57,665 nt of DNA, from positions 1-57,665 of IMG/VR virus record IMGVR_UViG_3300050132_000191; one strand, written 5' to 3'. Below, one piece after another: positions 1 to 57,665 of the stretch. Below the pieces are notes generated by a model. That model worked only from the letters and a program-made list of their open reading frames with translations. It was not told where the DNA came from and did no database searches. Position 1 is the first letter of the stretch; every line of letters begins with the position of its first letter. The position numbers and the translations under genes were made by a program. Origin of the DNA: a virus.

Positions 1-158
1 AGCCTGCGCCGGCCTATGCACCCCCGCCCGCCCCGGTGCCGCAACCCGCAGCTCCAGGGGCACCCGCAACGCCGCCCTGGATGAACGCCCCCGCCCCCGG
101 TGCCGCAGGAGCGCCCCCGCCCTGGGCTACAGCAGCGCCAGCAGCGCCAGCAGCCTGA
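1..158 (+). CDS. DUF669-type predicted ssDNA-binding protein, C-terminal part
   Basis: This is the 3' end of the gene that starts at 57170 and is cut by the window edge. Joining the last base of the window to the first two bases here gives a Glu codon and an open frame to the TGA at 156-158; the joined gene is exactly 218 codons. This part is the low-complexity tail: almost only Pro and Ala with scattered Trp (PPW, PPPW), continuing the same composition seen just before the right edge. A Pro/Ala/Trp tail after a folded core is common in phage ssDNA-binding proteins. No acidic SSB-like tip is present at this C-terminus. A hairpin terminator follows 18 bases downstream. Confidence 0.85.
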   Translation, partial: PAPAYAPPPAPVPQPAAPGAPATPPWMNAPAPGAAGAPPPWATAAPAAPAA

Positions 159-176
159 GCAAATTGATGCAAGCCT

Positions 177-207
177 AAAGGACGCACAGGATGCGTCCTT
201 TATTTTA
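177..207 (+). terminator. Rho-independent terminator after the DUF669 gene
   Basis: A perfect 10-bp stem (AAAGGACGCA / TGCGTCCTTT) with a 5-nt loop is followed by ATTTTAG. It lies 18 nt after the stop of the DUF669 gene, so that gene is framed by a promoter (57118..57145) and this terminator. The next gene starts only 10 nt later, so it depends on readthrough or on an element I cannot see. Confidence 0.8.
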
Positions 208-217
208 GGATTACACT

Positions 218-406
218 ATGGATGACGCGGATAGAGCTCAATCGGATATTGACAAGCTCGGTAAATCGGACGTTGATAGGGTTCGTACGCGGGCATCGCT
301 AATTCCAAATGGTGAGCCAGGAGAATGCGATTATTGCGGCGAGCAGAGCTTGCGGCTAGTCTGCGGGAACTGCGCTCGGTGCAGAGATAAATATAAGCTA
401 CCTTGA
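218..406 (+). CDS. TraR/DksA-family C4 zinc-finger protein
   Basis: A 62-residue protein. The N-terminus (DDADRAQ) matches the usual start of short phage TraR/DksA proteins, and the C-terminal half holds a four-cysteine zinc site, CDYCG (about residues 38-42) and CGNCARC (about 50-56). Full DksA is about 150 residues; this is the short TraR-like form that lacks the long coiled coil. Family members bind the RNA polymerase secondary channel and modulate transcription, so a role in tuning host or phage transcription is an inference. The start has an AGGA ribosome site 7 nt upstream, just past the preceding terminator. It is followed 9 nt later by the nuclease gene. Confidence 0.75.
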   Translation: MDDADRAQSDIDKLGKSDVDRVRTRASLIPNGEPGECDYCGEQSLRLVCGNCARCRDKYKLP

Positions 407-415
407 AAGAAGAAA

Positions 416-1348
416 ATGGCTCAAATTCGAAAAGCTACGCTGACGCTCAAAGCAATTGATGACGCGATTGCAGCGGATCAGGGTGGAGCATGGCGTCAGC
501 ACCTTCAAAAAGTGTTGCCCGCTATGGGAGACGCTTATCGGGGCAAGGAAGACAACCCCTTCAGAACTCACTTGGGCGCCAGCGTTATTGGCGGCGGATG
601 TGCTCGCGCCATTTGGTACGGATTCCACTGGGCGACACGCCCAACATTCAGCGGGCGCATTCTTCGGCTTTTTAATCGCGGTCACCTTGAAGAAGCAAGG
701 GTGATTTCCGCGCTGCTCACAATCGGTGTCCAAATATTCCAGCAAGACGAAAATGGAAATCAGTTTCGCATCAGCGATGTCGGCGGTCACTTTGGTGGCA
801 GCGGCGATGGCGTAGCTGTGGGAATCCCGGATTTGCCACAGGGTATGCCCTGCCTGCTTGAGTTCAAGACGCACAATGATGCATCATTCAAGAAGTTGCA
901 GAAAGTAGGCGTCCGTGAAGCAAAGTTCGAACACTTTGTCCAGATGCAGGTTTACATGAGAAAAATGGGTTTGACGGTTGCGCTGTACGGGTCAGTGAAC
1001 AAGAATGATGACGACTATTACATGGAAATCATTGAACTGGACACGTCGGTTGGCGATCAGTTTATTGACCGGGGACGTCAAATTATTTTGATGAATCAAG
1101 CCCCAGCAAAGATCAGCGAGTCGCCCGGCTGGTTTGATTGCAAGTGGTGCGATCACAAGCCTGTCTGCCATTTGAAAGTGGCTCCCGAACGCAACTGCCG
1201 GACTTGCAAACATAGCGAAGCGAATGAGGATGGGAATTGGTATTGTAACGTCCCGTCTATGCCAGACGACGGAGGGCTGTCAAGAGTGGATGCCCCGCTC
1301 ACCAAAGAAGAACAGTTTGCAGCGTGCCCGGAATACGCACAGTTCTGA
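416..1348 (+). CDS. PD-(D/E)XK exonuclease, Cas4/RecB-like
   Basis: A 310-residue protein with the RecB/Cas4 nuclease pattern: a GH..E element (GHLEEAR, about residue 89), the metal-binding Asp in GSGDG (about 129), the E-x-K motif in LEFKT (about 148), and a Gln/Tyr motif in FVQMQVYM. After the core there are two cysteine groups, CKWCDHKPVC and CRTCKHSE...WYC; the first resembles the iron-sulfur cysteines of Cas4/AddB, the second may be a separate zinc site. It stops 2 nt before the SF2 helicase start, so the two are co-translated and may act as a nuclease-helicase pair in recombination or DNA processing. Nuclease class is clear; exact polarity and substrate are not. Confidence 0.8.
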   Translation: MAQIRKATLTLKAIDDAIAADQGGAWRQHLQKVLPAMGDAYRGKEDNPFRTHLGASVIGGGCARAIWYGFHWATRPTFSGRILRLFNRGHLEEARVISALLTIGVQIFQQDENGNQFRISDVGGHFGGSGDGVAVGIPDLPQGMPCLLEFKTHNDASFKKLQKVGVREAKFEHFVQMQVYMRKMGLTVALYGSVNKNDDDYYMEIIELDTSVGDQFIDRGRQIILMNQAPAKISESPGWFDCKWCDHKPVCHLKVAPERNCRTCKHSEANEDGNWYCNVPSMPDDGGLSRVDAPLTKEEQFAACPEYAQF

Positions 1349-1350
1349 AC

Positions 1351-3066
1351 ATGAAAATCGAGCCCAGATCCTACCAAATAGAAGCGGTTCGAAGTGTATG
1401 GGACTACTTTCTGGTCAAGCAAGGGAACCCGGTTCTTGCGCTCCCCACCGGCTCGGGCAAATCCATTATTCTGGCGATGTTGCTGGAGTTGATATATTCT
1501 CAGTACCCAAACCAGCGGGTGATGGTTCTAACGCACGCCAAAGAATTGCTAGTACAGGACATGGACAAACTGCTTACAGTGTGGCCATCTGCGCCCGCGG
1601 GGCTCTACAGTGCGGGGCTCAACAAGAAAGAATCCCACAAGAAAATCACATTCGCTGGGGTTGGTTCTGTAGCGAAGAAAGCGGATCTCTTTGGCCACAT
1701 TGACATGGTGTTCATTGACGAAGCGCACCTTGTGAGCCCTAGCGAGGAAACCCTATACCAGAAGTTCCTTGGCGCATTAAAGAAGCGCAACCCCCTCCTG
1801 AAGATTGTGGGGTTAACCGCAACCCCATGGCGCCTCGGAACCGGAAAGATAACGGAGGACGGAATTTTCACGGATGTCTGCTTTGATATAACTGGGATGG
1901 AAGCGTTCAACCGTTTGATCGCGGAAGGGTACATGGCCCCGCTCATCCCGCGCCAGCCAGTGCAGCTCCTGGACACCACGGGCGTCCACTTGCGGGGAGG
2001 GGAGTTCATTGCGTCGGAACTTCAGAGTGCAGTCAATAAACAAGATATCACTTACGCGGCACTGAAAGAGGCGCTGGAGCTTGCACACGACCGGGAGCAT
2101 TGGCTTGTCTTTGCGTCGGGTGTTGAGCACGCTTGCAACATTGCGGATATGCTGAACGACATGGGTGTCAGCGCCATAGCTATCCACAGTAAGATGGGTG
2201 ATGCGGCGCGGGATATTGCAATCGCCGATTTCAAGGCAGGGAAATACCGCGTTGCTGTCAACAATAACATCCTAACGACTGGGATAGACTTCCCTGCAAT
2301 TGATTGCATTGTTATGCTCCGTCCTACCGCTTCAACTGTTCTCTGGATTCAAATGATCGGGCGAGGTACACGGCCATTTCCAGGAAAATTAAATTGCCTC
2401 GTCCTCGACTTCGCTGGGAACACCCGCAGGCTCGGGCCGATCAATGACCCTGTAATCCCGCGTAAGAAGGGCGAAGGTAGCGGGGAAGCTCCTGTCAAGC
2501 TCTGTGACGCTTGCTCAACCTACAACCACGCGAGCGCCCGAGTCTGTTGCTGCTGTGGCGCCGAGTTCAGCTTCAAGGTAAAGATTCAGCAGACCGCTGG
2601 GAGCCTTGCACTGCTCCGCGGGGACGCGCCCGTGGAAACAGTGTTTACAGTTGACCATATTACCTATTCTCGTCATGAAAAGCTCGGGCGTCCGCCAATG
2701 GTCAAGGTGACCTACTATTGCGGGCTCCGTAGCTTTTCCGAGTACGTCTGCATTGAACATGAAGGTTTCGCGCAGCGTAAGGCAAGGCAATGGTGGCGTG
2801 AGCGCAGCTCGTTTAATTCAAATGATAAAGGTTCCCCGTTTCCAATCAGCACTGATGCAGCGTTAGAACAAAGTTCAGCATTATTCACAGCAACTCACCT
2901 TCGAGTGTGGGTGAATAAGCAGTATCCGGAAATCCTTGCACACTGCTTTGACGGAACTGCTTTCGGGAAGCAAGTGGAGCCTGCATCAGCGCCTTCAACT
3001 AATACATACAGCAAGCCCGCGTACCAGTACGGGCCCCACGCCCAACCGGCGGACATACCGTTCTGA
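1351..3066 (+). CDS. SF2 DEAH-box helicase with C-terminal zinc finger
   Basis: A 571-residue helicase, taking the ATG at 1351 directly after the nuclease stop. Motifs in order: Q-motif region at the N-terminus, Walker A PTGSGKS (about residue 32), DEAH (about 120), motif III TATPWR, and motif VI QMIGRGTRP (about 335). This order fits the UvsW/SSL2-type phage helicases that remodel forks and recombination intermediates. A cysteine cluster (CDACS...CCCCG, about 390-415) follows the helicase core. The last four residues are DIPF, the same as the tip of bacterial SSB (see findings). The next gene is separated by a 133-nt gap with promoter-like sequence. Confidence 0.85.
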   Translation: MKIEPRSYQIEAVRSVWDYFLVKQGNPVLALPTGSGKSIILAMLLELIYSQYPNQRVMVLTHAKELLVQDMDKLLTVWPSAPAGLYSAGLNKKESHKKITFAGVGSVAKKADLFGHIDMVFIDEAHLVSPSEETLYQKFLGALKKRNPLLKIVGLTATPWRLGTGKITEDGIFTDVCFDITGMEAFNRLIAEGYMAPLIPRQPVQLLDTTGVHLRGGEFIASELQSAVNKQDITYAALKEALELAHDREHWLVFASGVEHACNIADMLNDMGVSAIAIHSKMGDAARDIAIADFKAGKYRVAVNNNILTTGIDFPAIDCIVMLRPTASTVLWIQMIGRGTRPFPGKLNCLVLDFAGNTRRLGPINDPVIPRKKGEGSGEAPVKLCDACSTYNHASARVCCCCGAEFSFKVKIQQTAGSLALLRGDAPVETVFTVDHITYSRHEKLGRPPMVKVTYYCGLRSFSEYVCIEHEGFAQRKARQWWRERSSFNSNDKGSPFPISTDAALEQSSALFTATHLRVWVNKQYPEILAHCFDGTAFGKQVEPASAPSTNTYSKPAYQYGPHAQPADIPF

Positions 3067-3093
3067 CGTCTTTACACAATCTTTACAATTCTT

Positions 3094-3134
3094 TTGACAG
3101 AAAGTTGGGAAAGATCTGAAATGAGCACTATACT
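3094..3134 (+). promoter_or_regulatory. Candidate sigma70-like promoter upstream of the 3200 gene
   Basis: The gap after the helicase holds a perfect -35 TTGACA at 3094-3099, but the best -10 (TATACT, 3129-3134) is 29 nt away. Workable pairs are TTGACA with TGAAAT (3117-3122, 17-nt spacer) or TTGGGA (3105-3110) with TATACT (18-nt spacer). A promoter here is likely from the gap and the AT content, but which pair is used cannot be decided by eye. Confidence 0.4.
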
Positions 3135-3199
3135 TTGACCCCATGCACATAAACGAAGGTGCAAAGAAGTTAACCCTCAACCAGCGTAAAGGATTCAAA

Positions 3200-3913
3200 A
3201 TGGCAATCGTAACCATACAATTCGCCCTCATGGGCAAAGAAGAACTCCGCGCCGCTTGCCGAGCTGCGGGCATCAGCTACAACAAGTTGAACAATGACGG
3301 GATGCGTGCTGCGCTTATTGCTGCGGAAATTGCCGATGCAGCTGAAAACGAAAGCTTCACACCCTGCGGGCAAGTTCTTCCAAGAGAAAAACTGCGCGGT
3401 ACTTCCCCTCCCTCAGTGGTTGTTGACGAAAAAGCTCTGCTCAAAGAAGGTATGCGGGAAAACACTGAGGCTGACGCAGAAGACGAAGCTGACTCCGCTG
3501 TCAGCGCCAACGTATTTGGTTCGATGTTTGGTGCGCCAGTTCGCCCTGCTGCGGAGTGTGGCCAGCTTCGTAAAGTAGTTGATGGCAAAGTGTCCAGCGG
3601 TGAAACGAAAACCGTCAAAGTTGTTACGCCCCGGGCACCAGTAGCCGCAAAGGTTCCCGCCCCAGTGCTAGCCAAGGTGATCCGCAAGGGCTACAAAATT
3701 CAAAAGGACCGGGAAGAACGCAACGGTGTCAAGAAACCGTCGGAAGGTGGCCTTTGCTATGCTGTCTGGGATAAGCTGGATAAAAGTCTCAACGTGAAGG
3801 CTAGCGACTTGCAAGCGATTGCTGATGCTAATGGTTGGAACCGCACCAACGTCCTCTGCGAGTTCTACAATTGGCGCCGGTTCAACGGTATCACTGGTCG
3901 TTCTGCAAAATGA
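3200..3913 (+). CDS. Hypothetical protein, paralog (C-terminal domain) of the 5122 gene
   Basis: A 237-residue protein. I chose the ATG at 3200 because AAAGGA precedes it; an upstream ATG at 3143 has no ribosome site. The N-terminus (ALMGKEELRAACRAAGISY) looks like a small helical SAP/HeH-like DNA-binding unit, the centre is acidic and low-complexity, and the last ~65 residues (NGVKKPSEGGLCYAVWD...NVLCEF..WRRFNGITGR) match the C-terminus of the 5122 protein at the conserved positions NGV-K/R-P, G-C, VW, NV, W-K/R-F-G-TGR. Both genes appear to have their own promoters. A DNA-binding or nucleoid-like role is an inference; no exact function is known to me. Its stop overlaps the next start (ATGA). 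Confidence 0.7.
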   Translation: MAIVTIQFALMGKEELRAACRAAGISYNKLNNDGMRAALIAAEIADAAENESFTPCGQVLPREKLRGTSPPSVVVDEKALLKEGMRENTEADAEDEADSAVSANVFGSMFGAPVRPAAECGQLRKVVDGKVSSGETKTVKVVTPRAPVAAKVPAPVLAKVIRKGYKIQKDREERNGVKKPSEGGLCYAVWDKLDKSLNVKASDLQAIADANGWNRTNVLCEFYNWRRFNGITGRSAK

Positions 3914-4080
3914 GAATTCTGCTGCTTCTAGTTGCTCTGTGCGGATGCACGGGGCAACCAGAAAACTGTAAAGTAACCGGGGAGCAGGGTGAACAGATTG
4001 CGGGGCGTGCATACGCGCCACCCCGCACTATTTATTCCTGTGATGGGAAAATTGTTTACAAACCAAAGGAAATAAAATGA
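3910..4080 (+). CDS. Small predicted lipoprotein
   Basis: A 56-residue protein starting with an ATGA overlap on the preceding gene. The N-terminus is MRILLLLVALCGC, a short positive start, a hydrophobic core and a lipobox-like Cys at residue 13, followed by a small domain with two further cysteines. This fits an outer- or inner-membrane lipoprotein, unusual in a DNA-metabolism operon; superinfection exclusion is a possible but unsupported role. Its stop overlaps the next start (ATGA), so it is translationally coupled on both sides. Confidence 0.6.
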   Translation: MRILLLLVALCGCTGQPENCKVTGEQGEQIAGRAYAPPRTIYSCDGKIVYKPKEIK

Positions 4081-4469
4081 AAACTACTTTTAATAAAATC
4101 CGCACCTGTCCACCTTGTGAGTCGGGCTGGAAAAAACTACTCGCCCATTTGGGCAAGACTAAGGCTGATGACGAATCCGTGTCAATCCTCACTATCCTCG
4201 ACAGCAACGGTCTGGATGGCGCGCTCTGGTGTCTGCAAGCTGTCAAAGGCCGGGACCGTGAGATTAGACTGTTTGGCGTCTGGTGCGCTCGACAAGTACA
4301 GCACCTGATGACAGACCGACGCAGTCTTGATGCTCTAGATGTGGTTGAGCGGTTCGCTAATGGTGAGGCCGATCAAACAGAGTGGGATGCGGCAAGGGAT
4401 GCGGCAAGGGCTGCGGCAAGGGATGCCCAAGAAAAACGCTTGCGCGAACTCTGTGCGGAATGTGAGTGA
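4077..4469 (+). CDS. Hypothetical helical protein with Ala-Ala-Arg repeat
   Basis: A 130-residue protein that starts by ATGA overlap with the lipoprotein gene. The central part (GVWCARQVQHLMTDRRSLDALDVVERFANG) resembles a widespread phage family of helical proteins in which an Asp/Arg-rich segment is followed by alternating Ala-Ala-Arg or Ala-Ala-Tyr repeats. The C-terminus has the repeat DAARDAARAAARDA, encoded by a 12-bp tandem DNA repeat (4386..4424). Function not known to me. Confidence 0.65.
   Translation: MKTTFNKIRTCPPCESGWKKLLAHLGKTKADDESVSILTILDSNGLDGALWCLQAVKGRDREIRLFGVWCARQVQHLMTDRRSLDALDVVERFANGEADQTEWDAARDAARAAARDAQEKRLRELCAECE
4386..4424 (+). repeat. 12-bp tandem repeat inside the 4077 gene
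   Basis: The unit GATGCGGCAAGG occurs at 4386-4397 and 4398-4409, and with one change at 4410-4421; the next bases begin another unit. Each unit encodes four residues (D/A-A-A-R), so copy changes keep the frame and change helix length. Confidence 0.8.
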
Positions 4470-4473
4470 TAAA

Positions 4474-5019
4474 ATGTACGTCCTAATTGACCGCGAGAAC
4501 ATGGTGTTCCGCCATAAGCACCCCGAGCACGCGGTAGTGAGCGACCTTGCAACAATTGAAGTGGCGCACTGTGCAGTCACTATCCTTCCAATTTTGGATA
4601 ATGGGATTGGGTTCTTCGACTTCACGGACTTGGAACTCAAGCTCCTCTACCAGAATACCACCGGGCTCAAATTTACGGGATTTTCACGCTTACACTTGCT
4701 CGAGCTTACGCTTGCCACTGCAAGGTGCCTTCCCGTATCCGATGTCAAGCCCTTGGAAGTACGCCAGCAAGCAATGAAGATCAAGTTCGAGGACTCAGGG
4801 TTCTATCGTTACACTCGCGGCGCATATACAGCAAAGCGGCAAGAGGATCTTTTCGAACCTACCGCGCTTGTCGTTCTGCCGCGTGCAATACCAGACGCCG
4901 TTATCGCTGGGCCTGTAGCAGTGCCCAAGGCCACTAACCCGCCCCCGACTGCTCCTGTTTTCACCCAGCCCTTGCCAGTATGGCATCCACTGTATAAAGC
5001 ACAGCGGGCCGGCCTGTAG
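4474..5019 (+). CDS. Hypothetical protein
   Basis: A 181-residue protein beginning MYVLIDRENMVF at 4474, 4 nt after the preceding stop. A longer in-frame form reaching upstream would only overlap the preceding gene and reads as a shadow. Folded part about residues 1-130, then a Pro-rich linker (TNPPPTAPVFTQPLP) and a short tail. No recognised domain. It is last before the promoter at 5054. Confidence 0.6.
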   Translation: MYVLIDRENMVFRHKHPEHAVVSDLATIEVAHCAVTILPILDNGIGFFDFTDLELKLLYQNTTGLKFTGFSRLHLLELTLATARCLPVSDVKPLEVRQQAMKIKFEDSGFYRYTRGAYTAKRQEDLFEPTALVVLPRAIPDAVIAGPVAVPKATNPPPTAPVFTQPLPVWHPLYKAQRAGL

Positions 5020-5053
5020 CGTCTGCCTCTTTCTGACAGAACTGAAAAATTAT

Positions 5054-5082
5054 TTTACAAACCGTTCCAGGTTTGCTATATT
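5054..5082 (+). promoter_or_regulatory. Sigma70-type promoter for the histone-like gene
   Basis: TTTACA (5054-5059) and TATATT (5077-5082) are separated by exactly 17 nt, in the 102-nt gap before the 5122 gene. A terminator follows that gene at 5721..5750, so it is probably expressed as its own short transcript. Confidence 0.75.
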
Positions 5083-5121
5083 ATGAACTTCTTAACTTCC
5101 TTTAGCTACTGAGAGATTGAT

Positions 5122-5700
5122 ATGACACAAAAAACTAATCCCGCTACTCCCGCCACTCCTACCATTCCGGCTGTGGCTCAAACTGCGGAGCAAATTGCTG
5201 CCGCTGCAAAGGCGAAGGCTGACGCTGCTGCTGCGAAAGCTGCCAAGGACGCGAAAGCTGTCGAAGCGAAAGCCAAGAAGGATGCTGATGCTGTTGCCGC
5301 TAAGGCGAAGAAAGATGCCGACGCTGCCGCCAAAGCCGAAAAGAAAGCTGAAGCTGAAAAGGCTGTTGCCGAAAAGAAAGCCAAAGCCGAAGCCGACAAG
5401 AAAGCCAAAGCCGAAGCTGCCGCAGCCGAAAAAGCTGCCAAAGCTGCCATCAAGCAACCAGAGCAGAACGGCGTCCGCCGTCCGAAACCCGATGGCGCGT
5501 GCGGTAAGGTGTGGGCGCTGGCTGACCAGTTGTCTGCGAACCTTGGCACACCTGTTCCCGCTGCTGACTTGGTTACTGCCGGAACCGCCGCTGGCCTCAA
5601 CCCCAGCAATGTCCGCGCTGAATACGCTTCATGGAAAAAGTTTCATGGTCTGACGGGCCGGCTTGCTTTGCCTGTTGCGAAGGAAGCTGCACCCGCGTAA
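5122..5700 (+). CDS. Histone H1-like Lys/Ala-rich protein with conserved C-terminal domain
   Basis: A 192-residue protein in two parts. Residues about 25-110 are an almost pure Ala/Lys/Glu/Asp array (KAKADAAAAKAAKDAK and so on), as in bacterial histone H1-like and eukaryotic H1 tails, likely a long charged helix. Residues about 118-188 are a compact domain shared with the 3200 protein (NGVRRP, G-C-G-KVW, NPSNVRAEY, WKKFHGLTGR). It has a good promoter upstream and a terminator downstream, which suggests strong independent expression. Coating or compacting DNA is an inference from composition; a link to the modified DNA is untested. Confidence 0.7.
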   Translation: MTQKTNPATPATPTIPAVAQTAEQIAAAAKAKADAAAAKAAKDAKAVEAKAKKDADAVAAKAKKDADAAAKAEKKAEAEKAVAEKKAKAEADKKAKAEAAAAEKAAKAAIKQPEQNGVRRPKPDGACGKVWALADQLSANLGTPVPAADLVTAGTAAGLNPSNVRAEYASWKKFHGLTGRLALPVAKEAAPA

Positions 5701-5720
5701 ATTGTCTTTCTCCCGCTAAC

Positions 5721-5750
5721 GGAGCCGCTTACCTTAGCGGCTCCTTTTTT
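5721..5750 (+). terminator. Rho-independent terminator after the histone-like gene
   Basis: A perfect 9-bp stem GGAGCCGCT / AGCGGCTCC with a 6-nt loop, followed by TTTTTT. It ends 8 nt before the preferred queE start, so queE needs readthrough from upstream or a promoter I cannot identify. Confidence 0.9.
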
Positions 5751-5757
5751 GAAAAAT

Positions 5758-6492
5758 ATGGTTATGAATACTCAACCCATTGAAAAACGTATTGACTCGG
5801 GCTCCGATCAACTGGAAGTCCATTCCATCTTTCGCACCATACAAGGCGAGGGGCCATTCACCGGGCGCCCCGCAATCTTCATTCGGCTCGCAGGTTGCAA
5901 TTTGCAATGTCCGGGATGCGACACAGAATACACGAGCAACCGCCGCCGCCTGTCCGTCTCCCGCATCCTTACAGAGCTCGTTTCGTTCATGCAGCTTGAA
6001 TATGGAATAGAACTAATAGTCATCACTGGCGGGGAGCCGTTCCGCCAAGATATTTATCCTCTCGTATTGGGGTTGATACACTTAGGATTCACAGTACAGG
6101 TTGAAACAAACGGCACACTCCCCCCATCAGTGAATTTCCATAGGTTGTGCTCAAAAGATTTCAGCGAACTGCTCAAGTGCTTTATCGTATGCAGCCCAAA
6201 GACAGGAAGCGTGAACAAACTATTGCTCCCGCTGGTCTGTGCCTACAAGTATGTCATGACAGCCGGGCAAGTTGACGCCGAAGACGGGTTGCCTACACTC
6301 GCGCTTGGGCACAGTGCTGCTCCGCGTGTTGCACGCCCGCACGCTGGGTTCAATGGCCCTATTTATGTGCAGCCCTATGACAGCGGAGCTCTGTTTCCCA
6401 ATTCGGAAAATTTAATTGCGTGCATCAGGTCAGTGATGAAGCATAACTATACGCTCCAACTTCAAGTCCATAAAATTATCGGATTGGAATAA
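5758..6492 (+). CDS. queE: QueE, 7-carboxy-7-deazaguanine synthase
   Basis: A radical-SAM enzyme of about 244 residues that converts 6-carboxytetrahydropterin to 7-carboxy-7-deazaguanine. The [4Fe-4S] motif is CNLQCPGC (CX3CX2C, as in QueE), preceded by the family signature TIQGEGPFTGRPAIFIRLAG, and followed by the glycine-rich SAM motif TGGEP. Start is uncertain: ATG at 5758 or 5764, or TTG at 5749, which would lie in the terminator; no clear ribosome site separates them. It is the first gene of a compact set: it ends 2 nt before gat-queC, which overlaps queD, which overlaps folE. Confidence 0.9.
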   Translation: MVMNTQPIEKRIDSGSDQLEVHSIFRTIQGEGPFTGRPAIFIRLAGCNLQCPGCDTEYTSNRRRLSVSRILTELVSFMQLEYGIELIVITGGEPFRQDIYPLVLGLIHLGFTVQVETNGTLPPSVNFHRLCSKDFSELLKCFIVCSPKTGSVNKLLLPLVCAYKYVMTAGQVDAEDGLPTLALGHSAAPRVARPHAGFNGPIYVQPYDSGALFPNSENLIACIRSVMKHNYTLQLQVHKIIGLE

Positions 6493-6494
6493 TC

Positions 6495-7880
6495 ATGTGC
6501 TCAATCCTTGGTGCAGTGCTCCACGATGTGGACAACAATACGAAACGCCGGCAGGTGAATGCTATCCTTGACTATATCTGGACCACCAGCCAGGAACGAG
6601 GGCGTGATGGGCGCGGGTATGTGAGTTTTGACAGCTTCGGCCATAGCGGGGACTTCGTTTTCCATAGCGAGGAGCGTCGGGACCCGACACGCTGTTCTTC
6701 GGTGGATCTTAACGCGCCTATGGTAATGGGTTTATGCCCACGGATGACAGTGGTCGGGAATATGCGGGCGGAGCCGACTACCGAATATGTTTCCGTCAAA
6801 CGGAGAAGCGATCAGCAACCGTACACCTGCGGGGGCTGGTCAATTGTGCATAACGGAACAATCGCCAACGACAAGGAACTCCGAACTCATGCTCTTCCCA
6901 CTAGCATTGACAGCGCATCAATCGCCGAACTGCTGGCCCCTATGCGACCCACGTTGGACAACTTTGCGGGAGTGATCCGCAAGCTGAAGGGAAGTTTCGC
7001 AATTCTTGCGACTCACGAAAACTGCCAGACATCAATCTTCGTTGCCGCGAATTACCGCCCAATTTGGTACATTGAAACGGAGTTCGGATATTTCTTCGCA
7101 AGCGCCAGGAACTACCTGCCCATCGCTTGGGCGCCGCGAATGCTTACGCCATACACTGTTGCAGAGTTTGGCGAGTGCGTGCGATCGTTCCCCCTATACA
7201 AGTCGGAGCAAAGTGACACAGCCCTTGTCGTATGCAGCGGGGGCCTGGACAGTGTGGTCAGTGCTGCCTACGCTCAGAAGAAACTTGGTTATAAGTTACA
7301 CCTCATTCACTTCCTGTACGGGAGCCGAGCGGAAGGCCCCGAGGTCATAGCTGTGCGAGCTGTGGCGCGGGCGCTTGGGGCCGAGATCACTTTGTTCCCA
7401 TTACCAGTGTACCAGAAAGGGGATTCGCCGCTGCTGGACCCCGATAGCAAAGTGGCTGGCGGGGAAGCAGGCGCCGAATTTGCTCATGAATGGGTGCCAG
7501 CTCGAAACTTGCTTCTTCTTAGCGTTGCAACTGCATTCGCGGAAGCTCGCGGCATCAGCGTGATCGTGTTGGGGAACAACCTCGAAGAGGCTGGCGCGTA
7601 CCCTGATAATGAACCCGAATTCATTGCGAAATTTAATGACTTGCTTCCCTTTGCAGTTGGTGACGGAAAGCGAATGAAAGTTATAATGCCTGTAGGCAAT
7701 ATGATGAAACATGAGATCGTCGCACTCGGAAAAGAAGTTGGGGCCCCGATGGAGCTGACATGGAGCTGCTATCGGGCTGGCGAGTTGCATTGTGGAAAAT
7801 GCGGCCCTTGTTTTATGAGACGCCGCGCTTTTGAAATTAACGGGTTTCCTGAAGTTATTCAATACAAGGATCAACAATGA
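6495..7880 (+). CDS. gat-queC: Gat-QueC fusion: class II glutamine amidotransferase plus 7-cyano-7-deazaguanine synthase
   Basis: A 461-residue fusion. The N-terminal ~230 residues are an Ntn amidotransferase: Cys2 (MCSILGA) would be the exposed nucleophile, with the glutamine-site elements NMRAEP and HNGTIAND. The C-terminal half is QueC: PP-loop SGGLDS (about residue 247), and a zinc site C..HCGKCGPC near the end. QueC makes preQ0 with ATP and ammonia. In Crenarchaea and in phages such as 9g, Gat-QueC is associated with making archaeosine, the amidine of preQ0; here that would be deoxyarchaeosine in DNA. No QueF-like reductase is seen, which argues against a preQ1 end product. Its stop overlaps queD (ATGA). 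Confidence 0.9.
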   Translation: MCSILGAVLHDVDNNTKRRQVNAILDYIWTTSQERGRDGRGYVSFDSFGHSGDFVFHSEERRDPTRCSSVDLNAPMVMGLCPRMTVVGNMRAEPTTEYVSVKRRSDQQPYTCGGWSIVHNGTIANDKELRTHALPTSIDSASIAELLAPMRPTLDNFAGVIRKLKGSFAILATHENCQTSIFVAANYRPIWYIETEFGYFFASARNYLPIAWAPRMLTPYTVAEFGECVRSFPLYKSEQSDTALVVCSGGLDSVVSAAYAQKKLGYKLHLIHFLYGSRAEGPEVIAVRAVARALGAEITLFPLPVYQKGDSPLLDPDSKVAGGEAGAEFAHEWVPARNLLLLSVATAFAEARGISVIVLGNNLEEAGAYPDNEPEFIAKFNDLLPFAVGDGKRMKVIMPVGNMMKHEIVALGKEVGAPMELTWSCYRAGELHCGKCGPCFMRRRAFEINGFPEVIQYKDQQ

Positions 7881-8332
7881 CATTCAAATCAACGAAAACT
7901 TATGGGGCGAATATAGGCCTCAGCGCCTGCTTCCGTCAATGGAAAGCTGAAAGCCACTGCAAGCTGTTGCACGGGTATGCCCTTGAAATCAGTTTTGAAT
8001 TTGAGACTGAAGAGCTAGACATCCGAAATTGGTGCGTCGACTTTGGCAGCATGAAGTCCCTGAAGGCGATGCTCGAGAACACGTTTGACCACACGCTGCT
8101 CGTCGCCGTGGATGACCCGCATCTTGAAACTCTTCTTCTTCTTGGCAAGCTCGGCATCGCTCGCGTGGTGGTGGTGCAGGCCACGGGCTGCGAAAAGTTC
8201 GCGGAGCTTATTTATGAATGCGCCGAACAGTGGCTCAAGGACAACGGCTACGCCCCGCGCTGCAAACTTGCGAAAGTTGAAGTTCGGGAGCACGCGGGCA
8301 ACTCAGCAATTTACACGAGGACAGCGGTATGA
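7877..8332 (+). CDS. queD: QueD-like 6-carboxytetrahydropterin synthase
   Basis: A 151-residue member of the 6-pyruvoyl-tetrahydropterin synthase family, placed between gat-queC and folE with ATGA overlaps on both sides. The catalytic Cys (SHCKLLHGY), the Asp-His pair (FDHTLL) and the C-terminal Glu (REHAG) are present. Two of the three usual zinc histidines are not where expected: the AAH position reads ACF and the HGH position reads HGY. A nearby His (SHC) may substitute, and I recall similar FRQW...LHGY sequences in a divergent QueD branch. The position in the pathway makes the QueD role very likely. Confidence 0.85.
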   Translation: MTFKSTKTYGANIGLSACFRQWKAESHCKLLHGYALEISFEFETEELDIRNWCVDFGSMKSLKAMLENTFDHTLLVAVDDPHLETLLLLGKLGIARVVVVQATGCEKFAELIYECAEQWLKDNGYAPRCKLAKVEVREHAGNSAIYTRTAV

Positions 8333-9741
8333 AATCAGTGGATCAGAAATGGAAAGACGAGCAGATTATTCGTAACCTGCTCAAGCTCATTTGCCCGAAC
8401 CATGATCGGGAAGGCCTACTGGAAACACCTGAACGGGTTGCCAAAGCCTGGGAGCATTGGTGCAGCGGGTACTCCGTGGATATTGGCAAACTGCTCAAGT
8501 GTTTCAAGGATGGGGGCGAGCGATACGACCAGATGGTTCTTGTCAAAGACATACCAATCTATTCAAAATGTGTAATTGGCTCAACCTTCGTGGAGACACC
8601 GAAAGGGAGAATCCCAATTAGCAGGTTGAAGGATGGGGACTGGATCTACACCATGTCCCCTATGACACAGGAGCTTAAAATCACCCGATGTGTCAACCCA
8701 AGAATCACCCAAAGAAACGCAAATCTTTTGGCGGTACATACCGATAACGATACGTTGATTTGTACCCCGGATCACAGAGTCCTTACTACGGACGGTGAAT
8801 GGATAGAAGCACAGGATTTAAAGAACGGTCAACGCTTGGCTTCCCTTTATCGTGCGGCTGAAACAATGTTCAGCGGGAAGCAATCCTATTCAAAACTAAT
8901 TGCTTCCCGATATACAAGGTGGCACGACGGAATTAAAATAGATGGTGCCTCTCACGGTGTTTTAGAACACCAATTCGTCAAACAACAAATTGACGGAATT
9001 GATTACAAGGACGGACGTAGATTTGTAACGCATCATTTGGATGAAAATCTTTGGAATAATCTGCCAGAAAACCTTGAAATCCTTTCAATAGCAGACCATA
9101 ACAGAGCACACGAAAGAACTCAAAAACTCGCCCACAGTCAGGTTCGAAAGGACGCTGCTGCAATTGCTAGTGGAAGGGCGGAAGTTCGTGCAAAGCGTTC
9201 AGCTTCTGTTAAGGCTCATTGGGACAAACTGAAAGCAAGCCCTGAAGAATATCAGAAGAGAACGCAAGCTATGAGCGATGGTATTTGGGCACAAGGGGCT
9301 CGCAACCATGTTGTAATCGGCGTCGAGGTATTGGATTACACAGAGGACGTCTGGTGCATGACAGTTCCAGAAACCGAATTGTTCTTTGCTAACGGTATCG
9401 CGGTTCATAACTGTGAACATCACTTGGCGGATATCTTTGGGACTTGCTCAATCGCATATATTCCAAACGGTAAAATCGTGGGCCTGAGTAAACTGTCCCG
9501 CCTTGCTGATGCTTTCGCTCGCCGCCTACAAGTTCAAGAACGGCTCACGGATCAGATCGCCGATGCTTTAGTGGAGCACCTACAACCTGTCGGTGTGGGT
9601 GTTTTAATCCGCGCTCGCCATATGTGCATGGAATCGAGGGGCGTCTGCCAGCAGGGGCACCATACAGTGACCACAGCCCTTCGCGGCGCGATAAAGGACG
9701 AGCCACAAACTCGCTCCGAATTCCTCCTCCTTGCCAAGTAG
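8329..9741 (+). CDS. folE: FolE, GTP cyclohydrolase I, interrupted by an intein
   Basis: GTP cyclohydrolase I turns GTP into dihydroneopterin triphosphate, the entry step of 7-deazaguanine synthesis. The 470-residue precursor carries a 281-residue intein (8569..9411); removing it joins IPIYSK to CEHHLADIFG and leaves a 189-residue enzyme of normal length. The zinc and active-site residues lie in CEHH and in the C-terminal RHMCMESRGV, followed by the family pattern HHTVTTALRG. The intein sits immediately before the Cys of CEHH, so no active enzyme can form without splicing. It starts by ATGA overlap with queD. Confidence 0.92.
   Translation: MKSVDQKWKDEQIIRNLLKLICPNHDREGLLETPERVAKAWEHWCSGYSVDIGKLLKCFKDGGERYDQMVLVKDIPIYSKCVIGSTFVETPKGRIPISRLKDGDWIYTMSPMTQELKITRCVNPRITQRNANLLAVHTDNDTLICTPDHRVLTTDGEWIEAQDLKNGQRLASLYRAAETMFSGKQSYSKLIASRYTRWHDGIKIDGASHGVLEHQFVKQQIDGIDYKDGRRFVTHHLDENLWNNLPENLEILSIADHNRAHERTQKLAHSQVRKDAAAIASGRAEVRAKRSASVKAHWDKLKASPEEYQKRTQAMSDGIWAQGARNHVVIGVEVLDYTEDVWCMTVPETELFFANGIAVHNCEHHLADIFGTCSIAYIPNGKIVGLSKLSRLADAFARRLQVQERLTDQIADALVEHLQPVGVGVLIRARHMCMESRGVCQQGHHTVTTALRGAIKDEPQTRSEFLLLAK
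8569..9411 (+). mobile_element. Intein with HNH-type homing endonuclease region in FolE
   Basis: An in-frame 281-residue insertion. The N-terminal splice block starts with Cys1 (CVIGSTFVETPKG, then RISRLKDGDW-like block A), block B carries TPDHRV, and the C-terminal end is FFANGIAVHN followed by the extein Cys (CEHH). Cys1, terminal His-Asn and Cys+1 are all intact, so it should splice. In the middle, HHLDENLWNNLPENLEILS and DHNRAH match the HNH homing-endonuclease pattern, rather than the commoner LAGLIDADG. The insertion lies at the most conserved point of FolE, as expected for a homing element. Confidence 0.93.
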
Positions 9742-9765
9742 TTTGAACGATTGTAAAATTGCTGC

Positions 9766-10689
9766 ATGAACCTCTATTGCGCCGCGGTTTTCAGTAACAA
9801 TTACAAACCCGGTCAGAATCGGTATTTGAAGCTGACGGATCACGAAAAGACTCTAGTTCAGAATATCCCAAATATCTTGGAAAGCTGGCACTATGTCGGG
9901 AAACAAAAGTTCGTGGATGAAATGCGTGCGGACAGCGCCCAAATTTTTCTCGACTCTGGAGCGTTCTCTGCTTACACGTTGGGCGTTGATTTGAAGGTCC
10001 CGGATTACTGCGCTTACATTCAGCGGAACCTGGATATCATACGCCGGGACGGCAATGTGGTTATGGCATCCGTGCTGGATGGCATTGGTGACCCTCTTAA
10101 GACATATCAGAACCAGATGGAGATGGAAGCCCGCGGGTGCAGGCCTTTGCCCTGTTTCCATGCTGGCGAAGATGAAAGGTATTTGGAATTTTATGTCAAG
10201 AACTACGAATATATCACGCTCGGCGGGATGGTTGGCAGTTCCACGAAACAACTCTGCATTTGGTTGGACCGTATTTGGGACAGATTTCTGACAGATGGGA
10301 GCGGTCGCCCGCGGCTTAAAGTTCATGGCTTCGGCATCACGGCTATTCCGATCATGGAGCGTTACCCATGGCATAGCGTTGATTCTTCGTCGTGGATCCA
10401 GGGAGCTGCGTTTGGCAGCATTATGACTCCCCAATGGGGACCGCTATCCGTATCAGAAAAAAGCCCGAGCAGGCACGACGCTGGTCAACATGCGACGACA
10501 TTGACAGCGGTGGAGCAAGATATGGTGTTTCGAATGCTGGAGGAGCAAGGGTTCACTTATGAGCGCCTGTCAACTGTTTACGAGTCCAGAGCAGCTTATA
10601 ATTTATGGGCTTACGGTGTAATCAATGAAATGATGAACGCTGCCAACAATTATGAAAAATTTCGTAGCCACGTTCAGGAGCTTTATTAA
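9766..10689 (+). CDS. dpdA: DpdA-like DNA 7-deazaguanine transglycosylase
   Basis: A 307-residue TGT-like protein. Recognisable elements are FLDSGAFSAY (about residues 64-73, first catalytic Asp region), VLDGIGDP, the substrate-pocket LGGMVG, and HGFGIT with SVDSSSW near residue 200. This pattern is that of phage DpdA rather than tRNA TGT, and lacks the TGT zinc-binding cysteines. DpdA exchanges guanine in DNA for preQ0 or a derivative. It starts 24 nt after folE without a clear ribosome site and abuts the clamp gene (stop directly followed by ATG). Confidence 0.85.
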   Translation: MNLYCAAVFSNNYKPGQNRYLKLTDHEKTLVQNIPNILESWHYVGKQKFVDEMRADSAQIFLDSGAFSAYTLGVDLKVPDYCAYIQRNLDIIRRDGNVVMASVLDGIGDPLKTYQNQMEMEARGCRPLPCFHAGEDERYLEFYVKNYEYITLGGMVGSSTKQLCIWLDRIWDRFLTDGSGRPRLKVHGFGITAIPIMERYPWHSVDSSSWIQGAAFGSIMTPQWGPLSVSEKSPSRHDAGQHATTLTAVEQDMVFRMLEEQGFTYERLSTVYESRAAYNLWAYGVINEMMNAANNYEKFRSHVQELY

Positions 10690-11643
10690 ATGCTTTCAAA
10701 ATTAAAGTTCGTTCAGGGTTCGATCGCCAAGAAGGATTTTGTACCTGCTCTCACGCATTTCTCGATCGAGAATAATACGGTTCGGGGTTATAACGGGATG
10801 CTGGCACTGTGCAGTCCAATCCCCTTCGACATCGAATGCAAACCAAAAGCGGACCCGCTGATCCGTGCCATTGCAAACTGCACGGAAACGGTTTCCCTGT
10901 CCCTCACGCCTGCGGGCCGCTTGTCCATCAAGTCGGGAAAGTTCAAAGCGTTCATCGATTGCATTGAAAGTGATTCGGACTACATTCGGCCTGTAGGCGA
11001 CCCAATGGAAATCGATGGTGCAGCACTGCTCAAGGCGCTGAAAACGATTGCGCCGTTCATTGGAGACGATGCTTCGCGCCCATGGTCGAATGGGGTTCTG
11101 TTGCTGGGGCAAAGTGCATTCGCGACCAACAATGTCACGCTGGTGGAATACTGGGCTGGCACCACTGTGGCCAACCCAATCAACATCCCGCGGGCAGCGA
11201 TCAAAGAAATGCTTCGCATCAACGAGCCCCCTATTTCTGCACAGCTTGCGGAAAATGCGATCACGTTTCACTACACTGGCGACCGCTGGCTTCGCACGCA
11301 ACTGCTCGAAACCAAATGGCCGGATTTGAGAAAAGTCTTAGACCGCCCCAGCAATCCTATTCCGTTGGACGTCGCATTGTTCGAAGCTATTGCAACAATC
11401 AAACCCTTCATGGATAAAATGGGGCGCATACTGTTTCGCGAGGGGCGTATTGCAACTCACGAAAATGAAACCGAAGGGGCAAGCTATGAGGTTGAAGGGT
11501 TTAACCACACTGGCGTCTACCAAGTTGATATGCTGAATCTCCTTAATGGTCCCGCCCAGACAATCGACTGGAGCGGTTATCCGGGCCCCTGTATGTTCTT
11601 TGGCGACCGCTTGCGTGGTGCGATTATTGGGATGCGTGCTTGA
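10690..11643 (+). CDS. DNA polymerase sliding clamp, beta-like
   Basis: A 317-residue protein with the repeated beta-sheet pattern of phage sliding clamps: LSLTPAGRLSIKSGKFKAFI matches the first clamp domain turn, and the alternating acidic helices and strands continue in about three units. It would encircle DNA and tether the polymerase encoded by the next gene (start 1 nt after this stop). No clamp loader was seen in the window, so the host loader or self-opening is implied. Length is close to that of other phage clamps and shorter than host DnaN (about 366). Confidence 0.7.
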   Translation: MLSKLKFVQGSIAKKDFVPALTHFSIENNTVRGYNGMLALCSPIPFDIECKPKADPLIRAIANCTETVSLSLTPAGRLSIKSGKFKAFIDCIESDSDYIRPVGDPMEIDGAALLKALKTIAPFIGDDASRPWSNGVLLLGQSAFATNNVTLVEYWAGTTVANPINIPRAAIKEMLRINEPPISAQLAENAITFHYTGDRWLRTQLLETKWPDLRKVLDRPSNPIPLDVALFEAIATIKPFMDKMGRILFREGRIATHENETEGASYEVEGFNHTGVYQVDMLNLLNGPAQTIDWSGYPGPCMFFGDRLRGAIIGMRA

Positions 11644-11644
11644 G

Positions 11645-13627
11645 ATGAGATTCGATTCAATCGGCCTCTGGTGGGAGGACTTCGATAAGGTCAAAGTCCT
11701 GAAGGAAGTCAAGAAGTGCATCCCACCGGAGCGGACTTGGGAATTGGATACTTACCTGCCCGGGTTGGAGGAAGCAAAGGAATTCTGTGTCCCTTTAATG
11801 ACCGAAGTTGAAATTGGATGCGCTGCGGTATTAAAAGAACCACTGATATTTGACGTCGAGTGCTACGCGAATTATTTCCTGGTCGCGTTCATGTCCGTCA
11901 TATCGGGTAAGGTATTTTTCCTGGAGCTATCAGACAGCGTTGCGCTCAACACCGAAAAACTCCGCTGGGTGATGCAGAACTTCTGTGTAGTCAGTTTCAA
12001 CGGGCGCCAGTACGACGTTCCAATCGTGTCGCTTGCTATAGCTGGGAAATCCACCCGGGCAATGAAAGCAGTATCCAATCAAATTATTGTTGAAGAGTTG
12101 CGCCCGAGTGACATACTGCGAACGCAAAAAGTGAAAATGCTCAAGTGTGACCACATTGACTTGATAGAGTTGGCTCCTCTTAATCAAAGTCTGAAAATGT
12201 GTGCGGGCAGGTTGCACGCTCGCAAGATGCAGGACTTGCCGTTTCACCCCGAGAAAGTTTTGAATGAAGACCAAATCACAATCACCCGCTGGTATTGTGT
12301 GAACGACTTGCGGAATACGTTGCTTCTATACCAGGCGCTGAAAGAGGAAATCGATCTTCGCGTAGGCATGGGTAAGGAATACGATTTGGATTTGCGTAGC
12401 AAGTCAGACGCACAGATTGCGGAAGCAGTGATTGGGCATGAGGTGCAAGTTCTGAACGGCCGGCGCCCAGTGGCTCCCACAATCGCCCCGGGCACCCTGT
12501 ACCGTTACAAGGTGCCCGCGTTCCTTGTGTTCCAGTCCGCGTTGCTCCGTTGGGTACTCGAGCTCGTAAGGGATACAATTTTCGTCGTTGGTGATCATGG
12601 GGGCGTTGAAAAGCCAGCAACCCTGAACGGGCTGAAATTTGAAATTGGAAATGGCTCCTACCGCATGGGGATCGGCGGGTTGCACAGTATGGAGAAAGGA
12701 GCGACCCGTAGGGTGGATGGAACTTTCGTGCTCAAGGACATTGACGTTGCTTCCAACTATCCCCGGATTATTCTGAATCAACGCCTGTATCCACAACATC
12801 TCGGGTCCGCTTTCCTAAAGGTTTACCAGCGCATTGTCGACAGGCGCTTGCAAGCGAAAGCCCGTAAGGACGACCTAGTCGCGGGGTCTTTGAAAATTGT
12901 CGTGAACGGATCCTACGGCAAGTTGGGAAGCAAATACTCAATTCTGTATTCCCCGGACCTGTTGATACAAGTCACGCTCACAGGCCAGCTCGCGTTGTTG
13001 ATGCTCATTGAGCGCCTGGAGCTTGCCGGGATATCCGTCGTCAGCGCGAACACTGACGGGATTGTGGTCAAGTGCCCCGTCGGTCTGCAAGCGTTGCTGG
13101 CGCAAATTGTGGCGCAGTGGTGCAAAGACACAAACTTCGAGACAGAAGAAATGGAATACCTTGCTCTTTATAGCAGGGACGTGAATAATTACATAGCGGT
13201 GAAAAAAGACGGAACGTTCAAATCCAAGGGGGCCTATGCAGAGATGGGCATTGATAAGAACGCGACGGGGCAGATCAGCGTTGACGCGGTGACTGCTTTG
13301 CTCGTCAAAGGAATACCAATTCGGGAGTCCGTTCGCACTTGCAAGGATATCCGAAAGTTCGTATTCGTTCGCACTGTGAACGGTGGGGCTGTGAAGGACG
13401 GCCAATACCTAGGCAAAGCAGTCCGCTGGTATTATGCGGAAGGGGAGGAGGGGGACATCATTTACGCTCGCAGCGGAAATCGTGTACCGCGTTCCGAGGG
13501 GGCGAGGCCACTGATGGAGCTGCCCGACACGTTTCCAGCGGACGTGGACTTCTCCTGGTACGAAGCGGAAGCTGAGAAAATGCTGGCGAGCATTGGGGTG
13601 AGCATTGGGGCCAATGCTACTGTATAG
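11645..13627 (+). CDS. Family B DNA polymerase with 3'-5' exonuclease
   Basis: A 660-residue polymerase starting at the ATG at 11645, directly after the clamp stop. Exonuclease motifs: Exo I DVE (FDVECY), Exo II FNGRQYDVP, Exo III YCVNDLRNT. Polymerase motifs: A DVASNYP, B KIVVNGSYGKLG, C ANTDGIVV. Motif C reads NTDG where most family B enzymes have DTDS; the single Asp is retained. No TPR insertions typical of protein-primed polymerases are obvious. This enzyme must copy and tolerate a 7-deazaguanine-containing template. Paired with a primase-polymerase/helicase at 51383. Confidence 0.88.
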   Translation: MRFDSIGLWWEDFDKVKVLKEVKKCIPPERTWELDTYLPGLEEAKEFCVPLMTEVEIGCAAVLKEPLIFDVECYANYFLVAFMSVISGKVFFLELSDSVALNTEKLRWVMQNFCVVSFNGRQYDVPIVSLAIAGKSTRAMKAVSNQIIVEELRPSDILRTQKVKMLKCDHIDLIELAPLNQSLKMCAGRLHARKMQDLPFHPEKVLNEDQITITRWYCVNDLRNTLLLYQALKEEIDLRVGMGKEYDLDLRSKSDAQIAEAVIGHEVQVLNGRRPVAPTIAPGTLYRYKVPAFLVFQSALLRWVLELVRDTIFVVGDHGGVEKPATLNGLKFEIGNGSYRMGIGGLHSMEKGATRRVDGTFVLKDIDVASNYPRIILNQRLYPQHLGSAFLKVYQRIVDRRLQAKARKDDLVAGSLKIVVNGSYGKLGSKYSILYSPDLLIQVTLTGQLALLMLIERLELAGISVVSANTDGIVVKCPVGLQALLAQIVAQWCKDTNFETEEMEYLALYSRDVNNYIAVKKDGTFKSKGAYAEMGIDKNATGQISVDAVTALLVKGIPIRESVRTCKDIRKFVFVRTVNGGAVKDGQYLGKAVRWYYAEGEEGDIIYARSGNRVPRSEGARPLMELPDTFPADVDFSWYEAEAEKMLASIGVSIGANATV

Positions 13628-13692
13628 GTGGCACGCTGATCTCAGCCCCTGCCGCCATCTAGTGCGTGTAAACTATTGGAAAAGGAGTTACT

Positions 13693-13956
13693 ATGGGTGA
13701 TATGGCGGAAGTGTTTAGTGATTTACGGAAAGCGAGGAAAGAAGAGCGGGAGGTCCGGGCAACTGTGAATATCAGTAAGCTACAGGAACTCCGCATTCCA
13801 GCATTCGAGCAGTCCAAGAACGTGTTCCGAATTGACACGGAGCAAGGGGCGGTGATGTATTATCCGTCAAGCGCCACGTGGCAGCACAAAGGGAAAATAA
13901 TGCGGGGTAATACTCGGGCGTTGAAGGATTGGATTACCAGAAACGGGTTGCTGTGA
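13693..13956 (+). CDS. Hypothetical small protein
   Basis: An 87-residue protein with a strong ribosome site (AAAAGGAG, 6 nt from the ATG). N-terminal charged helix (FSDLRKARKEEREVRA), then a small beta-rich part (NVFRIDTEQGAVMYYPSSATWQHKGKIMRGN) and a terminal helix. A similar short protein is frequent in phages, function unknown to me. Its stop overlaps the next start (GTGA). Confidence 0.65.
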   Translation: MGDMAEVFSDLRKARKEEREVRATVNISKLQELRIPAFEQSKNVFRIDTEQGAVMYYPSSATWQHKGKIMRGNTRALKDWITRNGLL

Positions 13957-14147
13957 AGGACCATTTCTATGAGGCGTTAGCCATTGCAGCCGGTCTGGTT
14001 ACGGGGGCTTTCGTGAGCGAAAAGGATGCTCGGGTACAGCAGGAACAGGACGCAAAGTATTGTCAGCAAGTCGAGCGGGGTGCCTGGCCCGATTACGAGA
14101 AGCAATACTCCGAACTTTGCAAACAAAAAGACGCCCCTGCACGGTAA
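13953..14147 (+). CDS. Hypothetical small protein with N-terminal hydrophobic segment
   Basis: About 64 residues if started at GTG 13953, which overlaps the preceding TGA as GTGA; an upstream ATG at 13929 is possible but lies inside the preceding gene. A hydrophobic stretch (FYEALAIAAGLVTGAFV) is followed by a charged tail. It is the last plus-strand gene before the convergent late operon. Function unknown. Confidence 0.45.
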   Translation: MKDHFYEALAIAAGLVTGAFVSEKDARVQQEQDAKYCQQVERGAWPDYEKQYSELCKQKDAPAR

Positions 14148-14210
14148 TGCGGGAGCGTCGAACCGCGAGGGAGAGTGGCCCGCGGGTCCGTTAGGACTCT
14201 TTAACCGACT

Positions 14211-14486
14211 TTAAACTGTCGGTGTTGTTGTATCAGCGGGTGCCGCTGCGGCAGTTTTCGTCAACGCAATCAGCGGGGTCAACACTGTTCCGATCACTGG
14301 CTTCGCTTGGGCATACAAGTTCACCAGCGTGGGCTCTTGCGCCACAGCGGTGTCAATAACGCTAAGTAGGGCAGTGAGCTTGGAGGCGCCAGCGTTCGGG
14401 AAAGCAGCCTGGAGGCCTTTGATGGTAGTTTCAATCAGCGGCCAGAGACCGAAGATGACTTTGAGGGCGGCGAGGAATTGAAGCAT
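14211..14486 (-). CDS. Hypothetical protein at the end of the lysis region
   Basis: A 91-residue protein, last gene of the late operon. The N-terminus (MLQFLAALKVIFGLWPLIETTI) is hydrophobic and could be a membrane or signal segment; the rest is Ala/Pro/Thr-rich. It follows the two-transmembrane holin-like gene and the lipoprotein, so a lysis link is possible, but nothing in it is diagnostic. Confidence 0.55.
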   Translation of the reverse strand: MLQFLAALKVIFGLWPLIETTIKGLQAAFPNAGASKLTALLSVIDTAVAQEPTLVNLYAQAKPVIGTVLTPLIALTKTAAAAPADTTTPTV

Positions 14487-14501
14487 GGTAGTTCATTAAG
14501 G

Positions 14502-14867
14502 TTAGTAAGTACAGTGGTATCTCAGAACCCCGCCATCGACCGATGACAGGTAGTTTGAAATTTGGTTAGAAATTGTGTGTGGTATCGAGCCCGTCGAGGA
14601 CGTCTCCGTTAGCAGCGTGCCGGATAGGTGGCACCCAGGCTGTAGGTTTGTCAGGTATGCTTGGCAATCCTGGTTCGCTCGGTACATCTGTTGACTCAGC
14701 CCCTGAAACTGACTGATATGCGGTATTGCCGGCAGGTGACCCGATTGATGACATTCCAAATTTGTCGGTGGACGCAACTGTGGCATGAGCGTTGAACAAC
14801 CCGATAATAGTGAACAAAGTACCAGCGATTTGAGTGATTTGCGTATCGTCGAGCGGGATGTTGACAT
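14502..14867 (-). CDS. Rz1-like lipoprotein, partly embedded in the holin-like gene
   Basis: A 121-residue protein read in a different frame from the holin-like gene it overlaps (14566..15012). It has a clear lipoprotein signal: charged start, hydrophobic core, lipobox LSGC with Cys24, then a Pro-containing start of the mature part (MPQLRPP). A strong AGGAG lies 5-6 nt before the ATG, hard to explain as chance. Outer-membrane lipoprotein spanins (Rz1) are often embedded in another lysis gene, usually Rz; here the host frame is a holin-like gene. It is longer than typical Rz1 (about 60), so another lipoprotein role is possible. Confidence 0.6.
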   Translation of the reverse strand: MSTSRSTIRKSLKSLVLCSLLSGCSTLMPQLRPPTNLECHQSGHLPAIPHISQFQGLSQQMYRANQDCQAYLTNLQPGCHLSGTLLTETSSTGSIPHTISNQISNYLSSVDGGVLRYHCTY

Positions 14868-15012
14868 TGAAGCTCCTCAGCAGCGCCACAACCGCAATCA
14901 GCAGTACGGCGAGCGCGTTGACCGTGAGCTGCGCTTTCTTGAGAAATAATTCGTCGGCTACGGATTGACCGGCTCGATAAACATTGAATAAAGTTTTCAG
15001 TTGATTAAACAT
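14566..15012 (-). CDS. Holin-like protein with two transmembrane segments
   Basis: A 148-residue protein. Hydrophobic segments at about residues 27-44 (LTVNALAVLLIAVVALL) and 62-76 (GTLFTIIGLFNA), followed by a long soluble Ser/Pro-rich tail. The start at 15012 has GGAG 6 nt upstream and overlaps the endolysin stop. Position directly after the endolysin and two membrane passes fit a holin; another holin candidate is the 15833 gene, so which one times lysis is open. Confidence 0.6.
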   Translation of the reverse strand: MFNQLKTLFNVYRAGQSVADELFLKKAQLTVNALAVLLIAVVALLRSFNVNIPLDDTQITQIAGTLFTIIGLFNAHATVASTDKFGMSSIGSPAGNTAYQSVSGAESTDVPSEPGLPSIPDKPTAWVPPIRHAANGDVLDGLDTTHNF

Positions 15013-15484
15013 CATCGGCTCCAAATTTAAGGTTAGCTGCAATGCGGCGTGTCCATCCGCGTGATGCGTTGGGCCAGTTTTGAAGGTTTGTCATGAAGAT
15101 CAGCCTCTCCCCTAGGAATCTCATAATCAGGTCATGGGGCTCGGCGGCTTTAATGGCTGTGAGAGTGACCGGCCCAATGTGGCCATCATCGGCCACTGCC
15201 ACGGCACGCTGCAATGCACGCAGAGCCGTCCCTGCGCCAGAGTTGACCGCGAAGTCAAGCAACTGGAATCCAACGCCTTCGGGCAAGGTGTCCCCGTCAA
15301 TTGGGGCCCAGAAATCGCGGTGGTAGAGTGCAATTGCTTGCTCACGTGTGAGCGCCCGAATGTCGAGTTTTGGGTAGCTCCGCTGGCTGATGCCCCATTT
15401 CGTCAGCCCGCCGGGGTCAGCGGGGTTGTCCACAAGCCCGCCTTCGGTGCCCAATACCCGATTGATAGCAATTTCAAACGTCAT
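15005..15484 (-). CDS. Endolysin, GH108-type N-acetylmuramidase
   Basis: A 159-residue peptidoglycan hydrolase. The family signature TEGGLVDNPADPGGLTKWGI near the N-terminus contains the catalytic Glu, and the second half (LQRAVAVADDGHIGPVT) is the usual C-terminal peptidoglycan-binding fold of this family (PG_binding_3). There is no N-terminal signal, so a holin is needed for export. I took ATG 15484, which has GGTGG 5 nt upstream; ATG 15496 is four codons earlier. Confidence 0.88.
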   Translation of the reverse strand: MTFEIAINRVLGTEGGLVDNPADPGGLTKWGISQRSYPKLDIRALTREQAIALYHRDFWAPIDGDTLPEGVGFQLLDFAVNSGAGTALRALQRAVAVADDGHIGPVTLTAIKAAEPHDLIMRFLGERLIFMTNLQNWPNASRGWTRRIAANLKFGADDV

Positions 15485-15578
15485 TATAACCACCATTCCA
15501 TTATTTCATACACCAATTTGTCAAACTCGTTGAGGGCCGCGTTGGTCCACTGCTGCCAAAACTTTACGAAATAATCTG

Positions 15579-15836
15579 TCACTTCCCGCCCCAGAATTCG
15601 GAACCTTTGGCGCCAGCGGCACCGGGATCGCCTTTCGAGCCTTTAGCCCCTCTGGCCCCTTGATCGCCTACCGCCCCAGTATCGCCAACCCCACCAGTCG
15701 ACCCTGTCAAGCCTGTCGCGCCTTGTTGTCCGGGTGGCCCACGATCAAAATCCGGGTGAAACAACACGATCCCGAAAATTACTAGCATACAGGCTATAAA
15801 GAGTATCAACAACCAGTTGAAAGTACGATACATCAT
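15579..15836 (-). CDS. Membrane-anchored collagen-like protein in the lysis cassette
   Basis: An 85-residue protein with one N-terminal transmembrane segment (about residues 8-27, LLILFIACMLVIFGIVLF) followed by 16 unbroken Gly-X-Y triplets (GPP GQQ GAT ... GAK GSE) and a short end. The layout is a type II membrane protein with a thin, probably trimeric stalk in the periplasm. It overlaps the upstream small membrane gene (ATGA) and precedes the endolysin. It could replace the coiled-coil inner spanin (Rz), which is otherwise missing, but that is only a suggestion from layout. Confidence 0.7.
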   Translation of the reverse strand: MMYRTFNWLLILFIACMLVIFGIVLFHPDFDRGPPGQQGATGLTGSTGGVGDTGAVGDQGARGAKGSKGDPGAAGAKGSEFWGGK

Positions 15837-16042
15837 TTAAGGTGGCCGGTCACAAAATTAAAAATCCAGGACCCCATTCCCAGAATACCAAGCCCTAGGG
15901 TGATAATCCCCCATTTGAGACCCGCTGTACGTTCATCCGCCAGCTCTTTGATTCGGAGGTCCGTGGCAATCATATGCGCCTCTACTTGTTCACGCCATTG
16001 CTTTATAAGTGCAAGCTGGACTTCTGGTGATTCATTTGCCAT
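15833..16042 (-). CDS. Small holin or XhlA-like membrane protein
   Basis: A 69-residue protein: charged helical N-terminal two thirds (residues about 8-42) and one C-terminal transmembrane segment (WGIITLGLGILGMGSWIFNF). The layout matches XhlA-like phage membrane proteins that assist lysis. It sits between the NlpC/P60-like gene and the collagen-like gene and overlaps the latter by ATGA. Confidence 0.6.
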   Translation of the reverse strand: MANESPEVQLALIKQWREQVEAHMIATDLRIKELADERTAGLKWGIITLGLGILGMGSWIFNFVTGHLK

Positions 16043-16051
16043 GGAATACTT

Positions 16052-16561
16052 TCAAGAGTTTGTGATCAACGTGCAAGGAGCACAGAGCGATTCTGCAGCT
16101 CTCACCACCGCGGAAGGGGTGGCACGGGCGCCCAGATCGACGCCTGCTACGTGCAGCACGTCGATCACCATACCCGCACACTCAGTCGAGTCGCCGTGCT
16201 CCCAAGGCGTGTACAGAGCCCGCATAGCTTTCATTTGGCTGTACTCCTGCCCGACGTGCCTCATTGCGAATTCTTCCGCGGCTTGCGTCCACTCCACACC
16301 AAGAGGCAACCAATAAGCGTCCTCACCTTCGAGCAGCGCATTGGAAAGTGGATAGATGCGAACTTTCGGAACCACCGCTTCAATAAGAAACACACGATTC
16401 GCGGCAACCCATACAACCCCAACGTGGCTAAACTCGGACTTCGTAAACATCCGAACCAGGCCCACCTTAAAACTGTACCAGTCATGGAACAGGGGCTGGC
16501 GATAGCTGAAAGCGATAAGGTCCCCTGACCTTATTTTATTGCGGACGCTTAAATAGTTCAT
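16052..16561 (-). CDS. NlpC/P60-like (YebB/DUF830 type) hydrolase
   Basis: A 169-residue protein with a permuted papain-like pattern: GDLIAFSY near the N-terminus, His in FSHVGVVW (about residue 45), and Cys in STECAGMVIDVL (about 130). These are the His and Cys of YiiX/YebB-type NlpC/P60 enzymes, which cleave amide or thioester bonds. It sits between tail fibre and lysis genes, so a role in cell-wall degradation is plausible; lipid or other amide substrates cannot be excluded. Confidence 0.65.
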   Translation of the reverse strand: MNYLSVRNKIRSGDLIAFSYRQPLFHDWYSFKVGLVRMFTKSEFSHVGVVWVAANRVFLIEAVVPKVRIYPLSNALLEGEDAYWLPLGVEWTQAAEEFAMRHVGQEYSQMKAMRALYTPWEHGDSTECAGMVIDVLHVAGVDLGARATPSAVVRAAESLCAPCTLITNS

Positions 16562-16585
16562 TTGTGGCTCTTGGGTACTGGACTT

Positions 16586-17167
16586 CTAATAACCAATTGC
16601 AAACCATTTGAAGGTGCAAGTCTGATTAAAAGTTGTAAAACCCAAAACGTCAAGGACAGCAGAAAATCCGCTAAGTGTGTGGGATGGAGCCGCGAATACT
16701 GGGAATCCACCCGCGGAAGTATTTGCGTTGCCGTTGGGGGCTCCGGTGATACTGGCCACAGCGGAGGTGAAAGCAATAGGGAAAAACACGGATACAGAAG
16801 AGGTACTCACCCCTGAGGCCGGGGCGGTTTCCGTTCCCCATTGGAGTATCAGACCACCCGAAAGTTTATGATATCCGTTCGGGGAAAGGGCTTGCCCCGG
16901 GCCTTGCGTAGCAATTTTCAAATTTGCCAGAAGAGTAGCGGTAGTCCCGTCGTCTATTGCATCAGCACCGCTGAGATCCGAAATAAATTGTGCGAGCACA
17001 GCCGCCATTATGCTACTCTGCCTCCAGACCTTATTGAGCTGTACGCTTGGAGCAACCCCTGCGGTGAACCCCGTGGAAATAAGGGCGGGCAACGCTTCAT
17101 ATTGAACCTGAGTGAGCACGTTAGCACCAAGGCCAGAAGCGAAGGGTTTAAAATTGTTGACGGTCAT
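16586..17167 (-). CDS. Tail fibre protein with gp53-like C-terminal domain
   Basis: A 193-residue protein. The C-terminal half (GYHKLSGGLILQWGTETA, then FPIAF and the final FKWFAIGY) matches the gp53-like receptor-facing domain at the end of many phage tail fibres. The N-terminus (VNNFKPFASGLGANVLTQ) is a typical short attachment segment found in small fibre proteins placed after DUF2612. It is the last tail gene before lysis genes. Confidence 0.75.
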   Translation of the reverse strand: MTVNNFKPFASGLGANVLTQVQYEALPALISTGFTAGVAPSVQLNKVWRQSSIMAAVLAQFISDLSGADAIDDGTTATLLANLKIATQGPGQALSPNGYHKLSGGLILQWGTETAPASGVSTSSVSVFFPIAFTSAVASITGAPNGNANTSAGGFPVFAAPSHTLSGFSAVLDVLGFTTFNQTCTFKWFAIGY

Positions 17168-17178
17168 TTAATAATCTC

Positions 17179-17904
17179 CTAAGTAACGGTAATAGTTGCC
17201 CAGCTTGCAGTATCAAAACCCGCAAAATGTGCATTGTGTAAATTGAACGCGAACATTGGGTTATTGCCCGACTGCGTAAGGTATCCCGCTACTTTAACAG
17301 TGGCGGGTTTAATATCTAGTTTCCCCGTTGTAAGCAGTGCCATCACGATACCAGATGGCGGAGTAGAACCTGCCAAACCGATGTAAACGGATAAGTTAGA
17401 GAGGTCTTCGATAAATATAAAGTACCCAAAGGAACTGAAAACTATGTTTGCCAAGGTGTAAGCGTCAGGCGAGGAACCATCCCAGTAGTTATCCAGGATA
17501 CGGGATTCAATTAAAACTCGATAATATTGGTCAGGGAGCTGAATTAGCCCCGTCTCCAAGTCGTAGGGTCCTAACCACAAACCTTCATCCAGCCCCACAG
17601 TTGGGAGATCAAATGAAAAGTAAACCCCCGTAAGGGGTGTGGTCAGTTGTCTGTCCACACCCACCCATTGCCCAATTGTATCTAGCTGGCTACCCACAGC
17701 AATTCGCAAGTCGTACGCGGATGCTATGTTGTGGTAAAGGAGCGATAAATCCGCTGCCGGGAGCAACGAAGCCGCAACCATTGCCATGAAATTGGGTTTG
17801 CTTACGTGCTCGCTTGTAATTCTGTTCAACCACGTTGATACAGTGTACGGGGAGGAATCCACGTACCCTGGAGCCCAATAATTGTCTTCGCTGTAAGTGA
17901 GCAT
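17179..17904 (-). CDS. DUF2612 baseplate-associated protein
   Basis: A 241-residue protein matching the DUF2612 pattern, in particular YDLRIAVGSQLDTIGQWVGV and YYRVLIESRILDNYWDGS. In phages with this tail module it follows baseplate J and links the baseplate to fibres, comparable to P2 gpI. Here fibre genes lie on both sides. Confidence 0.8.
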   Translation of the reverse strand: MLTYSEDNYWAPGYVDSSPYTVSTWLNRITSEHVSKPNFMAMVAASLLPAADLSLLYHNIASAYDLRIAVGSQLDTIGQWVGVDRQLTTPLTGVYFSFDLPTVGLDEGLWLGPYDLETGLIQLPDQYYRVLIESRILDNYWDGSSPDAYTLANIVFSSFGYFIFIEDLSNLSVYIGLAGSTPPSGIVMALLTTGKLDIKPATVKVAGYLTQSGNNPMFAFNLHNAHFAGFDTASWATITVT

Positions 17905-17916
17905 AAAAGTTTAAAT

Positions 17917-19173
17917 TTAAGTTGCGCTCATATACCAACCGGACACATGACCATTTCCGACCACACAGGGGCTCTGCAGCGACCCGGCACCTGTGATTGT
18001 CATGTAATTTAGGTTGCCCGCGTCAAAGATGCCCGAGAGCCCAAAGGAGCTGCTAACTCCAGAAGCCGCCCCAAAGGCCGTCGAAGTTGCCGTAGTTGGG
18101 AGCCCGATATGCAAGTTTCCTGTGGCCGACCCCACCGTGGTGATGGAGTAGAAAACATCAAAGTAAACAAGATTTCCCACTCGATATGTGTAGGCGGACA
18201 CAATGGCAGCAGTTGACAGCGCTCCCGCTGACGACGCAATTGAAGATGTGTATGCTGATTCAGCCGCCGGCAGATTTGACCCTTGGAGATTCCCAGTTGC
18301 AATCACATTCCCAGTGACCCCAAGGCCATAAGCCCCAAGCACCGCCCTGTTGGTGCTTGAAACGTTAAAGAATATAGCCGAAGAGTTTGTCGAAATCCCA
18401 TGCCCGGATTGAAACTGAATATCGTAGCCGTGGTAGGCCCCTTTGGATAGGTCAAGCCCAATTTGCCACCCCCCAGCGACTGCATAGGCTGCGTAGGCCG
18501 CGTAGGTTGTTTGTTGCGCCCCAGTCGCATAGGACATCACACCATAGGATGCGTAGCGGTTATCAGCTGCCTTCTTATCAACAATAAAAAGTCCAGCGGT
18601 CATGGGGGCAGCTACCGCCGCGTTCGTCCCATCGTAGTCGTGTACTTGGATGCCTACCCCTTCCAGGTAGTTTCCAGCAGTTCCGACGTAGAGGTTAGTT
18701 GAAAAGCCACCCATCTCTTGATATGCTGGGTCTGTAGGAACCCCACTAGTCATGAGGGCCCCAGGCGCCCAGGGGCCCGCTGGGATACTCGTCAGCGGGG
18801 TAAGCCCGGCGGGGATCACTCCGTATGCGTAGTTAAACTGGAAATGCGAGTTTGCCATCGCGTTGCTGGTTGTAGCGACGGTGAGCTGGGCGTTGACATA
18901 CGACCCCCACAGGTCCGCCGCCGTCTTACCAGCTCGGTTTGTCAGACCTGTCCCTGGGTAATACCCTGTGTGGTAGTTCAGATTCCCCCCACCAGTTAGC
19001 GCTGCTGGGGTCCAGGCTACCCCCGCCCCATTCGTAACTACGCGCCCCCAGGCGTTTCCAGTGTAGTTGCTATCGGTTGCTGTATATTTAACATCATTTA
19101 CCTGAAAGGTTCCTGTAAAGGGTGTTGTAATTGCAGTATTTATAAGCTGGGATTGACCGAAGGTTTTAGTCAT
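17917..19173 (-). CDS. Tail fibre or tail-associated protein
   Basis: A 418-residue protein, rich in Gly, Ala, Ser, Thr and Tyr with short beta repeats, as in fibre shafts. I chose ATG 19173 (MTKTFGQSQL) because GAAAGAG precedes it; an earlier start at 19194 exists. The centre has a conserved-looking segment (GKTAADLWGSYVNAQL), and the end (YTSSIASSAGALSTAAI) resembles a C-terminal fibre domain without chaperone motif that I can recognise. Likely part of the host-recognition apparatus. Confidence 0.65.
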   Translation of the reverse strand: MTKTFGQSQLINTAITTPFTGTFQVNDVKYTATDSNYTGNAWGRVVTNGAGVAWTPAALTGGGNLNYHTGYYPGTGLTNRAGKTAADLWGSYVNAQLTVATTSNAMANSHFQFNYAYGVIPAGLTPLTSIPAGPWAPGALMTSGVPTDPAYQEMGGFSTNLYVGTAGNYLEGVGIQVHDYDGTNAAVAAPMTAGLFIVDKKAADNRYASYGVMSYATGAQQTTYAAYAAYAVAGGWQIGLDLSKGAYHGYDIQFQSGHGISTNSSAIFFNVSSTNRAVLGAYGLGVTGNVIATGNLQGSNLPAAESAYTSSIASSAGALSTAAIVSAYTYRVGNLVYFDVFYSITTVGSATGNLHIGLPTTATSTAFGAASGVSSSFGLSGIFDAGNLNYMTITGAGSLQSPCVVGNGHVSGWYMSAT

Positions 19174-19208
19174 AAACTCTTTCACTGTAAGCAATTAAAC
19201 CAAGTTCC

Positions 19209-19787
19209 TTAAACATAAAGACCCGCGTTGTAGCCTGCTGGCGGGGTATAGGTTAGGGGGGTTGCGCCGAAGTTGGCGGTAGCGGACATAAAATTGTTGC
19301 TTCCAACCATCGCAAACAACGCCTGCCCGTTTAGGCCATAGGTTGCTAGGGTCAGCGCTCCTTGGAGCCCACCATTTTTATAGAAACTCACAGCCCCGGC
19401 TGCTTGGTCCAACGCGATGCCTATAACGTCAGTTGAGATATACGCCGAGTAAGTAGCAATGCTTCCCCCGCTAACTCGTACATGTCCGTCATTACAATAA
19501 CCTAGCGCGTTGGCGTCGGCCCCAACGTATGTAAATGCCGCGGACGCGGTTGCTATGCCCACGGATACCGTTCCGCCAGTTTGCGCGTTGGTATTTTCCC
19601 AATACCATTTGCCCGCGGTTTTATTAATGGTTGACCTCACGCCATTGGTAAAGCCTGTTGGCGCTGTGGCTACGAGATCCCCTGCAGACAGCGTTATAGT
19701 GGTGGCTTTATCCGCAGGATTCCAGGTGGCGTAAGTGATTGCAGGCGCGGCGCCCCTACCCATCAGCATCATCGTTTGCCCAAGCAT
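19209..19787 (-). CDS. SPRY-domain tail-associated protein
   Basis: A 192-residue protein; the start ATG 19787 overlaps the preceding stop as TAATG. The SPRY/concanavalin-like pattern is TWNPADK...LS, VRSTINKTAGKWYWE, IGIA and a terminal FGATPLTYTPPAGY. SPRY domains bind proteins or glycans; in phages they appear next to tail fibres, consistent with an adhesin or fibre tip. Confidence 0.7.
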   Translation of the reverse strand: MLGQTMMLMGRGAAPAITYATWNPADKATTITLSAGDLVATAPTGFTNGVRSTINKTAGKWYWENTNAQTGGTVSVGIATASAAFTYVGADANALGYCNDGHVRVSGGSIATYSAYISTDVIGIALDQAAGAVSFYKNGGLQGALTLATYGLNGQALFAMVGSNNFMSATANFGATPLTYTPPAGYNAGLYV

Positions 19788-21703
19788 TATGCAACCCCCA
19801 CAAGGCGCCACTTGCTTGTATCAGCTCGCCACACAAAGCCCATGTCAAGCCTTGCTGTTGTTACTGTCGTAGTAGGTAGAGCCACAGTGGAGGCCTCAAA
19901 GGCGGTGCCCCATGTCAATGCTCTTGCGGCAGTTCCGGTGACGGCAATCCATAGTGGCTGTCCGTCCGTTGGCGTGCCCGATGGGTTGTTGAACAACAAT
20001 GCCCCGGCCTGCGCTGTGACAATATAAATATCAGTCACGTCCCCATTGATTGTCGTGCTGGTCGTGTAACTCGTGCCAGTCACTGCCCTTGGTGTGTACC
20101 GCTTATTAGTCAGCGTGTCCGTGCTGGCTCTGCCAACAAGCGTGTCGGTAGTAGCCGGCATCGTTAATGTTGTTGCGTCAGTGCCCGCCAAGATTAAGGA
20201 GTTGCTGACGGTTAGTGTTTTTCCGTCAGCAATAGTTAAAGTCGCACCAGTAGCCGGGGCACTGATTGCTACTTTATTAATGCTGGTTGCGGAAGCAACA
20301 CCCAGCGTAGGGGTCCCCAGTGTTGGGGAACTGGCAAGGACAACACTGCCAGTTCCGGTGACTGAAAGTTCTTCCGCCGCCCCCACCCCTGCCGTAGCAC
20401 GCCCTAGCACCTTCGCGGTGGACATTGTAAGTCCATTGGCGGAGGCATAAGCGCTGGGCGCTACATAATCCGTTCCCGCGGCTGCGGCACTGAAAGAAGC
20501 TCCATTGCCCTTTACAAGCCCTGCGACACTGGTTGTCAGGGTGATTGCCGGGGTGGTTGTCGGAGTTGCAACTGTGCCAGCGAGGCCATTGACTGTAACC
20601 ACAGAGACAGACGTGACTGTCCCAGTGCCTCCACCGGCCGGAGTAGCAAATACCCCGTCCCCCCGCAGAAATGTCGTCGTATTGTTTGGCGGTGTGGGGA
20701 CTGCCCCACCCACAGTGGCGGACATCGTGGGTAGGTCCGAGTTGGCGGCGATCGACAACGCTCCTGTTGAAGTGGTGGACTTCAACAGTCCCGTCATAAG
20801 CGCCGCAGTGCCGATTGAATAATCCGTTCCGGCAGTTGCTGCTGACAGCGCTGCGCCATTGCCTTTGGCAATTCCCGTCACGCTCGTTGTAATGGTGATA
20901 ACAGGTGTTGTCGTTGGGGTGGCGACGGTCCCAGCAAAGCCGTTCGCTGTGGCGACGGACGCGCTAGTAACTGTCCCGGTTCCTAGCCCGTCCACGCCTT
21001 TGGGGACCCCGAAGTTAAACACTGCGGCGGAAGAAGTACCCACGTTTGTTACCGTAGCGGGAGACCCAGCGGCAATTGTTGTTGTAGTTCCTACCGCAAT
21101 GGTTGCCGCTGGTCCCGCTGGTCCAGTTACACCAGAAAACGTAAATGCTTCAACTAAATCATTAAGTGCTGCGCCGACGGTGAGCGAGAAGCTTGTGGGG
21201 CTTGTTTCTATGAAGTCAGCGGGGGAAAGGTGCACCCCGTTTATAAATAGCTGAAGGTTATGGCTTCCTGGTGTATAAGTGAAACTGACGGAAAAGGCTG
21301 TTTGGTTGAGGGTTGCGGTTGTCGGACTATAGTTTGTCGTAGGAGTACCCCCACCCCCACCCCCACCCCCACCCCCACCCCCACCCCCGCCCCCGCCAAT
21401 AGCAGCATACAGGGTGTCCCCATAGGCCTTGAATCCAGCTTTAATGATTGCCCAGGTGACTTCTTTTAGCGAAAACAGGTCTTCACTGTCCGCGATTGCA
21501 AATCCGTCTCCGTTGACCAGAATTGGCTTAAGTGCTGCCGCGTGGGTTTGAGCAATTGCGGCATCCCCCGCAGTTTGCACAGCGTGAGCAATCGCTACTT
21601 CGTTAGTATTAGCTGCGTTGGCGAGCCCCTGGAAATTACCGTCAACCTGCCCCCATGTGAGTTCAGTGCTTTGAGCGGAACGGAGGTCTGGTGTAAAAGG
21701 CAT
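19787..21703 (-). CDS. Long tail fibre with poly-glycine hinge
   Basis: A 638-residue fibre. The N-terminal ~100 residues (TELTWGQVDGNFQGLANA) resemble the baseplate-attachment part of fibres, then comes a run of 17 glycines (residues 103-119), a beta domain (SFTYTPGSHNLQLFINGVHL), a short collagen-like GVTGPAGPAA, and a shaft containing two near-identical ~53-residue modules (242-295 and 360-413). The C-terminus (DTLTNKRYTPRAV...) is a common fibre end. It follows baseplate J directly. Confidence 0.8.
   Translation of the reverse strand: MPFTPDLRSAQSTELTWGQVDGNFQGLANAANTNEVAIAHAVQTAGDAAIAQTHAAALKPILVNGDGFAIADSEDLFSLKEVTWAIIKAGFKAYGDTLYAAIGGGGGGGGGGGGGGGGGTPTTNYSPTTATLNQTAFSVSFTYTPGSHNLQLFINGVHLSPADFIETSPTSFSLTVGAALNDLVEAFTFSGVTGPAGPAATIAVGTTTTIAAGSPATVTNVGTSSAAVFNFGVPKGVDGLGTGTVTSASVATANGFAGTVATPTTTPVITITTSVTGIAKGNGAALSAATAGTDYSIGTAALMTGLLKSTTSTGALSIAANSDLPTMSATVGGAVPTPPNNTTTFLRGDGVFATPAGGGTGTVTSVSVVTVNGLAGTVATPTTTPAITLTTSVAGLVKGNGASFSAAAAGTDYVAPSAYASANGLTMSTAKVLGRATAGVGAAEELSVTGTGSVVLASSPTLGTPTLGVASATSINKVAISAPATGATLTIADGKTLTVSNSLILAGTDATTLTMPATTDTLVGRASTDTLTNKRYTPRAVTGTSYTTSTTINGDVTDIYIVTAQAGALLFNNPSGTPTDGQPLWIAVTGTAARALTWGTAFEASTVALPTTTVTTARLDMGFVWRADTSKWRLVGVA
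20465..20980 (-). repeat. Duplicated fibre module
   Basis: Residues 242-295 (20819..20980) and 360-413 (20465..20626) of the fibre share the pattern GTGTVTS-SV, NG-AGTVATPTTTP, TTSV-G, KGNGA, AGTDY, with only conservative changes. They are probably an internal duplication of a shaft unit. Confidence 0.75.
21347..21397 (-). repeat. Hexanucleotide microsatellite encoding poly-Gly
   Basis: Seven tandem ACCCCC units and one GCCCCC unit plus GCC on the plus strand, read on the minus strand as GGG-GGT and GGC codons for 17 glycines. The 6-bp unit keeps the frame when copies are gained or lost, so hinge length can vary. Sequencing or assembly error is also possible in such tracts. Confidence 0.85.
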
Positions 21704-22891
21704 TTAAATCACCGTAAGCGTAATGTCAGCAGCCAGGGATGAGGCAGCTTGATTGAAAAGAATGACCAGCGGCGTTGTACCTGTTGGGGCAGGGGAAATT
21801 CCTAACGCAAAAGCGGTCACATAAAAAGTCTGCCCGACTCCCAATGTAATAAGAGAAGCGGCGGCTTGCGCCTGCGCCGTGTACACATCCTCCCCAATTG
21901 CTAACTCATTTGTGAAAGCAGCGAGCGCGTTAATAATTGAAACACCTGTTGAAGAAACATAACCAGGCAGGGCTTTGATGGTTATTGCGTAATAAATAGG
22001 GACCGGCGCGAGCACAAAGTAGTTGACCACAGCGGACAAACCATAGGTCCCGTACACAATCACGCTGGTTGTCCCAAATGTTTGGGCCCCAATACTTTTC
22101 TTGCTTGAAATGGCTGCACCAATGGCCGCACTATCTCCCCCCTGCACCACCACAGCAAGAGAATGCGCGGGGATTCCGTTCGCGTCGGTTGCTGAAGTAT
22201 CGTTTTCCAGGCATATATAACGGGTGACCCCGGGGACATTCCCAATCGCAGCAGACATGGACTCCAGGATGGTAAGAGCAGGCAACGCGGTCGAAGTAGT
22301 CTGGCGAAGACGCAATTCAGCATCGGACTCCACAGCAGCCCCTGGCGTGGCGTCCGCCGTGCTGGTGAAGGTTTGCCATCCGAGTTGGGGCGTGGCAATA
22401 GAGTTGATTGTTCCAGACGGGGCAACCGTTGCCCCCGGTTTCTGTGAGGTGACGGTGGCAGTTACGCTTCCGCCAATCGGAACTATCACAACTGGTGGGA
22501 GGTTCCAGGAGTTCCCGGAAATGTCTTTCACGACCCCCGAAGTGATAACCGTACCCGCGACACCGATCACTGTTCCCGGGGCTGTAGACAAGGATGATGA
22601 TTTGCGGGTGAGACCGTTGATCAAGGTGAGGGCGGATAGACCCGCGCCTTGTGCATAAGTTGGGGAGAAAGAAAGGAAGCAGGCGATTGCTGCCTGATTG
22701 GATTCATAAATGGCGAGAGCGAGAACTGCAATCCATTGCCCGTCCTGGGAATCCGCCGTAACATACACTCCGGAACCGTAAATCAATCTAAATGAAGCGA
22801 GCAGGCTTTGATAGATGTCTTCATAGGAAGGCGCGGAGATGCCCGTGCTATCAATTGTGGGCGCCAGCGTTGCAAGAGGGTAGGAACTCAT
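21704..22891 (-). CDS. Baseplate J-like protein
   Basis: A 395-residue protein matching the P2 gpJ/baseplate J family: SGISAPSYEDIYQSLLASFR at the N-terminus, TADSQDGQWIAVLALAIYES, and the family core GAAVESDAELRLRQTT plus IPAHSLAVVVQGG. It forms the baseplate wedge with the gp25-like protein upstream (22888, ATGA overlap). Presence of this protein indicates a contractile tail. Confidence 0.9.
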   Translation of the reverse strand: MSSYPLATLAPTIDSTGISAPSYEDIYQSLLASFRLIYGSGVYVTADSQDGQWIAVLALAIYESNQAAIACFLSFSPTYAQGAGLSALTLINGLTRKSSSLSTAPGTVIGVAGTVITSGVVKDISGNSWNLPPVVIVPIGGSVTATVTSQKPGATVAPSGTINSIATPQLGWQTFTSTADATPGAAVESDAELRLRQTTSTALPALTILESMSAAIGNVPGVTRYICLENDTSATDANGIPAHSLAVVVQGGDSAAIGAAISSKKSIGAQTFGTTSVIVYGTYGLSAVVNYFVLAPVPIYYAITIKALPGYVSSTGVSIINALAAFTNELAIGEDVYTAQAQAAASLITLGVGQTFYVTAFALGISPAPTGTTPLVILFNQAASSLAADITLTVI

Positions 22892-23241
22892 AGACTAGTT
22901 GATAGCGTTGTTTGCCCGTAAATCGTATCGATGGTGCAGTTAACACCAGCGGCTCTAGAACTCGAATCCACTTGACTGGAGTATGAAACAATCCGCGTCA
23001 CACCATTAGTATTCAGAATCACCTCCTGAATAGCCTGGTCATACTGCGAAACTGTTCCAGCGCCCAATATGCGCGAATTGTACGGGGTCCCCTGCGAAGT
23101 GTCAAGAAACCACTCCCCTTCTATCAACCCTAGCCTGGTCTTCACAGCCTGACCAACTGCTTCGGGGGAATCCGTGAAAAAGTTTCCGGAGCCTTGGCCG
23201 AATGTGTAATCGCCGTTTGCGTCTAATTTCCGATAATTCAT
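22888..23241 (-). CDS. Baseplate wedge protein, gp25/gpW-like
   Basis: A 117-residue protein. The segment AVGQAVKTRLGLIEGEWFLDTSQG and YDQAIQEVILNTNGVTRI are typical of T4 gp25/P2 gpW-type wedge subunits. It lies between spike and baseplate J genes with short overlaps on both sides, the usual order. Confidence 0.82.
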   Translation of the reverse strand: MNYRKLDANGDYTFGQGSGNFFTDSPEAVGQAVKTRLGLIEGEWFLDTSQGTPYNSRILGAGTVSQYDQAIQEVILNTNGVTRIVSYSSQVDSSSRAAGVNCTIDTIYGQTTLSTSL

Positions 23242-23894
23242 GTTGGTCCCCCTGTGCTAGATCCGCCCGAAGCAACGCCACCGTGAACGTGCGTGCTTCC
23301 AATGTTGACGCCATTATTGTGAAGTGCCCCTGTGATGGAAACATCCCCAATAAGTGCTATTGAGGGGGCGGTGATGGAAGCGGAACCTGGAGTCACCACC
23401 TTGACAGCGGTTCCGTCAATTTCAATATAAACCGTTCCAGCATTATTTCTCAACTGAACTGCATTCGTGGATAAATTTGGTTGAACGTGGGGGGTCGAAC
23501 TTATGCCAGCAAATACAAATCCGTCAGAAAGATCATGCATCCGAGTGGCGGCTTGGATATCAATCCCCCCGCTTTGCCACCATGCGTCAATGCAACGCGA
23601 AGAAAATACCACAAGGCATTCGTCACCCGCTGTGATTGGGAATGTAAGGGTGTACCCGCCACCTGACGGAAAGTACACCGGGCAATCCAGAAGTAGCGGA
23701 AGCGATACCCAGCTCTTGCTCCCGTCAGCCGCAGTCACACGGGCTTGGATTGTGGGCTGTACAGTGCAGGTTTTGGCCACAGGGTCATAGCTCTGCACAA
23801 TACCGGGCAGCGCGGTCCATACGTCCGCCTGCCAGCCCTGTAGCATGGACATTAGAGCTTCCTGCGGGCTTTCAAATCGTTCGAGTCTGTTCAT
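23238..23894 (-). CDS. Baseplate central spike, Gp138 N-terminal domain
   Basis: A 218-residue protein. The N-terminal OB-like domain (LPGIVQSYDPVAKTCTVQPTI, then CPVYFPSGGGYTLTFPITAGDECLVVF) is the Gp138 spike fold, followed by a beta-helical stalk and a C-terminal STHVHGG, the HxH motif that binds the metal ion at the tip of membrane-piercing spikes (as in P2 gpV). It should sit under the hub protein encoded upstream. Confidence 0.85.
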   Translation of the reverse strand: MNRLERFESPQEALMSMLQGWQADVWTALPGIVQSYDPVAKTCTVQPTIQARVTAADGSKSWVSLPLLLDCPVYFPSGGGYTLTFPITAGDECLVVFSSRCIDAWWQSGGIDIQAATRMHDLSDGFVFAGISSTPHVQPNLSTNAVQLRNNAGTVYIEIDGTAVKVVTPGSASITAPSIALIGDVSITGALHNNGVNIGSTHVHGGVASGGSSTGGPT

Positions 23895-24892
23895 TGTGGA
23901 ATCACCCCTTTATCCGCTGGGACCGTCATATCGACCGCCAGGCCAATGATATTCGTGTACCAATTATGGCCCCGGGAATCGCCTTCGTGCTCTACCACGA
24001 AGGCGCGATATACCCCGTCCGCGGACAGCGGCGCAATGTTCTGGAATGCTGCCCATTGGTTATATGCAATGGGTGCGGCGTTGGAATCGCGCTGCATCGT
24101 CTGCACGATTTCGGAATTATTAAGCTGTACCAGCGCCCCAATTCTTATCCGGCTATTGAGGAGGCACTGAATCTTAATCCCTTCCCCTGTCTGCTCCGGT
24201 AAACCGATAAGCCCCGTGGCTACATTTATCTTGACAGCGGTGCCCTCTTGATACCCTTCATTGGCTGTGACTACCACCTTGCCATCCTGAATTGACCAGC
24301 TTGCATCCAGATTGGAAGTTAGATTGCGAAGTCTTGCGCGTGCCATCCCGAATAGTACAGTCCCCCGGATACTCGGGATATGTTGCTTGTCGATTTTCAG
24401 TGCCCCCGTATCCATGTCAGCTATGCCGGGCATGGCGCCTGCGGCCGTTTGCATTGCAGTGTAAGCCGTGGTGCCCTTCGCAAGGGATGCGCGAACGATG
24501 CCTTGGTTGTATCCAATATCACCGTCAGCGGCAAAGATGTCAAGGTAACTGTCTTTCGCATTCTCACGGCCGACGCGGAATTGCTTAATGGAGCCCTGAA
24601 AAATTACACCATAATTTCCCCCTTCATAACCAGCGTTGAGAACGACACCAGTGAATTCTCCTTTGCCGGTTATCTGGGCAATAGTTTTGTCTGCTAAGTT
24701 GTAAACACGAATGGAACAGTTGTTCGGGGATTCCGTATCCGTGTTCTGCGTCTGAAAGCGAATGCGGAAAGCGCCCAGCTCCAGACCTTTATCCCCACCC
24801 TGGAGCAACAAGCTAACGCGGCGAATCCATTGCGTGTTGTTTTGCCGTTTGCCTGTCGCAGTGGCGGGTGCGAGGACTGTTGGATCGCTCAT
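23891..24892 (-). CDS. Baseplate hub protein
   Basis: A 333-residue protein. The N-terminal part (FRIRFQTQNTDTESPNNCSIRVYNL) is the hub pattern seen in phages with DUF3383 sheaths, and the middle (GVIFQGSIKQFRVGRENAKDSYLDIFAADGD) fits the gp27/gpD-like fold that joins tube to spike. Overlaps with the neighbours by ATGA on both sides support tight co-translation. Confidence 0.75.
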   Translation of the reverse strand: MSDPTVLAPATATGKRQNNTQWIRRVSLLLQGGDKGLELGAFRIRFQTQNTDTESPNNCSIRVYNLADKTIAQITGKGEFTGVVLNAGYEGGNYGVIFQGSIKQFRVGRENAKDSYLDIFAADGDIGYNQGIVRASLAKGTTAYTAMQTAAGAMPGIADMDTGALKIDKQHIPSIRGTVLFGMARARLRNLTSNLDASWSIQDGKVVVTANEGYQEGTAVKINVATGLIGLPEQTGEGIKIQCLLNSRIRIGALVQLNNSEIVQTMQRDSNAAPIAYNQWAAFQNIAPLSADGVYRAFVVEHEGDSRGHNWYTNIIGLAVDMTVPADKGVIPQ

Positions 24893-25200
24893 GGTGTTAC
24901 AAAATAAAGGTGGCTGGTTATACCAAGATTCTCATAAGTTGGGGGCTCGTTCGAAGCATTGTCCGTCTGAGCAATCAGCTGGCCCCCGAAATTCATGTAC
25001 CCGTATGGAGCCAGCAAATCGACGTTAGCAACGAGCGGGAGACCCGCCAATAGGGGAGTGCCGACTAGCGTTGCTATGTCCAGCACCCAAGCACCTACCG
25101 CGCTGCTCCAGCGTACAGTAAGCCTATAGGAGGTCCCTGCCAGCGCAATCGTAAAGGTCTGCGAATCCGGGGTCAACGGGATTTCGAAAGTTGCCATCAT
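24889..25200 (-). CDS. Baseplate plug protein (Pam3 gp18-like, DUF6983)
   Basis: A 103-residue beta-rich protein. The pattern MATFEIPLTPDSQTFTIALAGTSY, W..-VGAWVLDI, and GTPLLAGLPLVANVDLLAPY matches the small plug protein first defined in the cyanophage Pam3 baseplate. It lies between the Dit-like and hub genes, the standard place. Confidence 0.8.
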   Translation of the reverse strand: MMATFEIPLTPDSQTFTIALAGTSYRLTVRWSSAVGAWVLDIATLVGTPLLAGLPLVANVDLLAPYGYMNFGGQLIAQTDNASNEPPTYENLGITSHLYFVTP

Positions 25201-25883
25201 TTCCCCGATCGAGTTGACTGCTGGCCGTTGTCAACTGTCGAAGCGGTAAGCTCCGGTGACGCCTGGTATTTCTTGTCGAGTTGCACTGTCTGAGTTCCCA
25301 CGAGGATCACCTGCTGGCATACCATTTTGATTGGGAGGGAATTAGCCGATTTGTAATCCGATTCTGTGGATAGTGACTTACAGACCATATTCGTATAGAA
25401 ACGCTTGCCTGTATAAATCGAGAACAGGGCGCGAGTCATTTGCAAGTTCAGGAGGCTTGCATAAATAATTTTGATCTGAGCAATACCGTCGCCGTTCAGG
25501 TTACTCTGGACCCCGAGCGCACCTTGCACAATGCTGCCGACATTAGCCAGATTTTTTGCTAACGGTGATATTGCTGCGGCTGCACCGATAAGTTGGTTGA
25601 CAAGCGAGCCGGAGGAAGAAGGGGAATTAGACCACCCCAAATGAAGCGTCACTTCCGCGGGTCGCTTATATGCGTGATCCGCAATCGACGCACCTTGCTC
25701 AACGGGGTGCTCCGTGATCTCTAATGTGTCAACATGGGCTTCCTCAATCACCGCCTGAGCAGTGATATCAGGAAGCGAGGAACCATCCGCCAGTTTAATG
25801 TTCCTGAACCCCCGCTGGGGTTTGATGACAATAGACTGGAGCCCTAGTTGGAGCCCGGCGTTAACGAAACCTGAAAAGTTCAT
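25197..25883 (-). CDS. Dit-like baseplate protein
   Basis: A 228-residue protein following the tape measure gene. The N-terminal segment (PDITAQAVIEEAHVDTLEITEHPVEQGA as a pattern of EEAH...E.P.E.GA) is typical for Dit-like hub proteins of this myovirus group (HPVE..A.I.DH). It likely forms the ring between the tube end and baseplate. Confidence 0.72.
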   Translation of the reverse strand: MNFSGFVNAGLQLGLQSIVIKPQRGFRNIKLADGSSLPDITAQAVIEEAHVDTLEITEHPVEQGASIADHAYKRPAEVTLHLGWSNSPSSSGSLVNQLIGAAAAISPLAKNLANVGSIVQGALGVQSNLNGDGIAQIKIIYASLLNLQMTRALFSIYTGKRFYTNMVCKSLSTESDYKSANSLPIKMVCQQVILVGTQTVQLDKKYQASPELTASTVDNGQQSTRSGK

Positions 25884-27283
25884 TCGACTGCTCCTCTCAG
25901 ATTGCGAACGAGGTCCGCATTCACTCTCGTCTGTTGTTCAGCAACAGATTTTCCTGTGGCATCCGCATTGGAGCCATTGACAGTGATGGTCGTCGTCTGC
26001 GTCATTGCAACGGCGGGACTTCCACCAGCGCCAAGGCGAGCTCCAGTAAGAGAAGCCACATAATTTTGCGTCTCCGCTGGGATTGCTTGCCCTTTGGCGC
26101 CCTTTCCAGTGCGAAGGTACGCATCCATATTCCCCTCGCCCCAATTGTAAGCAGCGAGAGCCTTTCCAGTGTCCCCGTATTTGTGAATCAGGTACTGCAT
26201 CATTTTGGATGCGCCAGCCGAAGATTGCTCCAGGTTGTTCGGATCCGTCACGCCATATTGCTTTGCAGTGGCGTCCATGAAACCGAAATGCCCCTTGGCG
26301 CCCGCGGGGCTGACCATGTGCTTACCGCGGCCTGATTCCTGATTCCACATTTTATCAAGTAGGCCCGTAGGGAGCCCATACTGATTTTCCAAGGTCCCGA
26401 AACCCTGGGATCCTCCGCTCTGGTCCGTTATTTTACCGGAAACAGAACGACCGAGTTTTGGGCGAGCAACAATGGGGCTCCCAGTATTCGCCCAACGACG
26501 AGCGAGTTCCGCGGATTCATTTTTCTGCGCCTGCGGGTCATTTGGATTCAGATCCGTCTGCATCATATCAAGGAGGTTGCTTAACCCCTGGCTAATAACT
26601 TTGAAGACAGGAGCGAATTTCATCAGCAAAGATTGACCAAGGAGGGACAATTTGCTTTCCAGTACATCCATCGACGTCGCATATTCCAACATCGTTTTTT
26701 TCGCGGCATCCGGATCAACGCCTGAGTTCTTATACATATCAAGCATTGTTTGGCGTGCAGCATTAAATTCATTTTGGTGGGTTGTCATTTGCAGATAGTC
26801 GTCGGGGGTTATGCCGAACAGTCCTGCATATTGTGTTCCCACATACACAGGGAGTTTGCTAAGAGCAGCGACATAATCTTTCATCACATCACTAGTGTCA
26901 CGCCCTGTAACCTTTACCCCGAAGCTTTCAATCAAGCCTTGCAATCCAGGGTTCAAGCGCATCGCCTGCGCCATACCGTGGATAGAGCTTGCCATACTGT
27001 CGCCAGTGATGCCAATCTGCTTCCCAGCAAATTCCATCGCTTTCAAGTTCTTGACAGTTGAATCAGATAACTCGGATTGGAAATAGATTTTCCGCATTGA
27101 ATATGCGAATGCAGCGGAAGCAGCTTCGACGCTCGCCACGACCCCAGCCACAGCAACGCCAACGCCCAGCACCTTCTTGCCTGTCGCGCTGAGGGTGTTC
27201 TCAAACTTGCGAAGGGAAATGGCGTCGGTCTGAAAGCCAATTGAAACGAGGTATTCCTGAAGGACTTCTGCGGTGCCAGCCAT
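25880..27283 (-). CDS. Tape measure protein with lytic transglycosylase domain
   Basis: A 467-residue protein. The N-terminal two thirds are helical with a hydrophobic segment (VLGVGVAVAGVVASVEAASAAFAY), as in tape measures; the C-terminal part (about 290-420) is an SLT domain with catalytic Glu in WNQESGRG, then AKGHFGFM and AAYNWGEGN. It is short for a tape measure, so the tail should be short too. It is preceded by two tail-chaperone-like genes. Confidence 0.85.
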   Translation of the reverse strand: MAGTAEVLQEYLVSIGFQTDAISLRKFENTLSATGKKVLGVGVAVAGVVASVEAASAAFAYSMRKIYFQSELSDSTVKNLKAMEFAGKQIGITGDSMASSIHGMAQAMRLNPGLQGLIESFGVKVTGRDTSDVMKDYVAALSKLPVYVGTQYAGLFGITPDDYLQMTTHQNEFNAARQTMLDMYKNSGVDPDAAKKTMLEYATSMDVLESKLSLLGQSLLMKFAPVFKVISQGLSNLLDMMQTDLNPNDPQAQKNESAELARRWANTGSPIVARPKLGRSVSGKITDQSGGSQGFGTLENQYGLPTGLLDKMWNQESGRGKHMVSPAGAKGHFGFMDATAKQYGVTDPNNLEQSSAGASKMMQYLIHKYGDTGKALAAYNWGEGNMDAYLRTGKGAKGQAIPAETQNYVASLTGARLGAGGSPAVAMTQTTTITVNGSNADATGKSVAEQQTRVNADLVRNLRGAVE

Positions 27284-27284
27284 G

Positions 27285-27437
27285 TTATTTCAGCCTTTTT
27301 CTGTTCTCGGTTTCAACATCCATAGCCTCGTTCATCTTCGCAATGTCCAACAACCCTAAGGCACCGTTGCGGAGGGATTCATATTTGCAAAGCCCCCTCA
27401 GCACTGGCCGCAGTAGCCAGTCTTCCTGGCCTGCCAT
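27285..27437 (-). CDS. Small DUF6889-type tail assembly protein
   Basis: A 50-residue protein, start MAGQEDWLLRPVLRG, followed by CKYESL, LGLLDIAKMNEAMDVE and a basic end. This is the pattern of the short DUF6889 protein that sits between the tail assembly chaperone and the tape measure in this kind of phage. It starts 12 nt after the chaperone stop and ends 2 nt before the tape measure start. Confidence 0.8.
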   Translation of the reverse strand: MAGQEDWLLRPVLRGLCKYESLRNGALGLLDIAKMNEAMDVETENRKRLK

Positions 27438-27448
27438 TGTGACTAAAG

Positions 27449-27859
27449 CTACGCCTCCGCCCCCGGCACCTTCGCTAGATTGCCAAGGGCGGTACGAAAA
27501 AAATCGCCCAGGTTCTCCTCGATAACTGCAATCGCAAGTTGAAGCATATCCATCATTGGGATGTCGTCAAACATCAAACACCCGTCCGGGGCCTGGATCT
27601 TGGCGAACTTCCCGCTCTCCTGGCGCCGCTGCACCACGGACAGGCACTTGTGGATCACGAACTCCGTGTCAGCGTCGCTGATGTGGGAAAAGATAAGGAC
27701 AGTCAGAATCCCCTTATCTTTGTCCGCGTTCTCAGTAGCCACAAGGCCCTCCACCAATGGGAGCGCTGGGCCCATCTTTCGTGCGATGTGCAATTGGCTG
27801 AAAGCGTCAAGGCGCGTGGCGCCCGTGGTGTAAGCGTGCCCGGAAAGATCGAGTTCCAT
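27449..27859 (-). CDS. Tail assembly chaperone
   Basis: A 136-residue protein in the usual chaperone place between tube and tape measure. The start MELDLSGHAYTTGATRLDAF-type pattern and the core helix (MLQLAIAVIEENLGDFF) are typical. It overlaps the tube stop by 1 nt. No convincing frameshift site into the next gene was found; the second protein has its own ATG. Confidence 0.72.
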   Translation of the reverse strand: MELDLSGHAYTTGATRLDAFSQLHIARKMGPALPLVEGLVATENADKDKGILTVLIFSHISDADTEFVIHKCLSVVQRRQESGKFAKIQAPDGCLMFDDIPMMDMLQLAIAVIEENLGDFFRTALGNLAKVPGAEA

Positions 27860-28302
27860 TATGTCGTACTGCCCAGAGCACGGTCAATGATGCCCGCGTT
27901 GAACACCCATTCATTCGTCCCGCCTTCTTTGGCGTAAGCAATCTTCGGAGCCCGCTTGAATGCGACAAGCTGGCAAGTGATTGCGTCCTGCGTTGCGGTG
28001 TTGCCAATTGAAATGGTGTTCTGCCCGTGGTTGCTGCCAGCAGCAGTCTGGAAGCTGTACATCTGCATCAGCTTCTGATTCACCGGGGAAGTCTTCAGCA
28101 AGCGCACCGTCACAGTGCCGCTCTTGTTCGCGTGCAAGCTGTGCATTGGCGTTCCGTCTGCGCCAATCGCCATGCTGCCAATATCTTCGGATGGTTCAAT
28201 ATCAATACCTTCCTCAGCAGCCCCAGCACCTTGGCCCAGATTGATTGCACCGCCAGGGCCCACAATGGAGGCCTGCGTATCGAGAAATGAATAAGTCGCC
28301 AT
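27859..28302 (-). CDS. Tail tube protein, DUF3277
   Basis: A 147-residue protein: TYSFLDTQASIVGPGG at the N-terminus and HANKSGTVTVRLLKTSPVNQ in the centre are the DUF3277 pattern. In these phages it forms the inner tail tube. It lies directly downstream of the sheath gene. Confidence 0.87.
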   Translation of the reverse strand: MATYSFLDTQASIVGPGGAINLGQGAGAAEEGIDIEPSEDIGSMAIGADGTPMHSLHANKSGTVTVRLLKTSPVNQKLMQMYSFQTAAGSNHGQNTISIGNTATQDAITCQLVAFKRAPKIAYAKEGGTNEWVFNAGIIDRALGSTT

Positions 28303-28311
28303 GAATACTCC

Positions 28312-29799
28312 TTATCTGTTTACGTTAATAATTACATCTACGGAATGGATTGCCCCAGCAAGCTTCGCCGCAATCTGAATCGGAACAGACTTACGAGCAG
28401 CACGATCCGCTGGATTTTGCTGTGCAATGGGCGGAGCGAAGACGTAGAAGCCTTTCGGTAGAAAATCATTCTGTTGTAATGCACCGAATCCGCCGGCTTG
28501 CCACACGCCCGGCGCCAGTAAGCCGTTGCGACCTGCGCGGGAGCATTCCGCTTCAATTGTTGTAACGATGAGCTGGTTCCCTTGATCCGTCTGCGGGATT
28601 TTGGTTGTCGTGGTGTAGAGCAGGTTGTAAACTGAAGTCTGAATACTCAGCGCGAGCCAATCTGTACCCGTAATGACGTCAAGGAAGTCCCCGCTGGATA
28701 CGACGCCGGGTTCAATGATTGCGGTTGAATTGTTGTACGCGACAAATACATTGCAGCCTTTAGCTTCGAGCGCCGTGATTTGCGATACGTTCAACGTCTC
28801 CGCTGCAATCCCGGGCTCTTGCTTATACATCAGGGTGATGACCGTGTTGTTCCCGTTGTAATCCGTGGTCAGGATACGCCCGAGCAGACTGCACACCGCG
28901 TAAGCGTTGGAGCTGGAATACTGCACGACGGTCCGCTTGTAAGCGAGCTGGCGGAGTTGGTAGGCGATGTCCGTCGTACTGACTGCGGAAATGGTGCCTG
29001 CCGCTTGCGTGCTGACGCCATAAACATGCTTGGAAGTTGCCCCTTCAATGTACGGAGCAATCGCAAGGTGATCCGCATCCGCTGCCCCGAGTACAGTGAG
29101 CCCGTACCAGTTCTGTCCGTAGTTCTGGTCAAACAGTGTTACCGCTGCCAGTGCAGTTTCAGCAACCACCCCGTTCGCAGCGTATGCACCGCTGGAGGTA
29201 CTGAGCCCGCCCAACATCGCGGAAATATCAACCCCGGAAGCGGGCGCAGTCAAGAAGCTGACCGTGGAAGAAGCGCCCGAAGTGGTTGACGTGAACTCGA
29301 AGCGGTTGTAAGTTGCATTCCAGACGCAAGTGGCGGACCCCGCAAGCGCGGTTTGGATAACGGAAGCAACGCCGTTCAGATTTGTCTGCAGATGGAAGTC
29401 CAGTGAAGCCAGCGTTTTAAGAACCCCGTCCACAGTAACCTTGAAAGCACCCGTGGTGATCGCTGTCCAGGTCGCCAGAAGCTGTTGGGCTGCGGATAGC
29501 GTGGCGCCAAGTAACTTGCCATAAGTGTCCGTCTTTGCCCAACGTCCAATCTGCAAAGACACGGGTTGCGGCGCTTGTTGGAACCAAAGATTGGCGGCGT
29601 AGTATTCCGACGCCGTGGTGCCGAAGTCGGCAGCAACCCCATCCAGGCCGGTATAACTACGGAAACGCTCGACTGTGTCAATAACACCCCCGGTCGAGCC
29701 CAGAATCAAGAGCGTTGAAATGTTCTGCATCTGCGCCGCAAGCGGGGACAGGTTAACTTGGACATTTACCAGGCGATTTATCGCTAGCGCGTTTGTCAT
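28312..29799 (-). CDS. Tail sheath-like protein, DUF3383
   Basis: A 495-residue protein. The N-terminus (VNVQVNLSPLAAQMQNISTLLILG) and the central YSSSNAYAVCSLLGR and TLMYKQEPGIAAE segments match DUF3383, the sheath of AP22-like and related myophages. A variable domain is inserted around residues 120-210. With baseplate J it identifies a contractile tail. Confidence 0.88.
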   Translation of the reverse strand: MTNALAINRLVNVQVNLSPLAAQMQNISTLLILGSTGGVIDTVERFRSYTGLDGVAADFGTTASEYYAANLWFQQAPQPVSLQIGRWAKTDTYGKLLGATLSAAQQLLATWTAITTGAFKVTVDGVLKTLASLDFHLQTNLNGVASVIQTALAGSATCVWNATYNRFEFTSTTSGASSTVSFLTAPASGVDISAMLGGLSTSSGAYAANGVVAETALAAVTLFDQNYGQNWYGLTVLGAADADHLAIAPYIEGATSKHVYGVSTQAAGTISAVSTTDIAYQLRQLAYKRTVVQYSSSNAYAVCSLLGRILTTDYNGNNTVITLMYKQEPGIAAETLNVSQITALEAKGCNVFVAYNNSTAIIEPGVVSSGDFLDVITGTDWLALSIQTSVYNLLYTTTTKIPQTDQGNQLIVTTIEAECSRAGRNGLLAPGVWQAGGFGALQQNDFLPKGFYVFAPPIAQQNPADRAARKSVPIQIAAKLAGAIHSVDVIINVNR

Positions 29800-29808
29800 G
29801 AATTACTC

Positions 29809-30390
29809 CTAGATGACTGTAATCGTTTCCACATAATGAACATTATCCAGTTCTATACCCGAGCTCAGTATATTCCGGACTGCGTAATCACTCACAAGTT
29901 GCCGCCGGATACTGAACGTGAATGTCGCACCCGGATACCACTTGTCTTTCACCTGTTCCGGGCTAGTCATGATATCACCGCTCTCAACTAACCCCATATT
30001 ATTCAATGACAGAATTTCCCGATTCTGTGCAACTTGCATCCCTTCCCGCAATCGCCTAGCATACGCATTTCGATTTGGGCCATAGAATGTAGCAGCAAGG
30101 AATAGAACCTCATGCCTGCGCGTCTGATTATAGCCCGGATCTGACGCGTTATGGACTTCCGCCGCATAGGTATCTGTCAACCTCCTAATGATACCGAAAG
30201 CCAACCAGTTCACATTCTCTGCGGGGATATTGGCTGGCTCCGGTTGCCAGCGCGGGCGCACATTCGCATTATCAATTCCACTTATCCCGACGACCCAATC
30301 GTGCAGGAAGTCCGTCAGCGCGTCATCTTCGAGCTGAGAGGGGGAAGGGGCGGGGGCAAGATAACCCCCGGTGGCGCTGGAGTTGGGCAT
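29809..30390 (-). CDS. Neck/tail terminator protein, gp12-like
   Basis: A 193-residue protein; TAATG overlap with the preceding gene. The pattern NVRPRWQPEPANIP, N-W-AFGI and RRHEVLFLAATFYGPN fits the phage neck terminator family (LIC_12616/gp12-like). Located just before the sheath gene, as expected for the protein that caps the tail. Confidence 0.8.
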   Translation of the reverse strand: MPNSSATGGYLAPAPSPSQLEDDALTDFLHDWVVGISGIDNANVRPRWQPEPANIPAENVNWLAFGIIRRLTDTYAAEVHNASDPGYNQTRRHEVLFLAATFYGPNRNAYARRLREGMQVAQNREILSLNNMGLVESGDIMTSPEQVKDKWYPGATFTFSIRRQLVSDYAVRNILSSGIELDNVHYVETITVI

Positions 30391-30629
30391 TAACTCAGAC
30401 TCCAGCTATAGGAACCGCCCTGCCCTGTTTTACCCGCATAAACTTTGAAGCCTTCTACTGTACCGTTCACAACATTATTGGCGGACACTTTAGAGCAAAC
30501 AAGATCCGCACCAGCTTCGGACAGTCCACCGGAAATCAACGCTTTTTTCAATTCAGCTTTTCCAAAGGAATTACCACTTGACACAGCATCTCTCGTCCGC
30601 CCTAAATGCACGTGAATATGAGTTGCCAT
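30390..30629 (-). CDS. Small HIH-leader protein 1
   Basis: A 79-residue protein starting MATHIHVHLGRTRDA. The same leader type opens three other genes nearby (31413, 32187, 32885). The rest is a small helical and beta part (GKAELKKALISGGLSEAGADLV, KVYAGKTGQGGSYSW). Function unknown; the position among head-completion genes suggests a virion or assembly role. Confidence 0.65.
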   Translation of the reverse strand: MATHIHVHLGRTRDAVSSGNSFGKAELKKALISGGLSEAGADLVCSKVSANNVVNGTVEGFKVYAGKTGQGGSYSWSLS

Positions 30630-30631
30630 GA

Positions 30632-30961
30632 TCACCACTCCCGCACAGTAAACACATCCGCCGCAGTGCCCAGAACGCTAATCGCGCCCACACCGACCGG
30701 GAATCCCAGCGGAGGGAAGGTTGCCCCGGGCGCTATTGCAAAGCTCCCAGCGCCTACCGTTGCTGTGCCCAGTTCATTCACGTACATCGGATTCACGCCT
30801 CTGTTCTGCATGATCCAACCGCTGCGAAACGTGTTTGCGTCGAGAAGAACCTGCGCCACCGCAGTTGTTGCAATGGTTCCACTGTGGTCAACTACCGCTT
30901 CCTGCGTTCGGAAAATGACGGTCTGTTGCACGCCAAGTGAATCAACGATTTTGAGTAGCAT
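30632..30961 (-). CDS. Hypothetical structural protein in the neck region
   Basis: A 109-residue, beta-rich protein with SGWIMQNRGVNPMYVNELGTA and a C-terminal GTAADVFTVREW. This end is common among small virion proteins. Probably a head-tail or decoration component; not assigned to a named family. Confidence 0.6.
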   Translation of the reverse strand: MLLKIVDSLGVQQTVIFRTQEAVVDHSGTIATTAVAQVLLDANTFRSGWIMQNRGVNPMYVNELGTATVGAGSFAIAPGATFPPLGFPVGVGAISVLGTAADVFTVREW

Positions 30962-30963
30962 GG

Positions 30964-31413
30964 CTATCCTTGGAAAATAGAATAAGTTGAATTCGCTGCG
31001 ACGTTGAAAGCGAGCTGAGGTATCAAACCTGATTGCAACGCATTGTCCGTCTTGTTCATACTGCTACATTCAGCCTGGAAAAACCCAGCGCCGAAATGTG
31101 GATAAAGATCTACGTGCTTGACAAGGAAATTAGATCCGCGCCATACCACAATATCAGGCTGAGAATCTGTCGTTTCACCTCTCAGCGCAAACCTGCAAAC
31201 GACCGTGATAGAACGACTCATTGTTTGATAGTCTTCCTTACGGTCCAAGTCGCTAGGACTGTTCGCAGTGACCACCCCTATCACGGGTGAAAACGTCTGC
31301 TCCGTCGGTACGCTGCGCCCGTGCGAATCAATCACATCCGTCCGACGGCGCACAGCAAAGCTATCCGCGAAATCCGGATCGGTTAGGATTTGGGTGACGT
31401 CGAGGAGGGGCAT
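30964..31413 (-). CDS. Head-tail adaptor/neck protein
   Basis: A 149-residue protein: DPDFADSFAVRRRTDVIDSHGR, then FSPVIGVVTANSPSDLDR and the final HFGAGFFQAECS fit the small neck proteins of this phage group. It overlaps the upstream HIH-leader gene by 1 nt. Confidence 0.65.
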   Translation of the reverse strand: MPLLDVTQILTDPDFADSFAVRRRTDVIDSHGRSVPTEQTFSPVIGVVTANSPSDLDRKEDYQTMSRSITVVCRFALRGETTDSQPDIVVWRGSNFLVKHVDLYPHFGAGFFQAECSSMNKTDNALQSGLIPQLAFNVAANSTYSIFQG

Positions 31414-31631
31414 TAAATTCTATCCAAGATCCCGCTGGCCTGGCGAAATGGTGCTGCGGCTTTATCAATGTTGGCCGCTTTCGTAGGGCTGTCCGTTTCC
31501 GCTTCCATGCAAGCCCGCATCCCTGCGGAAGCGGCTTCCTTTGCGCGGCGGATGTTTTCACGGAACTCCCGATCAGTTTGATTGCCGTCTTTTACTTTCT
31601 TCGAGCCCAGCTGAATGTGCAGTGTTGTCAT
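31413..31631 (-). CDS. Small HIH-leader protein 2
   Basis: A 72-residue protein with leader MTTLHIQLGSKKVKDG, a shortened form of the HIH leader, followed by a charged helix with three cys/met-rich turns (RRAKEAASAGMRACMEAE). Overlaps the neck gene downstream. Function unknown. Confidence 0.6.
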   Translation of the reverse strand: MTTLHIQLGSKKVKDGNQTDREFRENIRRAKEAASAGMRACMEAETDSPTKAANIDKAAAPFRQASGILDRI

Positions 31632-32186
31632 TTATTTCTTCCTAATCACGAAATTTATTGAATTGCGAAGCTGCCCCGTCTGCACCAAAGGCTTGGCAAG
31701 GTCCATGCCCGGAGCATTACCTTCTGCACGCGACGCAAGCTCGGCCTTAGCGCCCTTTACCGCCTTGCCGCTCCGTATGCGAGCGCGAAGTGTGCTGTCG
31801 GCAAGCGGGGGCGCTATGCCGGCGTTGATCACTGAGCGGATCGAGGACTGAGCAATCATTCCCGCCTTGGTCAATGCTGCGCCAATTTCACCGTCGTTTG
31901 CGTGCAAGCAATTCTGAGCCGCCTTTTTGAACTGGATTACAATCCCGGGCTTCGCATTTTGAATTCCAGGCACCATGAAAGGTCGGGCGGGAATGTTTGC
32001 AGCAGGCGAGCCTCTATCATGAATAAAGGCCATGGTGGCGTTGTTCATTAGTTGTTTGTCTTCAACGTCCTTGCGAGGAGCTTCTTCCTGTGGCACGCCC
32101 ACCAGCACGTCGCTCTTCGATAGCTTTGCAAACGAAGTCTTCAACTTCGGAAGCTTGTCGAGAACGAGGCGAGCGGGGTTTTTCAT
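31632..32186 (-). CDS. Tail completion/HK97 gp10-like protein
   Basis: A 184-residue protein. DVLVGVP, MNNATMAFIHDRGSPAANIPARPFMVPG and the C-terminal PLVQTGQLRNSINFVI match the phage virion morphogenesis family (HK97 gp10-like) that completes the head-tail joint. Downstream of the second leader protein gene. Confidence 0.78.
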   Translation of the reverse strand: MKNPARLVLDKLPKLKTSFAKLSKSDVLVGVPQEEAPRKDVEDKQLMNNATMAFIHDRGSPAANIPARPFMVPGIQNAKPGIVIQFKKAAQNCLHANDGEIGAALTKAGMIAQSSIRSVINAGIAPPLADSTLRARIRSGKAVKGAKAELASRAEGNAPGMDLAKPLVQTGQLRNSINFVIRKK

Positions 32187-32408
32187 TTAGCGTTCCGCTT
32201 TGATATTTCGAATAGCTACGTTTAAAGAACCCTGTGCTTTGGCAATAAGGCTCTGCGCATCATCCACCATACGTTCAGCGGCCCCTTTGCTCAAAGGGTT
32301 CAGCTTGTTGTAAATTTGATCAAGCTCGCGAATAGCAGATTCCAGTTTTTCAATAGTTGGGTCTGCATCCCGTGTCTTACCCGCGTGAATGTAAATGTGT
32401 GTTGTCAT
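32187..32408 (-). CDS. Small HIH-leader protein 3
   Basis: A 73-residue protein, leader MTTHIYIHAGKTRDA, followed by a heptad-like charged helix (TIEKLESAIRELDQIYNKL). AAGGA lies 7 nt before the ATG. Only the leader is shared with leader proteins 1, 2 and 4. Confidence 0.65.
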   Translation of the reverse strand: MTTHIYIHAGKTRDADPTIEKLESAIRELDQIYNKLNPLSKGAAERMVDDAQSLIAKAQGSLNVAIRNIKAER

Positions 32409-32417
32409 TGCAAATCC

Positions 32418-32882
32418 TTAGAAGTTACTAAAACCAGGCGTCGTCAAAGGACCGGGCCACCCCTGTCCGCCGTTGCTCGGAACTGCACCGATGCCAATTT
32501 GAATGCCACCAGCGCCAAACATCTTCGCCATGCGAATAAATCGCGTGCCATAAACTGTCAAATTCCAGTCACCAGCGCCTTCAACTGTGCCGGATCCAAC
32601 GTCATATCCTACAGACACTTTATCCACGGATTTGGAAGCAATGGGCCCGACTTGTTGACCGGGAATACCACCATTAGCGGATTCGGCCTGCGCCCGTGCT
32701 TCAATAGCCACATTGTGAGCAGCGTAAAGCTCCGCTCCGATGTCGATCTGCCTGCCCCAGCGTTGCGTATTCAGAAAGCTGTACGCGGTGTTCAACCAAA
32801 ATTGAACCTGCGAAGTGGTGAACTGCGTGCTGGACGCAAACTCAGGGAAGTCTGCGCGGAACTGTTGGACGGAGATGGTCAT
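32418..32882 (-). CDS. DUF4054 head-tail adaptor
   Basis: A 154-residue protein with the DUF4054 pattern: FRADFPEFASSTQFTTSQVQ, W.NTAYSFLN and a conserved WNLTVYGTRFIRMAKM near the end. Family members are head-completion adaptors located after the capsid gene. Confidence 0.82.
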   Translation of the reverse strand: MTISVQQFRADFPEFASSTQFTTSQVQFWLNTAYSFLNTQRWGRQIDIGAELYAAHNVAIEARAQAESANGGIPGQQVGPIASKSVDKVSVGYDVGSGTVEGAGDWNLTVYGTRFIRMAKMFGAGGIQIGIGAVPSNGGQGWPGPLTTPGFSNF

Positions 32883-32884
32883 AA

Positions 32885-33610
32885 CTAGCGGATCTGAAAG
32901 GCGTACTTGCGAGCAGCGTCAATTAAGTTTTCCAGCTTTTCGCATTTGTCCATCCCGTCCGCGTCGAGTTGGTTGCTCAGGGATTCGCACTTGCGTGCAG
33001 CGTCTGTCAACACCGAATTGATTTCACCGACCTTGGTTTTGAATTGCGATTCGGTCAACGCTGCATCCTTCGTCCCTTTCAACTCCTCTTTCAAGCGGTT
33101 GATTTTCTCCATCACCTCGGTCGGGATGCGCTTGTTGGCGTTCGTGTGACCGAGCCCAACCGCTTCCGCATTTTTCAATTCAAACTGAACGTCGCTCCTG
33201 CTGCGTGCGTCTTTGGTGTCCGGGCGCACTGGTTCGCGGCGTTCTGCTTTCAAATCAGTAAGCTCGCGTCTGAGTTGCATCAACTTCTGCCCTGACGCAG
33301 TTTTCATTTCCTGCACGCACGCTTGAATTTTGCGGTCCAGTTCTACAGCGCCACCGGAGGTATTTGCGTCTTTGGAATTGCCAAGCGCCTTGCTTGCCTC
33401 TTCCTTCGTGGTGTGAATTTGGGATTCAGGGATGCTGATTGTTGAGTTCCCGACTTTGACGTCGTATCTCCCAGGCTGACCCTTTTCGGGGCCTATAACA
33501 GTCGCAGCCATTGCGACATTGCGGTGGCTGGTGAATACAGTTGCTCCCGATTGGAAGGACGCATCCCGCGCCGTACTCCCATCCAGCCAAATATGCACAG
33601 TCTTTCTCAT
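32885..33610 (-). CDS. HIH-leader protein 4 with coiled-coil body
   Basis: A 241-residue protein from ATG 33610 (ATGA overlap with the preceding stop), leader MRKTVHIWLDGSTARDA. An N-terminal beta domain (VIGPEKGQPGRYDVKVG) resembles short SH3-like folds; the rest is mainly charged helices with low sequence complexity, probably coiled coil. Longest of the four leader proteins. Function unknown. Confidence 0.62.
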   Translation of the reverse strand: MRKTVHIWLDGSTARDASFQSGATVFTSHRNVAMAATVIGPEKGQPGRYDVKVGNSTISIPESQIHTTKEEASKALGNSKDANTSGGAVELDRKIQACVQEMKTASGQKLMQLRRELTDLKAERREPVRPDTKDARSRSDVQFELKNAEAVGLGHTNANKRIPTEVMEKINRLKEELKGTKDAALTESQFKTKVGEINSVLTDAARKCESLSNQLDADGMDKCEKLENLIDAARKYAFQIR

Positions 33611-33780
33611 GATTGTTCTCCTCCTGCGTTTTTCCAATACTTGCGATTTTGCTCGTTGAGCGTTGCAAGTGTAACTGATTCAGGAAGGACACTGACAGCG
33701 ATAGGGACGTACTGATCGTCGACTGTGAGTGGCGCTGGGGTTTCGGTCTCTTCGTTAGAAGAACTTTGTTCGTTTGGCAT
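33607..33780 (-). CDS. Hypothetical small protein
   Basis: A 57-residue protein, MPNEQSSSNEETETPAPLTV at the start, an acidic flexible first half and a short second half (SVTLATLNEQNRKYWKN). It ends with an ATGA overlap on the next gene, which supports it, but the upstream ribosome site is weak. Confidence 0.5.
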   Translation of the reverse strand: MPNEQSSSNEETETPAPLTVDDQYVPIAVSVLPESVTLATLNEQNRKYWKNAGGEQS

Positions 33781-33830
33781 TAGGAGGGTTCCTGGAAAAG
33801 GCTTGCTGAATGGGCATTGCAGACCGGGGG

Positions 33831-34175
33831 TTAGGACTTTTTCGGATCGTAAATTCGGACGCCGTTTGCGTGGCTGTACCAGTGGGCCGCGTGGGCGCGT
33901 TCCATTTCTTGGACACCTGCTTTGAAAGTGATTTCACGGAAATTGTCAATGCGGAGCTTGAACGCTTTCGGGACCGTTGCTGTCACCGTATCTACCAGTT
34001 CGTCAGCGACTTCCACCACCTCTTTGGCTTCAGCAAAGAGCGTCGGAGCGGGGTCGGCAGCGTCCACCACTACGCTCGCGCTTTCGGGGGTAGGTGCTGC
34101 GGGCGCAGTTTGCGCGGCCCAAGGTGCTGGGAAGGGTGTTGGGGCGGTTGTAGCGGGTTTTTCTTGGGTATCCAT
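33831..34175 (-). CDS. Hypothetical protein after the major capsid
   Basis: A 114-residue protein. The first half is Pro/Ala/Thr-rich and disordered; the second half (AFKLRIDNFREITFKAGVQEMERAHAAHWYSH, NGVRIYDP) is a small folded domain often seen near capsid genes. A minor capsid or decoration protein is likely by position. Confidence 0.6.
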   Translation of the reverse strand: MDTQEKPATTAPTPFPAPWAAQTAPAAPTPESASVVVDAADPAPTLFAEAKEVVEVADELVDTVTATVPKAFKLRIDNFREITFKAGVQEMERAHAAHWYSHANGVRIYDPKKS

Positions 34176-34276
34176 TTTCGTAATCTCCTAAAGTAATCCC
34201 GCCAGCTGGTGAGACCTACAATGCGTCCCCGCGGAACGGAGGCGCATTAGAGGGTCACTTAGTTCAACAATTCAAC

Positions 34277-35389
34277 TTACAGACCGTCGTAGTAGCCGAT
34301 GCACTCCGGATATACGACTTCCGTGGAGCCAAGACGACAGAAGTAGGTCGTTTTGTGGTAGATGCTGTCGAACTGGATTGGAGTGCGTTGCAGCAAAGTC
34401 ATCGGGAAGCGGATGCGGTTCTTTTCTTTCGTGTAAACCACAGCCCGGTCCACCGTCCCAGTGGTGCCGATTGTGCCACCAACACCGGCGCCGATGCACC
34501 ATTTCAACGGCAGAATTTCCAGCTTGCCCTTGCCCGATGTGGTCAGTAGGTTGTTGTCCTGGATGTACTTCAGGATGGAGCAATTACCGGCGCTGGATAC
34601 CTTTTGCGTGCTAATGAACCCGAACTGCGCGGGAGGGAGCATTAGGCGACCCGGAATCACAGCCCAAGCGGAAGCGGCCCACACAGATGTCAGCATGGTG
34701 TTCACATCCGCCAGAATTTCGTCCGGCGTCTTGCGTGCCCAATCCGTGTGGCCAGAAACGCCAGGTGCCAAGTTGGACACGTTGCTCACCAGTGCGTTGT
34801 TCACCAGCCCAGTGTCGCCCATGCTCGTGTCTCCGATGTAAACCTGTTCGTCGATGTCCATCTGATGCTTCAGTTGCAAGCCTTCAAACTTCTGTTGGTC
34901 CACAGGACGGCCCAAGCGTGCAGCACTTTCCAGTTCCAGGATGGTGTACTTCATTTCCATCGCCCAGGGACGCAGTTGATGCGGGATCTTGGCAATGTCG
35001 GCACTCACACCGGAGATCTGGTTCGTGTCTTTGCCGATCCAGGCCTTGCCGTTGCCGATACCGTTGCCGGTTCCCAAGCCACCGGAGGCGCCGAACGTGC
35101 TCAACGTAAAGCTGGACACTTCGTCCGCAATCGTCACGTCTTCGCGGAGGTCAATGTCCCGGCCCCATGTCACAGCAGCCAGCGGCTCATGCAGCGTCAA
35201 GTCCAAGCGTTCCAGCTCGCCAACCAGGAAGGCGCCAGTGCTGTCCACAGTGCGTCCGTCGTGCATCTTGTACGCGGTGCCCAGTGGTTTGCCCAACATA
35301 TTGCCCTTGGCGTCAATGGTGCGATAGCCGGAGTCGAAAGTCATCACGTCACGTGTTTTCATACGACGGGGAAGAATCAATTTGCTCAT
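34277..35389 (-). CDS. Major capsid protein, DUF2184 family
   Basis: A 370-residue HK97-fold capsid protein of the DUF2184 kind: ADIAKIPHQLRPWAMEMKYT, E..AARLGRPVDQQKFEGL and IGDTSMGDTGLVNN are family features. The C-terminal VDRAVVYTKEKNRIRFPMTLL is also typical. Strand of neighbours and size support the call. Confidence 0.9.
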   Translation of the reverse strand: MSKLILPRRMKTRDVMTFDSGYRTIDAKGNMLGKPLGTAYKMHDGRTVDSTGAFLVGELERLDLTLHEPLAAVTWGRDIDLREDVTIADEVSSFTLSTFGASGGLGTGNGIGNGKAWIGKDTNQISGVSADIAKIPHQLRPWAMEMKYTILELESAARLGRPVDQQKFEGLQLKHQMDIDEQVYIGDTSMGDTGLVNNALVSNVSNLAPGVSGHTDWARKTPDEILADVNTMLTSVWAASAWAVIPGRLMLPPAQFGFISTQKVSSAGNCSILKYIQDNNLLTTSGKGKLEILPLKWCIGAGVGGTIGTTGTVDRAVVYTKEKNRIRFPMTLLQRTPIQFDSIYHKTTYFCRLGSTEVVYPECIGYYDGL

Positions 35390-35420
35390 TTTGTTTCCTT
35401 GAAGTTATGCGGCGAGCGGG

Positions 35421-35963
35421 TTAGATATTGAACGCAATTTCCGTGGCACCGGACGCATCCGAGCCGCCGTTGAAAGTCGCATTGGCCAGTTTCGTAGTAT
35501 TGCCCGAGCTATACACCGCCTCAAAGCCACCCAGCGTGTGAGTGCCTGTGCTGGCCTCTGACCACACATATACCGGGGCACCCTTCACCGCAGTTCCTAC
35601 CACCAGCGCCATGATGTACCCTGCTCGCAGCACGTCCATCACACCAGTGACGGGCGGTGTAGCGGCACCGAAAGAAGCAGCGCCAAAGTTGCTGGCGCTG
35701 GATTGTTGGAACGGATACGGGCGAACCGTAATACCATAACCCGAAGCAACCGTATCGGACTGGTCACCGGAAGCGTAGGGGCGAACCCCTTGGGTCGTTG
35801 CGTCCACCAGCACGGCCTGGCCATAAGCGGTAGGGGGTGCAGAAGCGTCAATGAGGCAGGGCTCAATACTGGCGGGGTGCGTGCGGTTCACGTCGCCAGG
35901 GAATCCCGCGCCCATGCGGAACGGGAAAGCGGCGTCATGTGTTTTCATGCGAATGGTTTTCAT
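35421..35963 (-). CDS. Structural cement protein, Gp24-like
   Basis: A 180-residue protein placed immediately upstream of the capsid gene. HDAAFPFRMGAGFPGDVNRTHPASIEP and GQAVLVDATTQGVRPYA match the phage structural cement (Gp24-like) family that reinforces the capsid. A GGAG ribosome site precedes the ATG. Confidence 0.82.
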   Translation of the reverse strand: MKTIRMKTHDAAFPFRMGAGFPGDVNRTHPASIEPCLIDASAPPTAYGQAVLVDATTQGVRPYASGDQSDTVASGYGITVRPYPFQQSSASNFGAASFGAATPPVTGVMDVLRAGYIMALVVGTAVKGAPVYVWSEASTGTHTLGGFEAVYSSGNTTKLANATFNGGSDASGATEIAFNI

Positions 35964-36003
35964 TTGCTATTGCTCCAAGAGTTTTGGCGTGAGGTTGAGA
36001 AAC

Positions 36004-37353
36004 TTACTGATCGGCGTACCGTTTGCGGTTCGCGGCATTCAAGTCCGCGATCGACATGGGGCCAGCCTTCCTTCCCCCATCCAGCACAGCCTTACCGGCC
36101 GTATTGTTCTGATTGTTCTCACTGCGCTTCATTGCTGAAGCAGAGCGGAATAGAGTGCGAATTGCATCGCACGTCATATGCTTGGTGTCGAGTGGCTGAC
36201 CGCCAAGCACGTCGTCCACAATGGCGCGGGTGCCGGGCTGTGCATAAGCAAGGTCCAACGCCTGGCGGCGGAAGCCGCAGATCTTCTTAAACGTGATGCT
36301 GACAGACTGCGCGGCGTCGAATGTCGGAATGCGGATCCCCGGCACCAGAATCTCGGCTTGCGCCACAGTGTCGCGGAAGCTGTCGCCAAGGTATGCGCTG
36401 TCCTTCGCCTTGGAGGCTTCTTCTTTCAGCTCCTCGGGTACTTCGTCCATCGCTTCCTTCTTCACCGCTTCCTCCTCTTCCGCGTCCTTGGTCTTCTTGT
36501 CGTCAGTGTCCCCACCAGCCACCAGCTTTTCCAACGCTTCAATCCGAGCAAACATTTCAGCGTGTTCGGTTTCGTTCTTGTCGACGTGGGCTTGGAAGTC
36601 GTCGTCCTTGGTAAACGAACCACCTTGGTCACCAGCTTCCCCTGCATGGATGTGGACGTGGGTTTCTCCACCCTCGCCTTCTTCTGCAGCGTCCTTGACT
36701 TCTTCCGCCAGCTTTTCAACTTCGGCAGCGTCCTTGGCCTTGAACGCTTTCATCAAAGCATCAAGGATTTTGGAAGGTTTATTTTTCATGGGAGTTTCCT
36801 CTTTTACGGTGATTGATTTGTGGTCGGCGATGGCGCAACGTGGTCCGCAACGCCCTTGCTCAACGAGAGCAATGTGGTTGATAATAATGTTGGACTGGCG
36901 CCCCATCCCGGGCGCTGTTTCCGTGTAGTCCGCTTCATAGCCCAGACTCACTTCCCGCTTGCCACTTTTCACAGCAGCAATCCCCTCGGGTGTCGTAATG
37001 AGCATATCGCCCAGCAGCAGGTCGTCCATTGCGCCAATACCCCGACGCACATTCATCAGAATACCATGCGTCAAGTCTTTCCAGACATCCGGCGTCACGT
37101 CGTCATCAGGGTGGTCATTTGTAACAGGCTTGCCCTGGGCGCTTGCAATGGTCTCGAAGCGAAAAATATCCATGTCCTCACGGAAAATCTTCACAATCCC
37201 TTCGGGGCCGGCTTCAATGGGAGTTTCGTCAGGCCCATACACCATCATCCCCGAACGCGCCACTGGCACCTCCTCACATAACAGAAACCCTTCCGGGGTC
37301 AGGCTCTGTTTGGGACCAATCTTTTCGGTCGTATAGAATAAACCGCGTGCCAT
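36004..37353 (-). CDS. DUF2213 capsid maturation protease with scaffold region
   Basis: A 449-residue protein. The first ~180 residues are the DUF2213 domain (VTNDHP, GDMLITTPEGIAAVKSGKREVSLGY, HIALVEQGRCG), considered a prohead protease in DUF1073/DUF2213 phages. The rest is acidic and helical (about 190-330), like a scaffold, and contains THVHIHAG (about residue 232), the same HIH motif as in the neck-region leaders. A small C-terminal domain follows. Confidence 0.8.
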   Translation of the reverse strand: MARGLFYTTEKIGPKQSLTPEGFLLCEEVPVARSGMMVYGPDETPIEAGPEGIVKIFREDMDIFRFETIASAQGKPVTNDHPDDDVTPDVWKDLTHGILMNVRRGIGAMDDLLLGDMLITTPEGIAAVKSGKREVSLGYEADYTETAPGMGRQSNIIINHIALVEQGRCGPRCAIADHKSITVKEETPMKNKPSKILDALMKAFKAKDAAEVEKLAEEVKDAAEEGEGGETHVHIHAGEAGDQGGSFTKDDDFQAHVDKNETEHAEMFARIEALEKLVAGGDTDDKKTKDAEEEEAVKKEAMDEVPEELKEEASKAKDSAYLGDSFRDTVAQAEILVPGIRIPTFDAAQSVSITFKKICGFRRQALDLAYAQPGTRAIVDDVLGGQPLDTKHMTCDAIRTLFRSASAMKRSENNQNNTAGKAVLDGGRKAGPMSIADLNAANRKRYADQ

Positions 37354-37389
37354 GGTGTTGTAAGGTGCTAAATGGTGGCTGGGGCCGAA

Positions 37390-38193
37390 TTATTGTTGTA
37401 CGTAGCTAAGGACGCCAGCCACGCTGGTTGTCGCTGCTGTAGTAAGGCATAATTGGAAGCCCGAAGCGGTTGTCATCACAGCGCCGGGGGTTGCATAGGA
37501 CAGCACCCCAACGGTCGCGGAGGGTTGCATTGCGCCAGTTAGTGCAGCCGCAGTCGTATCACAGTCAGCAGAAACGTGCGTACCCGAAGTGATTGTGACT
37601 GTGGGCGTGGTGCCCGCTGCTGTCATGCTATAGCCACAGACGTAGATGGATTTCCCCGCAGAAGCGTCAACCACCTTAGTCGTCGCGCTGGCGCCCTGGG
37701 CAATAACGGCGCTGGACTTGGCAATGCTATCAGACAAGCAAGGGTCAACCACTGGTCGCAAAGCAATTGCGGGCGCAGAGGTTCCGCTCATCCCGATAGT
37801 GCAGGTGGCAGTCAGCGCGGTGATGTGCAAGCGGGTTTGGCCATAACCCGCTGTGTCAATTCGCCAAGTGCCGGCAGCTCCAACGCTTGCAACCGATGCG
37901 CCACCCACAATCGGGTAAGCTCGCAGGGTGACCCAGACAGGAGCTCCCGTAACTTGGCTGGAACCTTGTACCGTGCCAACCAACCCGGTACAAGTACCGC
38001 TGACTTGGAGAACTGCGGTGCCCACATTGCTGGTGGTGAACGTGTAATCAGCGGGAGCGCTGTAGACAGCAGCGGGGCTGATCGCTGTGCCGATGTACGT
38101 CGGGTTCGTGTAGGGATACGCCGCATCCGCGAATACGGAGCTGGAGAAGCTCGCAGCGAGCGCCACAAGCGCAAGAGAAAGAAGTTTCTTCAT
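37390..38193 (-). CDS. Secreted protein of unknown function, moron-like
   Basis: A 267-residue protein with a clean signal peptide (MKKLLSLALVALAASFSSSVFA, cleavage after VFA at about residue 22) and a beta-rich, cysteine-containing mature part with several Cys likely in disulfide bonds. It lies inside the head operon between MuF and DUF2213 genes and has its own strong promoter (38255..38284). Virion head proteins do not carry signal peptides, so the product probably acts in the periplasm or at the cell surface, for example in host modification; that is an inference. Confidence 0.7.
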   Translation of the reverse strand: MKKLLSLALVALAASFSSSVFADAAYPYTNPTYIGTAISPAAVYSAPADYTFTTSNVGTAVLQVSGTCTGLVGTVQGSSQVTGAPVWVTLRAYPIVGGASVASVGAAGTWRIDTAGYGQTRLHITALTATCTIGMSGTSAPAIALRPVVDPCLSDSIAKSSAVIAQGASATTKVVDASAGKSIYVCGYSMTAAGTTPTVTITSGTHVSADCDTTAAALTGAMQPSATVGVLSYATPGAVMTTASGFQLCLTTAATTSVAGVLSYVQQ

Positions 38194-38254
38194 AAAAAGA
38201 TTCCTTGAAGCAGTTGAATAAATGTGTTACGCTAAGGCGGGGTCGAACGATGTG

Positions 38255-38284
38255 ATTATAATAAGGTTGAGGTTGATAATACAA
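38255..38284 (-). promoter_or_regulatory. Sigma70-type promoter for the secreted protein
   Basis: On the minus strand TTGTAT (38279-38284) and a perfect TATAAT (38255-38260) are 18 nt apart, about 60 nt upstream of the start at 38193. A second pair TTGATA/TATTAT with an 18-nt spacer lies just upstream. The gene is thus likely expressed independently of the late operon. Confidence 0.7.
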
Positions 38285-38314
38285 TCGATAGTGACAGAGT
38301 ATCAAGGTCAATAA

Positions 38315-39091
38315 TTATTCCTCAATAAACACGGGCTCTGGATAGCAACGGCAATTCGGAAACATTCCGGCGTGCGTCTGCGTGCCGTCGGATAATATAG
38401 GTGCGGTATGCCAAGGGATCACTGCGCCATTCATTTCCTTATGGGACTTGCGAACATCGGCATCCCCGGAAGTCCGCCATACATAATGCGTCACGCCAAC
38501 GTGAAGGCTGCGGGCCATTGTCAGACCTGAAGCAGTGCGAGCCACCTCGGTCCTCGCAATCAATTTGGCGCGGGATTCTGTCACCTTACCCGTAGCAAGA
38601 ATATCCTTCGCAATCTCCTCCGCTCTGCGCCCGCTTGTCAGGCCTTCGAGCGTCAACTTATGCACGCGATTCGCAGCGTCAAGAGGTAGGGACGTGATGA
38701 GTATCACTTGTTCGTTCAGAAACTCACGGAGGAATTGGCCTGTTGGCGCGTCTTGCAGTTCCTTGCGTAACTCACGCCCCATACTGCGCCCCATCTGAAT
38801 CCAGGCGTTCTCCCCCTGCCGTGCTATGCGCCCCAACATCTTTTCAGCAACACTGCGGGCCCAGGGTTCAATTGTCTGGCTGTACGCCCTCAGAACCTTC
38901 TCGAGCTCCGCACTGTTCCTGACCACACCACCGGGTGCCATACCTTTCACAATGTGGTCAACTTGCCGCGTTAAATGGCGCAGGGCTCTCAGGTATTCCG
39001 CTTCCAACCTTTCAGCCAGGTGAAATCGCTCGCGAGCTTTCCTTCGCTGCTCGTTATCAGTTTCCGCGGGGCGGGGTTTGACAGTTGCCAT
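38315..39091 (-). CDS. Phage Mu F-like minor head protein
   Basis: A 258-residue protein with the MuF/SPP1 gp7 C-terminal domain: RAKLIARTEVARTASGLTMA, then HYVWRTSGDADVRKSHKEMNG and a final FPNCRCYPEP. It follows the portal gene and is probably a minor capsid protein ejected or acting near the portal. Confidence 0.88.
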   Translation of the reverse strand: MATVKPRPAETDNEQRRKARERFHLAERLEAEYLRALRHLTRQVDHIVKGMAPGGVVRNSAELEKVLRAYSQTIEPWARSVAEKMLGRIARQGENAWIQMGRSMGRELRKELQDAPTGQFLREFLNEQVILITSLPLDAANRVHKLTLEGLTSGRRAEEIAKDILATGKVTESRAKLIARTEVARTASGLTMARSLHVGVTHYVWRTSGDADVRKSHKEMNGAVIPWHTAPILSDGTQTHAGMFPNCRCYPEPVFIEE

Positions 39092-39164
39092 ACGGGTTAG
39101 ACGGGTATGAGCGGGCGCGTGCCAGTTTGGCCCCGGCTATTACCGAAAATGAGTGCCATGCTAG

Positions 39165-41003
39165 TTAACTCAGTTTACGCATTGTGACTAAAACTTCGCG
39201 AAGTGCTGGGTGCAGCGTCAATCGGTTCGCTTCCGCAAGCGTTGCCCAATGGGAGTCCGAGGATTCATTGTTAATCCGGACGTCGAACTCGTCCACATCC
39301 GCTTCGTACGTTGTGAACCCGTCCACGCTCACTACAGGCCGAAGCGGGCCAGTGTAATCAAACCCTGTCTCCTCCAACGTCTCGCGCCGTGCTGCATCAA
39401 TTTCGGATTCGTTTGCTTCGACGTGCCCCGCAGGGAGTGCCCAGTAACCGGGATAGTCCCCACCCGTTCCGCGCTTCAGCAATAACAAGCGCCCATCGGG
39501 GGTCCAGAAAATAATTCCGGAGCTGCGTGGCATGGCGTCCTTCGCTTTACCGTTGGCGGTGTTGTCAGCTTTGATTTCAGCAATTTCCACGTCTTCGGGA
39601 AGTGGTGGGGGTTCGCTTTCTGCTTCCTTGATTGCGTCGTCGGTGATGTTCGTGAAGATCCCTGTCACGTGGCTACTCTGACGCAATTCCTTCAGCGCAG
39701 TCACTCTGTCAATCAGCCCACCTTCTTCGGCCTTCGTAATCGTATCACCGACTGACTGGGCAATGGTGGCCTTCTGTACGTCGTCCAGTTGCCACAGTGA
39801 GCGGAAGTCTAGGCGTGTTCCGTCAGGAACCTGTATCCCCTCGCTTGCTGCCATTGCCCTGTAAATTGTGGTCAGCGGGACTCGGAGCTGCTGCTCCTGT
39901 TGCTGCTTGATGGTGTCATAATAGTTACGCAAGTCCGCGTCACCGCTGCTAAACCCGGCCGGGGACTGCCCAAACAGGCGTACAAGCGGGATCTGCAGGG
40001 CGCCCGATAGTTGCTGGCCAAACTGCACCAGCGCATCGCTAAGGCCCCCAAAGGCGCTATGCCCCTGGGCTGCAAAATCATCTTCCGCATCAAGAAGCGT
40101 GATTCCCTCGATTCCTTGGAAGCGGCGCATCATGTCCACGTATGAGGTTAGCCCAGCCAGCGCGTCACCCCCTGCCGCGACTACTTGCCGCAGGTCTTTG
40201 ATCTTGTAGGTCCGGAGGTAGGACTTATAGACAAGCTGCGCCGCGCCAGTAGTGGCGCTATCGAATGCAATCATGCGGTCATACAGTCGCTCCAGAACCG
40301 ACAAGCCCCAAAGGTTCTCCATCAACCTCTGCCAGTAAGGCAAGCGAATCCCTTCCAGTCGCAAGCATCGGGAGTAATGAATTTTTTGGCTGGAAAGGGC
40401 GGGCGCTTGCGCTGTTACGCGGTAGAACTTTGGCTGTCCTAGGGCTGGCCCATATTCTGTCACAAGATCGTTGAGCTGCGGCTCCACCATCCATCGGTCC
40501 AAGGACAGGAGACCCCGAAACTGACCCTTTCTGATTGTGTTGAGTCGTAAAGGCGTTCCGGGGTCCTGGCCATCAATCAAAATCACAGCAAGGGCGCCAC
40601 CGTACAGCCGCGCCCACTTAATCGTATCACCAATTGTATTCCAGATGCCAAGCTCTGTTGACACCTCGTCAAGCCGGGAAATGTCTTCGGGTTTTATTTC
40701 GCCTTTGAGCTCGACGCCTGCGCGTGTCATGTCATCGGCGACCACGTCCACAGCGATGCCGCCAATCCAAGACCCGCGATGTACCCACTCAAGAAGTGTT
40801 CTGTTTCTCGTTATCGGATTAAATCCGTAGGAGGCTGTGGTGAGCGGGTTGTCTGCCCCTATTCCCAAATTGTGCGCGAAATTTGTGAAACTGTCGAGGG
40901 TAGTTCCGTTCTTCGCAGCTTCCTCACGAACTTTCGTGTCAGCTTTCAATGCGCTGGCGGAGTCGCGCTGCACGCTCTTAGTCCGTTGCGGTTGCGTTGC
41001 CAT
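39165..41003 (-). CDS. Portal protein (DUF1073) fused to a C-terminal Nudix hydrolase
   Basis: A 612-residue fusion. Residues about 30-440 are the DUF1073 portal (GIAVDVVADDMTRAGVEL, W.R.YGGALAVILIDG, SPAGFSSGDADLRNYYD). After a Pro/Glu linker, residues about 490-612 are a Nudix domain with a perfect Nudix box: GHVEANE, then SEIDAAR, then RETLEETGF (GX5EX7REUXEEXGU). Related portals carry a C-terminal Acb1 anti-CBASS enzyme; here a Nudix enzyme takes that place. I chose ATG 41003 (GGAG 11 nt upstream); a start at 41057 would add 18 residues. Confidence 0.88.
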   Translation of the reverse strand: MATQPQRTKSVQRDSASALKADTKVREEAAKNGTTLDSFTNFAHNLGIGADNPLTTASYGFNPITRNRTLLEWVHRGSWIGGIAVDVVADDMTRAGVELKGEIKPEDISRLDEVSTELGIWNTIGDTIKWARLYGGALAVILIDGQDPGTPLRLNTIRKGQFRGLLSLDRWMVEPQLNDLVTEYGPALGQPKFYRVTAQAPALSSQKIHYSRCLRLEGIRLPYWQRLMENLWGLSVLERLYDRMIAFDSATTGAAQLVYKSYLRTYKIKDLRQVVAAGGDALAGLTSYVDMMRRFQGIEGITLLDAEDDFAAQGHSAFGGLSDALVQFGQQLSGALQIPLVRLFGQSPAGFSSGDADLRNYYDTIKQQQEQQLRVPLTTIYRAMAASEGIQVPDGTRLDFRSLWQLDDVQKATIAQSVGDTITKAEEGGLIDRVTALKELRQSSHVTGIFTNITDDAIKEAESEPPPLPEDVEIAEIKADNTANGKAKDAMPRSSGIIFWTPDGRLLLLKRGTGGDYPGYWALPAGHVEANESEIDAARRETLEETGFDYTGPLRPVVSVDGFTTYEADVDEFDVRINNESSDSHWATLAEANRLTLHPALREVLVTMRKLS

Positions 41004-41117
41004 GGGTAAGTATGCTCCGTCGCCTGTAGGGGGTGTTTGAGCGGCGATGTGCCGCACGCAATGGAGCGGAGTATAACGGGGGGCGCCCCAGCAATCAAGC
41101 TGGGTGGGTGAACGGTG

Positions 41118-42080
41118 TCAAGGTACTGCGACATCCTTGCTCAGATAGTTTACTTGGTCTTTGAGTGCCAGCTTTTGGTTATGTGCTTGCTTGCGTTCTG
41201 CTTTGTTCACGTTGTTCGCTAGATCAGCAGCGATCCAGTCGGCTTCGGTGGGCTGTGGCTTGGGTTGTTCTGTTTGCATGGGTGCATTGTAGGTGATAAT
41301 AACCGCTCTACCAGGGCGCCAGCCTTGCGGAATATCAGCATCCGGTTTGATAAGTTTAGAATTCTGCCCGTCCGTAACCCATTTTCTGCCAGCCCTATTA
41401 GCACTCTTTCTTTCACGCTCCGCAGGGTTACTCCAACGATTTTTCGCCGCGTTGCTCATCTTTACCAACTCTCCAGGTTTAGCCCAGCGTGCGATTGCGG
41501 AAATACTTACTTTCTCACGCTCTTCCACTTTAGAAAATCTTGTTTTGGCGGAAATACTATTCTTTAGTCTCGCTTCGGGTGAGCTTAGTACAGCAGTTCT
41601 ATTGCGTTGACTTTCCGGAGTGTGCATTTGAGCCACCCGGAGATGAAACGCTTCCGGGTGCTTCCTTATTGTTTCTTTAGCCGCTTTGCTTTGTTTTAAT
41701 TTAGTTTCCGGTTTATCCATACCAGCTTGATACTTTGCTCGGCAGACAGGATCTGCCCATGGGGTAGTCACAAGAGTTTTTAATGTTTGTCTTGTCTGCT
41801 CGCTATGCTTACATCCAGAAGAACCCTCGCCTCCATCCGTGCGATTTGTGAGTTTGCACCCCATCCTACGAAAGCAACCCATCAAGAAAATTTCGTGCTC
41901 AAAAGCCTCGACTTCTAACTCCCAGCGAGCAACAATTTCCACCTTTATCCCATACTTAGCGACAGTATTTTTCCAGTAAGGGTTCCTACCTCCTGGGTCA
42001 TGCGCCCGTCGTCCCTTGCCCTTCCCAATATAGAAAACTGCATTGTCAGATTCGCGGCGGTGTAAATAGGTGTAGAACAT
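41118..42080 (-). CDS. GIY-YIG homing endonuclease with NUMOD-like repeats
   Basis: A 320-residue protein between terminase and portal. GIY-YIG elements: FYTYLHRRES at the N-terminus, VFYIGKGKGRR and the catalytic Glu in EHEIFLMG (about residue 62). Then four or more NUMOD-type DNA-binding repeats (S..AK.R W..P.ER pattern) and WVTDGQNSKLI...GWRPGR. The last 53 residues (from MQTEQPKP) differ from the rest and could be a former separate small gene (internal ATG at 41279). The gene is a mobile passenger. Confidence 0.9.
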   Translation of the reverse strand: MFYTYLHRRESDNAVFYIGKGKGRRAHDPGGRNPYWKNTVAKYGIKVEIVARWELEVEAFEHEIFLMGCFRRMGCKLTNRTDGGEGSSGCKHSEQTRQTLKTLVTTPWADPVCRAKYQAGMDKPETKLKQSKAAKETIRKHPEAFHLRVAQMHTPESQRNRTAVLSSPEARLKNSISAKTRFSKVEEREKVSISAIARWAKPGELVKMSNAAKNRWSNPAERERKSANRAGRKWVTDGQNSKLIKPDADIPQGWRPGRAVIITYNAPMQTEQPKPQPTEADWIAADLANNVNKAERKQAHNQKLALKDQVNYLSKDVAVP

Positions 42081-42094
42081 GACTTTATTTTAAC

Positions 42095-43522
42095 TTATTT
42101 TCCAAGTTTTGCCCACGTCGATAAAGTCGTGTTATTCACGAGCTCGTTGAACGCCCGAGAAGTGGCGTCAACTTGATCGTCGTACTTCCCGTGGTCAAAC
42201 TCGCACAGTTCGTCAAGGTACTCTGTATTCCAGTCACCTTCCAAAATATCAACATTACCAGCCTCCGCCTGAGCTGCCATGGGGAGTGCCCGTATCCATT
42301 TCGAGCCGCTCTCCGTGCTGCTCGCAACAATGTACCCAGCAAGCTGGCCGACCTGATAGGTGGCCTGCGCCTTCCCCGCTGCACCCGGATCTTGTGGGAA
42401 ACTCTGGGCGCAAGTATATCCGTCCTGGGACGCGGTGGATTTGATTAGTCTGTCAACACCAGCTGGCGAAAGTTGTGCTCTGGTGGCATTCACAATGATG
42501 AAGCGCCCCTCCTTCGTGCGCCCCAGCTTCACTCCCGCAGTGTAATCGCCAGCCCCTTCCGTTGCAGCGAAGTCCCAACCCCGAATCATCTTCGTTCCCA
42601 GCGGCACAGCTTGCACGACGTTGAACCAGTGCCGTTTATACAGCCCGCCACCGCGTGGCGCTGGACGTTGCTGAAGCTGCCCAGCGGTTGCATAGCTCCC
42701 CATCTGCTTTTCAAGCGCCTTGACTGTGACTTCGCTAAACCGTTCAGGAAACAGTAGTTCCCCTTCCACCTTGCGTGGATCCGTAAACCCCAGGAACGTG
42801 GTGCATCTGCGTTCTGCTTCAAATCGCATCGGCAGCATCAAGTGAGTATATCCGAGGTCCTCGTTAAGAATAATCCCGGAGGTATCCTTTTCATTCAGCC
42901 GCTGCATAATGACCACAATGGCTGACGCTTCGTTGTTCACCCGCGTTGGCAATGCTTCCGTGAATGTGAGCCTTGCAGCTTCCAAGTCCGCATCACTGTT
43001 CGCGCTGTCAACCGATAAGGGGTCATCCAGCAACACCCTGTCACCCCGCGAACCCGTCATGGAGCCAAAGGGCATACACTCACGGAACCCCGTTTGGTCG
43101 TTCTCGAACTTTGTCTTCGCGTTCTGGTCGCCCGTAAACTTGATGGGCCAGCGGGCTTGATACCATTCGGACTGAAGGAGGCGCCGGCACTTTAAGTTAT
43201 CACGGACTGCTAGGGTTTCTTTGTGAGCGGTGCCAAGATAGCGATAGGAGGGATGCTCCTTCGGTCCCCATTCCCAGGCGGGCCAGAACACACCAACGAG
43301 CAGGGACTTCATGCACCCTGGCGGGACATTCATGAGGAGCTTGAGAATGTCCCCATTCGTTACCGCTTCAAGGTGCTGGCAAATTGCGTCAAGTGACCAG
43401 CCCCATCTAAGTGGCGCGGCGGGCTCCAGGACGTGCCAAGCCGCACGCACGAACCCAGCGAAGGACCGAGCTGCGATTGCCCGGTCTAGTTCAATCTCAC
43501 TTGGGAGCAGCATCAGGGGCAC
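42095..43522 (-). CDS. terL: Terminase large subunit
   Basis: A 475-residue DNA-packaging motor. ATPase: Walker A-like VPPGCMKS (about residue 66), the adenine-binding and Walker B region RVLLDDP (about 163), and the coupling segment VVIMQRLNEKD. Nuclease: Asp in GWDFAATEGAGDYT and the final DHGKYDDQVDATS. Overlaps the small subunit by 26 nt. Confidence 0.92.
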   Translation of the reverse strand: MPLMLLPSEIELDRAIAARSFAGFVRAAWHVLEPAAPLRWGWSLDAICQHLEAVTNGDILKLLMNVPPGCMKSLLVGVFWPAWEWGPKEHPSYRYLGTAHKETLAVRDNLKCRRLLQSEWYQARWPIKFTGDQNAKTKFENDQTGFRECMPFGSMTGSRGDRVLLDDPLSVDSANSDADLEAARLTFTEALPTRVNNEASAIVVIMQRLNEKDTSGIILNEDLGYTHLMLPMRFEAERRCTTFLGFTDPRKVEGELLFPERFSEVTVKALEKQMGSYATAGQLQQRPAPRGGGLYKRHWFNVVQAVPLGTKMIRGWDFAATEGAGDYTAGVKLGRTKEGRFIIVNATRAQLSPAGVDRLIKSTASQDGYTCAQSFPQDPGAAGKAQATYQVGQLAGYIVASSTESGSKWIRALPMAAQAEAGNVDILEGDWNTEYLDELCEFDHGKYDDQVDATSRAFNELVNNTTLSTWAKLGK

Positions 43523-43973
43523 CGAACATCTTGCGCTTGATTTCTTCCAAGTCCTCGATACTCAGATGCGAAGTGTCAGGCCCCTTGGCGGTCACAGTCA
43601 CCGCCTGCTCAGTTTTGATAGGTGCGTCGTTCCCTGTGATCTTGGAAATCTGTGTAAACGCTGCTACGCGAGCAGCACCGGAGTTGAACTTGCTGTTCGC
43701 TTCCCGGTACAGTCCAGCGAGGATTTTCTGCTTGTGACTTATCGGGTCAGCCAGGATGCCCAGTGACGCCCCGTCTTCAGCGATCAGCTTTCTGACAAAG
43801 GGTTCCTCCATGAACTGCGCTGCATATTGTGCAGCGTACCCCTTAGCGAACCCAATGCGAATGGCAGCGCCCAGCGGGTCATAGTCAACAAGGTACTCCT
43901 GGACGAAGCGCCTGCGCTGCGCCTGCTCGTCCTCGGATAGTGTACTCGCTAACTCGATGTCGTTCCCTGCCAC
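43497..43973 (-). CDS. terS: Terminase small subunit
   Basis: A 158-residue protein. QRRRFVQEYLVDYDPLGAAIRIGFAKGYAAQYAAQ and FVRKLI fit the Terminase_2 DNA-binding helix pattern; the C-terminus is a typical acidic helix. It recognises the packaging site and feeds DNA to the large subunit, which directly follows. Confidence 0.85.
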   Translation of the reverse strand: MAGNDIELASTLSEDEQAQRRRFVQEYLVDYDPLGAAIRIGFAKGYAAQYAAQFMEEPFVRKLIAEDGASLGILADPISHKQKILAGLYREANSKFNSGAARVAAFTQISKITGNDAPIKTEQAVTVTAKGPDTSHLSIEDLEEIKRKMFGAPDAAPK

Positions 43974-44046
43974 GCTATAAGCCCCATTGTGTCAATAATA
44001 GGCGTAGTATAGCGGAAAGGACTGAAGGTGTGACGTGATGGAGCTA

Positions 44047-44508
44047 TCAAACCCTCGGTCGCTCACCAGCGGACAGCCTTGCGTGAACCCACAACGCGAA
44101 CCAGTTGAGGAACTGTGGCCAATCAATTTCCATCAGGACGCGGACGGAACTGCTGATTGAATGCGGGCCCGCGGGGAGCACTGCTTCGCCGTACATCACG
44201 CATCTCCACTTCTTTCCGTTCTGGCGGTATAGCAACACAGGACGTTCATTGTTCGGGATAGCGGACGCTTCGCACTGCTTCCACCATGTGGCCACACTGA
44301 GTTGCTCCTGCCGCTTCACTTCAATCGACAGCCCAAATGTATTGCTCAGATCGCTGCCACCCACCGCGGACTGGTTCTGATTGCGCTGCACGATTGCGAC
44401 TGCTGGCGCTGGGATTTCAAGTGCCAGCATGGACTCACGAATAATCGCTTCCAACGCTTTCGCGACTTCGGTTTCCCCGCTGGCTCCTTTGGCTCGGATG
44501 TTAATCAT
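44047..44508 (-). CDS. Holliday junction resolvase-like nuclease
   Basis: A 153-residue protein from ATG 44508 (GAGG 8 nt upstream, TGATG overlap with the preceding gene). GASGETEVAKALEAI at the N-terminus, GGSDLSNTFGLSIEVKRQE (Asp and E-x-K) and WWKQCEA match phage PD-(D/E)XK resolvase-like nucleases. Such enzymes clear branched DNA before packaging, consistent with its place before terminase. Confidence 0.75.
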   Translation of the reverse strand: MINIRAKGASGETEVAKALEAIIRESMLALEIPAPAVAIVQRNQNQSAVGGSDLSNTFGLSIEVKRQEQLSVATWWKQCEASAIPNNERPVLLYRQNGKKWRCVMYGEAVLPAGPHSISSSVRVLMEIDWPQFLNWFALWVHARLSAGERPRV

Positions 44509-44636
44509 CAGAAGATCCTCATTGTAAGCAGTGCCGCAGCCAGGAACATAACACCCAGTATACCCGTTCCAATGCGACCGGAAATTGGTTGAAGAAAGAT
44601 GCAAGCAATCAGAAGGCCGAATTGAGCGGTTGTCAT
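44508..44636 (-). CDS. Tiny two-transmembrane protein
   Basis: A 42-residue protein coupled by ATGA to the upstream gene and by TGATG to the downstream nuclease. Two hydrophobic segments (FGLLIACIFLQPI and GILGVMFLAAALLTM) separated by a Gly/Arg turn. One of five tiny membrane genes in this part of the operon. Confidence 0.6.
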   Translation of the reverse strand: MTTAQFGLLIACIFLQPISGRIGTGILGVMFLAAALLTMRIF

Positions 44637-45031
44637 TTTGGTTTCCCCATCATGTATTCAATCATTGCCTTCGCTTGATCAGCTGTGAACAAGTTTATCC
44701 CTACAGGCCAGCAGTCGTCATGGATTTGCGAGAACTTGACACCGCAGTTTGGATGGAAGTCCTTTGGTAGTGGCCATTGAAGGAACCTGTCAACCATCGT
44801 GGGGATGTACTTCTGTTCGCGCTCACTCCTTTCCTGTTCAGCTTGCAAAGCGTCAATCAAAGCGCTGTGAACGTATTTCATGATTGCAAGTTCCCGCTTA
44901 AGGCGTTCGATGTGAGCCTGTTGCGGGTCTATTGCTTCCGGGTTCATTGCGTCCGCGAGGTCATCCCAAGCCATCACCCGCACCGCCTTATCCTTTGTAT
45001 TCAGGGAGTTGAGTGCTTTGTCTATTCTCAT
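44633..45031 (-). CDS. Hypothetical protein
   Basis: A 132-residue protein with a good GGAG site and ATGA overlaps on both sides. Helical N-terminal two thirds (HIERLKRELAIMKYVHSALIDALQAEQERSE) and a conserved-looking end (WPLPKDFHPNCGVKFSQIHDDCWPVGINLF). No known function to me. Confidence 0.62.
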   Translation of the reverse strand: MRIDKALNSLNTKDKAVRVMAWDDLADAMNPEAIDPQQAHIERLKRELAIMKYVHSALIDALQAEQERSEREQKYIPTMVDRFLQWPLPKDFHPNCGVKFSQIHDDCWPVGINLFTADQAKAMIEYMMGKPK

Positions 45032-45255
45032 TTCGCTTCTCCAGTTAATTTACTTGGGCAAACACCGTCAAGCAACTTGGGCGGGTACTGCCAGGAGGCA
45101 CCTTTAGGAAGCTGCTCACAGGAAAGAGCCACGTGTCTTGTGCAAAACCGGCAGCGACCCGGTTCCATAGCATCTTCGGAACGGAACACGCAGACAGCAA
45201 TCTTTATCCTCTGGGGAGGATTGGGAGCAATGGTTCTTGTTAAACCGAATGCCAT
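45028..45255 (-). CDS. Small cysteine-containing hypothetical protein
   Basis: A 75-residue protein with CRFC...C...C, a possible four-Cys metal site. Start ATG 45255 overlaps the preceding stop (TGATG), its own stop overlaps the next start (ATGA). Function unknown. Confidence 0.6.
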   Translation of the reverse strand: MAFGLTRTIAPNPPQRIKIAVCVFRSEDAMEPGRCRFCTRHVALSCEQLPKGASWQYPPKLLDGVCPSKLTGEAK

Positions 45256-45383
45256 CACGCCACCTGGACGTCAATGCGCCCAGCCTCCGGAAAGCGGTCC
45301 ATCGCGTCCATCGTTGCGTCAAACGAGGAAGCGAAGGGGCCTGAATAAGTGGTTCCGTCCACAGTGATTTTAAAGTTTTTCAT
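45255..45383 (-). CDS. Tiny hypothetical protein
   Basis: A 42-residue protein: MKNFKITVDGTTYSGPFASS, then FDATMDAMDRFPEAGRIDVQ. It starts after a TGGAGAAACA ribosome-site region and couples to the next gene by TGATG. A small beta-alpha protein of unknown role. Confidence 0.6.
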   Translation of the reverse strand: MKNFKITVDGTTYSGPFASSFDATMDAMDRFPEAGRIDVQVA

Positions 45384-45399
45384 TGTTTCTCCAGTTGCA

Positions 45400-45777
45400 T
45401 TATTTTACAGTCGAATCCTTGATGTCGTTTGCTTTTATGGGTGCATTCATGAAAAGAGGGGCACGGCAAACAACCATGTATCCAGGTTTCTTCGCTCTCG
45501 AGTCGGTGTACCAAGGGGAACACGCTGCCCGCATCTCCGCTTCAACCTCCGTGCGGGCCAGTGTAACGGCTGTGCGGGCTTGCAATCGAGCAGCACTCGA
45601 CGCCCTCGCTGCGCCCTCGCTAACCCCTTGCTTATATACAAGCGGCCCGCACAATAGCCCCAACACGCACAGCAGCACAACGAGTGACCACAAGGAGATC
45701 ACCTCAGAACGCTTGACCAACATGAGCGGCCCGTCAAGTCGAATGCGAACGGTGATCGTGTCGATTAAGCGAGCCAT
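45400..45777 (-). CDS. Single-transmembrane hypothetical protein
   Basis: A 125-residue protein, transmembrane segment about residues 27-47 (LWSLVVLLCVLGLLCGPLVY), followed by a helix (AARLQARTAVTLARTEVEAE) and a short tail. Layout is that of an inner-membrane protein with a periplasmic or cytoplasmic helix; an Rz-like spanin cannot be excluded but it is far from the lysis genes. Confidence 0.6.
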   Translation of the reverse strand: MARLIDTITVRIRLDGPLMLVKRSEVISLWSLVVLLCVLGLLCGPLVYKQGVSEGAARASSAARLQARTAVTLARTEVEAEMRAACSPWYTDSRAKKPGYMVVCRAPLFMNAPIKANDIKDSTVK

Positions 45778-45780
45778 TGT

Positions 45781-45951
45781 TCATCCTTTCACAGTTTCAA
45801 GAGAAGCAATGATCAGTCCGACATTGGACAGACCATAAGCAAAGTATACAATCGCTAGTCCCCATTTATGTTGATACGCCATACCGCATCCCGTGATGGC
45901 GTACAGGATGCCCGCTGCGGCGACAGTGTATTCGGGTAACGTCCAAGTCAT
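45781..45951 (-). CDS. Tiny two-transmembrane protein
   Basis: A 56-residue protein, MTWTLPEYTVAAAGILYA with a first hydrophobic segment (VAAAGILYAITGCGMAY) and a second (GLAIVYFAYGLSNVGLII). ATGA-type overlap with the upstream gene. Unknown function. Confidence 0.62.
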   Translation of the reverse strand: MTWTLPEYTVAAAGILYAITGCGMAYQHKWGLAIVYFAYGLSNVGLIIASLETVKG

Positions 45952-46103
45952 TGCCGCCCCCTAGGGAGTCTCTTTTTCAGAGCTTCCATTTCTTTGACAG
46001 CTTGCCTGTAGTGCATTCTGGCGGAGCCCACTTCCATCCACCAATAAATCAAACCAAAGAAAAGAAAACCACCTAGGAGCCAGCCAACAATTTTATAATC
46101 CAT
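45948..46103 (-). CDS. Tiny one-transmembrane protein
   Basis: A 51-residue protein: MDYKIVGWLLGGFLFFGLIY is hydrophobic and the rest (SARMHYRQAVKEMEALKKRL) is a basic helix. It couples to the next gene by ATGA. Confidence 0.62.
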   Translation of the reverse strand: MDYKIVGWLLGGFLFFGLIYWWMEVGSARMHYRQAVKEMEALKKRLPRGRQ

Positions 46104-46105
46104 CG

Positions 46106-46219
46106 TTATTCCTTCGCAAAGATGAAAGCGAAGCCAGCAGCTAAGAACGCCAGCATCGCAGGGATGAACCGCCCCAGCATGAACAGGGTGGTGCCAAAGG
46201 CGAGGAGTTTCGGGCCCAT
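46106..46219 (-). CDS. Tiny membrane protein
   Basis: A 37-residue protein, MGPKLLAFGTTLFMLGRF, with two short hydrophobic segments and a charged end. It starts 1 nt after the preceding stop and ends 2 nt before the next start. One of the cluster of tiny membrane proteins. Confidence 0.55.
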   Translation of the reverse strand: MGPKLLAFGTTLFMLGRFIPAMLAFLAAGFAFIFAKE

Positions 46220-46220
46220 C

Positions 46221-46985
46221 TTAGCACCCGAGGCGTGGTGCGGATGAACTGGAACCTGTCACACCCCGCGTGCTTACGTTGACGGACTTACCGTCACAGA
46301 TGCCGCTGCTGTAGGCGTCGTCCGTGCTGATGGTGCTTGAACTGTATTTGACTTTCTGCTCGCCAAACCGTTCTGCCACCAATTGCGCCTTAATCACCAT
46401 CAGCGAGGTACTCGAGGAGCTTGCTCGAACTTCCTTAGCCTTTTCCGCTGTCAGTGCCCGCAGGCTGCTGCTGATGCCAGTTGTGACACCCAGGCGATAA
46501 CTGTTCGCGGATGCGCGGCCCAGCACTGCATAATCATCCGTCTTCAGGTAAACCTTAACCAGCCGGTTCACTGTTGCGACTAAGTAGTTGAACATATATA
46601 CAGCTACCTTGACGTCAGCATCAAACCCGTAGAAGCGCACCACAGCAACTTTGTCAGGACGCGGGATTTTGCAGCGGCAGTCATTCGCCTTTGCAATTTG
46701 CAGCGCAAGGATGCTGGCCCAGGTGGGGACTTCCGGGTGGGCTGTCTCATTCGTGTTCGGTGCTGCCACGCAATCTCCCTCAGCCATATCGTTGCCAGCT
46801 TTGAGCGAGGCAACAATCACATCGGCGTGCTCGAGTTGATACTCCCGCATGATGCGCTCTGCCATCCCTGCCGCTGCGCTTGCTTCTTCAGGATTAGCGC
46901 GGTCGTCACCCGCAATGGCGAGCAGCTTGGCAATGCGACGCATCACGCTGTCTAGGTTTTCTGGGGTTGTTTGTTCGGTAGTCAT
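46221..46985 (-). CDS. DUF2786-domain protein
   Basis: A 254-residue protein from ATG 46985, which has AAGGA upstream; a longer form to 47285 would overlap the zinc-finger gene in another frame and looks spurious. DUF2786: VMRRIAKLLAIAG, NPEEASAAAGMAERIMREY, then the second domain (ILALQIAKANDCR, YLVATVNRLVKVY) and a Ser-rich tail. Family members are common in phages and bacteria, role unknown. Confidence 0.75.
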   Translation of the reverse strand: MTTEQTTPENLDSVMRRIAKLLAIAGDDRANPEEASAAAGMAERIMREYQLEHADVIVASLKAGNDMAEGDCVAAPNTNETAHPEVPTWASILALQIAKANDCRCKIPRPDKVAVVRFYGFDADVKVAVYMFNYLVATVNRLVKVYLKTDDYAVLGRASANSYRLGVTTGISSSLRALTAEKAKEVRASSSSTSLMVIKAQLVAERFGEQKVKYSSSTISTDDAYSSGICDGKSVNVSTRGVTGSSSSAPRLGC

Positions 46986-47040
46986 TTGGAGTTCCTTTGC
47001 AGTTGTTGATGAGTTAATGTAGCACCAATTCAGGAACTTC

Positions 47041-47070
47041 CCAGAAAGGAATTGTAAAGTTATGTAAAAA
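47041..47070 (-). promoter_or_regulatory. Upstream element shared with the 3071 region
   Basis: On the minus strand this piece reads TTTACATAA then CTTTACAATTCCTTT; the plus-strand region 3071-3095 reads TTTACACAA, T, then CTTTACAATTCTTTT. It lies in the 85-nt gap between the zinc-finger gene and the DUF2786 gene. A shared promoter or regulator site is possible; no -10 box fits both. Confidence 0.3.
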
Positions 47071-47397
47071 CTAGAACGGAATATCGTCGTCAAAATCATC
47101 GAAGCCAGACTTGAGAGCAGGCTTGGGCGCTGCCCGCAGTGCAACCACGGCTGGCGCTCGGTTGTCTTCGAATGGTACCGCATCAACGTCGTCTTCATCA
47201 AACTGCGGACACCCGAAAGCAATGACGCGGGCTGGAGGGCGGACAGGTGGGTGCACTTGGCCACAGGTTTCCGTCGCCTCATCAAACCTCTTGCAGTTCA
47301 GACAAGTTGACGTCAACTCAGCTTCCTCCATCACTTGCTGGAGCACGCCCAGGAGTTCCAAGCGGAATTCTTGTATTACAGTTGGCAGGGATTTCAT
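47071..47397 (-). CDS. Zinc-finger protein with SSB-like C-terminal tip
   Basis: A 108-residue protein. Cysteines in TCLNCKRF, TCGQVH and FGCPQF form a likely zinc site. The second half is acidic and Pro/Ala-rich, and the last residues are DDFDDDIPF, identical at the end to E. coli SSB (DFDDDIPF), the peptide that recruits PriA, RecQ, RecO, exonuclease I and HolC. There is no OB fold. See findings. Confidence 0.75.
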   Translation of the reverse strand: MKSLPTVIQEFRLELLGVLQQVMEEAELTSTCLNCKRFDEATETCGQVHPPVRPPARVIAFGCPQFDEDDVDAVPFEDNRAPAVVALRAAPKPALKSGFDDFDDDIPF

Positions 47398-47585
47398 AGT
47401 TGCACCCTACACGTCAAGTGCGCCGCGTCATCATCCTTGCGGAACAAGTGGGGATACATATTTCTCGCGTCAATATGCAGTCGGTCAATCGCGGCAAGGT
47501 TCTTCCAATTCCCGGCGGTGATGAGTGCAACGCGCACCAGTGGCGGAAGGATTTCCGCGGGTTGGATGTCTTTTGGTTCTTTCAT
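47394..47585 (-). CDS. Hypothetical protein
   Basis: A 63-residue protein, MKEPKDIQPAEILPPLVRVA at the start and AAIDRLHIDARNMYPHLFR near the end, resembling short proteins often found near replication-related genes in phages. ATGA overlap with the zinc-finger gene. Confidence 0.62.
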   Translation of the reverse strand: MKEPKDIQPAEILPPLVRVALITAGNWKNLAAIDRLHIDARNMYPHLFRKDDDAAHLTCRVQL

Positions 47586-47615
47586 TTTGTTTCCTCAAAG
47601 GGTTTGATTAAAGCG

Positions 47616-47768
47616 TTAAACATGATTGGTTCCTTGATGTTTTTGGATCTCCAACTCTGCTGGCGTCTTGAATTGCCACAGCATCGTGTCAACGCCATGC
47701 AGGGTAATAATCGCCTCGCAGACAACAAATACAGCGCACAGCAGCCAGAAGGCTGACCACCCGCTCAT
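47616..47768 (-). CDS. Tiny one-transmembrane protein
   Basis: A 50-residue protein: MSGWSAFWLLCAVFVVCEAI is hydrophobic, and the rest (TLHGVDTMLWQFKTPAELEI) resembles small membrane proteins found in proteobacterial phages. ATGA overlap with the upstream gene. Confidence 0.65.
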   Translation of the reverse strand: MSGWSAFWLLCAVFVVCEAIITLHGVDTMLWQFKTPAELEIQKHQGTNHV

Positions 47769-48346
47769 GTCGCCTCCTGCCCCTCCAGTGCCGCGAGCTT
47801 GGCGCGGAGTTCGTCGCGCTCGGCTGCTGCGCTCTCACTTATTAGCCGATGCACCTCCGCTACCGGATCGCCTTCTTCTTCCATGCCCAGCGCGGTTAGG
47901 ATCCGGCAGTAATTGTTTGCGTCCTCTGCGGTACCGTGGGGCACGGCTGCGCTCTCACTGGCTTGCAGGGCGTCGGCGGCTTCTTCAGCAGCATGCGCCA
48001 AATCATAGCAACTGCTCGCCACTATATCGTCGCGGGTATCGTGTGTAATACCAACTCGCAGTCTCTCAATCAGCTCTGCACGCTCACCGCTTGGTGGCGG
48101 GGCGTTGTACTGCTCTTCAGTAATAGCTTCTGCTGCCACGAGTACGTCGCGCCACTCCCAATCATCCTGTTCCATGACGGCGTTCATAGCAGCGCTTGGC
48201 GTTAGTGGGACTGAAGCAAACCCTACCGGCTCCACCGTCCGCGCTTCCTCGCGTTCAATGGCTTCATCAAGTTTTCTAGTGGCGGGCCAGTACAAGCCCT
48301 CCTTAATATATTTTTTGACCTGCTTCATCGCGTCGATTGTGTTCAT
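47765..48346 (-). CDS. Hypothetical acidic helical protein
   Basis: A 193-residue protein, mostly Ala/Glu-rich helix (YDLAHAAEEAADALQASESAA), with an ordered N-terminal part (DAMKQVKKYIKEGLYWPATRKLDEA). No recognised domain. Coupled by ATGA on both sides. Confidence 0.6.
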   Translation of the reverse strand: MNTIDAMKQVKKYIKEGLYWPATRKLDEAIEREEARTVEPVGFASVPLTPSAAMNAVMEQDDWEWRDVLVAAEAITEEQYNAPPPSGERAELIERLRVGITHDTRDDIVASSCYDLAHAAEEAADALQASESAAVPHGTAEDANNYCRILTALGMEEEGDPVAEVHRLISESAAAERDELRAKLAALEGQEAT

Positions 48347-48633
48347 TTCAGTTCCTTGATTGCGTTGTCTAAATTCGGGTAGGTCCGCCTGAATACCTCA
48401 AGTGCCCTGGCGTTCATGAACAGAAATCCGTGTTCACAGTCAGCGTGCCACGCATCCGCCAGATTAGCTGCCGCCTCTTCCAGAGCCACCTTCCGCGCAT
48501 GGGCTGCTCGGGTGTCGCCGTAGGCTTGCAACTGTTGTGCGCTGAAGGTATCAGGCCAGAATGATCCAGCATCCTCATGTTCGGCGCTGTACGGCGCAGG
48601 CAGGGGCGGCAGGCTCTGGTTGTCGGTGGTCAT
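48343..48633 (-). CDS. Hypothetical protein
   Basis: A 96-residue protein: Pro-rich start (MTTDNQSLPPLPAPYSAEHE), then YGDTRAAHARKVALEEAAANLADAW and HGFLFMNARALEVF. A similar pattern occurs in many small phage proteins of unknown function. ATGA overlaps on both sides. Confidence 0.6.
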   Translation of the reverse strand: MTTDNQSLPPLPAPYSAEHEDAGSFWPDTFSAQQLQAYGDTRAAHARKVALEEAAANLADAWHADCEHGFLFMNARALEVFRRTYPNLDNAIKELK

Positions 48634-48842
48634 GCTTCACCCACTTTCTGAACAGTCACCTGCACGCACTTGATCAGACCCTTGCGGCGGCGACGGTCAA
48701 TCTCTTTAGTCCACTCTGGTGTTGCTTTGTCATAAGCAGTAGCCCATGCCGCACGGCGCGTAGTACGGATGCTGGAATAGTGAATCCACGGCTTGGCGCG
48801 TTTGCTGAATGGATGGTACTCCATCGCCCAGTAGGTGGTCAT
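48630..48842 (-). CDS. Hypothetical protein
   Basis: A 70-residue basic protein starting MTTYWAMEYHPFSKRAKPWI at 48842; ATGA overlap with the upstream gene decides this start over the one at 48866. The C-terminal GLIKCVQVTVQKV is a strand. Unknown function. Confidence 0.58.
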   Translation of the reverse strand: MTTYWAMEYHPFSKRAKPWIHYSSIRTTRRAAWATAYDKATPEWTKEIDRRRRKGLIKCVQVTVQKVGEA

Positions 48843-49057
48843 GATGCGGCCTTTCCTACTTCGCAATCACACCGACCACGCCACTCTCCGTCAGCAGAGT
48901 GAACATCCCCAGTTCCATCGCAGTATTCGCAAGTTGCGGCCGGGATTTTGGACCGCGCCGCTTGCCCCGCCAGCGACTTAAGCGCCCGTGCTGTAGTCCC
49001 GTGATCCAGCGCATGCCCCATCATTTCGCGGGCCTGTTGTGGTGTGTAGTCGGTCAT
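48839..49057 (-). CDS. Small zinc-ribbon protein
   Basis: A 72-residue protein with an N-terminal helix (PQQAREMMGHALDHGTT) and a DnaJ-type site CEYCDGTG...CDC near the C-terminus. The CxxCxGxG pattern also occurs in the 50014 protein at the start of the opposite operon. Confidence 0.62.
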   Translation of the reverse strand: MTDYTPQQAREMMGHALDHGTTARALKSLAGQAARSKIPAATCEYCDGTGDVHSADGEWRGRCDCEVGKAAS

Positions 49058-49266
49058 ATCCCTGCTCCTTGATAAGCACCTTTATGATTCAGCGCGTTCG
49101 AAATTGTTGATGAGACAACGCCGAGTGCGGCGGCGATCTCGCGCATGGTGCGGCCCTCTTTCCTCATCCTAGCCACAGTCCTCAGTTTTTCCGAGTCTAT
49201 TGCAGGTGGTACATGGTGGCGGCGCTTGCCCCCATTGCTGGGCCGTGTGTAATCCCGTTCAGGCAT
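49054..49266 (-). CDS. Small HTH DNA-binding protein
   Basis: A 70-residue protein, first gene of the minus-strand operon. RTMREIAAALGVVSSTISNAL (about residues 39-59) is a clear helix-turn-helix, and the basic N-terminus (RPSNGGKRRHH) may contact DNA. GGGGA lies before the ATG. Its location next to the control region makes it a candidate regulator of the divergent promoters. Confidence 0.7.
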   Translation of the reverse strand: MPERDYTRPSNGGKRRHHVPPAIDSEKLRTVARMRKEGRTMREIAAALGVVSSTISNALNHKGAYQGAGI

Positions 49267-49431
49267 TTAGAGTCCCCATTAGTAGTAAAGCATTCGCTAA
49301 CCCTTTCTCGTTACCGTCACGCTACTTTAACACGCGGGAATCGGGATGGAAAAGAAAATTTCCTGATAGAACGCAAGCGGGAGCAGCGACCACAGTGTTG
49401 AGCATTAGCTCCGACTTGAACGACGGAACTG

Positions 49432-49891
49432 CGAAAATAGGATAAATAGGAGAAATTTAAAATACCCTAATAAACGAATCAGTGTGAGCTTATTTTGCAG
49501 TAGGGCCTAGGAGTGAGGTAATGGCATTTCAGGTAAGCTACCCATGCAAGAAAAAATAAATTACCCACAACCCATCATTAAAGGCGATTTGCAAGGTTCG
49601 GCGCCCTATTTTCCTATTTTCCGAATTTATAATTTCTTACCGCTTGCTTACGGTGTGCTTAAAATTTGCACAGTTCAAAGCAAAGAAATAGGCCGGGAAA
49701 TTTGGTTTTCCTAAACCTGTTACTACACTGTATAAACAATATATATAAGCATAATAATAATAATAAAATAGGGTAAATGGGAAAACATTTTTTTTCTTTA
49801 TGGGTATATGTGTAGAGGAAATAAAAAGCTCTACACACACACTTAATGCAAGACTCACACTTGCTTATACGTCGCTATTTTCCTATTTTCG
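49432..49891. repeat. Four iteron-like repeats, alternating orientation
   Basis: Copies: 49432-49450 (minus, CCTATTTATCCTATTTTCG), 49605-49623 (plus, CCTATTTTCCTATTTTCCG), 49765-49781 (minus, CCCATTTACCCTATTTT), 49875-49891 (plus, CTATTTTCCTATTTTCG). Each copy is itself two half-sites of YYTATTT spaced by 8 nt. Orientation alternates minus, plus, minus, plus with about 110-175 nt between copies. The pattern fits iterons of a replication initiator or operators of a regulator. Confidence 0.75.
49809..49837. promoter_or_regulatory. 9-bp inverted repeat
   Basis: Stems TGTGTAGAG (49809-49817) and CTCTACACA (49829-49837) with an 11-nt A-rich spacer. No T-run follows on either strand, so it is not a standard terminator; it may be a protein site or an extruded hairpin of the origin. 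Confidence 0.6.
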
Positions 49892-49934
49892 TTTTCATTA
49901 TTTTAACGACACTCCAATTCAACGTCACTATACC

Positions 49935-49954
49935 TGACATTAAATAAAATGTCA
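49935..49954. promoter_or_regulatory. 7-bp inverted repeat upstream of the first early gene
   Basis: TGACATT (49935-49941) and AATGTCA (49948-49954) with a 6-nt AAATAA spacer, 59 nt before the ATG at 50014. TATACC directly precedes it. Size and place fit an operator for a dimeric regulator. Confidence 0.55.
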
Positions 49955-50013
49955 TACACACCACCGTTTAATCCCATACAATGCACCATCATTCACAAAC
50001 CAGGACCCCCACA

Positions 50014-51063
50014 ATGCCAACCCAAGAACCTAAGCCCCTCCCTTTCGACTGGATAAATTTCGACGCCCCTAAACTGGAGCAGTGTCCAAATTGCTCGGGT
50101 ACGGGTAACAATCTCGTCCACGGAACAGAAGAGCCCTTGGAAGGGACTTGCCCGCAATGCAATGGTATGGGCAAAGCAGTACCAGCAAACCCAGCAAGCG
50201 CCCCGCAGGAGCCCCCTACAGCAAGCGCAACGGGCGCACCCCTTACTCCCCTAAGGACAACCCCGGATCCCAGCCCCACGGAGCCCCTGCCCGTCATTGG
50301 CCCCTTGCCGCCAGAGGATGTAACTTCCCGTCTTGCAGTCTGCAAACCTGTTCCAAATTTCCCGTACTACAAGTCAAAGGAAATAGGGGAGCAATACTTC
50401 CAAGCCTATCTCCCAATCGTGGGCGCCAAAATTATGGAATTGGGGTTCCCGGAAGACCTGTGGCCAACGCACACTGATGTCGTCAGGGGTTGGGTTTTTC
50501 AAGCTGTGAGCACTGGGAAAATTCCTAATGAGCTCAACTTCAGCGGATCCGAAGGCGTTGAACGGGAGTTTGATAGAACAACACTTGTGAACAAAGCCCA
50601 CGAAAATATTGAGTACACATTTAAGAAGGAACTCCCATTCAGGCAATACGCATCCTATGTCTTTACAGACGGCGAGGAATGGTGGGACGGGCCTGAGCAG
50701 TGGTTCGCGTGCGATATGCAAACTGTTCAGGACGCTTACAAATATCTCCGCTGCATCGGGCCTCGAACCAGTGCGGAACTAAGACAAGAAATAATGTCGT
50801 TTGGAAAATCGAAATCAAGGGGCAGACCCTCGCTTCCCGTGTCCCCGGAAAAGCAAGCGGCGTCGACTGCTTATCGTGAATGGGTTGAATCGTGCAGGCA
50901 ATACAATGCGGACGTTCTGCAGGCGAAAGCTGCTTACAAGGAGGAACGGCGGCTTTGCTTTGCAGAGCTGGAAGCGGTGAAAGCTAAGTATGAATCCAGG
51001 TTGGAGGAATTGAGCAGTCGTGTCACCGAACTAATTGCCCAGGGCACCCCCCGTCGGCCATAA
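50014..51063 (+). CDS. Zinc-ribbon protein, first gene of the early operon
   Basis: A 349-residue protein from ATG 50014, which has AGGA 8 nt upstream; the ATG at 49981 has no ribosome site. Order: short N-terminal segment, DnaJ-type zinc site (CPNCSGTG, CPQCNGMG, about residues 17-47), Pro-rich linker, a folded domain about 105-280 (YFQAYLPIVGAKIMELGFPEDLW, WFACDMQTVQDAYKYLRC), and a C-terminal coiled coil (FAELEAVKAKYESRLEELSS). No named family that I recognise. First position after the control region suggests early expression. Confidence 0.72.
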   Translation: MPTQEPKPLPFDWINFDAPKLEQCPNCSGTGNNLVHGTEEPLEGTCPQCNGMGKAVPANPASAPQEPPTASATGAPLTPLRTTPDPSPTEPLPVIGPLPPEDVTSRLAVCKPVPNFPYYKSKEIGEQYFQAYLPIVGAKIMELGFPEDLWPTHTDVVRGWVFQAVSTGKIPNELNFSGSEGVEREFDRTTLVNKAHENIEYTFKKELPFRQYASYVFTDGEEWWDGPEQWFACDMQTVQDAYKYLRCIGPRTSAELRQEIMSFGKSKSRGRPSLPVSPEKQAASTAYREWVESCRQYNADVLQAKAAYKEERRLCFAELEAVKAKYESRLEELSSRVTELIAQGTPRRP

Positions 51064-51128
51064 ACGCTCGTCACTTTCATACTTACTTTCGTTTACACTG
51101 CACAATCGACAAAATAATCGGACAGACA

Positions 51129-51386
51129 ATGCCAACGCCCACTCAAACTGAATTTGACAAGAAGTATATCTCCAGCTCAGAGATTATGAGCACTTGCGGG
51201 GTCACACGGACTGCGGTGTTCGCGGCGCGGAAGAAGGGGAAGCTCCCGGATCCCATTTACATTCAGGGGCAGATTTACATTTGGGAGCGGGCCATGGTGC
51301 AGGACTATCTTAATGCTTGGCGCATCATAATTGATACGCGGCGAGCAACAACCCATGCGGCTGAACGCGCATTCATACAACAATGA
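51129..51386 (+). CDS. Small MerR/AlpA-like HTH protein
   Basis: An 85-residue protein. YISSSEIMSTCGVTRTAVFA and ARKKGKLPDPIYIQGQIYIW have the HTH_17/excisionase-like winged helix pattern, in which the wing (PIYIQGQIYIW) follows the recognition helix. Such proteins regulate or recruit to DNA; here it is coupled by ATGA to the primase-helicase and may be a repeat-binding initiator partner. Confidence 0.68.
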   Translation: MPTPTQTEFDKKYISSSEIMSTCGVTRTAVFAARKKGKLPDPIYIQGQIYIWERAMVQDYLNAWRIIIDTRRATTHAAERAFIQQ

Positions 51387-53659
51387 ACGCTCTTTGGGGT
51401 TCAATCCCACAAGAATTGCAACTGGTTCAGAAATGGTGCGTTGCGGGGAAAGATAAATCCCCGTACACGCACACCGGGCATCGGGCAAGCGTAACGGACC
51501 CTGAGTGCTGGGGCGATTGGTATAGCGTGACCACAGTGGCGCAGGAGGGCGGGGCGCATATTGGCTTCGTATTGGGGGAGGATGATCCCTATACTTGCAT
51601 CGACTTGGATGTCAAAGAAGACACGCCGCCGGAGCAACTTGCTTTCTTCCACAAAGTGATTGAGCACTTTGACAGTTACACGGAGTATTCCCGTAGCGGT
51701 AAAGGTTTCCACATCTGGATCCGTGGGTCGATTGGCGCAGGGTGCAGGCAGAATGGAATGGAAATTTATTCCCAGGAGCGATTTATCATCTGCACTGGGA
51801 ACACGTTCCGCTCAGGGCCAATCGAGGAGCGCCAGGAGCAGCTTGACGCGGTGATGGCGCAGTTGCGGACAAACAAGGCGCCGGGCGTTGCGTTGGAGGA
51901 AGTGGGCGCGGTGTTGACGGACGAGGCGTTGTGGGAAAAGGCAAGCAATGCTGCGAACGGGGAAAAGTTCTTAAAGCTGTGGGCGGGGAATTGGAAAGAG
52001 CTGGGTTATCCTTCACAATCCGAAGCGGATAGCGCACTGGTTCAGTTCCTTTGTTTTCTTAGCCCGGCGAATGAACAAGTCCGCAGGATGTTTCGTTTCA
52101 GCGAGCTGGGTAAGAGGGAGAAAGCGACGAAGAACGACCGTTATATCAATCTCACCCTCGCCCACGAGCGGTCCTTGTTGGCACGCGATGCAAAGCGGGA
52201 AGCGAAACAGAATGAGGTGGGGCGGGCACTAGCTGAAAAGCTGATGAGCAGGGTTGACGAAACCCCTCATAAAAATAGTGTTCAGCTTCTCGACGTTCCG
52301 ACACGCCCAAAACCTTCGCAAATAGAATGGCCCCCGGGGCTCGTCGGTGTAATCGCACAGTGGATGTATAGCATCGCCCCGCGCCCAGTGCGGGAGGTCG
52401 CGATTGTGTCCGCCCTAGGTGTTGTGGCCGGGCTTTGCGGTCGCGCTTATAACATCAGCGGGAGCGGGTTAAACTTGTATATTGTGCTGGTGGCTCGCAG
52501 TGGAGTGGGCAAGGAGGCAATGCACAGCGGCATCAGCAAGCTCGTTCATTCCCTTGCGGGAGGGGGTACAGCACTATTCACAAAGTTTATAAACTTCAGC
52601 GACTTCGCATCCGGGCCTGCCCTTATTAAATCCTTCGGAAAGGAAGAGATAAACAGTTTCCTGAACGTGGCGGGTGAATGGGGGCGCAAGTTGCGAGGGA
52701 TGGCGGAGGATGGGGGTAGCAGTGCCCACGCATCACTCCGCACCGCCTTGACTAATTTATATCAAAAGTCGTCCGCTGGAACTATTGTTGGTGGCATTGG
52801 GTACAGTGATAAGGAAAAGGATGTTGACGCGACGAATGGGATTGCTTATAGCATGGTAGGCGAAACGACACCGGACACGTTCTATGAGGCACTTACCGAC
52901 ACAATGATGCAGGATGGCTTCATGTCCCGGTTTGTTGTGATTGAGTATGCGGGGGAACGGCCACCCCTCAGCGCTATTCCCCCAATCCCTTTCCCGGAGG
53001 AAGCTAAGGCGACACTGACAGCAATGACTCAAGTCGCGTGGTACTTTTGTCAGGAGAAAGCGGCGGGGGCTGTGGAGGTACAGCAGAACGAAGGAGCTGC
53101 GAAAATACTTTATGACTTTGACAAGCATTGTGACGCTGAAATCAACAGGTCGGACGACGAAGCGTGGCGTCAGATGTGGAACCGGGCGCACTTAAAGGCG
53201 CTGAAGATTGCGGCGTTGCTGTGTATTGGTGACAACCCGGATTTTCCTGTAGTGGCGGAGGTTCACGCCCAATGGGCGCTGGATGTGGTTAATCGGGACA
53301 TCCGCATTATGAGCCACAAAATTATGGACGGGGATGTTGGCAATGGAGACATGAATCGCGAGCGGAAGCTGCTGAGTGTGATGCGCGAATACTTGCGAGC
53401 GCCGATTGCTGTTGGCTATAAGCTCCCGGACGAGATGCGCCAGCAGGGCATAGTGGCTCGCAAGTTCCTACAGAACCGGGTGCAGCGTGTCAACTCCTTC
53501 ACTGGGCATAGGTTAGGCCAATCACAGGCGCTTGATAGTGCGTTGCGGAGTTTGGCGGATAGCGGGCACATTGTGGAAATGAGCAAGGATAAGATTCCCG
53601 CGGAATGGGTGTTCTCCGGCAAGTGCTATCGCATTCTTGCTCTCCCTGATGTGGGTTGA
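51383..53659 (+). CDS. Primase-polymerase/DUF3987 helicase
   Basis: A 758-residue protein. The N-terminal ~190 residues resemble the primase-polymerase fold: CIDLDVKED (metal-binding D-x-D region), GKGFHIWIRG and SQERFIICTGN. The middle and C-terminal part are a DUF3987 ATPase: Walker A ARSGVGKEA (about residue 377), then FLNVAGEWGRKL, MVGETTPDTFYEAL and DTMMQDGFMSRFVVIE. It should unwind and prime DNA for the family B polymerase. It starts by ATGA overlap with the HTH gene. Confidence 0.82.
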   Translation: MNALWGSIPQELQLVQKWCVAGKDKSPYTHTGHRASVTDPECWGDWYSVTTVAQEGGAHIGFVLGEDDPYTCIDLDVKEDTPPEQLAFFHKVIEHFDSYTEYSRSGKGFHIWIRGSIGAGCRQNGMEIYSQERFIICTGNTFRSGPIEERQEQLDAVMAQLRTNKAPGVALEEVGAVLTDEALWEKASNAANGEKFLKLWAGNWKELGYPSQSEADSALVQFLCFLSPANEQVRRMFRFSELGKREKATKNDRYINLTLAHERSLLARDAKREAKQNEVGRALAEKLMSRVDETPHKNSVQLLDVPTRPKPSQIEWPPGLVGVIAQWMYSIAPRPVREVAIVSALGVVAGLCGRAYNISGSGLNLYIVLVARSGVGKEAMHSGISKLVHSLAGGGTALFTKFINFSDFASGPALIKSFGKEEINSFLNVAGEWGRKLRGMAEDGGSSAHASLRTALTNLYQKSSAGTIVGGIGYSDKEKDVDATNGIAYSMVGETTPDTFYEALTDTMMQDGFMSRFVVIEYAGERPPLSAIPPIPFPEEAKATLTAMTQVAWYFCQEKAAGAVEVQQNEGAAKILYDFDKHCDAEINRSDDEAWRQMWNRAHLKALKIAALLCIGDNPDFPVVAEVHAQWALDVVNRDIRIMSHKIMDGDVGNGDMNRERKLLSVMREYLRAPIAVGYKLPDEMRQQGIVARKFLQNRVQRVNSFTGHRLGQSQALDSALRSLADSGHIVEMSKDKIPAEWVFSGKCYRILALPDVG

Positions 53660-53727
53660 ATTAAATGTTGCGTGTCAACCTGTGTCAACTTAAAATTACA
53701 AACGTGCTAACAAATTAGAGGACGGAG

Positions 53728-53832
53728 ATGCGCCATACCAAATCTATCAACCTTTCAATTTCGGAATTGCTCCATGCGATGGAAGACAAGCGGGCGGAGG
53801 ACGAAGCCGTTTCGTTCGCACGACTCCCTTGA
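53728..53832 (+). CDS. Tiny hypothetical protein
   Basis: A 34-residue protein, MRHTKSINLSISELLHAMED at the start, with an AGAGGACGGAG ribosome site. An amphipathic helical peptide. It is small, so the support is the ribosome site and its position in a gap between two real genes. Confidence 0.45.
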   Translation: MRHTKSINLSISELLHAMEDKRAEDEAVSFARLP

Positions 53833-53866
53833 ATTCCTCAATCGTTTAATTCCACGAGAGCAAACA

Positions 53867-54301
53867 ATGACAAACATTCCAGAAAATACAGTCTCGCAGG
53901 AGGACCTGAACAAATGGTACACCACGCAGGCGGAACTCAAAGCACTCAAGATTTCCGAGATGCTGCTGCGGCAAAAGATTTTCAAGTTCTATTTCCCTGT
54001 CCCGGCGGAGGGCACCAATACTGCACCGCTGGCCGAGGGCTGGGTGTTGAAAGGGACGTACCCGATCACCCGGGAAATCGACGATGGGGCGCTAGGGGCG
54101 ATGAAACAGACGTTGGCGGATGCTGGTATCCGTGCAGACGATTTGGTGAAGTACAAGGCGTCCCTCGTTGCAGCGGAATATAAGACGCTGACCGCGGAGC
54201 AGACGCAGCTCTTCGACCAGTGCCTTATTATCAAGCCAGGGTCACCAGCCTTGGGGATTGTGCTACCCGCGAAAGCGAAGAAAGCAGGAAAAACCACATG
54301 A
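53867..54301 (+). CDS. DUF7173-like protein
   Basis: A 144-residue protein from ATG 53867 (GAGAG upstream). EDLNKWYTTQAELKALKISEM, EGTNTAPLAEGWVLKGTY and ALGAMKQTLADAG fit the short DUF7173 family found next to recombination and ssDNA-related phage genes. Function unknown. Overlaps the next gene by ATGA. Confidence 0.65.
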   Translation: MTNIPENTVSQEDLNKWYTTQAELKALKISEMLLRQKIFKFYFPVPAEGTNTAPLAEGWVLKGTYPITREIDDGALGAMKQTLADAGIRADDLVKYKASLVAAEYKTLTAEQTQLFDQCLIIKPGSPALGIVLPAKAKKAGKTT

Positions 54302-54516
54302 AGAAACTCGCAGTCACTATTATTGACCTTGGCACCTTGCAACTTAACCTGGAGAGCGCAACACGGCAACTCAAAGCCGCGCAACGTGCCAAGCTCCGCG
54401 CTGATCAGGAACACGAGCGGGCGCTGGAAGCTCACGAGCGTGCTCGCGTCTGTTTGAATGCGGGCATTGCTACGCTAAAATCCTCCACAGTAGTGAGCAA
54501 TCTGTATGCAAGTTAA
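54298..54516 (+). CDS. Small coiled-coil protein
   Basis: A 72-residue protein (MKKLAVTIIDLGTLQLNLES), nearly all charged helix (RQLKAAQRAKLRADQEHERALEAHERA). ATGA overlap with the upstream gene and an 11-nt overlap with thyX. Unknown function. Confidence 0.58.
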   Translation: MKKLAVTIIDLGTLQLNLESATRQLKAAQRAKLRADQEHERALEAHERARVCLNAGIATLKSSTVVSNLYAS

Positions 54517-55282
54517 CACCAAAAAAGTTCTCGACCACGGTTTCGTTACGCTGCGAAATCTAGCTGGGCCGACGCGTCGGATTCTTAAACCTTGTACGGG
54601 CAACGAGTTTGATGTCGTTGTTGATAATACGGGGGACGAGGAGGACATGGTAATGTTTCGGGACTTCGATGCTGACGATACGGACGTTGCCAATTCTGCG
54701 CGCATGAGCTTTGATGGCATGGATGCGGAGCGCAGCTACGAAATCGAAATGAAGCTCATGCGTTACTTGCTTCAGAATAAGCATATGACGCCGTTTGAGT
54801 CCATTGAGGTGTGGTTGGAAATGAAGTTGCCCATTTTTGTCGCCCGGCAATTCGTTCGCCACCGCACAGCAACTCTCAACGAGGTGAGTGGCCGCTATGT
54901 TACGCTTCCGGCCGAATGGTACATCCCGGGAACCGTTGGTGGTAAAGCTGCTGACAAGAAACAAGGGCAGGGTGACAACTTGGATGCGGCTACACAAAGA
55001 GCTTTCAAATCGGTACTTCACGAGCACTGTAAAGACGGATACGATAGCTATACACGTGCAATTGAAAGCGGTGTGGCTCCCGAGCACGCTCGCCTATTCC
55101 TGTCCCTGAACCACTACACGCATTGGATCTGGAAACAGGACCTTCGGAACCTTATGCACTTCCTGGCGCTGCGTGACCACAGCCACGCACAAATCGAGGC
55201 GCAGCTATATGCACGCGCCATTACAGAACTGCTGGAACCACACATCCCGGGTCTGGTTGCACTGTTCAAGGAGCTCCGCTAA
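54506..55282 (+). CDS. thyX: ThyX, flavin-dependent thymidylate synthase
   Basis: A 258-residue enzyme that makes dTMP from dUMP with FAD and methylene-tetrahydrofolate. The ThyX signature is complete: RHRTATLNEVSGRY (about residues 118-131). Flanking features are ADDTDVANSARMSF and HYTHWIWKQDLRNLMHFLALR near the C-terminus. It supplies thymidine nucleotide for phage replication. It overlaps the ligase start by 1 nt. Confidence 0.92.
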   Translation: MQVNTKKVLDHGFVTLRNLAGPTRRILKPCTGNEFDVVVDNTGDEEDMVMFRDFDADDTDVANSARMSFDGMDAERSYEIEMKLMRYLLQNKHMTPFESIEVWLEMKLPIFVARQFVRHRTATLNEVSGRYVTLPAEWYIPGTVGGKAADKKQGQGDNLDAATQRAFKSVLHEHCKDGYDSYTRAIESGVAPEHARLFLSLNHYTHWIWKQDLRNLMHFLALRDHSHAQIEAQLYARAITELLEPHIPGLVALFKELR

Positions 55283-56190
55283 TGCTGCCCATGCTCGCCA
55301 CGGATTTTAAGGAATCCAAACTCAAATTCCCTCTGTGGTCGCAGCCAAAAATCGACGGCGTGAGGGGCTTGCATTTAAGCGGTGTACTAACTGGCCGCAG
55401 TTTGAAAACGCATAAGAACAGATACACGACCGGGCTGTATTCCAATGAACTTTTTTCTGGGTTTGATGGGGAACTGGCAGCGGAGCATGAAACTCACCCG
55501 GCGTTATGCAGGTTGACTACTTCGGCGCTCAACACCATTGACGGTGAGCCCTATACGTTGTGGCACCTGTTTGACTGCATAACGGAAGGAACGAAGAAAC
55601 TTCCGTATGAAGCACGCTATATGACAATGCTTCATAGAGTCTCCCTCATCATCAAAATGTCCTTCCTTGGTGCATCAAGAATTCGCATCGTCCCTTACAC
55701 CCTCTGCAACACCCTGGAGGACTTGCTCGCAGCTGATACCAAGTATCTCAAACTAGGTTACGAAGGAACAATCATTCGCAACCCCGCTGGGATTTACAAG
55801 GAAGGGCGCAGCACAGTGGCCGAAGGTGGGCTACTGCGAATCAAACGGTTCACGGAAGAAGAAGCGGTTGTCAAGGGTATTGTAGAAGGACAACAAAATA
55901 CGAACGCAAGTGTGGTCAATGAAACTGGTCACACTTCCCGCAGCACGCACGCCGAGAACATGATTCCGAACGGGATGGTCGGCTCGCTGCTATGCCAGGA
56001 CGTCAAGACCGGGCAGGGGATCACTGTTGCGGCTGGGTGTATGCCTCACGCTGACAGAATGATGTATTTCCAGCACCCTGAAATGATTACGGGACAGACA
56101 ATCAAATACAAAACTTTCAAGCATGGGAAAAAAGATCTGCCACGTTTCCCCACATTTCAATCCATTCGTGCAGCGAGTGATATTGGCTAA
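55282..56190 (+). CDS. ATP-dependent DNA ligase
   Basis: A 302-residue ligase. Motif I KIDG (WSQPKIDGVRG, Lys nucleophile about residue 24), motif III-like FDGELAAE, motif IV EGTIIRNP and motif V LLRIKR are present. Size and layout fit T7-type minimal ligases with adenylation and OB domains. It seals nicks made during replication and repair. Confidence 0.9.
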   Translation: MLPMLATDFKESKLKFPLWSQPKIDGVRGLHLSGVLTGRSLKTHKNRYTTGLYSNELFSGFDGELAAEHETHPALCRLTTSALNTIDGEPYTLWHLFDCITEGTKKLPYEARYMTMLHRVSLIIKMSFLGASRIRIVPYTLCNTLEDLLAADTKYLKLGYEGTIIRNPAGIYKEGRSTVAEGGLLRIKRFTEEEAVVKGIVEGQQNTNASVVNETGHTSRSTHAENMIPNGMVGSLLCQDVKTGQGITVAAGCMPHADRMMYFQHPEMITGQTIKYKTFKHGKKDLPRFPTFQSIRAASDIG

Positions 56191-56249
56191 TCTTTCACAC
56201 TTTTTCTATTAAAATAATGCACCCCTCTAAAATGCGGGGGAGGAATCAA

Positions 56250-57089
56250 ATGTCAATTTTACAAAATGTCACAACTGGTGTTTCAAGCACTGGCATCCGC
56301 ATGATAATCGCGGGAGTCGAGAAGATGGGGAAAACAACTTTTTCATCCGGTGCGCCTGCCGCATTGCTTGTCCCGCTGGAGGTCGGATACGCTGGTGTCA
56401 ACGTGGCAAAGACGCCCATGCTCCAGACATATGAGGAGGTTCTAGCTTTCCTTTTTGAAGTAACACAACTCGCACAGCGCGGTCAGTTCCCGTACAAAAC
56501 AATCATATTCGACAGTGCGACAGCACTGGAACGTCATATCCATGACTATGTGCTCCGCTTGGACCCTACATACAAGGCAGGGGAGAGCAAGACGGCGACG
56601 ATGGAGAGTGCTCACGGAGGGTACGGTAAAGGATACACACTGGCAAATTCCATTCTGGACGGCCTGCTGAAACAGTTTGACATGCTGGCGGTGAATGCTG
56701 GTATCAACATAGTGCTCACCTGCCACGTGTTCAGCTCTAAAATCACCGATCCAACTGTAGGTGAATATGACTCTTGGGACCTGCTACTGCATAGCCCCAA
56801 GAATCAGAAGACCTACGGCAAGCGGGAGCTCCTAACGCAATGGGCTGACGTGATTGGTTTCCTTTATGACCCGGTGTTCTTAGTTACTGCGGTTAAGAGC
56901 AACATGACACGCGCTATGTCACAGAACAAAGGGCGCATCCTGGGTCTATCCCGGACCCCTGCATACACTGCGGGCAATCGCTTCGGGATTATTGGAGAAA
57001 TTTCTGTGCCAGCGCCACCAGCCAACGGTTGGAACGCTTTCGCGGAATGCTTGTATAAGACTTGCGGGGTCGATGTTTACACTCGCTGA
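56250..57089 (+). CDS. Sak4-like RecA-family ATPase
   Basis: A 279-residue protein from ATG 56250 (GGGGGAGGA upstream). Walker A GVEKMGKTT (about residues 22-30), Walker B region TIIFDSATALERH, and GYGKGYTLANSIL. This is the Sak4/AAA_24 single-strand annealing type, usually next to a ssDNA-binding protein; the DUF669 gene follows. Likely the phage recombinase. Confidence 0.8.
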   Translation: MSILQNVTTGVSSTGIRMIIAGVEKMGKTTFSSGAPAALLVPLEVGYAGVNVAKTPMLQTYEEVLAFLFEVTQLAQRGQFPYKTIIFDSATALERHIHDYVLRLDPTYKAGESKTATMESAHGGYGKGYTLANSILDGLLKQFDMLAVNAGINIVLTCHVFSSKITDPTVGEYDSWDLLLHSPKNQKTYGKRELLTQWADVIGFLYDPVFLVTAVKSNMTRAMSQNKGRILGLSRTPAYTAGNRFGIIGEISVPAPPANGWNAFAECLYKTCGVDVYTR

Positions 57090-57117
57090 GTCGTTAGTTC
57101 CTAAACACCCTCGTTGA

Positions 57118-57145
57118 TTGACAGTCCAGGCGAAGGTTTTATTTT
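57118..57145 (+). promoter_or_regulatory. Sigma70-type promoter for the DUF669 gene
   Basis: A consensus TTGACA (57118-57123) and TATTTT (57140-57145) are separated by 16 nt in the gap before the TTG start. With the terminator at 177..207 it frames a single-gene transcript. Confidence 0.72.
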
Positions 57146-57169
57146 CAACAACTGTCGTGGAGAATTATT

Positions 57170-57665
57170 TTGGCACAACTCAGTTTTGATGCAACTGGCG
57201 TCAAGCCCGCGGAAGGTGCGCTCGGCGCCATCCCTGCTGGATGGTATAATGTGGTGATCGCAGCTTCTGAAATGAAAGCTGCGAAAGCCGAAGGCAACTA
57301 TTATCTGGAATTGCAACTCCAGGTGATCGATGGCCAGTACGCGAATCGCAAGGTTTACACTCGCCTGAACATCTGCAACGCCAATCCGGTGGCCCAGGAA
57401 ATCGCTTACAGAGAACTGTCCGCCATTTGCCATGCGGTAGGCTTGCTTCAAGTGGGCGACAGCCAGCAGCTCCACGGGCTCCCGTTCAAGGTAAAGGTTT
57501 CGGTTCAGGCCGCGACTGGCGAATATGAAGCTGGAAACAACGTGCGAGCATACAAAAACATCAACGAGAAAGTTGACATGGTTGCTGCACCCGCTGCTCC
57601 GGCAGCTTGGGCCCCGCCTGTTGCGGCTGCACCTGCCGCCCCTGCCGGTTGGACGCCTCCGCCAG
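57170..57665 (+). CDS. DUF669-type predicted ssDNA-binding protein, N-terminal part
   Basis: The gene continues across the window edge at 1..158; together 217 residues. I use the TTG at 57170, with GGAG 7 nt upstream and the protein start MAQLSFDATGV that is usual for DUF669. Core pattern: AEGALGAIPAGWYNVVIAASE, K-AEGNYYLELQLQVIDGQYANRKVYTRLNI and IAYRELSAICHAVG. The tail from about residue 145 is Ala/Pro/Trp-rich. Neighbour of Sak4-like ATPase, consistent with a ssDNA-binding partner. Confidence 0.85.
   Translation, partial: MAQLSFDATGVKPAEGALGAIPAGWYNVVIAASEMKAAKAEGNYYLELQLQVIDGQYANRKVYTRLNICNANPVAQEIAYRELSAICHAVGLLQVGDSQQLHGLPFKVKVSVQAATGEYEAGNNVRAYKNINEKVDMVAAPAAPAAWAPPVAAAPAAPAGWTPPP

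Follow-up and report, generated by a model that had tools for sequence, protein, structure and literature searches.

An SSB-like C-terminal tip is carried by a zinc-finger protein, a RadD-like helicase or a sliding clamp in phage recombination and replication cassettes

The C-terminal tip through which bacterial SSB engages its partners has so far been treated as a property of SSB itself. In E. coli, this end of the protein (SSB-Ct) has the sequence MDFDDDIPF and is bound by RadD with an affinity of 5.4 uM in a pocket where R21, R49 and R145 surround a hydrophobic hole, an interaction that stimulates the ATPase of the helicase (PMC10238739). A phage counterpart is found in HK620, whose DUF669 SSB terminates in NDYPPF and requires these last six residues to bring Sak4 to ssDNA and to stimulate it there (PMC5928155); this is the only relevant paper that we found when searching the literature for phage proteins with a DDDIPF end. 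In phage T7, both the gp4 helicase and the gp2.5 SSB use acidic C-terminal tails for contacts within the replisome. Those of the helicase touch basic patches on T7 polymerase (PMC8472574).

The locus described here is part of the viral record IMGVR_UViG_3300050132_000191 of IMG/VR, which was analysed over its entire length of 57,665 nucleotides (the window). On the minus strand, positions 47071–47397 encode a protein of 108 residues with the C-terminus KSGFDDFDDDIPF. Its last eight residues, DFDDDIPF (codons 47074–47097), are identical to the end of E. coli SSB, as had been claimed in the original prediction and is borne out by the sequence of the open reading frame. The protein thus shares with bacterial SSB an acidic, flexible tail with a terminal phenylalanine, but it has neither an OB fold nor any other similarity to SSB and instead places the tip on a separate protein containing a zinc knuckle. 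The proposed absence of an OB fold agrees with a Pfam search, which returned no match including the SSB domain and thus offers no known domain family for the zinc finger, and with a predicted structure (pLDDT 79), in which a helix comprising residues 6–25 is followed by a cysteine knuckle of high confidence and a tail with little order. Fold searches of the zinc finger against the PDB, made with Foldseek, did not yield any matches. The knuckle spans residues 32–63 (47209–47304, minus strand; pLDDT ~90), includes the stretch RPPARVIAFGC and contains four cysteines (C32, C35, C45 and C63), by which the protein is predicted to bind zinc. The start codon of the gene shares four bases with the stop codon of an upstream open reading frame of 63 residues (47394–47585), an overlap that resembles the arrangement of a coupled gene pair.

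The cysteine-rich core assigns the window protein to PHROG 23504 (E 2e-11, residues 19–69), a family of short phage proteins of unknown function for which a tip had not been noted. In 91 aligned members, all four cysteines are invariant, and the core RPPARVIAxGC is retained in the window protein. Relatives identified by tblastn originate from phages of Stenotrophomonas, Pseudomonas, Xanthomonas, Vibrio, Rhizobium, Sphingomonas, Paracoccus, Escherichia, Burkholderia, Shewanella and others, and scans of viral contigs added 80 loci to the set, while the window protein on its own, used as query against viral contigs, gave no match. A single-pattern search of bacterial genomes found the family in one contig only, which is part of a Bacteroidota MAG and is probably phage, and by this search the family thus appears to be nearly absent from bacterial chromosomes.

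The tip is a general feature of the family. The first locus set contains 96 distinct zinc-finger proteins that are complete, and 82 of them terminate in [IVL]P[FY]; in 77 of these, the five positions in front of this motif include an acidic residue. The proteins without this end finish in PPF (8) or in another sequence (6). Of the 119 zinc fingers in a larger set, 104 have the canonical end, with position –3 occupied by Ile (82%), Val (13%) or Leu (5%), followed by Pro in 100% and Phe in 98%. With an acidic residue at position –4 in 68% of cases, these tips are less acidic than the tip of SSB. An acidic residue followed by [IVL]P[FY] is found at the end of only 16 of ~5,600 open reading frames of at least 60 residues outside the family in the same loci, and 14 of these 16 encode a helicase or sliding clamp that belongs to the cassette. 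Since the conservation of the tip, found in 77 of 96 relatives compared to this background, is family-wide, a chance resemblance to SSB can be ruled out.

Although it clearly matches the family, the window protein has a longer tail than its relatives, 15 of which terminate 8 to 13 residues past the last cysteine, exactly where the window protein contains the sequence VDAVPF (residues 71–76; 47170–47187, minus strand). Judged from the alignment, this presumable site of an ancestral short tip has become internal in the window protein, where it is followed by an extension of 32 residues that carries a new full tip at its end. A comparable extension ending in YDDDIPF is found in the relative L030. 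Both genomes also contain a helicase tip, which in the latter case (L219, encoded on the same contig as L030) reads FVFDDDIPF, and in both the zinc-finger gene is found away from the helicase. In the window, the two genes are located at 47 kb and 1.3–3.1 kb and are thus not adjacent, unlike in most relatives, and it appears from the sequences that the zinc-finger gene has moved out of the cassette and gained its 32-residue SSB-like tail. With respect to a host ssb gene as a possible source of the tip, we found one weak match to a Polaromonas plasmid SSB that covers 12 residues only. The cysteine core resembles the C-terminal finger of the Cas4 exonuclease of the cassette, with an hhalign probability of 87–89% in a direct comparison made without background search, and the small protein may have derived from this finger.

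In the fetched genomes of relatives, the usual gene order is Sak4, DUF669, (others), Cas4-type exonuclease, helicase and zinc finger. The zinc-finger gene mostly overlaps with or directly follows the end of the gene encoding a RadD-like SF2 helicase and is itself followed either by clamp and polymerase genes or by 7-deazaguanine genes. The corresponding components in the window are all encoded on the plus strand and include a Sak4-like AAA_24 annealase (56217–57089; PF13479, E 1.5e-24), a DUF669 SSB-like protein (57170–57665; PF05037, E 2.7e-21), a Cas4/RecB-type exonuclease with a C-terminal zinc finger (416–1348), which was assigned by an HMM of annotated Cas4 exonucleases and a profile-profile match, the helicase (1324–3066) and a DnaN-like sliding clamp (10690–11643; clamp HMM, E 6e-69), which in this phage ends in RGAIIGMRA and thus without a tip. 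The DUF669 gene is split by the ends of the record, with its remaining part read in frame at positions 1–158. The nominally linear record therefore probably represents an entire genome that is circularly permuted and was cut inside this gene. When joined, the frame finishes with PAAPAA, in line with the earlier statement that the DUF669 protein of the phage would lack the tip. A gene located just downstream of that of the zinc-finger protein (46221–46985) encodes a DUF2786/DUF7168 protein (PF10979, PF23771), and Rhizobium phage RHph_Y17 (L021) and Synechococcus phage Ssp-JY38 (L286) also have a DUF2786 gene, which in these phages is part of the cassette.

The helicase of the window finds its best PDB match in RadD (E 1e-61). 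Its match to the NCBIfam model of RadD (6e-79) scores 265.9 bits and thus stays under the equivalog cut-off of 720 bits, so that by its sequence we classify the protein as RadD-like and not as RadD. A RadD fold was also recovered in a Foldseek search with a model of the homologous helicase of L221 (7r7j, E 1e-37). The window helicase ends in PADIPF (ADIPF codons 3049–3063) and therefore carries a second tip, which the original prediction had overlooked. In a maximum-likelihood tree of the helicases, it groups with relatives that carry a helicase tip, with L214 and L221 as its nearest neighbours. Helicase tips obey the full SSB rule, with acidic residues at positions –4, –5 and –6 in 100%, 82% and 94% of cases.

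To describe how tips are distributed within the cassette, we used 123 non-redundant helicase loci obtained by clustering at 90% identity and a DUF669-seeded scan of 80 loci. The protein encoded downstream of the zinc finger was identified as sliding clamp by an HMM of annotated clamps. Among the 123 loci, the tip is located on the zinc finger only in 88 loci, on the helicase only in 16 and on the clamp only in 4, while 13 loci have none. Two tips are found in one locus each with a helicase and a remote zinc finger (the window) and with a zinc finger and a clamp. Tips are found in none of 84 complete DUF669 proteins, 77 Sak4 proteins or 93 Cas4 proteins. The DUF669 protein of zinc-finger phages has thus either lost its tip or never had one. 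Helicases that are not followed by a zinc finger usually carry a full SSB tip (such as SDFDDDIPF, EDMDDDIPF or ADLDDDIPF), and whole-record searches of 15 helicase-tip records from the DUF669-seeded scan found no zinc finger anywhere in 13 of them. Clamp tips accompany zinc fingers that have lost theirs (L065, L085–L091 and L054) and are also found in L228, which has neither a zinc finger nor a helicase tip and whose clamp ends in SDMDDDIPF, while L070 has a clamp tip although its zinc finger keeps its own.

Helicase tips and adjacent zinc fingers tend to exclude each other (Fisher p=1.2e-6 at 90% clustering and 5.9e-5 at 60% clustering), and in the four loci where both are present, the zinc fingers end in EEPPF or EAPPF. 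On the helicase tree, we count about five changes of the helicase tip and three for the clamp-only group, which suggests that the tip has moved several times. Tree-independent pairs amount to 0.0 in the same and 1.7 in the opposite direction, which are too few for significance alone. The same pattern is found in five named phages that were fetched by helicase homology alone, each of which shows one tip in the fetched region around the helicase. The tip is located on the helicase in Pseudomonas phage PAJD-1 (LDDDIPF), Escherichia phage SLUR75 (DPDYVPF) and Escherichia phage ChristophMerian/Bas19 (DFDDDIPF), on the clamp in FtMidnight (PDKDIPF) and on the zinc finger in Synechococcus phage Ssp-JY38 (EDNEDIPF). 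Phages thus normally carry a single tip, yet this rule is not absolute, as illustrated by the window with its two tips. No tip was found in L249, a nearly whole record of 49 kb, or in the partial records L227 and L235, and no substitute was seen for the zinc fingers of L071, L076, L077, L083 and L052, which have no canonical tip.

Further candidates for tip carriers were observed at three loci. In L257, the Cas4 exonuclease (1548–2717) ends in DEDVPW, which is possibly another site of the tip. In L255, where the zinc finger is also tipped, a gene of 667 residues that follows the clamp (11776–13779), and that by its position is probably a DNA polymerase, ends in FDLDDEIPF. Finally, a protein of 121 residues without Pfam family, encoded just upstream of the helicase in L062 (1188–1553), ends in INYDIPF.

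We propose that the peptide constitutes a detached SSB tip, which is displayed by the recombination and replication machinery to recruit tip-binding proteins, be they partners of the host SSB or proteins of the phage, a reading to which we assign a probability of about 60%. A separate zinc-binding carrier would be employed because the ssDNA-binding protein of the phage, DUF669, has no tip. The zinc-finger module would thus present an SSB docking peptide on the phage apparatus. In most relatives, it is made beside the RadD-like helicase and probably acts with it, and it would anchor the tip on the helicase or on DNA; the order of genes and the substitution of carriers are suggestive of contacts with the helicase, DUF669 or DNA. 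Since the same peptide is fused to the tail of the helicase or clamp in other phages, it would be functional wherever it is tethered to the machinery, where it would dock into SSB-tip pockets and in this way bring partners to the phage DNA. In the window phage, this role would be assumed by the longer tail of the zinc finger with its full tip, with the helicase keeping the weaker ADIPF. We infer the recruiting role as well as the identity of the partners, which most likely are host SSB-interacting proteins and possibly also the Sak4 annealase of the phage. From the distribution of tips, it would seem that one copy is needed on the DNA machinery of these phages and none on their own SSB-like protein. 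A more general formulation, in which the SSB tip is a mobile and trans-acting element hopping between zinc finger, RadD-like helicase and clamp next to a tip-less DUF669, with the machinery instead of the coated ssDNA serving as hub for host SSB-interacting proteins, is more tentative, and we place its odds slightly below even.

The best-surviving alternative assumes that the tip binds a protein of the phage, above all Sak4, and that the Sak4-docking tail of DUF669 was moved onto the zinc finger, helicase or clamp. The dependence of Sak4 on the NDYPPF end of the HK620 SSB makes this a serious proposal (PMC5928155). HK620 shares with the phages studied here the Sak4 recombination module but differs in placing the tip on the SSB itself. 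HK620-type DUF669 proteins mostly have acidic tails ending in PF or DF, and their loci carry tips in the absence of a zinc finger, while in nearly all loci of our set Sak4 adjoins a DUF669 protein that is tip-less. Conversely, the phage tips, and in particular the D/E-D-D-I-P-F ends of the helicases, are closer to the strict bacterial consensus than NDYPPF and fit the conserved pocket of host proteins, which makes host SSB-interacting proteins more likely than a partner from the phage. We thus consider a phage partner of this kind unlikely, at odds of about one in four.

Less probable still is that the tip would dock onto the RadD-like helicase of the phage in a pocket equivalent to that used for SSB by E. 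coli RadD, thereby regulating its ATPase. The resemblance of the phage helicase to RadD in sequence and fold, the binding of SSB-Ct by RadD with the ensuing ATPase stimulation (PMC10238739) and the adjacency of the zinc-finger and helicase genes are all compatible with such an interaction. Of the putative pocket, the hydrophobic positions are largely kept, with Lys or Arg found at the position of R145 in 109 of 123 phage helicases. However, R21 and R49, each of which RadD requires to bind SSB, are not retained at these positions, with the alignment showing an insertion near R49. Moreover, tips occur on clamps too. RadD receives the tip of SSB, whereas several of the RadD-like phage helicases bear one themselves. 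In the model of the L221 helicase, the C-terminal 28 residues lack order (pLDDT 35–47) with the tip being undocked, which suggests that it would be displayed rather than folded back and leaves docking of a helicase tip onto its own helicase unsupported.

The original prediction had offered the role of an adapter or of a decoy, with RecQ, PriA, RecO and HolC as candidate host partners. Of these, the adapter holds in outline, as the near-universal conservation of the SSB-like docking peptide at the C-terminus and its exchange with the tails of helicases and clamps support such a role. SSB-tip pockets are common to many host nucleases and helicases, and the window protein mimics the host tip exactly, as would suit a free inhibitor titrating or blocking ExoI, RecQ or RecJ. 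This possibility is disfavoured since a decoy need not sit on, or replace the tail of, DNA-bound replication enzymes, as is the case for the helicase and clamp tips, and since phages mostly carry a single tip; at the micromolar affinity measured for RadD (PMC10238739), high expression would be required in addition. We thus regard a decoy as improbable, at roughly one chance in eight.

Similarly improbable is a coupling of helicase, clamp and phage DNA polymerase in a replisome, which finds a parallel in the acidic tails by which the T7 helicase contacts T7 polymerase (PMC8472574) and in the clamp and polymerase genes that come after the zinc finger in many relatives, since Ile-Pro-Phe adds to mere acidity an element specific for SSB-tip pockets and since the gene after the clamp in L255 has a tip of its own. 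The T7 proteins are unrelated to those described here, and T7 is not known to have a separate tail-carrying protein. Their tail sequences presumably do not follow the strict DDDIPF motif.

In the literature that we searched, from which subscription journals were mostly outside the scope, we found no description of a detached or exchangeable SSB tip in phages. The confirmed identity of a single tail with that of E. coli SSB thus leads to a finding broader than originally proposed, namely a conserved and exchangeable SSB tip in a phage recombination and replication cassette. If phages indeed detach the tip onto a helicase, a clamp or a zinc-finger carrier, this would put a name to a family of proteins that lacks annotation but is present in many phages, among them some isolated on E. 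coli K-12 and P. aeruginosa PAO1. The location of the tip would then predict where host factors are recruited, and a single Phe codon would offer a clean genetic handle on which SSB-interacting proteins these phages need.

Several observations concern other proteins of these phages. A Pro-x-Trp motif (PPWAQ, APWGQ) is found near the C-terminus of 62 of 84 DUF669 proteins (for example in L002, L018 and L020), and this end is a possible second docking peptide; similar GWG or PWG ends are found in the clamp tails of L053, L066, L082 and L092. In the window, the genes at 5749–10689 are assigned, by position and order only, to a pathway for 7-deazaguanine modification of DNA that the relatives encode (QueE, QueC, QueD, FolE, DpdA). 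Finally, the product of 41118–42080, starting with MFYTYLHRRESDNAVFYIGKGKGRRAHD, is by its resemblance presumably a GIY-YIG homing endonuclease, whose gene adjoins an open reading frame of 475 residues (42095–43522) that we take, by reading its sequence, to be terminase-like.
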